Part shown: positions 1 through 34,868 of the stretch, piece by piece
Layout of the letters: the number at the start of each line of letters is the position of its first letter
How positions within the stretch are numbered: position 1 is the stretch's first letter
Source of the DNA: Rickettsiales bacterium
Lineage (GTDB): Bacteria > Pseudomonadota > Alphaproteobacteria > Methylaequorales > Methylaequoraceae
Direction: 5' to 3'
Assembly: GCA_002691145.1 (NCBI GenBank)
Contig: NZHE01000026.1
Span: forward strand, 79,678 to 114,545
DNA: 34,868 nt
The notes under the pieces: generated by a model
The model's input: only the letters and a program-made list of their open reading frames with translations
What the model was told of the DNA's origin: nothing
Databases searched by the model: none
Translations under genes and position numbers: made by a program

Positions 1-605
1 TAAATTATAAGGAACGCGATAGATATAATTCCACTAATCCGTATAGTGCTACTAAAGCCGGTGGAGAAGAATTAGCTGTTGCATTCGAAAATAGTTACAA
101 AATGCCAATATACATCACTCATACAATGAATGTTTTTGGAGAAAGACAACATCCTGAAAAATTCATTCCTATGACTATCAGAAAAGTTCGTGATGCTGAG
201 TCTGTAACCATCCATAGCGATGCTACTAAAACAATCCCTGGTAGTAGACATTACATTCATGCTATCGATGTTGCCGATGGATGTTTATTTTTGTTAAATA
301 ATCAAGAAAAAATAAGTAAAATTGAAAAAGATTTTGGTGGAGCGAAATGTCCAAAATTTAATCTTGTTGGTCCTGTTGAATGGAATAATTTAGAGTTAGC
401 AGAAAAGATTGCAGCAGCGCAAAATAAAAAATTAATATACAATATGGTTGATTTTCATAGTAGTAGACCAGGACACGATTTGAGATATGCTCTAGACGGT
501 AATCTAATGAAGGATTTGGGTTGGTACCCTAAAATTTCAATTGAAGAAAGAATTAATCAAGTAGTAAATTGGTCTTTAGAAAATAATAGGTGGCTTAAAT
601 TTTAG
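1..605 (+). CDS. NAD-dependent sugar epimerase/dehydratase, C-terminal part (dTDP-glucose 4,6-dehydratase-like)
   Basis: The gene enters from the left edge, and the frame is open from base 3 with no start in the window. The visible part holds the catalytic YxxxK motif of extended short-chain dehydrogenases (YSATK, bases 42-56), followed by a segment containing NVFGERQHPEKFIP. That segment resembles the NxYGxxQxPEKxIP stretch of dTDP-glucose 4,6-dehydratases (RmlB). The Rossmann NAD-binding N-terminus lies outside the window. Such enzymes make activated deoxy-sugars in the cytoplasm for lipopolysaccharide or other glycans. A family 2 glycosyltransferase starts 10 nt downstream, which supports a surface-polysaccharide role. 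The exact substrate cannot be read from this fragment, and a UDP- or GDP-sugar enzyme of the same superfamily remains possible. Confidence 0.8.
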   Translation, partial: NYKERDRYNSTNPYSATKAGGEELAVAFENSYKMPIYITHTMNVFGERQHPEKFIPMTIRKVRDAESVTIHSDATKTIPGSRHYIHAIDVADGCLFLLNNQEKISKIEKDFGGAKCPKFNLVGPVEWNNLELAEKIAAAQNKKLIYNMVDFHSSRPGHDLRYALDGNLMKDLGWYPKISIEERINQVVNWSLENNRWLKF

Positions 606-615
606 TAATTTTTTT

Positions 616-1542
616 ATGAAAGTATCTTTTGTATGTCCAATCTTTAATAAAAAAAGGTACCTTCCAATGGTTTTAGAAGCTATAAAAAATCAAAAAGGAA
701 ATTTTAATAAAGAATATATTTTTATAGACGACGGTTCTCAAGATGGTTCACTCGATTTAGTAAAGAATATTTCAAAAACCTGGCAAAATACTTTTTATCT
801 TCAACATAGAAATAGAGGACCAGCATATTCCACACAAAAAGGAATAAAAATTTCAACAGGTGACTATCTTAAATTAGTTGGAGGAGATGACATAATGTTT
901 CCTAACTGTACTAATATTCTATTAGAAGGAATTAAAAAAGAGTCATCAGTTGCAATTTTCAGTAAGTATAAATTAACAAATAAATTAAATATTTTTAATT
1001 TTATTGATGATAAAAAAATAATTGGTTTGAAAACTATTGAAAATCCAATGGAAAAAACAATTATCTCTTGTTTTTCTGGCACTACTCCAAATTTATTTTG
1101 CAATAAATCTGTAAAAAAAGCAGGAGGTTGCTACGATAATTTGTTTGTTGAAGATTTCTCACTAGTTCTTAAACTTTCAAAATTTGGCAAATTCACTTTT
1201 ATAAACAATGTAACTTCTATTGGGCCTAAAGATGACCCTAATAGAATAATGGTTGGTAATGAATACCAAATGATTCATGATTATAATGCATCAATTCTTT
1301 ATTTTATAAAAGAAAATCCAATTCTTTCAAAAAAAATTATAAATAAAGCGTGTATTAAATGTTTGGGGAGAACCGAAAAATGGTTAAGAAGAAAAAAAGG
1401 ATATTTTTTTTTCAATAAAATGAGAGTAAAACGACTTTTATTTTTTTTGAATAGGAAAAATGCCATTAATCTAATTAAAGAATCATGTACTACTTTTTAT
1501 GATGTAAAATTGCCAAAAAAGATAAGATATAAAGTAAGATAA
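616..1542 (+). CDS. Glycosyltransferase family 2
   Basis: A 308-residue protein with a GT-A fold signature. It opens with a beta-strand and P-loop-like FVCPIFNK, then IDDGSQDGS (residues 37-45), which binds the nucleotide sugar, and a DxD-type site at GGDD (89-92). The C-terminus is lysine/arginine-rich and lacks obvious membrane helices, so a peripheral, inner-face enzyme is likely. It probably transfers a sugar to a surface glycan. It follows the sugar epimerase/dehydratase by 10 nt and is probably in the same operon. Its TAA stop (1540-1542) abuts the stop of the converging ABC permease with no spacer. Donor and acceptor sugars cannot be inferred. Confidence 0.85.
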   Translation: MKVSFVCPIFNKKRYLPMVLEAIKNQKGNFNKEYIFIDDGSQDGSLDLVKNISKTWQNTFYLQHRNRGPAYSTQKGIKISTGDYLKLVGGDDIMFPNCTNILLEGIKKESSVAIFSKYKLTNKLNIFNFIDDKKIIGLKTIENPMEKTIISCFSGTTPNLFCNKSVKKAGGCYDNLFVEDFSLVLKLSKFGKFTFINNVTSIGPKDDPNRIMVGNEYQMIHDYNASILYFIKENPILSKKIINKACIKCLGRTEKWLRRKKGYFFFNKMRVKRLLFFLNRKNAINLIKESCTTFYDVKLPKKIRYKVR

Positions 1543-2334
1543 TCATTCCCCAAAATTAAAAAGTTGTCCATTTATTTTTGCTTTATTTAACATATTATTG
1601 AAAATTAGAATAGAAAGAAAAAAATATATGGAATTCAAAAATAAAGCTTTAAAAAAAAGATTCAATGAGAAGAAATTATTTATTAAAATTTCTCTCATTC
1701 CCTCAAAAACATAAACTGGGGGCAAAATTTTACAAAATAATTGTATTTGCTCAGGTAATATATCTAAAGGATAATAAACACAAGAAAAGGGTAATAAAAT
1801 GAATATAAAAGCCCATGCAAGCTCCTCAAAAGATTGACCATATCTAATTACTAAGCCACAAACTATCAAGCCAATTGACCAACCCATCAGGATTAAATTG
1901 AAAAAAAATAAAATTAAATAAAAGCCCATTTCGAATAAATGAAACTCAAAAAAATAGTTAGCTATTAATATAGCAGGCAACAATCCTAAAAAAGCTCTTA
2001 AAAAGCTTGTGATTATCAAACTAAGTATAAGTTCTGAGTTTCTCAAAGGAGTGATTAATAAATGACAAAGATTTCTTGACCATATTTCTTCAAAAAAAGT
2101 CATGGATAAACCAAGTTGACCTCTAAATAAAATATCCCACAGAATTATCGCTGAAAGTAAAAATGAAATTGCATTATTTGTTGGCGAAGAATTTACGCTT
2201 AACAAGTAGTTAGAAAAAAACCCCCACAATAATATTTGAACCGATGGCCAATAAAATATACTTAGCATTCTGGGTAAGGACCCAATTGCTAAAATTCTGT
2301 ATCTTGTAACCATTGCAAAAACTCTTGACAGCAT
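1543..2334 (-). CDS. ABC-2 type transporter permease
   Basis: An integral membrane protein of about 263 residues with six or so hydrophobic helices and the layout of ABC-2 permeases (NodJ/drug-exporter type). The N-terminus has an RYRILAIGSLPRMLSIFYWP stretch like the PRxLxxxxWPxxxxLLWG region of that family. I place the start at 2334, where the ATPase stop and the permease ATG overlap as TAATG, preceded by GGAAA. An upstream in-frame ATG at 2376 would add 14 residues inside the ATPase gene and is less likely. It forms the exporter with the ATPase encoded just upstream on the same strand. Substrate is unknown; the neighbouring glycan genes make a lipid or polysaccharide cargo conceivable. Confidence 0.85.
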   Translation of the reverse strand: MLSRVFAMVTRYRILAIGSLPRMLSIFYWPSVQILLWGFFSNYLLSVNSSPTNNAISFLLSAIILWDILFRGQLGLSMTFFEEIWSRNLCHLLITPLRNSELILSLIITSFLRAFLGLLPAILIANYFFEFHLFEMGFYLILFFFNLILMGWSIGLIVCGLVIRYGQSFEELAWAFIFILLPFSCVYYPLDILPEQIQLFCKILPPVYVFEGMREILINNFFSLNLFFKALFLNSIYFFLSILIFNNMLNKAKINGQLFNFGE

Positions 2335-3053
2335 TATTTTCCAATTTCTATAAATAATTCTTCTAAATTTTTGCAATTATTAGTTTTAACCAGTTCTAGA
2401 GGTGAACCTCTCATTAAAATTTCTCCTTTATTTAGAATAATAACACTTTGGCAAATTTCCTCAACTTCCATCATATTATGAGAAGCTATTAAAATACACA
2501 TATTGTTATTTTGTTGATACCTTATCAAAAACTTTCTAACAAATAAAGATGTGTCAGGATCTAAAGACGCAGTAGGTTCATCTAAAAGTAAGAGTTTTGG
2601 CTCATTAACTAAAGATTTACAAATTCCGACCTTTGTTTTTTGTCCTGAGGAAAGTGAGCCAAATTTTTTGTCCAAGAGATTTTCGATTTTGAGAGCCTTA
2701 CATAAATAACTAATCTTGTCTTTTGGATTTTTAACTCCATATAATTTTGAATAAAAAATTAAATTTTGTTTTACAGTTAATTTTTTTGGCAAGTCTACAT
2801 ATGGACTTTCAAAATTTATTTTATTCAAAAAAAAATTTTTTTCATTTTCAATATTATGTTCTAATATTCTTACTTCTCCAAATGTAGGCTTAACTAATCC
2901 TAACAGAATACCGATCAATGTTGTTTTACCAGCACCATTAGTTCCAAGCAAACCAAAAAAGCCTTTATGAGGTAGGTTAAAAGAAATATTTTTTAGCGCT
3001 GCAAATTTTCCAAAATATTTTGATAAAGAGTTTACTTGAATTGAATATTTCAT
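2334..3053 (-). CDS. ABC transporter ATP-binding protein (ABC-2 exporter)
   Basis: A 239-residue ATPase with all the expected motifs in order: Walker A GTNGAGKTT (37-45), signature LSSGQ (134-138), Walker B LLLLDEP (154-160), D-loop SLDPD (163-167) and switch histidine in ASHN (H192). The length is typical of a minimal ATPase subunit. It is first in a minus-strand pair, and its TAA stop overlaps the permease ATG by one base, so translation is coupled. It powers export by the adjacent permease at the inner membrane. Cargo is not identifiable. The gene diverges from the cysteine synthase gene across 186 AT-rich bases in which I saw no clear promoter hexamers or RNA structure. Confidence 0.92.
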   Translation of the reverse strand: MKYSIQVNSLSKYFGKFAALKNISFNLPHKGFFGLLGTNGAGKTTLIGILLGLVKPTFGEVRILEHNIENEKNFFLNKINFESPYVDLPKKLTVKQNLIFYSKLYGVKNPKDKISYLCKALKIENLLDKKFGSLSSGQKTKVGICKSLVNEPKLLLLDEPTASLDPDTSLFVRKFLIRYQQNNNMCILIASHNMMEVEEICQSVIILNKGEILMRGSPLELVKTNNCKNLEELFIEIGK

Positions 3054-3239
3054 TAATGAGTTATATTACTTTTTAAATAGATATCATAATTAAAAATATC
3101 TTTAAAACATATATAATGAAGCTAAATTCATTGTGTACATTTAATTAAAAATAAATATATTTAAAATCTATTATTAATTTATATTTATGACCTACATATC
3201 TTTAAATTTATTAATTAAAAAAAGTAAAATTTAGGAATA

Positions 3240-4238
3240 ATGAAAAAAAAAATTTATGAAAACTTCTCTGAAAGCATAGGTAACACTCCTATTATAAAAC
3301 TAAAAAAAGCCTCAAAACTAACAAATTGTAACATATATGGAAAATGTGAGTTTTTAAATCCTGGGGGTTCGATAAAGGACAGAGCAGCACTACAAATTTT
3401 AACTGATGCAATTGCAGAAAAAAAAATTAAAAAAGGCGGTACGATAGTTGAAGGTACAGCAGGCAATACTGGAATTGGTTTAACGTTAGTGGGAAACTCT
3501 CTTGGTCTGAAATCAGTAATTGTCATGCCAGAAACCCAAAGTATTGAAAAAAAAGAAATGTTAAAATTGTGCGGTGCTAAATTAAAACTTGTAAAGGCTT
3601 TACCATATAAAAATCCCGGTAATTATATTAGATATTCTGAAACTCTATCAAAAGAATTAAAGAATACTAATGGAATTTTTTGGGCAAATCAATTTGACAA
3701 TACGTCTAATCAAAAAGCTCACTACATGAATACAGGTCCAGAAATATGGCAACAACTTTCAGGTAAAGTTGACGGATTTATATGTTCAGTAGGGACCGGA
3801 GGAACACTTTCTGGTGTTGGAAAATTTTTAAAAGAAAAAAATAAAAATATTAAAATAGGTTTAGCAGATCCATTTGGTTCAGCACTTCATAATTTTTATA
3901 AAAATGGAGATTTGAAAGCTACCGGTGACTCAATTACAGAGGGTATTGGTCAAGGTAGAATTACAAAAAATCTTGAAAATTTATTTCTGGATGAGTCTTT
4001 TCAAATTTCGGATAAAGATGCTTTAAATATTGTATTTGATCTTATTAAAAGTGAAGGATTAATTTTAGGAGGTTCATCTGGTATAAATATAATGGGAGCA
4101 ATAAAACTAGCAAAGAAATTAGGACCAAGAAAAAATATTGTTACTATTCTTTGTGATTATGGAACCAGATATAAGAGTAAAATTTTTAATAAAAAGTATT
4201 TAAAACAAAAAAACTTGCCTATTCCTGATTGGTTATAA
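3240..4238 (+). CDS. cysK: Cysteine synthase family PLP enzyme (CysK-like)
   Basis: A 332-residue fold-type II PLP enzyme. NPGGSIKDR (40-48) carries the PLP-linked lysine K46. The phosphate/substrate loop reads EGTAGNTG (71-78) where classical CysK has EPTSGNTG, and a glycine-rich SVGTGGTLSG follows. These fit O-acetylserine sulfhydrylase, which makes cysteine from O-acetylserine and sulfide. The variant loop and the roughly 20-residue C-terminal tail ending in PDWL mark a subgroup rather than textbook CysK. The RBS is AGGA about 5 nt before the ATG. The mercaptopyruvate sulfurtransferase gene starts 5 nt downstream, so the pair likely handles cysteine synthesis and sulfur transfer. A cystathionine-beta-synthase-like role cannot be excluded. 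Confidence 0.85.
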   Translation: MKKKIYENFSESIGNTPIIKLKKASKLTNCNIYGKCEFLNPGGSIKDRAALQILTDAIAEKKIKKGGTIVEGTAGNTGIGLTLVGNSLGLKSVIVMPETQSIEKKEMLKLCGAKLKLVKALPYKNPGNYIRYSETLSKELKNTNGIFWANQFDNTSNQKAHYMNTGPEIWQQLSGKVDGFICSVGTGGTLSGVGKFLKEKNKNIKIGLADPFGSALHNFYKNGDLKATGDSITEGIGQGRITKNLENLFLDESFQISDKDALNIVFDLIKSEGLILGGSSGINIMGAIKLAKKLGPRKNIVTILCDYGTRYKSKIFNKKYLKQKNLPIPDWL

Positions 4239-4243
4239 TTTAA

Positions 4244-5047
4244 ATGAATATTTTAGAAGCTGATGAATTAAATAATAACTTAAATCATTTCACTGTCCTT
4301 GATTCCAGATGGAAACTAGGTCAAGAGAATTATTTAAATTTTGAATATAATAAAGGGCATATACCAGGAGCGATTAAAATGGATATTGAAATTTTTTCTA
4401 AGCCTAATTCAAAGTTTCCACACATGATTCCAGATAAAAAGTATTTTGAAACATTAATATCAAAAATGGGGATTAGTGTAGATGAACAGATATTAATATA
4501 TGATCAAGAGGGCTTCATTAGCTCAACAAGAATTTGGTTTTTATTAAAGATTTTTGGTTTTAAAAAATTATTTATTTTAAATGGAGGCTTTAAAAAATGG
4601 AGTGAAAAAAAACTTCCGGTGCAAATAAAAAAAAATACAGGTAATTTTAAAAAGATGCAAAAATTTTCATTACAGAAAGAATTTATTGTTAATAAACAAT
4701 TCGTAAATAAAATTATTCATAATAATCAATTTCATATTATAGATGCAAGACCATCTGAGAGATTTCTAGGAAAAGTTTCAGAACCTAGGATAAACGTCAG
4801 GAGGGGAAATATTGAGGGAAGTATAAATTTACCATTTAATAAAATTCATAACAAAGATGGTTTAATTTTAGAAAATAAAGAACTTGAAGCGCTTTTTAGA
4901 AAGAATTATATTAATATAAATAAAAATATAGTTTGTTTATGTGGGTCAGGTATAACAGCTTGCAATATTATATTTGCTTTAAATAAATTATCATGCAGTA
5001 ATGTTTTTTTATATGACGGTTCTTGGTCAGAATGGGGTAATATTTAG
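4244..5047 (+). CDS. sseA: 3-mercaptopyruvate/thiosulfate sulfurtransferase (tandem rhodanese)
   Basis: 267 residues with two rhodanese domains. The inactive N-terminal domain (about 5-125) has LDSRW, GHIPGA and LNGGFKKW. The C-terminal domain (about 145-267) has IIDARPSERF, GNIEGSINLPF and the catalytic loop CGSGITA with Cys233. CGSG(V/I)TA is the loop typical of 3-mercaptopyruvate sulfurtransferase, whereas thiosulfate-specific rhodaneses have CRKGVT. The enzyme moves sulfane sulfur from mercaptopyruvate (a cysteine catabolite) to thiols or cyanide. It follows the cysteine synthase by 5 nt and precedes the complex I subunit gene by 9 nt, so all three probably share a transcript. Confidence 0.9.
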   Translation: MNILEADELNNNLNHFTVLDSRWKLGQENYLNFEYNKGHIPGAIKMDIEIFSKPNSKFPHMIPDKKYFETLISKMGISVDEQILIYDQEGFISSTRIWFLLKIFGFKKLFILNGGFKKWSEKKLPVQIKKNTGNFKKMQKFSLQKEFIVNKQFVNKIIHNNQFHIIDARPSERFLGKVSEPRINVRRGNIEGSINLPFNKIHNKDGLILENKELEALFRKNYININKNIVCLCGSGITACNIIFALNKLSCSNVFLYDGSWSEWGNI

Positions 5048-5056
5048 TTTTTAATT

Positions 5057-5341
5057 ATGTATAGAATATATAAACCTTCAAAATCTTCAATGCAATCAGG
5101 ATTTTTTAATACAAATTTCTGGGTAATAGAATCATTAGAAATAGAGAGCAAAACTATGGATTCAAGATTTTGCTGGAGAAGTTCGACTAATACTATTGAG
5201 CAAGTAAAACTAAAATTCAAAACCTTAAAAGAAGCTATATCATTTGCTGATAAACAGAAATTAGTTTACAGAATAGAAAAACCAAAAGAGTATAAAAAAG
5301 TGTTGAAAAATTACGCAGATAACTTCAAACCGAAAAGATAA
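5057..5341 (+). CDS. ETC complex I subunit, NDUFS4-type accessory protein
   Basis: 94 residues matching the ETC complex I conserved region family (NDUFS4, the 18-kDa IP subunit). Hallmarks are the opening RIYKP, SxMQSG, a Trp-containing strand WVIESLEIE, WRSSTNT followed by VKLKF and KEAISFA, and the closing YADNFKP. This accessory subunit binds the NADH-oxidising arm of complex I on the cytoplasmic face. In bacteria it is characteristic of Alphaproteobacteria and is often unlinked to the nuo operon, as here. Its TAA stop overlaps the ATG of the next gene by one base (TAATG). Confidence 0.9.
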   Translation: MYRIYKPSKSSMQSGFFNTNFWVIESLEIESKTMDSRFCWRSSTNTIEQVKLKFKTLKEAISFADKQKLVYRIEKPKEYKKVLKNYADNFKPKR

Positions 5342-6150
5342 TGAAATTTATAACAAAGTTAAAATTAATTTTAATTCTTTTTTTACCTCTACAAATTCAA
5401 TCATTTGACAAACAACTAGAATCATGTGTCAATAACAATTTTAGGAAAGAAGCTAATGTTGAAAGAGACAAATATAGGCATCCATTAGAAACACTCTCAT
5501 TTTTTTCATTAAAGAAAAATATGAATGTTTTGGAGATTTTACCCTCTAGAGGTTGGTATACAGAAATAATTTCTTCATGCTTAAAAGATTCCGGCAAACT
5601 AACTGTTGCAAGTTTTGGTGAAAATCATCCAAATAAATATTTACAAAATATTCATAATGATTTCATTGATTACTTCTCCAATAATGAGAGTAAATTTGGG
5701 AATATAGACATAATTGATTTTAAAAACAATGATGGTTTTTTAGTTACTGAACCAAATACACATGATCTAGTTCTAACTTTCAGAAATAATCATAACTGGG
5801 TTAAAGCAAATATAATTGACGATGTTTATGATGCTATTTGGAAAGTTTTAAAGACAAATGGTTTACTCGGAGTAGTACAACACAGAGCTAAAGCTGAAGA
5901 AGATTATAGTTCAAGTCATTTGAATGGGTATTTACCAGAAACATATCTTATTAAAAAGATAGAAAGTAAAGGCTTTAAACTTTTAGGAAAATCTGAAATC
6001 AATAAAAACGGTTTAGATACAAAAGATCATCCAAAAGGAGTTTGGACACTTCCACCTGTTATGAGGTTGGGTGAAGTTGATAAAGAAAAATATTTAAGAA
6101 TTGGAGAAAGTGACAGAATGACTCTAAAATTTATAAAAGTACCAAAATAA
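5341..6150 (+). CDS. Exported predicted SAM-dependent methyltransferase (COG4798-like)
   Basis: 269 residues beginning with a signal peptide (hydrophobic stretch about 7-21). The rest resembles the predicted methyltransferase family COG4798: RHPLETLSFF, a SAM-site-like LEILPSRGWYTEII in place of the usual GxGxG, TFRNNHNW, GLLGVVQHRA, DTKDHPKGVWTLPP and the closing GESDRMTLKF. An exported SAM-dependent enzyme is puzzling, because SAM is cytoplasmic, and family members are not biochemically defined as far as I know. It is translationally coupled to the complex I accessory gene. The family assignment is firm; the catalytic role is not. Confidence 0.8.
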   Translation: MKFITKLKLILILFLPLQIQSFDKQLESCVNNNFRKEANVERDKYRHPLETLSFFSLKKNMNVLEILPSRGWYTEIISSCLKDSGKLTVASFGENHPNKYLQNIHNDFIDYFSNNESKFGNIDIIDFKNNDGFLVTEPNTHDLVLTFRNNHNWVKANIIDDVYDAIWKVLKTNGLLGVVQHRAKAEEDYSSSHLNGYLPETYLIKKIESKGFKLLGKSEINKNGLDTKDHPKGVWTLPPVMRLGEVDKEKYLRIGESDRMTLKFIKVPK

Positions 6151-6169
6151 CCCAAAAAGAATCTAAATA

Positions 6170-6775
6170 ATGATTCATCTTATTTTTGCAACTTCTTTAG
6201 AAGCAAAACCCTTTATCAAGTTTTATAAACTAAAAAGAAATATGAAAATACACGAGTTTGAAATTTTCATAAATCAGAAAAAGAAAATTTCCTTAACAAT
6301 TAGCGGAATAGGTAAATTGTTATCTGCATGCGCAGTTGTATTTACTTATTCACATTTTAAAAAACGAAATAGTATATGGATAAATATCGGTATAGCAGGT
6401 TTTAAAGATGCTGAATTAGGGAAATTATTTTTAATTGATAAAATAAACGATACTGATAATAACACCAGTTTTTATCCTTTTTGTCTATTTAAAACAAACA
6501 TAGAAAAAAAAGATTGCAAAACCTTTAGTGAACCAAATTTTAAATATACTAGTTCAATTCATGATATGGAACTAAGTGGTTTTTATTTGGCTAGCCTAAA
6601 ATTTTCAACTAATGAATTAATTCATTCCTTTAAAATAATATCAGATAATAAAAATGAAAAGATTGATTTTAAAAATGTTTACGAAGTAGCTACTTTAATG
6701 GAAAATAACATTACAAAGATTGATAAATTTATAGACAAATTAAGCCATATAATACAAAGTCATACTAATGGTTGA
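6170..6775 (+). CDS. Nucleoside phosphorylase/nucleosidase family protein (MTA/SAH nucleosidase-like)
   Basis: 201 residues with the order of motifs of the PNP/UDP phosphorylase family: an N-terminal beta-strand and ATSLEAKPF (E11), SGIGK (45-49), NIGIAG (72-77), DMELSGFY (E134) and IISDN (D159). E11, E134 and D159 fall where 5'-methylthioadenosine/S-adenosylhomocysteine nucleosidase has its two catalytic glutamates and the purine-contacting aspartate. It is shorter than typical nucleosidases (about 230), mainly in the middle. It overlaps the following radical SAM gene by 8 nt. Radical SAM enzymes release 5'-deoxyadenosine, which nucleosidases of this family can degrade, so product removal is a plausible but untested job. 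Confidence 0.72.
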   Translation: MIHLIFATSLEAKPFIKFYKLKRNMKIHEFEIFINQKKKISLTISGIGKLLSACAVVFTYSHFKKRNSIWINIGIAGFKDAELGKLFLIDKINDTDNNTSFYPFCLFKTNIEKKDCKTFSEPNFKYTSSIHDMELSGFYLASLKFSTNELIHSFKIISDNKNEKIDFKNVYEVATLMENNITKIDKFIDKLSHIIQSHTNG

Positions 6776-7751
6776 TACAGTTTATATAGAAAGTAATATT
6801 AAAAATGAAAAAAAGACATTAGAAATAATTTCAAAACTTGGTAATGTAAATATAGTTAATTGCGAAAAGTATACTGAAGTTTTTAATAAAAAAAGCCAGA
6901 ATTTTAGACTTCAAAAGCTAAATCCGTCACTAATAATAGCAAAAAAAAATAAAAATTTTGTTTTGAAAACACCACCAAAATTTTCAATTGGATCAAAAAA
7001 TAATTATTATTTTTCACATATGATGAATTGTATTTACGATTGTAGATATTGTTTTCTCCAAGGAATGTATAATTCAGCAAATTATTTGATCTATATAAAT
7101 TATTTTGACTTTAAAAATGAGATAGAAAAAGTGTACTTAAATTCAGATTCTAAAGATATTCATTTTTTTTCAGGTTACGATTGCGACAGTTTGGCATTTG
7201 AACCATTAACAAACTTTGCAGATTATTTTATAGACTCCTTTAATGATTTCAAAAGGTCATTGTTAGAGCTTAGAACAAAAAGTAATCAAATAAATTTTTT
7301 ATTAAAAAAAAATCCTCAAGAAAATGTTATAATTGCTTTTAGTCTAAATCCTGAAAGTGTTATTAAAAATTTAGAAAAAAAAACCCCCTCACTAAAAAAA
7401 AGATTGATTGCAATTAAAAAGTTACAGCAAAAAGGTTGGAACGTTGGTTTAAGATTTGATCCAATAATATATACAAAAGATTTTAAAATAGAATACTCTA
7501 ATTTTTTTGAAGATGTATTTAATTTTCTAAACAATAAATTTCATTCAATCACACTTGGAAGTTATAGAATGCCAAAAAGCTTTAATCATAAGATTTCAAG
7601 ACTATATCCCAAAAATAATTTATTTAAAAAAAATCTAATTGCCGATAAGAATTTTATTAAATATGATGAATGCATATCTGATGAAATAAATGAATTTTGT
7701 CAAAAAGAGATTTTGAAATATGTCTCTAAAGAAATTTTATTTTTTAACTAA
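6768..7751 (+). CDS. Spore photoproduct lyase family radical SAM protein
   Basis: 327 residues with the radical SAM cluster motif CxxxCxxC (C88, C92, C95, in NCIYDCRYCFLQGMY). Context resembling spore photoproduct lyase surrounds it: FSHMMNC before, and SGYDCDSLAFEPLT (135-148) after. The genuine spore enzyme repairs a thymine dimer with a hydrogen-donor cysteine in an EAACTSD segment. Here the aligned position seems to be Y137, with C139 two residues later. LELRTKS and GLRFDPIIY follow as further family landmarks. Non-sporulating bacteria carry this branch, often called DNA repair photolyase, without a proven substrate. It overlaps the nucleosidase-like gene by 8 nt, and its stop overlaps the converging small gene by 4 nt. 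Confidence 0.85.
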   Translation: MVDTVYIESNIKNEKKTLEIISKLGNVNIVNCEKYTEVFNKKSQNFRLQKLNPSLIIAKKNKNFVLKTPPKFSIGSKNNYYFSHMMNCIYDCRYCFLQGMYNSANYLIYINYFDFKNEIEKVYLNSDSKDIHFFSGYDCDSLAFEPLTNFADYFIDSFNDFKRSLLELRTKSNQINFLLKKNPQENVIIAFSLNPESVIKNLEKKTPSLKKRLIAIKKLQQKGWNVGLRFDPIIYTKDFKIEYSNFFEDVFNFLNNKFHSITLGSYRMPKSFNHKISRLYPKNNLFKKNLIADKNFIKYDECISDEINEFCQKEILKYVSKEILFFN

Positions 7752-8155
7752 AATTTTCTGTCTTTCATTTTTAATTGACTGCAATTTAACCAAATTTGAT
7801 TGTCATTATCAGATTCCATTTTTTTAAACTTTAAAGCAAGGTTTCCGGAAAATCTCCCCAAGATTCCACTTGCATGCCCTGAAGAATCTGAGTACAGATT
7901 TTCTATATCACTAGCAAACCACTTAATATTTGAATCAGTGACCATCATCTCATCAGCTTCGAACTTCAAACTTCCTATTTCAATCTTATTACTATTTGAT
8001 GATAAACTAATAATTAGATCGTTAAAATCTTGGCTTTTAGGTTTATCAGCTCGTGAAACACATACTAATTTTAGTTCTACAGATAGAGCTAAATGTGGAG
8101 CACATAATAAAAAAAGCAGTAAATAAAAGATTGTTTTATTAATAAAAGAAATCAT
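7748..8155 (-). CDS. Small exported protein of unknown function
   Basis: 135 residues with a clear signal peptide (hydrophobic FYLLLFLLCAPHLALS, about 9-24), probably cleaved near ALS-VE. The mature part is short and polar, has two cysteines (C32 and C124) that could form a disulfide, and has no motif I recognise. It converges with the radical SAM gene, overlapping its end by 4 nt. A periplasmic location is likely. A plus-strand open frame across the same bases lacks a family signature or signal peptide and is taken as a shadow. Function unknown. Confidence 0.6.
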   Translation of the reverse strand: MISFINKTIFYLLLFLLCAPHLALSVELKLVCVSRADKPKSQDFNDLIISLSSNSNKIEIGSLKFEADEMMVTDSNIKWFASDIENLYSDSSGHASGILGRFSGNLALKFKKMESDNDNQIWLNCSQLKMKDRKF

Positions 8156-8257
8156 TACTTATAATATTCAATTTATGAAATATTTGTCAATTTTATTTAT
8201 TTATTAGTAATTTTACTTAATTAAAGTTTATAGTAGCATAATTCTTAAGTTTTTTAT

Positions 8258-8986
8258 ATGTGGAATACAAAACTTTACATTAAAAATAATTTAGATTTTT
8301 TTGAAATAAAAAAATCTAAACTTGAATTATTTAAAGAATGTAAAAAATGCTTTTACTTGCATTTAGTTAAAGGGATAAAAAGACCTTACGGACCTCCATT
8401 AGCTATCAACAATATCTTGGGTAAATTAATTAAAGAAGAAATTAATAGCTACAGAGAAAAAGAAATTTGTCATCCACTAATGAAAGACATAGACTGTAAT
8501 ATTATTCCAGCAAAACATAAGTTTTTAAAAGATTGGCAAAATAGTTTTTCAGGCTTATATTTTAAACACAATGAGACAAAACTAATGGTTAGAACAACAA
8601 TTAGTGATCTTTGGTATAATGTTAAAACTAAGGAATATGTCCCAGTTGATTACAAGTTTACAGCAAAAAATCAAGAGCTTAGCTTACATAATATTTATCC
8701 TGGGTATTGGAGACAACTATCTTTAATTAAGCTTCTTTTAGAAAAAATTGGTATTAAAATTTCTAGAGAAGGATACATTGTTTACTCGAATGTAGATCAT
8801 TCAAAAAAAGTTTTCAATTCAAGCCTAAATTTCAAATCAAGTGTTTTCTCAAATACCTTACAAAGCATAGATCTTGAAAGTAATTTACAGCAAATATTCA
8901 ATATTTTACAAAATGACAAAATACCTAGTCATAGTAAAAGTTGCAAATATTGCAGTTTTGTACAATATTCAAATGAAGTAAAATAA
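8258..8986 (+). CDS. PD-(D/E)XK nuclease, Cas4/Dna2-like, with possible Fe-S cysteines
   Basis: 242 residues. The nuclease core reads SDLWYN (D117) and then PVDYKFTAK (D131, K133), the D...DxK pattern of PD-(D/E)XK enzymes, followed by a YWRQLSLIKLLL helix that matches the QxxxY/QL motif region of RecB-like nucleases. Cysteines lie at both ends (C28 and C31 in KECKKC; C229 and C232 in CKYC), a layout reminiscent of the iron-sulfur staple of Cas4, AddB and Dna2. No CRISPR array or cas1 is present, so Cas4 itself is unlikely. The DNA ligase gene starts 2 nt after its stop. DNA end processing before ligation is a reasonable inference. Confidence 0.75.
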   Translation: MWNTKLYIKNNLDFFEIKKSKLELFKECKKCFYLHLVKGIKRPYGPPLAINNILGKLIKEEINSYREKEICHPLMKDIDCNIIPAKHKFLKDWQNSFSGLYFKHNETKLMVRTTISDLWYNVKTKEYVPVDYKFTAKNQELSLHNIYPGYWRQLSLIKLLLEKIGIKISREGYIVYSNVDHSKKVFNSSLNFKSSVFSNTLQSIDLESNLQQIFNILQNDKIPSHSKSCKYCSFVQYSNEVK

Positions 8987-8988
8987 AA

Positions 8989-10308
8989 ATGAAAAACTAT
9001 AAAATAATAAAAGAATTAGAGTCCAATAATTCAAGACTCTTTAAGGAAGAAGTAATTCTTCGAGAAATGAAAAATAATAATCAAAAATTATTTGAAGCTT
9101 TTTTTTATGCTTGCGACAAGTTACTAACTTTTGGTGTAAAACAAGTGCCAATATCAAAAAAAAGTGGTGAGGGTTTGAATTGGGAGATTTTTAAAGATCT
9201 TTTAAATAAGTTAAATAGAAGAATAATTACGGGTAATAAAGCAAAAGAAGAAATTAAAATTGCTATGCAAAAATGTTCTGAGTCAGAATGGAATTACTTT
9301 TATAGAAGAATCTTAATAAAAGACTTACGATGTGGTTTGTCTGAGAAAACTATTAATAATGTTGCAAAAAAGAATAATTTTCCTGAATTTTCAATTCCTG
9401 TATTTAGTTGCCAGCTAGCACAAGATTCTGAACATCACAAAAAAAAACTAAATGGAGAGAAAATTATTGAAGTTAAACTTGACGGTGTACGAGTAATTTC
9501 AATTTTACACTGTGATGGAAAAGTTGACATGTTCAGCAGAAACGGAAAAGAATTATTAAATTTCGAAAAAGTAAAAAAACAACTAGCCGATTCAATAAGT
9601 CGTCAAAAAATTGCAACTTCAATTGTCTTAGATGGTGAAATTGTAAGTAAAAATTTTCAAGAACTGATGAAACAAATTTACAGAAAGGATAATCTACAAA
9701 ATAATGATGCAAATTTATATCTATTTGATTTTCTTACATTTGACGAATTTAAAAAAGGCAAAAGCATAGAAAATCAAAAAGAACGTATTAAACTTTTAAA
9801 AAAATGGTTTAATTCTAGAAAAGAATTATTAGATAATGTTAAATTATTAAACTCTGAAATTATAGATTTGTCTACTTCAGAGGGAAATAAAAGGTTTGTG
9901 AGCATTAATAAATCAGCTGTAATAGATGGATTTGAGGGAATAATGATTAAAGATCCTAACGCAATTTATGAATCAAAAAGAAGCTTTCATTGGTTGAAGC
10001 TTAAACCTGTAATAGAGATTTCTCTTAAGGTAACTTCTGTTGATGAGGGGACAGGTAGAAACAAAAATAAATTAGGTGCAGTAACAGCAGAAGGTACTGA
10101 AGAGAACAAAAGGTTTAAAATTAGTGTTGGTTCTGGTTTTTCAGATAATCAAAGAATTTCATTTTGGAAAGAAAAAGATAATCTTATAGGACAAATTATT
10201 GAAATAAAGGCAGATGCAATTACTAAAAGCCAGGATGGGGAATTTTGGAGCCTAAGGTTTCCAAGATTTAAAACTTTTAGGGGGTATGAGATCGATGAAA
10301 AAATGTAA
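8989..10308 (+). CDS. ATP-dependent DNA ligase, phage T4 gp30-like
   Basis: 439 residues. The adenylation lysine is K163 in EVKLDGVR (motif I), followed by SRNG, LDGEIVS (motif III, 214-220), DGFEGIMIKD (motif IV, 313-322) and WLKLKP (motif V). A C-terminal OB fold ends in SLRFPRFKTFRG. The N-terminal part, with RRIITGNKAKEEI and RRILIKDLRCGLSEKTINNV, resembles the DNA-binding region of T4 ligase (TRKLTGNAAIEEL, RRVMMRDLEVGAS) as I recall it. It therefore differs from the LigD and LigC ligases usual in bacteria. It seals nicks using ATP. It is almost certainly co-transcribed with the PD-(D/E)XK nuclease 2 nt upstream. Chromosomal housekeeping ligation is normally done by NAD-dependent LigA, so this is an accessory ligase. 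Confidence 0.9.
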   Translation: MKNYKIIKELESNNSRLFKEEVILREMKNNNQKLFEAFFYACDKLLTFGVKQVPISKKSGEGLNWEIFKDLLNKLNRRIITGNKAKEEIKIAMQKCSESEWNYFYRRILIKDLRCGLSEKTINNVAKKNNFPEFSIPVFSCQLAQDSEHHKKKLNGEKIIEVKLDGVRVISILHCDGKVDMFSRNGKELLNFEKVKKQLADSISRQKIATSIVLDGEIVSKNFQELMKQIYRKDNLQNNDANLYLFDFLTFDEFKKGKSIENQKERIKLLKKWFNSRKELLDNVKLLNSEIIDLSTSEGNKRFVSINKSAVIDGFEGIMIKDPNAIYESKRSFHWLKLKPVIEISLKVTSVDEGTGRNKNKLGAVTAEGTEENKRFKISVGSGFSDNQRISFWKEKDNLIGQIIEIKADAITKSQDGEFWSLRFPRFKTFRGYEIDEKM

Positions 10309-10792
10309 CATTTTAAAAATAAATATAATAAAAAATTTAGCAACGGTTTTTCTGCTTTTGAATACTTTATCTTGCCAAAATAAAGAGGATAATAAGTTAA
10401 TTGGAGAACTTCTTGGCTCAGCGATAGGGGCTTATCTTGGATCTTCAATAGGAAATGAAAGCACTAAAGCGATATCTACAATTATTGGAACTACTGCAGG
10501 TTACCTGATAGGGGGTAAAATAGTAGAATTTCTGGACGAAGAGGAAATAACTGAACTAGAAAATTCTATTCAAACAACATTGAATCAAAATGTAACAAAT
10601 GATTCAACACTTTGGGAAAGTTCAAAGTTAAAAGATACTTCTGTTTTAATTACTCCAACCAAAGATTTTACTAAAAATAACTTTAAATGTAGAGAATATC
10701 AGAAAATGATTACTAGAGATAATAAGCAAATCCTTGAAAATTCTAAAGTTTGTAGAGACAAAGACGGAAATTGGAAAAAATTAGATTCGTAA
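10295..10792 (+). CDS. Surface-antigen-like lipoprotein (17-kDa antigen / glycine-zipper family)
   Basis: A lipoprotein with signal peptide and lipobox LSC. It is followed by a glycine-rich double hairpin (GELLGSAIGAYLGSSIG and TIIGTTAGYLIGG), the glycine-zipper 2TM motif, and a C-terminal domain with CREYQ and VCRDKDGNW. This is the layout of the Rickettsia 17-kDa surface antigen family, common in Alphaproteobacteria. I start it at ATG 10295 because AGGGG (10279-10284) is 10 nt upstream; the earlier ATG at 10286 would sit only 1 nt from that site. It overlaps the ligase 3' end by 14 nt. Its end overlaps the converging transporter gene by 12 nt. Outer-membrane anchoring is expected; its precise function is unknown. 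A paralogue lies at 33268-33729. Confidence 0.8.
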   Translation: MKKCNILKINIIKNLATVFLLLNTLSCQNKEDNKLIGELLGSAIGAYLGSSIGNESTKAISTIIGTTAGYLIGGKIVEFLDEEEITELENSIQTTLNQNVTNDSTLWESSKLKDTSVLITPTKDFTKNNFKCREYQKMITRDNKQILENSKVCRDKDGNWKKLDS

Positions 10793-13288
10793 TCTAAACA
10801 CTTTAATTATCAAAGGTAATAGAACAATACATGATAACTGTGCACATAATAGACTTATGAATAAAAGAATTCCCATTGAGGCAGTACCATAATGCGAGGA
10901 TATGCTGAAAGTACCAAACGATCCTATTGTAGTAAGGGAACTAAAGAAGACCGCAGATGGAGTGTTGCTTTCCAACATTTTGTCAACACTTTTTAAATCT
11001 CTAATTCTTCTGATTATATAGATAGAATAAGAACTTCCCAAACTAAATAGCAGTGGAAGTGCTATCATATTTGCAAAATTTAGATTCAGTCCAAGAATTC
11101 TCATAAAAATTGAAATAAGAAAAATTGAGAATATCAAAGGTAAAAGACAGTAGATAATATTCTTAAAATTACGAAAAATAGTAAAAATAAATAAAATTAA
11201 AAAGCTTACTGAAATTGATAAAGCAAAGATAAAAGAGGAAATTACTACCTTTCCAGCTTCGAGTTGAACTATAGGCATTCCTGTTGCATTTGGAAATTTC
11301 TTATGAACATAATTTACAAAATTATCTAAGTTATTAAGTTGAGTCATATCTTTAGATGGAAAAACTTCAAATCTTGTCAATCCAGATTCAGACACAAATC
11401 TACTTAAATAAAATTTAGGAACATCATTTTCATTAACCTGAGACGTATTTATTAAAATCAAAATTTCATTGATAAGATTATCAAAATTCATGAAGAAAAG
11501 ATCTTGTATATTTTTGAATGGGGTTTGATTTTTTTCAAGCAAATTAATAATTTTTCTTGCATTTTTTGATGCGTCATCAACATTCAGGCTAATTATTTTT
11601 TTCAGATTACCTATAAAATTGTTTAATTCTAATTCTGACGAGTAAAATTTATTTTGTATCGGAGTAAGTAGAAAGGATAAATAATCCATACTTTCAATAA
11701 GATCAGGATCTAGATTTAACTTTTCAATATGATTTACTTCCTTGATTAAATCACTTTTCTGTAATTCTAAAATATCATTTTTTTTTACTTTATTATTTTT
11801 AATAATTGAAATTGTATAATCTGAGGATGGATTTTTATCCATAAGTTTATATGCAAGTTGAACAGATTGGGAATTTTGATCTTTTAATTTCATTGGGTCT
11901 GAATCAAATTTAATTTTAAGAAGTGAGTAAGTGCCTAACAAACCTATCAAAATCAAAAATAATGTTATTGTTTTTTTTTGGAGGGATAACCCACGTATCA
12001 AATATTTCAAATTTAGTTTTGCAAAATCTTTATAATTAATAAATTTAAAAAAAAACTTTAGCAGTGAAGGAAGAAAAGTAATGTTAACAATTAATCCTAC
12101 TATAAGTCCAATAGAGCTTATCATTCCAAGTTCAGATAAACCAACATAATCCGTTGGAATAAAAGATAAAAACCCAACCATAGATGTGATCGTAACAATA
12201 ATTAATGAGCTAGAGATTGAAAAAATAGATGTTTTTAATGAGGATATATATAATTTTTTTGTTTCTAGTGTTCTTAAACAATATTGGATCCCAAAATCAA
12301 CTGAAATACCAATAAATAAAATTGCGAATGCTATTGATATAATGTTAAGCTTACCTACAGTCAGAGTAGTTATCCCTAAAGTTATCGATAAACCTATTAC
12401 TATTGAGATTAACAGGGACAATATTACGTATATGTTTCTAAAAGCAATCCATAATATAAGTGCTACAATAATTAGACTCAAAAAACCTGCTTTACCTGAA
12501 TTTTTAATTACTGATTCAGTCTCTTCATAATCTATAATCTTACCTCCAGTAAAACTAATTTCTAAATCTTTATTTTTATTTTTTTTTAAACCTAATAAAA
12601 GCTGGTAAAAATCTTTAAATCCGTTTTGTTTTAGATATTGTTCATTGATCTTAAGCACTAAATAATATTCATAATTACTATTGTTAAAAATTTTATTCCA
12701 ATCTAAGACATCTTCATTTTTTAAAGAAATATAAAATGCATCTAATAATGTATTTATATTATTGAATTCGTTAACATCTTTATCTGTATTATATTTTGAA
12801 ATGGCTAAACTTAGTAAATTATTAACACCCTTCATTTTTGGATTGTTTGAAATTTCTGACAGGAATGGTTGATACAAATATAATTTATCTAAAATTTGAT
12901 TCTTTTGCTCTGTACTCATTATTTTAAATAAATGTTTTTTATAAAATTTGTCAGTATTAGGTGAATATATAAAGTCTAATTTGTCAGTCATTTTATCTAA
13001 TTTGTTTTTTATTTTTTCTCCTTCTTCGTAAAGAATTTTTCTATTTTTGCTTTCCATGAAAATTAAAATATTATTGGAAAGAATTGGAAAGTTTTCTTTT
13101 AGATTTCTTTGTTGTTTTTTAAACATTAGTTCATTGTCAATCAATTGATCAGTGTCTGTAACAACTTTTATGTTTAAAAAAGTATAATATAAACTAAGTG
13201 CAGCTAAAAAAAAAAATAAAATTATTGTGATTTTATTATGATCGAAAAATTTGGTAATTATTGTTTCAAAAAGTGATTGAGTTTTCAT
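10781..13288 (-). CDS. RND/MMPL family transporter, HpnN-like
   Basis: 835 residues arranged as two halves, each with one helix, a large periplasmic loop and a cluster of about five helices. The first half has VVTDTDQLI after helix 1, then YLYQPFLSEISNNPKMKGVNNLLSLAI, recalling the QPFL..L..DPSLRG segment of HpnN. AFAILFIGISVDFGIQYCLR resembles the membrane motif containing the proton-relay aspartate. HpnN moves hopanoids to the outer membrane in other bacteria. No hopanoid synthesis gene (shc, hpnH) lies in the window, so a general lipid-exporting MMPL protein is the safer reading. The gene stands alone on the minus strand between two plus-strand genes. An A9/T9 tract near 11971-11979 does not disrupt the frame. 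Confidence 0.72.
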   Translation of the reverse strand: MKTQSLFETIITKFFDHNKITIILFFFLAALSLYYTFLNIKVVTDTDQLIDNELMFKKQQRNLKENFPILSNNILIFMESKNRKILYEEGEKIKNKLDKMTDKLDFIYSPNTDKFYKKHLFKIMSTEQKNQILDKLYLYQPFLSEISNNPKMKGVNNLLSLAISKYNTDKDVNEFNNINTLLDAFYISLKNEDVLDWNKIFNNSNYEYYLVLKINEQYLKQNGFKDFYQLLLGLKKNKNKDLEISFTGGKIIDYEETESVIKNSGKAGFLSLIIVALILWIAFRNIYVILSLLISIVIGLSITLGITTLTVGKLNIISIAFAILFIGISVDFGIQYCLRTLETKKLYISSLKTSIFSISSSLIIVTITSMVGFLSFIPTDYVGLSELGMISSIGLIVGLIVNITFLPSLLKFFFKFINYKDFAKLNLKYLIRGLSLQKKTITLFLILIGLLGTYSLLKIKFDSDPMKLKDQNSQSVQLAYKLMDKNPSSDYTISIIKNNKVKKNDILELQKSDLIKEVNHIEKLNLDPDLIESMDYLSFLLTPIQNKFYSSELELNNFIGNLKKIISLNVDDASKNARKIINLLEKNQTPFKNIQDLFFMNFDNLINEILILINTSQVNENDVPKFYLSRFVSESGLTRFEVFPSKDMTQLNNLDNFVNYVHKKFPNATGMPIVQLEAGKVVISSFIFALSISVSFLILFIFTIFRNFKNIIYCLLPLIFSIFLISIFMRILGLNLNFANMIALPLLFSLGSSYSIYIIRRIRDLKSVDKMLESNTPSAVFFSSLTTIGSFGTFSISSHYGTASMGILLFISLLCAQLSCIVLLPLIIKVFRLRI

Positions 13289-13338
13289 TTGATAATACTA
13301 ATATTATAATTATGAATATAATACATTTTTTTAATTAA

Positions 13339-13539
13339 ATGAGCCTAGTTGTTAATGATATACTTGAAAAAATCACCAATAATTATTTTGAAGGTGAGAA
13401 ATTTAAAATAGTAAGCCTCAAAAATTTAGACGGAAGAGTTCATGCCTCCATTGTAAATATTAATGATGAGTTTTCAGAATATACGGTAGCTTTATCTGTC
13501 TTAGAAGATAAAACAAGATTTAAAGTTGTAAAGAAATAA
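13339..13539 (+). CDS. Small conserved-looking protein, unknown function
   Basis: 66 residues, likely folding as an N-terminal helix (about 2-15) followed by several short beta-strands. It is acidic in the middle and ends in VVKK. No catalytic motif or metal ligand set is visible, and it is not a BolA, DUF3126 or ferredoxin-type sequence. It lies between the divergent HpnN-like transporter and the MxaD-like gene, 50 nt after the former's start. A typical Shine-Dalgarno is not evident (TTTAATTAAATG). I keep it because the composition and codon use look coding, but support is modest. Confidence 0.5.
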   Translation: MSLVVNDILEKITNNYFEGEKFKIVSLKNLDGRVHASIVNINDEFSEYTVALSVLEDKTRFKVVKK

Positions 13540-13562
13540 TTATATATGCTTTAAAATTATAG

Positions 13563-13590
13563 TTGAACTCTCTTGTATATTAATTAATAT
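13563..13590 (+). promoter_or_regulatory. Possible sigma-70 promoter for the MxaD-like/beta-propeller pair
   Basis: TTGAAC (13563-13568), 16 nt, then TAATAT (13585-13590) lies 20 nt before the ATG at 13611. Both hexamers are near consensus, but the region is so AT-rich that chance matches are expected. The ATG has no clear Shine-Dalgarno, so a short or nearly leaderless transcript is possible. Confidence 0.3.
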
Positions 13591-13610
13591 TAACATTAAC
13601 AATTTATAAT

Positions 13611-14135
13611 ATGAAAAATTTTAGAAACATAAATATACTTTTTGTCTTTCTTTTTGTTATCACTCCCTTCTCCTCAGACTCTCATGGTCCATCGAGACAA
13701 AAAGTAATAAAAGAAATCGAATTGAACGCAACCATCGACGATGTATGGAAAGTTATAAGTAATTTTAAAGATATGAGCTGGCATCCAGATGTTGCTAAAG
13801 TAGACTCAGAAGGAGATGGAATTGGAACAAAAAGAATCATTCAATTTAAAAATGGAAAAAACATTATTCAATCTTTAGAAAAAATTGATGCGGAGAAAAA
13901 AAAAATTACTTGGCGGATTACCAAAACCGACCTCGACATAATGCCAGTTAACAGTTACTCAGCCAATATTTTTCTAAATTCAAATAAAGGGAAAACAAAC
14001 CTCAAATATAAAGTAGCTTTTTATAGAGGTTTTATGGGTAACGATCCTCCAGAAGATTTAAATGACGAAAATTCGAAGAAAAAAGTAAATGAATTTATCG
14101 AAAAAGGATTAGATGGACTTAAATCGAAATTTTAA
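13611..14135 (+). CDS. MxaD-like periplasmic SRPBCC protein
   Basis: 174 residues with a signal peptide (about 1-24) followed by HGPSRQKV and an SRPBCC/polyketide-cyclase-like domain: ATIDDVWKVISNF, MSWHPDVAKV, GTKRIIQF, and a C-terminal amphipathic helix. MxaD of methylotrophs has the same length, an HGP-type start to the mature protein and a WHP motif. There it is a periplasmic helper for electron transfer between methanol dehydrogenase and cytochrome cL. No methanol dehydrogenase gene is present in the window, so function is inferred from family. It overlaps the following beta-propeller gene by 23 nt. Related SRPBCC proteins occur near other PQQ dehydrogenases. Confidence 0.75.
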   Translation: MKNFRNINILFVFLFVITPFSSDSHGPSRQKVIKEIELNATIDDVWKVISNFKDMSWHPDVAKVDSEGDGIGTKRIIQFKNGKNIIQSLEKIDAEKKKITWRITKTDLDIMPVNSYSANIFLNSNKGKTNLKYKVAFYRGFMGNDPPEDLNDENSKKKVNEFIEKGLDGLKSKF

Positions 14136-15093
14136 ATTTCTATTTGTTTTTGTTTCCTTTTTTTACTGCAACAGTCTTTCTGCTGACATCAAGTTAAGTC
14201 CAAAAAAAGATTATGCCTTTATAACAAATCAAATTAGTAGTAAAGTTGATGTAATTGATTTGGGGGAAAAAAAATTAATAAAAAGCTATGATGTTGGTAA
14301 AAAACCAGCAGGCATTGATATTGATAATGTAAATAAGAAAATTTTTGTTACGAATGCAGAGAGTAATTCAATTTCAGTAATAAATCTTAAAAAAAATACG
14401 ATTAAAGAATTTCAATCAAGCAATAGTCCATTAGGGATAAATTTATCTAACGATGGTTTGCATGTTTACATTTCCAATTGGTATGATAATTTTTTAACTG
14501 TACTTGATGCCAAGAATGGAAAAAAAATTGCACAAATAAAGACTGGTAAATCTCCCGCTGATGTGAATGTTCATCCAATTGACGGTAATATACTTGTGAC
14601 CAATAGGAAAGATAATGATCTTTATTTAATAAATCCAAAAACATTTGAGATAGTTTCTAAACTTGAACTAGAGAAAGCTCCTTTTGGAATCACAATTGAC
14701 TCAAAAGGGAATTTCATTTATGTAACTAATGTTCAGTCTAATTCAGTTTCTGTAGTAAGTTACAAAAAATTTAAAGTTATCTCAAATATAAAAGTAGGAA
14801 AATGGCCATATCAGATTGCTATAGACGAAATAAATAAAAAGCTTTTTGTAACTAATCAAAGAAGTAATTCAATTTCAGTATTTAATTCAACTACACATAA
14901 AAAGATTGAAGAAATTGAAAACTTATGTGAATATCCTGAAGGAATTAATATAAGTTATAAAAGTAATCTTGTTGTAGTTGCTTGTTGGTTTGATGACGCA
15001 GTAGTATTATTAGATCTTTTTGATTATAGTTTAATAAAAAAAATTAATGTGAGTGGAGGACCAAGAGCTTTTGGCGATTTCATACTTAGGTAG
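14113..15093 (+). CDS. Exported YVTN-family beta-propeller protein
   Basis: 326 residues with a signal peptide (about 1-24, ending near LSA-DI), then about seven repeats of the YVTN type. Examples are AFITNQISSKVDVIDL, IFVTNAESNSISVINL, VYISNWYDNFLTVLD, ILVTNRKDNDLYLI, IYVTNVQSNSVSVV and LFVTNQRSNSISVF. These form a seven-bladed propeller in the periplasm. Such proteins accompany PQQ-dependent alcohol dehydrogenase systems in many bacteria, which fits the MxaD-like gene it overlaps by 23 nt. No direct activity can be assigned; scaffolding or cofactor binding is possible. The transketolase gene starts 5 nt downstream, so some read-through is likely. Confidence 0.82.
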   Translation: MDLNRNFKFLFVFVSFFYCNSLSADIKLSPKKDYAFITNQISSKVDVIDLGEKKLIKSYDVGKKPAGIDIDNVNKKIFVTNAESNSISVINLKKNTIKEFQSSNSPLGINLSNDGLHVYISNWYDNFLTVLDAKNGKKIAQIKTGKSPADVNVHPIDGNILVTNRKDNDLYLINPKTFEIVSKLELEKAPFGITIDSKGNFIYVTNVQSNSVSVVSYKKFKVISNIKVGKWPYQIAIDEINKKLFVTNQRSNSISVFNSTTHKKIEEIENLCEYPEGINISYKSNLVVVACWFDDAVVLLDLFDYSLIKKINVSGGPRAFGDFILR

Positions 15094-15098
15094 ATATT

Positions 15099-17070
15099 AT
15101 GAAAAAAAAACTAAACTTACATGAATTAAGAGAAATGGCAAATGCTATCAGAGCGTTGTCTATTGATGCTATTGAAAGAGCCAAATCAGGTCATCCAGGA
15201 TTACCATTGGGAATGGCAGATGTTATAACTATATTATATAAAAATTATCTTAAATTCTCCCCAAAAAATCCTAGATGGGAAGATAGAGATAGATTTATAC
15301 TTTCTGCAGGACACGGTTCAATGTTACTTTATGCTCTTGGTTATTTGACTGGATATAAAGATTTAACAATTAATCAGATTAAAAATTTTAGACAGCTGGG
15401 TAGCAAAACTGCAGGTCATCCAGAATATGGCCTTTTGGATATAATAGAAACAACTACTGGACCATTAGGACAAGGACTTGCTAATTCAGTTGGAATGGCA
15501 ATCGCTGAAAAAATACTTAATCAGAAGTATGGCTCCTCAGTGGTAAATCATAAAACTTGGGTTCTTGTGGGTGACGGGTGCTTAATGGAGGGAATCTCTC
15601 AAGAATCAATATCATTAGCTGGACACTTAAATCTTAATAAATTGATTGTTTTGTTTGATGACAATGGAATTTCAATAGATGGAAGTACTAGTCTGACAAC
15701 ATCTGATAATCAACTAGAAAGATTTAAAGCCTCAAATTGGAATACTTTATCTGTTGACGGCCATAATTTTCAAGAGATTGATATAGCTTTTTCAAAAGCT
15801 ATTAAATCAGATAAACCAACTCTTATTTCTTGTAAAACAATTATTGGTTTTGGGTCTCCAAAAAAAAGTGGGACATCTCAATGTCATGGTTCGCCACTTG
15901 GAGAAGAAGAAGCAATTCAAACAAAAACGAATATTAAATGGACTCATAAACCATTTTTAATTCCAGAAAATTTACTCAAGAAATGGCGAACTCTTGGTGA
16001 TAAGGGAAATATAAAATCTGAGAAATGGAAACAAAATAAAAGTAAAAAAAAAAATAGCATTTTTAAAACAAGTTAAAAAAGATAAATATAAAAGAAGCGA
16101 CTTTGCTCAAAGGTTTATTAACAATTTAAAAAATAATCTTAAATACGAGGCCTCAAGGAAGTCATCTCAGAATTCAATTGAAATTCTTTTTGAAAATGTT
16201 GGAAACCTTATTGGAGGTTCAGCAGATTTAACAGGTTCAAATTTAACAAAAATCAAAGCCTCTAAATCTGAGGGAAGAAAAACTAACTATTTATATTACG
16301 GTGCAAGAGAGCACCTTATGGCAGCTGCGATGAATGGTATATCACTTCATGGAGGTTTTATTCCATATGGAGGGACATTTTTAATCTTCTCAGATTATTG
16401 CAAGAATGCAATAAGATTATCAGCTTTAATGAAACAACAAGTTATTTATGTAATGACTCATGACTCCATTGGTCTTGGTGAAGATGGACCAACCCATCAA
16501 CCCATAGAACAACTTGCAGGTCTGAGATCGATTCCGAATTTGCTTGTTTTAAGACCATGTGATGCTGTTGAAACCTTTGAGTGTTGGGAAATTGCACTAT
16601 CATCAAATCGGAGTCCATCAATTATTGCTTTATCCAGACAATCATTACCATTAATGAGAAGTAAAAATAAAAATAATCTTTCTAAAAAGGGTGCATATTT
16701 TTTGTCACAAGATGCTAATTCAGAACTTACGTTTATAGCAACTGGTTCTGAAGTGTCACTTGCGCAAGAAGTAAAAACAATTTTGGAAAAAAAGGGTTTA
16801 AACTCAAACCTTGTAACAATGCCAAGTATGGAGCTATTTGATATGCAAAATGAGAGTTATAAAAATAAGATTCTAGGCTCAAAACCACGTGTAATAATTG
16901 AGGCTGCTTCAAGCTTTGGTTGGCATAAATATATGAGGGAAAATGACATAGTTTTTAGTATTGATAAATTTGGAGAATCAGGGAAAGGTTCTGAACTTTT
17001 TGATTTTTTTGGATTCAATTCTAAGAATATTTCTAATAATATATACAGTAAATTATTTAATAATGGTTAA
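15099..17070 (+). pseudogene. tkt: Transketolase, interrupted by a frameshift at an A11 tract
   Basis: The N-terminal frame (15099-16076) carries GHPGLPLGMAD and the thiamine-pyrophosphate motif GDGCLMEG...DDNG (158-189). The rest (GGSADLTGSN, EHLMAAAMNGISLHGG, YVMTHDSIGLGEDGPTHQP, then the C-terminal domain to 17070) is in another frame. Both join cleanly if one A is removed from the 11-A run at 16044-16054, giving about 656 residues, the normal transketolase length. As written, ribosomes would stop at 16074. The downstream part also has a usable ATG at 16318, but that fragment lacks the cofactor half. Sequencing error, slippage rescue or true decay are all possible. It leads a tkt-pgk-fba-rpe cluster of the pentose phosphate/glycolytic pathways. 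Confidence 0.88.
16044..16054 (+). repeat. A11 homopolymer at the transketolase frame break
   Basis: Eleven consecutive A residues. Ten would keep the transketolase frame open. Long A runs are recognised sites of RNA polymerase slippage and of sequencing indels. Confidence 0.85.
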
Positions 17071-18256
17071 CTTAAAAAAAAGTTTTAACGATGCTTTAGA
17101 ATTTATTAATAATAAAATCTGCTTTGTAAGAGTAGACTTAAACCTACCTCATAAAGCCGGAGAATTTACTGATTTAACAAGATTAGAAGCTATAATACCA
17201 ACAATAAATCAATTAATAAAAAGAAATTCAAAAATTGTTTTATTATCTCATTTAGGAAGACCAAAAGGAAAAGTAATAAATGAGCTTAGTTTAAAACCAG
17301 TTGCAAAACTACTAGAAACAGCTTTAGAACAAGAAATTTTATTTAGTGAAGCACAATTATTAAGTTCCAAATCAGAGAAATGCATAAAGAATCTAAAGCC
17401 GGGTCAGGTGTTGATGTTAGAGAATATGAGATTTTACAAAGAGGAAGAACTAAATGATACAGATTTTACAAAATCTCTAGCAAGGTGTGGAGATATTTTT
17501 ATAAATGAATGTTTCTCTTAAAGCCACAGAAAACACAGTTCAACATATGGATTGGCTGAATTTCTTCCGTCATTTCCAGGTCATCATTTAGAGTATGAGC
17601 TTGAACATTTAAGTAAAATTACAAAACAAATTGAATCAATATCTTCTATAGCAGTTCTTGGAGGTTCAAAAGTTTCTTCAAAAATTGATGTAATATATAA
17701 TTTGTTAAATAGGTTTGATAGAATTTTAATAGGGGGGGCAATGGCTAATACCTTTTTAGCTGCAAAAAGAGTTAGTATTGGAAAATCTTTAGTGGAAATA
17801 AATTCAGTAAAAGAGGCTAATGAAATTCTCAGAGTTGCAACTGATAAGATTGTTTTGCCTATCGATGTTATAGTATCAAGCGATGAAGAACCAAATGAAA
17901 TTATGAGTTTAGATGTTGAAAATATTCAGAAAAATCAAATAATTTATGATATTGGACCTAAGACTAGAAAAAACTTCTTTAATGAAATATCAAAATATAA
18001 AAAACTGTTGTGGAATGGTCCTTTAGGATTCTTTGAAAAAAAACCTTTTGATAACGGTACTAACTTCGTATCTTCAGTTGTTTCAAAAACAAGTCCAAAA
18101 AATTTGTATTCAGTTGCCGGTGGGGGTGATACAATTTCTGCATTGAAAAATTCTAAAAATTTTGATAGATTTTCATTTATATCAACTGGTGGTGGAGCTT
18201 TTTTAGAATTTATTAGCGGTAGAACATTACCTTGTGTTGAAATTCTTAATAATTAG
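17063..18256 (+). pseudogene. pgk: Phosphoglycerate kinase with an in-frame TAA at codon 153
   Basis: Start ATG 17063 overlaps the transketolase stop by 8 nt. The N-terminal part has RVDLNLP, LLSHLGRPKG, LKPVAKLL and LMLENMRFY. At 17519-17521 the frame has TAA inside the conserved block NECFS-stop-SHRKHSSTYGLAEFLP, where intact kinases read NDAFSxAHRAHAS. The same frame continues without a break to 18256, with AVLGGSKVSSKI, LIGGAMANTFL, WNGPLGFFE and SVAGGGDTISAL. Unlike the neighbouring gene this is a single substitution, not a length change. A TTG at 17552 could restart the second part, but half a kinase should be inactive. Total length would be about 397 residues, normal for the family. 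Nonsense read-through or a base-call error are alternatives to true loss. Confidence 0.88.
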
Positions 18257-18275
18257 AGCTACTAAATTTTAAAAA

Positions 18276-19286
18276 ATGGATAAAAATAAACTTAATAAAA
18301 TAGCAAATTCTTTAGTTTACGATTCTAAAGGGATATTAGCTGCTGATGAAAGTACTGCTACAATTTCAAAAAGATTTGAACAGATTAATTTAGAATCTAA
18401 TTTTGAAAATAGAAGAAAATATAGAGAATTATTATTTAAAACACCAAAGCTTGGTGATTATATTAATGGGGTAATTCTTTTTGATGAAACTATTCGCCAG
18501 AGTGATGAAAACGGTAAAAGTTTTGTTGATATTTTGAAGGATCAAAATATACAGTCAGGAATTAAAGTAGACGCTGGAGCTAAACCTCTTTTAGGCTCAG
18601 CAATTGAAAAAAATACTGAGGGACTTGATAACTTAGATAATAGAATGAAAGAATACTCAGAACTTGGCGCAACATTTACTAAGTGGAGAGCTGTTATTAC
18701 TATAATGAACGATTTTCCTACAGAGTATTGTATGAACATTAATTCAGATTCTCTTGCGAGATATTCAAGAATTGCACAGTCACATAATTTAGTCCCAATT
18801 GTTGAACCAGAAGTTTTAATGGATGGTTCGCATACAATCGAGAAATGTTTTGATATTACATCAAAAATGTTGGAAGTTGTATTTGAACATTTAATTAAAC
18901 ATAATGTGCATCTTGGGGGTATTTTATTGAAACCTAACATGATTATCTCAGGGACCGAATCTGGGGAAACGAATATTCCTGATTTAATTAGTAAAAAAAC
19001 ATATGAATGTCTCCAAAAATATGTACCAAAAGAAGTTCCTGGTATTGTTTTTTTATCTGGAGGTCAATCTAATGAACTTGCAACAGAAAACCTTGATCTG
19101 ATAAACAAATTGAACAATGAACCATGGAAGTTGAGTTTCTCATATGGCAGAGCGCTCCAACAACCTGTATTAAAAAAATGGGGTGGAAGTAAAGATAATT
19201 TTGAGGTGGCTCAAATGGAATTACTTAAAAGAGCAAAATTAAATTTTCTTGCTGCTAAAGGTGAATATGATTCTAATTTAGAATAA
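18276..19286 (+). CDS. fba: Class I fructose-bisphosphate aldolase
   Basis: 336 residues, intact. It belongs to the class I (Schiff-base) aldolases: GILAADESTATISKRF near the start, RRKYRELLF, GVILFDETIRQ, IKVDAGAKPL, TKWRAV, EPEVLMDGSH, ILLKPNMIISG with the likely Schiff-base lysine, and FSYGRALQQP. It cleaves fructose 1,6-bisphosphate to dihydroxyacetone phosphate and glyceraldehyde 3-phosphate without a metal ion. It follows pgk by 19 nt and precedes rpe by 2 nt. It is uninterrupted, unlike the two genes before it, which argues against decay of the whole cluster. Confidence 0.93.
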   Translation: MDKNKLNKIANSLVYDSKGILAADESTATISKRFEQINLESNFENRRKYRELLFKTPKLGDYINGVILFDETIRQSDENGKSFVDILKDQNIQSGIKVDAGAKPLLGSAIEKNTEGLDNLDNRMKEYSELGATFTKWRAVITIMNDFPTEYCMNINSDSLARYSRIAQSHNLVPIVEPEVLMDGSHTIEKCFDITSKMLEVVFEHLIKHNVHLGGILLKPNMIISGTESGETNIPDLISKKTYECLQKYVPKEVPGIVFLSGGQSNELATENLDLINKLNNEPWKLSFSYGRALQQPVLKKWGGSKDNFEVAQMELLKRAKLNFLAAKGEYDSNLE

Positions 19287-19288
19287 AT

Positions 19289-19948
19289 ATGGAAAAGACA
19301 AATATTAAAGTTGCTCCCTCTATTTTATCAGCAAATTTTTCAATTTTAGGACAGGAAATCAAGCTACTTGATAAGACTTCTTGTGAGTATATACATATCG
19401 ATATAATGGACGGACATTTTGTGCCAAATCTGACGTTTGGTCACGATATTGTAAAATCAATTAGACAACATACACAAAAAGTTTTTGATGTTCACTTAAT
19501 GATAAATCCTGTTAAAAAATTCATAGATAAATTTGTCGAGGCCGGAGCAGATATCATAACTATTCACCATGAAATTAGCGAAGACGTTGTTTATTGTTTA
19601 AAGTTAATTAAAAGTTTTGGGAAAAAAGCTGGTATTTCAATAAAACCAAGTACAGATGTAAGTGAACTTGCACAGTATTTAGATTATGTCGATCTAATTT
19701 TAATTATGACAGTAGAGCCTGGGTTTGGTGGTCAGAAATTTTTAGATTCCCAATTAATAAAAATATTTGAAACGAAAAAATTAATAGGACAAAGAAAAAT
19801 TGAAATCGAAGTTGATGGTGGGATAAACAACAAAAACTTTGAAAGTGTTATTAAAGCAGGTGCAAACGTTTTAGTTGCTGGTTCTGCTATTTTTAAAAAT
19901 TCTAATTACGAAGCTAACATTAAAGAACTTAAAAAACCTTTAAAATGA
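19289..19948 (+). CDS. rpe: Ribulose-phosphate 3-epimerase
   Basis: 219 residues forming a TIM barrel with the family landmarks in order: APSILSANF, HIDIMDGHFVPNLTFG (metal-binding His/Asp), DVHLMI, GADIITIHHE, MTVEPGFGGQKF, VDGGI and AGSAIF. It interconverts ribulose 5-phosphate and xylulose 5-phosphate, feeding transketolase. It starts 2 nt after the aldolase stop, and its stop overlaps the start of the efflux adaptor gene as ATGA, so the sugar genes and the efflux genes are translationally linked here. Confidence 0.94.
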   Translation: MEKTNIKVAPSILSANFSILGQEIKLLDKTSCEYIHIDIMDGHFVPNLTFGHDIVKSIRQHTQKVFDVHLMINPVKKFIDKFVEAGADIITIHHEISEDVVYCLKLIKSFGKKAGISIKPSTDVSELAQYLDYVDLILIMTVEPGFGGQKFLDSQLIKIFETKKLIGQRKIEIEVDGGINNKNFESVIKAGANVLVAGSAIFKNSNYEANIKELKKPLK

Positions 19949-20961
19949 AAAAGATTTTTTTTTTTTCGATACTGATCATTTTATTTTTAATAAACTCTAA
20001 AGCCTTGGAAGCTCAACAAATAGTTGTTCCAAAAGTAAAAGCTGTAAAAGTAGAAAATATAATAGTTAATGAAGAAATTGCTATATCAGGCTCTGTAATT
20101 GCCAATGAAAGTGTTGAACTTACATCAGTAATTTCTGAAAAGATCAAAGAAATCAAGTTCGTTGAAGGAAGTTATATTAAAAAAAATACTGTACTTGTTG
20201 AGTTTCAGAATTCTGAAGAATTAGCAATTTTAAAGCAAGTTGAAGCTGAACTGGAAGAATCGAATCTTAAATATAATAGAGCAATGAAACTTCTTAATGA
20301 GGGGAATATTTCGCAAGCAGTAGTTGATAAAAGATTTAAAGATAAGAAAATTCTTGAGGGAAAATTTGATGAGATCTCTGCAAAAATAGAGGACCTGACA
20401 ATAAAAGCTCCTTTTGACGGTATTATCGGCACTAAAAATTTTAGCATCGGGTCTTTTGTAAATCCTGGTCAAGTAATTGCAGTTTTTTATGATATAAAAA
20501 AAGTAAAAATTAAATTTTTCTTACCTGAAAAGTACATAATAAAAATTAAAACCAATCAGAAAATTAAAGCAAAGTTTTTGAATAATAATTTTATTATTGA
20601 AGGACAAATTTTTGCAATTAATCCTGCTGTAAATAGTAAAACCAGAACGTTTGAAGTTATAGCACTTGTAAATGAAAATAAAAATTTTTTCTTAAAACCA
20701 GGAATGATGGTAAGTGTAAATATTTATTTTAATAAGCAAAATATTCTTTCAGTTCCTGAGGGAGCAATCATACCAGAAGGTCAGGATACATATGTTTTTA
20801 TTGTAGATGAGAAAAATAACGTAAGGAAAAAAAAAGTGAAAGTTGGTATTAGAAAAAAAGGCATAATAGAGATTGTTAAAGGCTTAAAAAAAAATGAGGT
20901 AGTAGTATCAGAAGGCACTAATAAAATTAAATCTGGTTTAAAAGTTGAGCTAATCAAATGA
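19945..20961 (+). CDS. RND efflux periplasmic adaptor subunit (membrane fusion protein)
   Basis: 338 residues. A signal peptide (about 1-22) whose codons include a 12-T run that stays in frame is followed by a beta-barrel strand, a lipoyl half-motif (VELTSVISEKIKEIKFVEGSYIKKNTVLVEF), a coiled-coil hairpin with the second lipoyl half (IKAPFDGIIGTKNFSIGSFVNPGQVI), and membrane-proximal strands (GLKKNEVVVSEG). This is the AcrA/HlyD-type adaptor that links an inner-membrane RND pump to an outer-membrane channel. It has no lipobox cysteine. The pump gene overlaps its stop as ATGA. No TolC-like gene lies nearby. Substrate is unknown. Confidence 0.9.
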   Translation: MKKIFFFSILIILFLINSKALEAQQIVVPKVKAVKVENIIVNEEIAISGSVIANESVELTSVISEKIKEIKFVEGSYIKKNTVLVEFQNSEELAILKQVEAELEESNLKYNRAMKLLNEGNISQAVVDKRFKDKKILEGKFDEISAKIEDLTIKAPFDGIIGTKNFSIGSFVNPGQVIAVFYDIKKVKIKFFLPEKYIIKIKTNQKIKAKFLNNNFIIEGQIFAINPAVNSKTRTFEVIALVNENKNFFLKPGMMVSVNIYFNKQNILSVPEGAIIPEGQDTYVFIVDEKNNVRKKKVKVGIRKKGIIEIVKGLKKNEVVVSEGTNKIKSGLKVELIK

Positions 20962-23900
20962 ATATTTCTGGTTATTTTATTAAAAAATATATCTTTTGTA
21001 TTGTTACATTTCTTCTAATTATATTAGTGGGAATATTATCATTAAACCAATTGCCACTGAGAGAATATCCAGATATAGAAAAGTCTGAAATTACAATTAA
21101 TACAAAATATTCTGGTGCTTCATCAGCAACAGTTGAAACCAAAATTACCGAAATAATAGAGAATCAAATAAGTGGAATTGAAGGAATAAAAACCATTTCC
21201 TCGGTTAGCAGAGATGGTCGTTCTAAAATTACAATTGAGTTTAATATTGAAAAAAATATCAATGAGGCTGCAAATGACGTTAGAGATGCAGTTTCAAGAA
21301 TAACTGGAAGACTTCCAAAAGATTCAGATCCACCAGAAATATTTAAAATTGACTCAGACGCAAATGCGGTAATGTATATTAACCTAGCAAGTAATGCATT
21401 AAATCAAATGGAACTAACTCAGTATGCTGAGCTAAACATACTTGATAGACTTTCAGTTGTTCCTGGAGTTGCAAAAATTAATGTCTCTGGGAAAAAAAAA
21501 AAAATCTATGAGGATATGGATAGATCCAACTAAATTATCATTTTATGGTTTAAGTGTTTTAGATGTTGAAAAAAAAATTCTAGAGGAAAATATCGAATTT
21601 CCAGCTGGTCGACTTGAGTCAAAAACAAGAGATTTCTCAATAAAATTACAAAGCGGCCTGAATAGTGTAAAAGAATTTGAAAATCTTGTATTAAAAAAAG
21701 GAGATGATTTCTCTTACGTAACAATAAAAGATATCGCAAAAGTAGAAATGGCTCCAGAAGAACCTCGTGAATTATTTAGAGGAAATGGAGAGGAGATGAT
21801 AAGTTTTGGGATAGTAAAACAGACTTCTGCTAATCTTATATCTGTTTCTAAAGGAGTTTTGCAAGAATTTGAAAAAATTAAAAAAGATCTTCCTACTAAT
21901 ATAAAAATATATAAAAGTTGGGATACATCTATTTTTGTAAAGGAAGCACTTGTAGAAGTTCTTATTACATTATTATTGGCAGTTTCATTTGTAACATTAG
22001 TGATTATACTTTTCTTAAGAAATGTTTCTCTATCTTTAATACCTTTTATTACAGTTCCAATCTCAATAATAGCGACATTTATATTTTTGAATTTTTTTGG
22101 ATTTTCCGTAAATTTAATAACTTTACTTGCGCTTGTTCTTTGTACTGGTTTAGTTGTAGACGATTCCATCGTTATGCTTGAAAATATATTTAAAAAAATT
22201 GAACTAGGAAAAGATAAAATTCAGGCAGCAATTGAAGGCTCAAAAGAAGTTTTTTTTGCCATTGTATCAACATCAGTTGTCTTAGTAAGTGTTTTTCTCC
22301 CTATTATTTTTTTAAAAGGTGATACCGCCAGATTATTTGATGAATTAGCTGTAACAATAATAGGAGCTATTTTTTTTTCCACTTTCACTTCACTCACTTT
22401 GACACCAATGCTGTGTACAAAGTTAGTGAAAAATAATCGAAAAAGTTTTCATAATAAATTTTATATAAAAAGATATATTTCTCTTTTAAATACTTTCCTT
22501 AAAAGTAAAAAACCTGTCTACTTCATATTCCTATTTTCAATTATTGGTTCGTATTTTCTTTATTCAGATGTATCGAAAGAATTAGCTCCAAGGGAGGATC
22601 GAGGAGCTTTTTTTATCATTATGAATTCTCCCGAGGGTAGTAGTTTTGAAAATACTGTCAATCAGATGTTAGAATTGGAGAAAATACTTTTAAAGCTTAA
22701 TGAGAGTAATGAAGCAAAAAGAGTTTTATTAAAAGTTCCAAGAAGTTTCTCAGGAGCTGAAAATTTTAGTGATGGTATTGGAATTATTATTCTTAATCAT
22801 TGGTCAGATAGAAGAGATATAAATGAAATAATTAGAGAGGTGAGAGAAAAATCAAACATAAGTGATTCAAAAGTCAGAGTCTTCCCACCAAGAGGTCTTG
22901 GTCAGAGGAGAGCAGGTTCTCAAGTCCAATTCGTTATTGGTGGCAATGAATATTCAAATTTGGAGAGTAACCTTGAAAGGGTAATTAATAAACTAAAAAC
23001 AAATAAAAACTTTGTTTTTTTTGATACAGATTACAAAAAAACAAGACCAAACCTAAAAATTGATATTAATAGAGACAAAACATCAGAACTTTTAGTTTCA
23101 ACATTCGATATTGGAAGAACTTTAGAAATTTTACTTGCAGGAAGGAAAATTAATACTTTCATTGATAATGGAAAAGAGTACTACGTAATTATTCAAGCCT
23201 TAAAGTCAAAAAGAGAACTAAAAGATGATTTATCAATTATAGAAGTTAAAAACTCTAATGGAGATTTTATTCGATTAGATTCGTTGATAAATTATCGAGA
23301 ATCTGCAGAAGCTAAAGAATTGAATAGGTTCAATAGAAGTAGAGCTATTACACTAAAAGCAAGTATATCAAAGGATTATTCACTCGGTGAAGCAATATCA
23401 TTTATTGAAAATATTGCAATTAATGAATTAGATTCAAATATCAAGACAGACTTTAAAGGTCAAGGCAAAGAGTTCAAGGATTCTTCAAAACAGTTTATAT
23501 TTTTATTTATCATTTCTTTTTTAGTTGTCTATTTAGTTTTAAGTGCCCAATTCGAAAGCTTCATCTATCCTTTAATAATAGTAATAACAGTTCCCCTATC
23601 ACTATCGGGTGGTTTGCTAGGGTTATGGATCTTTGATAATTCGTTGAATATTTTTAGTCAAATAGGCATAATTATCTTATTAGGAATTTCCGCTAAAAAT
23701 GGAATTTTAATCGTTGAATTTGCTAATCAACTTAGAAAAAAAGGTAAAGACGTTCATGATGCTTTGTTAGAAAGTTGCGAAAAAAGAGTAAGACCTATAA
23801 TTATGACTGCAATTTCCACTATAGTGGGTACAATTCCTTTAATTGTGAGTTCAGGCGCTGGATCTCAAGCAAGGTTAACCATTGGAATTGTGATTTTTAG

Positions 23901-23994
23901 CGGATTGTTAATTTCAATTTTTCTTACTTTGTTTATAACACCATATTTCTATTCAAAAATTGCACCCTTTATAAAAAACTTTAATGCAGATTAA
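20958..23994 (+). pseudogene. RND multidrug-efflux-type pump, frameshifted at an A13 tract
   Basis: Two overlapping frames make one AcrB-type pump of about 1011 residues. The first (20958-21533) has LNQLPLREYPDIE and TKITEIIENQISGIEGI, and runs out after SGKKKKI. The second frame continues with SMRIWIDPTKLSFYGLSVLDV, matching the MRIWLDPxKLAAYGL of the family, and goes on to 23994. It includes LALVLCTGLVVDDSIVMLENIFK with the proton-relay aspartates and GISAKNGILIVEFANQLR. Removing one A from the 13-A run at 21492-21504 joins them. As written, the pump would stop after about 190 residues. It is coupled to its adaptor by an ATGA overlap, and its end overlaps the converging FhcA-like gene by 14 nt. 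Slippage rescue and sequence error are both plausible. Confidence 0.88.
21492..21504 (+). repeat. A13 homopolymer at the RND pump frame break
   Basis: Thirteen consecutive A residues encoding lysines after SG. Twelve would keep the pump open. Confidence 0.85.
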
Positions 23995-25624
23995 AATTCC
24001 CATCTCTAAAAAAGTAGTCATCAACCTCAAATGAAGATAAATCAAGTGAGTAGAATTTCTCAAACCACTTTTTTAAGTCGGGTTTTATAGACTTTTCAAA
24101 ATTGATATCTAATCCTTGCGTGCTTCCATTGATCAATTTAATAATTTTTCCTTTTTTTACTATAAGTTCACCATTTTTAAAAACATACGCTGCTTCAGAA
24201 AACATTTTATCAATTCTTTTTTTTGGATCATAAATTGAAATATCTGCAATACATCCTGCTTTTAAAGATCCTCTATCATCAAGACCAAGAAGTTTTGCTG
24301 GAGCAGCCCTTGTCATAATTACTATTTCATATAATGAATATTTTCTTTTAATATCTTTAAGATTACAAATATCAAAAGCAAATTTATTTATTTTATTTAA
24401 CTCCAAATTTCTGAATTCAGGATCCATCAGCAATCTAAATAGTTTTGGATAAGAGGTGAATGGAGCACCATTAGGATGATCCGTAGTGAGAAAAACTCTC
24501 CAAGGATCTTTTATAAGTAAGAAAAGTTCAAGTCCAATCAACCATTGCAAAGCATTTACAAAGTTTTTTTCTTTGTATATATATGGTACTATTCCCCCTC
24601 CTCCATCCTCAACGTCAGAAATAATCCATTTTTTTGGATTTGCGTGCTCTCTTGCATTAGATTGTCTTAAAATGTCAGATGAAATAGTTACAGTTTTTTT
24701 AAACATAACTTGCCCAATATCAACCGAAATATTTTTATTTTTGTTAATTTTATCAGCCAGTTTTTCTGACCCTGATGAAAAGCCTCTTTTACCATCACTT
24801 CCATACCCATAAAATTGTATATGGGCTAAATGCATTCTTCTTCCTTCAGCTGCATCAATAGTGTTAATGGCTGTTTCCACATTTCCTGCCATTCCTAAAT
24901 TATTACAGTGGACATGAAGAGGATGTGGAATATTTAGATTTTCATTCGCTATATTTAAAGTCTTTAAAATTTGTCTAGAAGAAATACCATATGAAGGAAC
25001 AATGTCGTCTAAACCAAAATCTAGGCCACCATTTTTAAATACTTCTGAACCTCCAGCGTTAATTACTTTCAAACCTAAACATTTTGAGGAATTAATGGTC
25101 CATGCGACGTAATCATCAAAAAAAGATTGTCCTTTTTTTTTGTTAAGATTTTCTAGAAGAAAACTGTCATTTCCAAGAATAGCTAAACCCGCTTTATCTA
25201 TCATTGGAATCTTCTCCAACTCTAAATGGGTAACAAAAGCATTTACAGGTAGTACAGCTGGCTCAACTACTGTTGTAAATCCCATTTCAGAATACCTATA
25301 ACCTGTTCCATCAGTCGTCCATCTCGACCCCTTACCTGGTAAATTTTCTCTATTTTTTAAATTATTTTCGACAAATATTTTATGTACTTCAGGCATCAGT
25401 AATCTTGCATTATTTACATTACCACCTGCAATATGAGAATGAATATCAATGCCTCCAGCCATCACAATTAAACCAGTGGCATCTATGATTTGTTCATATT
25501 TTTTACTTTCGTTACCCTGAGGCTCAATAATCCTTCCATCTTTTAAGTAAATATCTTTTCTAATTCCATTTAAATTTTGAGTTGGATCATAAACGATACC
25601 ATTAGTTATTTTAATATTTGTCAT
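23981..25624 (-). CDS. Formylmethanofuran dehydrogenase subunit A / FhcA-like amidohydrolase
   Basis: 547 residues, close to the usual FwdA/FhcA length. Zinc-site elements of this amidohydrolase family are visible: IDIHSHIAGGNVNNARLLMPE (H62, H64), a lysine in GLKVINAGG (K186) where the archaeal enzyme has its carboxylated lysine, HPLHVHCNNLG (H237/H239), HLAHIQFYGYG, and TTDHPNGAPF (D382). In bacteria FhcA is part of the Fhc complex, which turns formyl-tetrahydromethanopterin into formate through a methanofuran-like carrier in C1 oxidation. FhcB, FhcC and FhcD are absent from the window, and the gene stands alone on its strand. Another amidohydrolase activity is possible, but similarity across the active site favours FhcA. 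Confidence 0.82.
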   Translation of the reverse strand: MTNIKITNGIVYDPTQNLNGIRKDIYLKDGRIIEPQGNESKKYEQIIDATGLIVMAGGIDIHSHIAGGNVNNARLLMPEVHKIFVENNLKNRENLPGKGSRWTTDGTGYRYSEMGFTTVVEPAVLPVNAFVTHLELEKIPMIDKAGLAILGNDSFLLENLNKKKGQSFFDDYVAWTINSSKCLGLKVINAGGSEVFKNGGLDFGLDDIVPSYGISSRQILKTLNIANENLNIPHPLHVHCNNLGMAGNVETAINTIDAAEGRRMHLAHIQFYGYGSDGKRGFSSGSEKLADKINKNKNISVDIGQVMFKKTVTISSDILRQSNAREHANPKKWIISDVEDGGGGIVPYIYKEKNFVNALQWLIGLELFLLIKDPWRVFLTTDHPNGAPFTSYPKLFRLLMDPEFRNLELNKINKFAFDICNLKDIKRKYSLYEIVIMTRAAPAKLLGLDDRGSLKAGCIADISIYDPKKRIDKMFSEAAYVFKNGELIVKKGKIIKLINGSTQGLDINFEKSIKPDLKKWFEKFYSLDLSSFEVDDYFFRDGNFNLH

Positions 25625-25728
25625 ATTTTAATAGAATGATTAAATTACTTAAATAATTTTCAGGATATTAAAGTTAAATTAAAAAGTGCTTTATTTTTAT
25701 TTTTTAATAACAATTTAATAAGTTATAG

Positions 25729-25734
25729 TATAAT
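25729..25734 (+). promoter_or_regulatory. Consensus -10 hexamer upstream of folE
   Basis: TATAAT sits 32 nt before the folE ATG, in the 142-nt gap between divergent genes. No good -35 (TTGACA) lies 16-18 nt upstream, so the call rests on the hexamer and position only. The folE RBS (AAGGA) is clear. Confidence 0.35.
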
Positions 25735-25766
25735 CGAATTAATTAAACAATCAAAAAGGATTTCAA

Positions 25767-26372
25767 ATGGATGCAACTTCTCCAGAAGCAGAAACAAATA
25801 AGAAACGAGCGGTGTCTCGTGAACAAGCAGAAGAAGCTGTTAAAGTTTTAATTAGATGGGCTGGGGACAATCCAGACAGAGAGGGTTTAAAAGAAACACC
25901 AAAAAGAGTTGTGAACGCTTATAATGAATTTTTCGCTGGTTATAAAGAAGACCCAAAGCAACTACTTAATAAAACATTTGATGAAGTTAATGGGTATAAT
26001 GACATAGTTATGCTGAAAAACATTTCATTGCATTCACACTGCGAACATCATATGGTACCGATCATTGGCAAAGTACACCTTGCTTATTTGCCTGTTGATA
26101 AAGTAGTAGGCATTTCTAAACTAGCAAGAGTTGTAGACATTTTTGCCAAAAGATTGCAAACTCAGGAAACCATGACCCAACAAATAGCAGAGGTAATTCA
26201 GAAATGTCTTAAACCCAAAGGAGTCGCTATATATATTGAAGCTTTTCATCAGTGCATGACTACGAGAGGTGTTTCAAAACCCAATGTATCTACAATAACT
26301 TCATGCTTTTTGGGTGAATTCAAAAATAATGATAAAATGGAAAATAAATTTTTAAATTTTGTTAAAGAATAA
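25767..26372 (+). CDS. folE: GTP cyclohydrolase I
   Basis: 201 residues. Zinc and catalytic residues are all present: HSHCEHH (89-95, with C92 and H95 binding zinc), C163 in HQCMTTRGV, and PKRVVNAY for the structural helix. It opens GTP to dihydroneopterin triphosphate, the first step to tetrahydrofolate and potentially to tetrahydromethanopterin-type pterins. An AAGGA ribosome site lies about 6 nt before the ATG. Its TAA stop overlaps the hisI ATG by one base (TAATG). The divergent FhcA-like gene upstream uses a pterin pathway in other bacteria; a functional link is only suggestive. Confidence 0.95.
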
Positions 26373-26842
26373 TGGTCATTAGGTTCGATAAAAGAGTTTC
26401 TGTTAAAGAAGTTGAGGAAGGACATTCATTACAACCTAAATTTAATGAATCAGGTTTAATTCCTGTAATAACCACGGATTTTATAGATAATGTGGTTTTA
26501 ATGCATGGATACATGAATGAAGAAGCACTTAAGAAATCTTTAGAAACAGGCTTTGTACACTATTGGTCAAGAAGTAGAAACTCCTTATGGATAAAAGGAG
26601 AATCAAGCGGTCTTAAGCAAAAGATTAAGGAAATTAAAATTGATGATGATCAGGATTGTTTGTGGTTTAGCGTAAAGGTTTCTGGTAATGGTGCAAGTTG
26701 TCATGTTGGTTACAGATCTTGTTTTTATAGAAAAGTAAAAATGAATATTAATACTAAAAACAATTTAGAATTTATCGAAAAAGACAAAGTGTTCGATCCA
26801 ATTAAGGTTTATGGAAATGCTCCAAATCCTACGAAACTATAG
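26372..26842 (+). CDS. hisI: Phosphoribosyl-AMP cyclohydrolase
   Basis: 156 residues of the stand-alone HisI type, without the HisE pyrophosphatase domain. Landmarks are VVLMHGYMNEEAL, GFVHYWSRSRNSLWIKGESSG, the metal-binding aspartates in DDDQDC (91-96) and GASCHVGYRSCFYR (C110, C117). It opens the purine ring of phosphoribosyl-AMP in histidine synthesis. Coupling to folE by a TAATG overlap places two ring-opening cyclohydrolases of unrelated fold in one transcript. The next gene starts inside its 3' end. Confidence 0.95.
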   Translation: MVIRFDKRVSVKEVEEGHSLQPKFNESGLIPVITTDFIDNVVLMHGYMNEEALKKSLETGFVHYWSRSRNSLWIKGESSGLKQKIKEIKIDDDQDCLWFSVKVSGNGASCHVGYRSCFYRKVKMNINTKNNLEFIEKDKVFDPIKVYGNAPNPTKL

Positions 26843-27743
26843 CCTTACTCTTATTTTATTTTTCTTACCAATAAATACACATTCGAATGATTTTGAAGTT
26901 AAGGAAGTCGAAAACAATATTTTTGTACATTTTGGTGTTCATGAAGATGCAAACAAGCTAAATAATGGTGATATTTGTAATATCGGCTTCATAATTGGAA
27001 AAAAGTCTGTTTTGGTAGTTGATCCAGGAGGCACTCCTAAAATTGCTGAAAAATTAATAGAGCAGATTAAAAAAAAGACGAAACTCCCAATTTCGCATGT
27101 TGTAATTACTCACGGACACCCTGATCACTTTTTGGGAAGCACTGCTTTTTCAAAATACAAACCTATTTTTATAGGTCACGAGAATCTGAAAAGGTCCCTT
27201 GATATGAATTTTAATTTTTATAAGCTTTTGCAGTCTTCAAATCTTGAAGATAAAAATATCTTAAAAGTTAAACCTGTACTCCCTGGCTTGATTGTGAAAA
27301 AAAATCAATCAATAGAGATAAATTTAGGAGAAAGAAAAGTTAGTATTCAAGCATGGTCAAGTGGCCATACCGATAATGATTTATCAGTTTACGATAAAAA
27401 TACAAAAGTTTTTTGGTCCGAGAACATATTTGTTGATAGAATACCGTCGATAACAGCAAGTATACTTGGATGGAAAAAAAATTTAGAAATCACGAAAAAA
27501 ATGGAGATATCAAAAATAGTACCTGGTCATGGACCAATTATGAAAAAAGACTCGGCAATAGAACCAATGCTTAAATATTTTAATAGAATTATCGATCAAG
27601 TGAGAATTCTTCATAAAAATGGCTTAGACTTAGAATATGCTCAAAAAAACGTTGCAAAAAAAAACTTAGAGGGTTGGTTGTTATTTGATATTTATCATAA
27701 GTCCAACATTACTAAAGCTTATACAGAACTAGAATGGGAATAA
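26811..27743 (+). CDS. Exported MBL-fold hydrolase, quinoprotein relay system zinc metallohydrolase type
   Basis: 310 residues with a signal peptide (about 1-25) and a metallo-beta-lactamase fold: GDICNIGFIIG, VVDPGG, ITHGHPDHFLGS (zinc ligands H101, H103, D105, H106), SSGHTDNDLSVYD and VPGHGP. The C-terminal block GWLLFDIYHKSNITKAYTELEWE matches what I recall of the quinoprotein relay system metallohydrolase 2 family, which accompanies PQQ-dependent dehydrogenases. It is predicted periplasmic. The start overlaps hisI by 32 nt; ATG 26817, two codons later, gives an equally good signal peptide. An AAGG sits just before 26811. No quinoprotein gene lies in the window. Confidence 0.82.
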   Translation: MEMLQILRNYSLTLILFFLPINTHSNDFEVKEVENNIFVHFGVHEDANKLNNGDICNIGFIIGKKSVLVVDPGGTPKIAEKLIEQIKKKTKLPISHVVITHGHPDHFLGSTAFSKYKPIFIGHENLKRSLDMNFNFYKLLQSSNLEDKNILKVKPVLPGLIVKKNQSIEINLGERKVSIQAWSSGHTDNDLSVYDKNTKVFWSENIFVDRIPSITASILGWKKNLEITKKMEISKIVPGHGPIMKKDSAIEPMLKYFNRIIDQVRILHKNGLDLEYAQKNVAKKNLEGWLLFDIYHKSNITKAYTELEWE

Positions 27744-27809
27744 AATTTAAATTAAGAGTTTAAAAGATAATTTAATAAGTTAATATTAAATTATATATAT
27801 TATTTAAAT

Positions 27810-27815
27810 GGAGGA
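27810..27815 (+). promoter_or_regulatory. Strong ribosome binding site for the aldehyde dehydrogenase
   Basis: GGAGGA lies 4 nt before ATG 27820 and overlaps an alternative ATG at 27808, which would have no site of its own. This decides the start in favour of 27820. It is one of the few near-perfect Shine-Dalgarno sites in the window and suggests high expression. Confidence 0.75.
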
Positions 27816-27819
27816 AATA

Positions 27820-29337
27820 ATGGACGCATCAATACTTAATTACAGTGTTAATGACAATGTTGCAGATTTTTTATCTGGAACAAAAAAACTATATATCAAT
27901 GGTCAATGGATTGATTCAAAATCAGGAAAAACTTTTGATGTCGAAGATCCTGCAACTGGGAAAAAAATTGCCACGTGTGCTGCAGGTGATAAAAATGATG
28001 TTGACTTGGCAGTTGTTGCAGCCAGAAAAGCATTTGATTCCGGCAAATGGACTTCTATCCCAAATAATGAGAGAGGTAAAATTATTTGGAAAATTGCGCA
28101 ATTGATAGACGATCACGCTGAAGAACTTGCTCAATTGGAGTCTTTAGATAATGGAAAACCAGTTACAATAGCTGGAGCAGCAGACGTACCTTTATCATCA
28201 GATATATTTCGATATATGGCTGGTTGGGCAACAAAGATTGAGGGAGAAACTATTCCATATTCATGTCTTTACACGCCAGGCGCTCAATATCATAGTTATA
28301 CATTGAGAGAACCTGTTGGTGTTTGTGGCCAAATCATTCCATGGAATTTTCCACTTCTTATGGCTGCCTGGAAATTAGCGCCAGCTTTGACAGCAGGATG
28401 TACAATTATTCTGAAACCTGCTGAACAAACTCCTTTATCTGCCTTAAGACTAATGGAAATTATTAACGACTCAGGGCTTTTACCTGAGGGTGTTTTAAAC
28501 TTAGTTACAGGATTAGGAGAAGAAGCAGGTGCTCCACTAGCCGAACATCCACATGTTGACAAAGTTGCATTTACCGGTTCGACTGAGGTTGGTAAAATTA
28601 TAACAAAAGCTGCATCAGGGAATCTAAAAAAAGTATCGCTTGAACTGGGAGGAAAGTCTCCTACTATAGTTTTTCCAGATGCGGATATAGAAGCAGCTAT
28701 AGCGGGCGCAGCAAGTGCAATCTTTTTTAATCACGGACAATGTTGTTGTGCAGGTTCTAGACTTTTTGCTCATGAAAAAGTTTTTGATCAAGTTACAGAA
28801 GGAATTTCTAAAATTGCTTCAAACATTAAAGTGGGACCGGGCATGGATTCTTCTACAGAAATGGGACCATTAGTCTCAGATGAACAGTATCAGAAAGTTG
28901 CAGGTTACATTGAGTCTGGAAAGTCAGAAGGTGGTCAAATAATCGCTGGTGGAAAATATGATAATTCAAATGGAGGACATTTTGTGCATCCTACTGTTTT
29001 CTCAAAAACTAATCAGGATATGACGTTGGTAAAAGAAGAAATATTTGGTCCTGTGGTCTGTGCACAACCTTTTTCTGATGAAAATCTAGAAAAGATTGCA
29101 GCAGAAGCAAATAATACTTCTTTTGGTCTTGCGGCAAGTGTTTGGACAAGCAATGTCAGTGTTGCGCATAAACTAGCAGCAAAGATTCGTGCGGGAACTG
29201 TTTGGGTTAATTGTCATAATATATTTGATGCCTCTTTACCTTTTGGTGGATATAAAGAATCTGGTTGGGGTAGAGAAATGGGTCATGAAGTATTGAAAAA
29301 TTACACTGAGTGTAAGGCCGTAACAGTAAACCTATAA
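27820..29337 (+). CDS. NAD(P)-dependent aldehyde dehydrogenase
   Basis: 505 residues from the start chosen by the GGAGGA site (509 if ATG 27808 is used). Complete ALDH fold: KLYINGQWIDS, IIPWNFPLLMAAWKLAPALTAG, FTGSTEVGK for NAD binding, LELGGKSP with the general-base glutamate, GQCCCAGSR with the catalytic cysteine (middle of the three), and PFGGYKESGWGRE at the end. Overall it resembles the broad-specificity aldehyde/phenylacetaldehyde dehydrogenase group. It would oxidise an aldehyde, for instance one produced by a periplasmic alcohol dehydrogenase, to the acid. It is followed at once by a strong hairpin and an organic-acid symporter pair. Substrate is not determined by sequence. Confidence 0.93.
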   Translation: MDASILNYSVNDNVADFLSGTKKLYINGQWIDSKSGKTFDVEDPATGKKIATCAAGDKNDVDLAVVAARKAFDSGKWTSIPNNERGKIIWKIAQLIDDHAEELAQLESLDNGKPVTIAGAADVPLSSDIFRYMAGWATKIEGETIPYSCLYTPGAQYHSYTLREPVGVCGQIIPWNFPLLMAAWKLAPALTAGCTIILKPAEQTPLSALRLMEIINDSGLLPEGVLNLVTGLGEEAGAPLAEHPHVDKVAFTGSTEVGKIITKAASGNLKKVSLELGGKSPTIVFPDADIEAAIAGAASAIFFNHGQCCCAGSRLFAHEKVFDQVTEGISKIASNIKVGPGMDSSTEMGPLVSDEQYQKVAGYIESGKSEGGQIIAGGKYDNSNGGHFVHPTVFSKTNQDMTLVKEEIFGPVVCAQPFSDENLEKIAAEANNTSFGLAASVWTSNVSVAHKLAAKIRAGTVWVNCHNIFDASLPFGGYKESGWGREMGHEVLKNYTECKAVTVNL

Positions 29338-29343
29338 GCTTAA

Positions 29344-29367
29344 TGCCAGGTCTTAACAGACCTGGCA
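29344..29367 (+). terminator. Strong hairpin after the aldehyde dehydrogenase gene
   Basis: A perfect 10-bp stem, TGCCAGGTCT with TAAC loop and AGACCTGGCA, starts 6 nt after the ALDH stop. It is GC-rich in an AT-rich region. It is followed by AATTTAAT rather than a pure U run, so termination may be partial. It sits 7 nt before the next ATG and could instead stabilise the ALDH mRNA 3' end. Confidence 0.75.
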
Positions 29368-29374
29368 ATTTAAT

Positions 29375-29668
29375 ATGAGAGATTTTGAAAAACTTTTGCA
29401 AAATAAAGATTTTTGCAAACTCGTACGTTTGCAAAAATTTTATAGTTATTTTTTTTCTGCACTAGTTTTCTTTTTGTATTTTTTATTCATTTTTATAATA
29501 GGTTTTTTTCCCGATTTTTTTTCAAATAAATTACCAGGTTTTTCGATCACCTATGGTATCATTTATGGACTTTTTCTGATTTCATTTTCCATTATAATAA
29601 CTATTATCTACGTTATTATTTCAAATAAAAAAATAGATATCTTACGAAAAAAAATTAGAAATGATTAA
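29375..29668 (+). CDS. DUF485 membrane protein (ActP partner)
   Basis: 97 residues: a basic N-terminus with LQKFYSYFF, two transmembrane helices (about 27-50 and 62-86) and a lysine-rich tail, the standard DUF485/YjcH layout. These proteins are encoded next to sodium:solute symporters of the ActP type, as here, with an 8-nt overlap. It probably assembles with or tunes the symporter. The start falls 7 nt after the ALDH terminator-like hairpin, so its ribosome site is squeezed against the stem. Confidence 0.85.
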
Positions 29669-31271
29669 TCTTTTTTTTTTAGTAAGTTTTTTTATTCTTT
29701 GTCCATCAAATGTGTCTTCGAAAACTTTTGAAAACTTTTACGCAGGTGGTATTTTTTCTTTATTTGTCTTTGCAACGCTTACGATTACGTATTACGCATC
29801 AAAAAGAATAAAAAATAAGTCGGATTTTTATGCTGCGGACGGAAAAATTTCAGGAGTTCAAAATGGATTTGCAATTGCGGGAGACTATATGTCAGCAGCC
29901 TCATTTTTAGGTATTTCTGGCTTAGTTTTTTATTCAGGTTTTGATGGTTTAATTTATTCTATCGGTTTTCTAGTTGGATGGCCTATAATATTATTTTTAA
30001 TCGCTGAAAAATTAAGAAATTTAGGCAGTTATACGTTTGCTGATGTAACCTCATTAAGATTTGTTCAAAAAGATATGAGAATCCTCGCCTCGTTCGGTAC
30101 TTTATTAACTGTAGTATTATATCTCATTGCACAAATGGTTGGAGCCGGTGGATTAATTCAAACATTGTTTAATCTTCCATATAATTATGCAGTATGGATT
30201 GTTGGAATATTGATGATATTTTATGTAAGTTTTGGTGGAATGATAGCAACCACTTGGGTACAAATAATAAAGGCTGTTTTATTAATTTTTGGTGCATCTG
30301 TATTAGCCTTTTTGGTATTAAAAGAAAATTCTTTTAACCTAAATCAACTTTTTGCAAATGCAACAAAAATTCATAATGATGGTGTAAGTATTCTTAACCC
30401 AGGTAAATTAATTTCTGATCCCATTTCAGCAATTTCTCTGGGAGTAGCACTAATATTTGGGACCGCTGGACTTCCACACATATTAATGCGTTTTTTCACA
30501 GTTCCAGATGCTAAAAGTGCTAGAGTATCGGCTGTATATGCAACGAGTTTAATAGGTTATTTTTATATTCTGACTTTCATCATTGGTTTTGGAGCTATTG
30601 TTAGTTTAACAAACAACAATACTTTTTATGATGCATCTGGCAATTTAATTGGTTCAAATAATATGGCCGCAATTCATTTGTCTAATGCTTTAGGCGGTGA
30701 TTTATTTCTAGGTTTTATTTCCGCAGTAGCATTTGCAACTATTTTAGCAGTGGTCTCTGGCTTAACGCTATCTGGAGCTTCCGCTGTTGGTCACGATTTA
30801 TATGCAAATGTTTTGTGTAAGGGAAAGCCTAATGAAAAAAAAGAGCTAATTATCTCGAAATTATCAACATTTACGCTAGGAATAATTGCAATTATTTTAG
30901 GTATAGTTTTTAAAGAACAAAACGTCGCTTTTATGGTCGGGCTTGCTTTTGCGATTGCAGCAAGCACAAATTTCCCAATACTAATTTTATCAATTACTTG
31001 GCAAGGACTTACTAATAAGGGGGCATTGTACGGAGGAATATCAGGCTTATTTACCTCGGTTTTATTTGTAATTCTTGGTCCTATTGTTTGGGTGGATATA
31101 TTTGGTTTTGAACATGCTATTTTCCCGTACAAATATCCTGCAATCTTTTCGGTTTCTATAGCTTTTGCTGTTATATATATCGTTTCAAAATTTGATAAAG
31201 AATCAAAAACTAAAAAACATGAACAAAATTTTAACAAAATGTATACTAGTTCATATATAAATTTAGATTAG
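29661..31271 (+). CDS. actP: Sodium/solute symporter, ActP-like (acetate/organic-acid permease)
   Basis: 536 residues with a signal-like first helix and about 13 helices. Family landmarks include [46 protein letters not shown]-like [34 protein letters not shown], and [28 protein letters not shown]. ActP takes up acetate and other short carboxylates with sodium. A 10-T run near its start stays in frame. It overlaps the DUF485 gene by 8 nt. Together with the upstream dehydrogenase it suggests uptake or recycling of small acids; substrate is inferred only from family. Confidence 0.9.
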
Positions 31272-31275
31272 ACAG

Positions 31276-31539
31276 ATGTTTGAAAATATAGACGAGCCAG
31301 ATCCAAAAGAAATTAAAATTTGGTTATCAGAAACAAAATTTTCTACAGATGAGGCTTCACGTGCCTTAGGAATAAGTAAAAGACAATTTTTAAGATTTCT
31401 TTCAGGTGAGACAAAAGCAAAAAAGTTTCATGCTTTAGCAATGCAGATGATCTGGTTATTTGAAGAAAATAAAAAAGATAATTTAAAAAAAAATATAAAA
31501 AGTAAAAATAAAAGAGTCATTAAAATACCAATAAGATAA
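31276..31539 (+). CDS. Small helix-turn-helix DNA-binding protein
   Basis: 87 residues. A helix-turn-helix is visible at STDEASRALGISKRQFLRFLSG (about 22-43), followed by a helix ending in WLFEENKK and a very basic C-terminal tail rich in lysine. It resembles short XRE-like proteins. It starts 4 nt after the symporter stop and is probably co-transcribed, which makes it a candidate regulator of that operon. Its stop directly abuts the stop of the converging glycosyltransferase gene. Specific family uncertain. Confidence 0.6.
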   Translation: MFENIDEPDPKEIKIWLSETKFSTDEASRALGISKRQFLRFLSGETKAKKFHALAMQMIWLFEENKKDNLKKNIKSKNKRVIKIPIR

Positions 31540-32461
31540 TTATTTTGTAAAGGATAAATAATTTAGTCTTTTTTGCTCATGTCTATGTTTTTTTATAACA
31601 TCCAGTATTAAGCCTGAAAAAAAACATAAAAAAGCAATAACCATATTTATTGCAGCCAAAATGGCTGAGGGTAGTTTGTCAACTAAACCTGTATTAAAAA
31701 ATTCGATAGTTACTGGAACACCAAACAACAAAGATAAAAAAATAAAAAAAAATACTTAAAAAAGAGAAAAAAAATAGTGGTTTTTCGTCTTTAATCAAAA
31801 TTAATAATACCTTTAAAATTTTAAATCCATCACTGAAAGTATTTAATTTACTATGCGAACCCTTTGGTCTCGATTTGTATTTACAATTAATCTCATCTAT
31901 TGGTAACCGTTGTTCTAATGCATGAATGGTTAACTCAGTTTCAATTTCAAAACCTCGTGAATTTCCCGGAAATGATTTTACAAATCTTTTTGAAAAAATT
32001 CTAAAACCTGAAAATAAATCATCTATTACATTTCCAAATATAAATTTTACTAATCTTGAAAAGATCTTATTCCCAACAACATGTCCAAATCTGTAGGCCT
32101 CCTCATCAACACTAATTCTTTTTGCAACAAGCATATCCAAATTATTCAGCTCAAAATAAGAAATCATATCTTTAATCGTTGTAATATCATAAGTATCATC
32201 TCCATCAATCATTATGAACATATCTCCTGACAAATCAGCAAACATTCTCCTAACCACATTACCCTTACCTATATATTTAATATTATGCAAGTGAACGTTA
32301 TTTTTAAAAACTATCTCTTTTGTTCTATCCGAGGAATTGTTATCAAATACGTGTATAACTGCATTGGGCAAATTCTTTTTAAAGCTCGTAATTACGGACT
32401 GAATAGTCTCCTGTTCATTCAAACAGGGAATCATTACAACTATTTTTTTATTCTCATTCAT
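31540..32461 (-). pseudogene. Membrane glycosyltransferase family 2, frameshifted near a T9 tract
   Basis: The N-terminal frame (32461 down to 31694) has IPCLNEQETI, DNNSSDRT, GKGNVVRRMF, IDGDDTYD and SGFRIFS, as in dolichyl-phosphate-mannose-synthase-like enzymes. Its predicted end is a run of Phe and an unrelated tail. The true C-terminus, two membrane helices with LFGVPVTIEFFNTGLVDKLPSAILA and GLILDVIKKHRHEQKRLNYL, is in another frame (31731 to 31540). Dropping one T (on the minus strand) in the 9-base run at 31744-31752 joins them as SIFFIFLSLLFGVPV, giving about 306 residues. It likely glycosylates a lipid or surface glycan. It starts within an ATGA overlap with yaaA. Confidence 0.82.
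31744..31752 (-). repeat. T9 (minus-strand) homopolymer at the glycosyltransferase frame break
   Basis: Nine A on the plus strand, nine T in the coding sense. Eight would keep the gene open. A neighbouring 7-base run (31736-31742) is a second candidate site for the extra base. Confidence 0.7.
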
Positions 32462-33225
32462 TTTCTTTTTGTAAAGAATAAAGTTTTATTTTTCTCATCC
32501 TCAGAGTCATAATTAAAACCATTATAACTAAATTGTTTCAATTCATTTATATCTGAAATTTTTGATTTAATAAAAAATCCAGCCATCGCACCTCTTAGTC
32601 TTTTTGCATACATTCCTACATTTTTTGAAGTTTTTCCGTCAATGAAGTAAAATTTTATTTTATAAACTTCAGTTTTTAATATATTTAAATTTATGGATTT
32701 AAAATATTCATCTGAGGCAAGATTTAATAAAAACTTAAATTTATTTTTTTTAATTTCTTCATTGATTTGCTCTGTTATCAAGTTACCCCAAAACTCATAT
32801 AACGATCTTTTCATTATAACATCAGTTTTAGTACCCATTTCAAGTCTATGAGGCTGAATAATATCAAGTGGTTTTAAAATTCCATATAATCCTGACAAAA
32901 TTCTAATTTTTCTTTGAGCATTTAAAATTTGAGACATTGAAAAATTATTGACATCCAGGCCAACAAAAGTATCCCCAGAAAAGGTATATATTGCTGGTTT
33001 AAAATTATCTAACTTTTTTTTAATTTCAAAAGATTGAAATCTATTAAAGTTTTCAAGTGAAAGTTTATCACTCACATTTAATAAATTTTTGACTTCTACT
33101 TTATTAAGATTTTTTAGGTGTTTAATAAGGTATTTAGCTTTTTCTATAAATACAGGTTCTGAAAACGTTAAATTAACTTCTATGGGTTTTAAATTTAGTT
33201 TTTTTGCAGGTGAAATCAAAATCAT
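32458..33225 (-). CDS. yaaA: Peroxide stress protein YaaA family (DUF328/UPF0246)
   Basis: 255 residues, the usual YaaA length. Landmarks are the opening ILISPAKKL, PAIYTFSGDTFVGLD, ILSGLYGILKPLDIIQPHRLEMGT, NLASDEYF and the C-terminal RLRGAMAGFF. YaaA limits damage from hydrogen peroxide in E. coli by lowering free iron and binds DNA; the molecular mechanism is incompletely known. Its TGA stop overlaps the glycosyltransferase ATG (ATGA). The start lies 42 nt from the end of the upstream lipoprotein gene, so the minus-strand genes from 34541 down may form one transcript. Confidence 0.92.
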   Translation of the reverse strand: MILISPAKKLNLKPIEVNLTFSEPVFIEKAKYLIKHLKNLNKVEVKNLLNVSDKLSLENFNRFQSFEIKKKLDNFKPAIYTFSGDTFVGLDVNNFSMSQILNAQRKIRILSGLYGILKPLDIIQPHRLEMGTKTDVIMKRSLYEFWGNLITEQINEEIKKNKFKFLLNLASDEYFKSINLNILKTEVYKIKFYFIDGKTSKNVGMYAKRLRGAMAGFFIKSKISDINELKQFSYNGFNYDSEDEKNKTLFFTKRK

Positions 33226-33267
33226 TCTAAAATAATAATAATATTTATTTTAAAAACAATCTATATT

Positions 33268-33729
33268 TTATCTAATAACTCTCCAACTTCCACTATTTTC
33301 TCTACAAGCAGTATCAAAGAAACTTTTTGGATTATTTTTTTTTATGTATTTGTGTTCTATTATTCTACACTCTGGTGAACGATAATAATTTTTCACAATT
33401 ACTACACCCTCATTTCCTGTTTTAATATTTTTCCAATAACCAGACTTTCCTAATTGATTTTCATTTAAAGTCTCAATAAGTGTTTTTTGATAATAGTAGT
33501 AATCATTTTTATCCAAATAATCATTAAAATAATTGCCCAATAAGATACCGCCTGCTGATGATAGGAGTGTTGAGAAAATATCAGCATCTGAAAATTTGTA
33601 ACCTAGATACGCACCAGCGGAAGAGGCTGTAACTTTTACTAGATCTCTTCTTTGAGAAGAGTAATTATCAAGGACAGAACTGCAACTTGAAATAAACAAT
33701 AAAAATACGATTAAATAAATCTTATTCAT
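33268..33729 (-). CDS. Surface-antigen-like lipoprotein, paralogue of 10295-10792
   Basis: 153 residues with a lipoprotein signal and lipobox SSCSS (mature Cys about 16), a glycine-containing hairpin (ASSAGAYLGYKF and SSAGGILLGNYF), and a C-terminal domain with YRSPECRII and ACRENSGSW. The order and spacing match the other 17-kDa-antigen-family lipoprotein in this window, although glycine-zipper conservation is weaker. It is predicted to sit in the outer membrane. The upstream secreted-protein gene overlaps its start by 8 nt. Confidence 0.75.
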   Translation of the reverse strand: MNKIYLIVFLLFISSCSSVLDNYSSQRRDLVKVTASSAGAYLGYKFSDADIFSTLLSSAGGILLGNYFNDYLDKNDYYYYQKTLIETLNENQLGKSGYWKNIKTGNEGVVIVKNYYRSPECRIIEHKYIKKNNPKSFFDTACRENSGSWRVIR

Positions 33730-34198
33730 CTTTAAAATACCTATTAATTAAAAAGTCTCTACTATTTTTTCTGTATATAGAATCATTTAAATAAAACTCA
33801 CTTTGGTTTTGAGCAATATTTGAATCAATACCGTTTTTTAAAATAGAACCTCTAAAATCAATAATGTCGTTAATCTTTTCAACGGAGGATTTATTCATTT
33901 TTAAAATAGAATTCTCAGTATTAAAAATTTTTGACTTATCATATGCAAGTGGAGAAAGCTTTTTGCGATAATCTGGCTCAAAACCAAAAGGGGTAAAAAA
34001 TCCAGTATCATGCAATTGTTTAATTGTATATCCAATAGCTCCGGTAAATCCTAAGTACTGAAGTGAATAACTCAATGATCTGCTTTTGGGGTTTTCTATA
34101 CCCGAGGACCCCTCTGAACCAAAAACCTCCGAAAAAGAACCAGCATTTAGATGTTGGGGTAAAAAGAATAAAAAAGTAAATATAATTATAATTTTCAT
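33722..34198 (-). CDS. Exported protein of unknown function
   Basis: About 158 residues when started at ATG 34198, which gives a compact signal peptide (KIIIIFTFLFFLPQHLNA, cleavage near NA-GS). An upstream ATG at 34228 adds ten residues before the signal peptide and is less natural. The mature protein contains a glycine/serine-rich segment (FGSEGSSG) and a short hydrophobic patch (LQYLGFTGAIGYTI), then a charged C-terminus. I recognise no family. It overlaps the lipoprotein gene by 8 nt, so the two are probably made together and may act in the envelope. Confidence 0.6.
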   Translation of the reverse strand: MKIIIIFTFLFFLPQHLNAGSFSEVFGSEGSSGIENPKSRSLSYSLQYLGFTGAIGYTIKQLHDTGFFTPFGFEPDYRKKLSPLAYDKSKIFNTENSILKMNKSSVEKINDIIDFRGSILKNGIDSNIAQNQSEFYLNDSIYRKNSRDFLINRYFKDE

Positions 34199-34250
34199 GA
34201 AAATATTGTTTATGAATATATACGACACTTTATCAAAAAGCTTTAGATAC

Positions 34251-34541
34251 TTAATAACTTCCTTTCATTAAATTAATTTGCTCTGAAATACTTAAATAAT
34301 TTATTAAATCAGTGTTGGAATTAATAGTAAAATTGTTATTCTTAGATATAAGAGTGTTCTCAGATTTCAAAAGAACTCTTTTTTTTTTTACGTAATTACT
34401 TTCCTTTTCTAGAGAATTATCAAAATATTGTTCATATAATATTGGTCCAGCTACAGATATTGCATAAAGCTCAAAAACATTCAAAGAGAATGTTTTAAAA
34501 GGAAGAAGAATAGAAAAAATTAAAACACAAACTTTCTTCAT
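34251..34541 (-). CDS. Small exported protein of unknown function
   Basis: 96 residues with a signal peptide (KKVCVLIFSILLPFKTFS, cleavage near TFS-LN), then a mildly hydrophobic patch (VFELYAISVAGPILYEQYF) and a polar, asparagine-rich tail. No domain is recognisable. It is the first gene of a minus-strand run of three exported proteins, and 52 nt separate it from the next. A periplasmic or outer-membrane location is likely; function unknown. Confidence 0.5.
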   Translation of the reverse strand: MKKVCVLIFSILLPFKTFSLNVFELYAISVAGPILYEQYFDNSLEKESNYVKKKRVLLKSENTLISKNNNFTINSNTDLINYLSISEQINLMKGSY

Positions 34542-34645
34542 GCTGATAGTAGAACATTAAATTTGTACTATGTAAAATATATTTTAATATTTTTAAAGTT
34601 AATTAATCACTATGATTCTGGCATATAAGTTGCTGAATGTAATAT

Positions 34646-34868
34646 ATGTTAAATAGCATTACAAATACGAAAAGCAGTATATTGCTTGAATGGGGGTGCT
34701 TTGCGTTAATTGAATTTTTAGTATCAGAAAATGAAAAAATACCTAAAAACTTCAAAAACGCACTAGATATTGGAAGTTTCCAGGGAAATCATACAAAAAT
34801 TATGAAAAATTTTGGATTAGAAGTTGATCAAATAGATAAATATGTTCCTTCAGCTGAGATTAATGATG
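34646..34868 (+). CDS. Methyltransferase-like protein, N-terminal part
   Basis: An open frame from ATG 34646 runs off the right edge (74 codons visible). It contains ALDIGSFQGNHTKIM, which resembles the glycine-rich SAM-binding motif I (LDIGSGxGxHT), then an acidic residue after the next strand (VDQIDKY), a typical motif II position. This suggests a class I SAM-dependent methyltransferase, perhaps acting on a surface sugar or a small molecule. It diverges from the small exported protein gene across 104 nt. The identification rests on one motif. Confidence 0.5.
   Translation, partial: MLNSITNTKSSILLEWGCFALIEFLVSENEKIPKNFKNALDIGSFQGNHTKIMKNFGLEVDQIDKYVPSAEIND

Follow-up and report, generated by a model that had tools for sequence, protein, structure and literature searches.

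The window, a stretch of 34,868 nt from contig NZHE01000026.1 of a Rickettsiales bacterium (assembly GCA_002691145.1), carries on its plus strand two overlapping genes, for a nucleosidase-like protein and for a radical SAM protein of the spore photoproduct lyase (SPL) type. Both open reading frames lie exactly where an earlier note on this DNA had placed them, and they are listed with their diagnostic residues in Table 1.

Table 1. Positions (window numbering) of the two genes, their overlap and their diagnostic residues.
Feature	Position	Strand	Basis
MTAN-fold nucleosidase, 201 aa	6170..6775	+	ORF, weak nucleosidase HMM matches, predicted structure
E11 codon	6200..6202	+	kept in 94/94 sequences reaching the column
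E134 codon, ME motif	6569..6571	+	kept in 95/96 sequences, the remaining one being X
D159 codon, SD motif	6644..6646	+	kept in 96/96 sequences
Nucleosidase stop/radical SAM start overlap, 8 nt, ATGGTTGA	6768..6775	+	ORF coordinates
SPL-type radical SAM protein, 327 aa	6768..7751	+	PF20903, TIGR04070, SPL fold
CX3CX2C cluster motif C88, C92, C95	7029..7052	+	present in 153/153 SPL-type sequences
F96 codon, site of SPL Y98 (Geobacillus)/Y99 (B. subtilis)	7053..7055	+	two alignments
Y137 codon, site of SPL hydrogen donor C140 (Geobacillus)/C141 (B. subtilis)	7176..7178	+	two alignments

The first protein is remote from any named nucleosidase family at the sequence level. A Pfam search returned zero matches at E<=0.1, and every NCBIfam cut-off was missed: the top match, 'nucleosidase' PRK05634 (E 1.3e-4), fell far under its cut-off, as did the futalosine hydrolase model TIGR03664 (E 0.0018, 18 bits against 124.7) and the MTAN (MTA/SAH nucleosidase) model PRK05584 (E 0.0029, 17.1 bits against 169), on which a gammaproteobacterial relative reaches 44.5 bits. 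The predicted structure (pLDDT 92.8) is far more telling. Its match to the MTAN entry 2h8g has a Z score of 22.5 (rmsd 2.5, 190 residues aligned), and among the 50 structural matches listed all are entries of MTAN (MtnN/Pfs) or futalosine hydrolase (MqnB), those listed spanning Z 20-22.5 at 14-20% identity. The Glu/Glu/Asp triad of these enzymes, which the earlier note had located at E11, E134 and D159, is near-invariant in an alignment of 96 distinct sequences that includes the window protein (profile match E<=1e-15, length >=170 aa, so that degenerate copies fall outside the set). We take E11 to be the catalytic acid/base position of MTAN, E134 the contact to the ribose 2'-OH and D159 the contact to purine N7. 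Judged from the aligned sequences this placement is no chance occurrence, and model and alignment together show the window protein to be an MTAN-fold nucleosidase with its triad in place, as had been proposed. Most relatives differ from MTAN and MqnB in an extra C-terminal part of about 65 aa; the window protein is a short form that lacks this extension, as is its counterpart in locus L024 from another family of the same class. Matches of the nucleosidase C-terminus to centrin were taken as chance resemblance of a charged helical stretch.

The second protein clears the Pfam SPL model (PF20903; 75.6 bits, gathering score 27) and carries the CX3CX2C motif, and its structural model superimposes on a solved SPL with a Z score of 28.1 (rmsd 3.1, 309 residues aligned), the next radical SAM enzyme reaching 13.5. 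Its assignment to the SPL family thus stands. In contrast, it remains well below the NCBIfam equivalog cut-offs (85 of 400 bits for TIGR04070, that is SplB, and 48.3 of 437.55 bits for TIGR03886), and it departs from SPL at two key residues. At the hydrogen-donor cysteine it has Tyr137, on which both alignments concur and whose position is fixed by the C140S mutant entry 4fhg. Across 153 SPL-type sequences this site is Tyr in 132, Gln in 9, Glu in 6, Cys in 5 and His in 1; the five cysteines all belong to IMG/VR sequences, and the donor cysteine was missing in all module members aligned. Phe96 stands at the site of SPL Y98 (Phe 133, Tyr 11, Ser 8, Thr 1), the 11 holders of Tyr including 4 relatives from the window's own family. 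An aspartate after the donor position is conserved as in SPL. In IMG/VR the radical SAM protein finds distant matches, at 24-32% identity. We also considered an auxiliary cluster formed by C32, C139, C311 and C327, a set common in gammaproteobacteria, and rejected it, positions 139 and 311 being variable and the window protein having Asn at 327.

According to PMC3742179, Y98 (Geobacillus) or Y99 (B. subtilis) of SPL is implicated in SAM regeneration, and C141A or Y99F enzymes form 5'-deoxyadenosine stoichiometrically with product, with slow turnover in vitro remaining in either single mutant (Table 1 of that paper). Replacement of the Cys-Tyr relay, as read from the alignments, suggests that one SAM would be spent per turnover, a cost with which a nucleosidase partner fits.

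The same residues bear on whether the pair serves nucleic-acid repair or modification, in which case bases in DNA or RNA would be the target of the SPL-type protein and the nucleosidase would salvage a nucleoside or trim a modified base. The SPL fold itself (Z 28.1) speaks for this, as do two repair-like neighbours downstream in the window, one weakly resembling PD-(D/E)XK/Cas4 proteins and the other an ATP-dependent DNA ligase, which accompany the pair in its own family (an ORF of 240-253 aa occupies the place of the former in 12 of the 12 plus-strand loci listed). Against it, the donor cysteine is missing in all aligned module members and the window protein has another residue in place of Y98; an opposite-strand gene stands between the pair and the ligase genes; and the partners that recur in other lineages are GT2 glycosyltransferases and reductases. 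Since SPL single mutants with some turnover in vitro are on record (PMC3742179), the residue changes disfavour repair rather than exclude it. We regard a repair role as improbable, and the suggestion that the nucleosidase acts on a nucleoside released by repair, raised in the earlier note, is not upheld, the donor cysteine being absent from all aligned module members and the recurring companions in other lineages being a GT2 and a carbonyl reductase instead of repair genes.

The 8-nt overlap of the two genes suggests coupled translation. It has the same length in locus L005 and in the gammaproteobacterial loci L121, L124 and L126, and is shorter, 4 nt, in 17 of the 23 loci from related genomes. 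Among 60 related genomes, the window's own included, the nucleosidase gene lies directly upstream of the radical SAM gene in all 23 holders, and both genes are present in 49 of the 50 radical SAM-holding genomes searched, which include Methylococcales where the pair is apart. Inside the window's own family (f1, 32 genomes) the entire neighbourhood is conserved, so linkage there proves little on its own. In three genomes of the same class (G245, G256 and G285) the SPL-like matches are more distant and a nucleosidase match is absent.

To see beyond this family we used a fixed sample of 275 gammaproteobacterial genomes, with thresholds of E<=1e-3 for SPL-like proteins, E<=1e-30 for the nucleosidase and E<=1e-90 for the GT2. 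An SPL-like protein was found in 49 genomes. The nucleosidase occurred in 45 of these and in 0 of the 226 SPL-negative genomes, the GT2 likewise in 45/49 versus 0/226, and all three together in 41 genomes (Fisher p about 2e-47 for SPL with either partner, uncorrected for shared ancestry in genomes that are not phylogenetically independent). The thresholds fall in natural gaps. For the nucleosidase the gap runs from 2e-32 to 5e-7, and weaker matches, found in 7 SPL-negative genomes and left out of the orthologue count, were taken for ordinary MTAN-like proteins; for the GT2 it runs from 2.5e-95 to 1.4e-47, and matches weaker than 1e-90 were not counted as orthologues. Four genomes, all kept as misses in the 45/49, account for the nucleosidase exceptions. 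In G703 a linked nucleosidase exists but is divergent and escaped the search; in G533 and G652 the GT2 carries a fused nucleosidase-like domain that scores under the gathering threshold of PNP_UDP_1; and G512 has a degenerate protein in the nucleosidase slot. This last protein (locus L276) and the one in L302 lack the ME and SD motifs, which implies that nucleosidase chemistry can be lost locally. The GT2 is missing from 4 SPL-positive genomes.

In 13 of the 45 gammaproteobacterial pairs nucleosidase and radical SAM genes are not adjacent (in 2 they share a contig but lie far apart, and in 11 they are on different contigs, with a possible assembly break in at least one case, G606). Such pairs still co-occur, so the association is not mere hitch-hiking. 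These observations weigh directly on the simplest explanation, that shared ancestry and old gene order have kept the genes together with no joint function. Conservation of the whole neighbourhood inside f1 is what that explanation would lead one to expect; elsewhere the pair adjoins in different neighbourhoods, co-occurs unlinked, is regrouped and is fused in two ways. It is refuted in the main by the fusions and by unlinked genes that nevertheless co-occur, and we consider it very improbable indeed. The conserved linkage anticipated in the earlier note is therefore borne out by the 23/23 related loci, the gammaproteobacterial counts and a fusion of the two proteins in Fusobacterium.

The neighbours show what else may belong to the module. 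The gene order GT2-nucleosidase-SPL is found in gammaproteobacteria and, in the window's own class, in L024, and GT2-nucleosidase-SDR is the order in L258, L267 and L269, whose genomes have the radical SAM gene elsewhere. Of 90 clustered SPL-type genes, 63, mostly in Methylococcales, have an SDR gene directly downstream; these 63 SDRs form one tight group (255.8-384.5 bits on their profile, other cluster SDRs 67-110). An apparent single SDR cluster beside the GT2 in many gammaproteobacterial loci proved to be a mixture of three SDR groups, of which only the DEI-L-P-tail group belongs to the module. In Fusobacterium vincentii the nucleosidase::SPL fusion is followed by an SDR, in L303 nucleosidase, SPL and SDR genes stand in a row, and in the two gammaproteobacteria G533 and G652 an aldo/keto reductase gene comes after the SPL-like one. 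These data show that in many genomes the module includes a GT2 orthologue and a carbonyl reductase. Trees of the partners (52 pairs chosen, 47 included, 5 having one partner missing from the non-redundant set) reveal two clearly different SPL-type proteins in the radical SAM slot, with nucleosidases of one family and the GT2 constant beside them; a third kind, by score, occurs in G533 and G652. Overall, parts of the module were seen in Gammaproteobacteria, the window's own class, one Omnitrophica genome and one Fusobacterium.

In f1 itself the picture is more austere. An orthologue-level GT2 is absent from its 32 genomes (best match 3e-27, versus 1e-134 in G053), and an SDR search at E<=1e-45, a strict threshold applied without a positive control, gave 0 of the 60 related genomes. 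The reading of the module as a pathway consequently rests, for the window genome, on the two core genes.

Some neighbours would also suit salvage or catabolism, in which an adenosine-type metabolite is degraded by the nucleosidase first and an SDR next, the radical SAM enzyme acting on the resulting sugar. L258, L267 and L269 place SDR and nucleosidase side by side with no radical SAM gene; of the 17 loci in which the nucleosidase is linked, 7 have a phosphoribosyltransferase gene (Pfam Pribosyltran, adenine type by eye) 3-4 kb upstream; and in 9 of 90 loci the radical SAM gene is followed by a sodium:solute symporter, which could import a substrate. The GT2, however, points to assembly and not breakdown, and no sugar kinase was seen among the annotated recurring neighbours, which leaves salvage quite improbable. 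A phosphatase-like protein precedes the nucleosidase in 9 loci.

A more serious contender is the clean-up role that the earlier note had proposed, whereby the nucleosidase destroys the radical SAM by-product 5'-deoxyadenosine and so relieves product inhibition, the other genes acting on the real product. According to PMC8102628, 5'-deoxyadenosine inhibits radical SAM enzymes, and MtnN or MtnP cleaves it. With the SAM-regenerating relay replaced the compound would accumulate, and both the tight linkage and the nucleosidase::radical SAM fusion fit channelling. On the other hand, the window genome also encodes a DeoD-type phosphorylase and an MTA phosphorylase (above cut-off), the latter being of the kind that clears 5'-deoxyadenosine, and strong matches to the nucleosidase were found in none of the 226 SPL-negative gammaproteobacterial genomes, even though radical SAM enzymes as a whole are widespread. 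A nucleosidase::GT2 fusion is hard to square with disposal, which leaves the GT2 co-occurrence and the reductase unexplained. What survives of the original proposal is a specific functional link with the radical SAM enzyme; pure clean-up is doubtful in view of the phosphorylases, GT2, reductase and fusion. We rate it as unlikely, though the least so of the alternatives, and as less likely than the pathway reading.

To that reading, in which the nucleosidase and the SPL-type protein are the core of a radical SAM pathway not yet described, as opposed to a DNA-repair unit, we give an even chance. In such a pathway the SPL-type enzyme, unable to regenerate SAM, would cleave it and either transfer the 5'-deoxyadenosyl group to an acceptor, as with HpnH, MqnE and ArsS, or release 5'-deoxyadenosine. 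The nucleosidase would then cut the N-glycosidic bond, expelling adenine and unmasking carbon 1 of the ribose, whereupon an SDR or aldo/keto reductase, where present, might reduce the exposed aldehyde and a GT2, where present, glycosylate the reduced product. Only the radical SAM and nucleosidase steps are visible in the window's lineage, where later steps may be missing or performed by other enzymes. More speculatively, and in our estimation somewhat short of an even chance, the SPL-type module proteins are no repair enzymes and instead serve adenosyl transfer or another product-forming reaction, their fold having been recruited two to three times, each time without the donor cysteine, into one conserved nucleosidase/carbonyl reductase/glycosyltransferase pathway. 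The module differs from SPL proper in its nucleosidase partner and, in many genomes other than the window's, in its GT2 and reductase, and from MTAN and MqnB in that strong matches to its nucleosidase occur, in the gammaproteobacterial sample, only beside SPL-type proteins.

Similarity commonly leads to such proteins being annotated as DNA photolyase or spore photoproduct lyase, and these repair names would mislead should the module be a biosynthetic pathway. In that case the SPL fold would have a second chemistry and a new metabolite (a lipid, cofactor or glycoside) would await in methanotrophs, other gammaproteobacteria and a Fusobacterium; the fusions and residue swaps make the module directly testable. 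No publication on the nucleosidase/SPL-type/GT2/reductase set was found in the open-access literature, PMC2628731 and PMC2763108 concerning, in the parts consulted, other subjects than this gene set.

Three described systems offer parallels. In the futalosine route to menaquinone, MqnE adds an adenosyl group by radical SAM chemistry and a nucleosidase, MqnB, follows. The nucleosidase fold is the same, and both MqnE and futalosine hydrolase are among our structural matches, but MqnE scores only Z 11.5 against the radical SAM model, far below SPL, and to our knowledge reductase and GT2 partners are no part of that route. ArsS, a radical SAM enzyme of the arsenosugar pathway, transfers an adenosyl group (PMC12159101), much as proposed here, and the GT2 partner weakly matches TIGR04283. 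The gammaproteobacterial GT2 nevertheless lies far under the cut-off of that model (71.1 versus 182 bits), for which reason the arsenosugar pathway was rejected; the NCBIfam matches of the window radical SAM protein at E<=0.1 include no ArsS model. The proposed sequence of reactions has a precedent in the hopanoid side chain, for which PMC12583986 gives the order HpnH, HpnG, an unidentified enzyme leading to BHT, and HpnI, that is, radical SAM adenosylation, adenine removal, a polyol and its glycosylation. The radical SAM protein of the module is of a different branch, with the SPL fold. A squalene-hopene cyclase is encoded in 9 of the 49 SPL-positive and 1 of 25 hand-picked SPL-negative gammaproteobacterial genomes, and in 4 of 6 genomes of the window's own class. 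Hopene was rejected as a general acceptor on account of the few SPL-positive gammaproteobacteria with a cyclase, even though the window genome has one; its HpnG homologue is a separate gene from the module nucleosidase.

The nucleosidase gene and the radical SAM gene behind it lie on the plus strand with 8 nt in common, and both open reading frames are present with the overlap that an earlier note had described. Against nucleosidase family models the first product gives weak matches, and no Pfam family is returned for it at E ≤ 0.1. Its predicted structure (pLDDT 92.8) matches Arabidopsis MTA/SAH nucleosidase (MTAN) at Z 22.5 in a structure search in which all 50 of the matches shown were MTANs or futalosine hydrolases, and by the fold of this model the protein is an MTAN. 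The MTAN triad that the same note had recognized (E11, E134 and D159) proved essentially invariant across 96 distinct nucleosidase sequences. Its partner is a spore photoproduct lyase (SPL)-type radical SAM protein by Pfam, PDB sequence search and fold (Z 28.1 to SPL versus 13.5 to RlmN); the model has a pLDDT of 82.6 and is weak over residues 41-51 and 89-103, the latter taking in part of the radical SAM cluster motif.

Features of the window and of other loci discussed in the text
Feature	Location	Strand	Remarks
269-aa protein	window 5341-6150	+	no family match above cut-off
Nucleosidase	window 6170-6775	+	201 aa
SPL-type radical SAM protein	window 6768-7751	+	327 aa
135-aa ORF	window 7748-8155	-	overlaps radical SAM stop by 4 nt; no Pfam/NCBIfam match
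Putative nuclease and ATP-dependent DNA ligase	window 8258-10308	+	242 aa directly before 439 aa
Degenerate proteins in nucleosidase slot	L276:5396-6058; L302:4505-4987		without ME and SD motifs
Symporter-bearing gammaproteobacterial loci	L054, L059, L060, L090, L104, L110, L121, L123, L124

As described in parts of PMC3742179, SPL relays through a donor Cys (C141 in B. subtilis, C140 in Geobacillus) and a Tyr (Y99 and Y98, respectively), and with C141A or Y99F 5'-deoxyadenosine (5'-dA) is formed in an amount equal to that of the product, slow turnover remaining in vitro. In our alignments these positions are instead Tyr137 and Phe96 in the window protein, which lacks the donor that marks an SPL despite its SPL fold. 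Counted over 153 SPL-type sequences, the residue at the donor place is Tyr in 132, Gln in 9, Glu in 6, His in 1 and Cys in 5, these last all from IMG/VR. Judged from sequence, replacement of the donor and the Tyr disfavours DNA repair as the role of the SPL-type protein, and we favour the pair as the core of a radical SAM pathway. Any radical SAM enzyme unable to recycle SAM has to spend its 5'-deoxyadenosyl group; the SPL-type enzyme would cleave SAM and spend this group, every step past SAM cleavage being one that we infer. Hopene as a general acceptor was ruled out by a survey of squalene-hopene cyclase. Gammaproteobacterial radical SAM proteins commonly have extra cysteines (C32, C139, C311 and C327 in window numbering), a set incompletely kept in the window's group that is a possible second metal site in the gammaproteobacterial proteins.

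The linkage that the earlier note proposed to check is conserved. Among 60 related whole genomes, the window's own included (genomes in our searches were often incomplete), 23 have the radical SAM gene and 24 the nucleosidase; in the additional genome, G020, the latter lies 21 bases off a contig end. All 23 loci have the nucleosidase gene immediately upstream, overlapping by 4 nt in 17, 8 nt in two and 1 nt in two, with a gap of 1-2 nt instead in the remaining two. Most relatives have a nucleosidase of ~260 aa with an additional C-terminal part, which is missing from that of the window and of L024, a locus from another family of the class. Across 386 genomes of the window's class (presumably Alphaproteobacteria; completeness ≥85%), full-length strong matches to both proteins occur in six (its own, G000, plus G005, G006, G007, G019 and G060); G014 has a nucleosidase fragment at a contig end, G117 and G215 have weak nucleosidase matches, and G245, G256 and G285 have more distant SPL-like matches with no match in the nucleosidase search.

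Outside the class, named genomes were scanned with an alignment of the radical SAM protein, and at least 581 encoding stretches were found. The best 80 come mainly from Methylococcales, the others being from further gammaproteobacteria and a single Omnitrophica; 17 of these 80 have the nucleosidase immediately upstream. Whole-genome searches of 50 genomes from the best 80 recovered it in 49; in Methylococcales it lies away from the radical SAM gene. In a fixed sample of 275 gammaproteobacterial genomes, 49 have an SPL-like match at E ≤ 1e-3 (37 at E ≤ 1e-100 and 12 weaker, one of the latter cut by a contig end). The co-occurrence that the earlier note proposed to survey is borne out here: the nucleosidase (E ≤ 1e-30) is found in 45 of these 49 genomes versus 0 of the 226 others, seven of which have weak matches, in a comparison uncorrected for phylogeny. 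Nucleosidase and SPL-like genes are neighbours in 32 of these 45 genomes, sharing a strand in 31.

Clustering of neighbour genes showed that a GT2 glycosyltransferase and a carbonyl reductase (SDR) recur near the pair in differing surroundings. This GT2 represents a single orthologous family, its sequences being 48-59% identical to the first of 15 compared. At E ≤ 1e-90, with a gap in the match list between 2.5e-95 and 1.4e-47, it occurs in 45 of the 275 genomes, all within the 49; it adjoins the nucleosidase in 33 of 41 genomes having both, each time on the same strand. Of 90 clustered SPL-type genes (mostly Methylococcales), 63 have the SDR as the next gene downstream, and all 63 SDRs form one group (255.8-384.5 bits versus 67-110 for the rest of the cluster). 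A sodium:solute symporter takes this place in 9 of the 90, and a phosphatase-like protein is upstream of the nucleosidase in nine loci, in most of the nine symporter loci between GT2 and nucleosidase; both are possibly further parts of the module.

The module is also regrouped. Gammaproteobacterial loci and L024 have the order GT2-nucleosidase-SPL, and a second group has GT2-nucleosidase-SDR with a distant SPL-type gene. In quick trees (SH-aLRT support only, two long nucleosidase branches flagged), SPL-type proteins of the second group form a very long separate branch and its nucleosidases fall among those of the first, indicating that the radical SAM slot had been refilled. Two genomes (G533 and G652) encode fusions of 493 and 494 aa in which GT2 (1.3e-32 and 5.3e-35) follows a different nucleosidase-like domain (PNP_UDP_1, below gathering at E 7e-5 and 1.3e-4). 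Behind the SPL-type gene of these two genomes lies an aldo/keto reductase in place of the SDR. In a Fusobacterium vincentii record one 623-aa frame joins nucleosidase (1-271) and SPL-type domain (300-622), an SDR following; a 2.1 Mb record of this species (L301, NZ_CP084075.1) is filed as a plasmid yet is chromosome-sized, probably a mislabelling. A phage-labelled faecal contig carries nucleosidase, SPL and SDR genes in succession, the last two overlapping by 8 nt and the first two abutting or overlapping by choice of start codon.

The main rival, in which the nucleosidase is a dedicated 5'-dA clean-up enzyme for its partner, draws on the inhibition of radical SAM enzymes by 5'-dA and its cleavage by MtnN or MtnP, as stated in sections of PMC8102628. 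However, a special scavenger looks redundant given that the same genome encodes an MTA phosphorylase that scores above cut-off, as well as a DeoD-type phosphorylase (19-kb contig) and an HpnG homologue (132 bits versus a cut-off of 187), and scavenging leaves the GT2 and reductase unexplained; we consider it less likely than the pathway. The HpnG homologue lies beside a squalene-hopene cyclase above cut-off (G000:C8:196750-199090), and the organism probably makes hopanoids.

In the window's own family (f1) the pair stands without these companions, with no orthologue-level GT2 and no SDR at E ≤ 1e-45, a strict threshold without positive control; genes for a putative nuclease and a DNA ligase are located nearby. 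The former gives weak PD-(D/E)XK and Cas4 matches under cut-off, a frame of 240-253 aa occupies its place in 12/12 plus-strand f1 loci listed, and with the ligase it may form a separate repair pair. In many f1 relatives a frame related to the 269-aa protein stops only a few bases from where the nucleosidase gene begins, and this protein may be a third operon gene standing in for GT2. Among the degenerate proteins in the nucleosidase slot, that of L276 clearly retains the C-terminal part, which hints, from sequence comparison, at a function of the extension's own, perhaps binding of the radical SAM partner.
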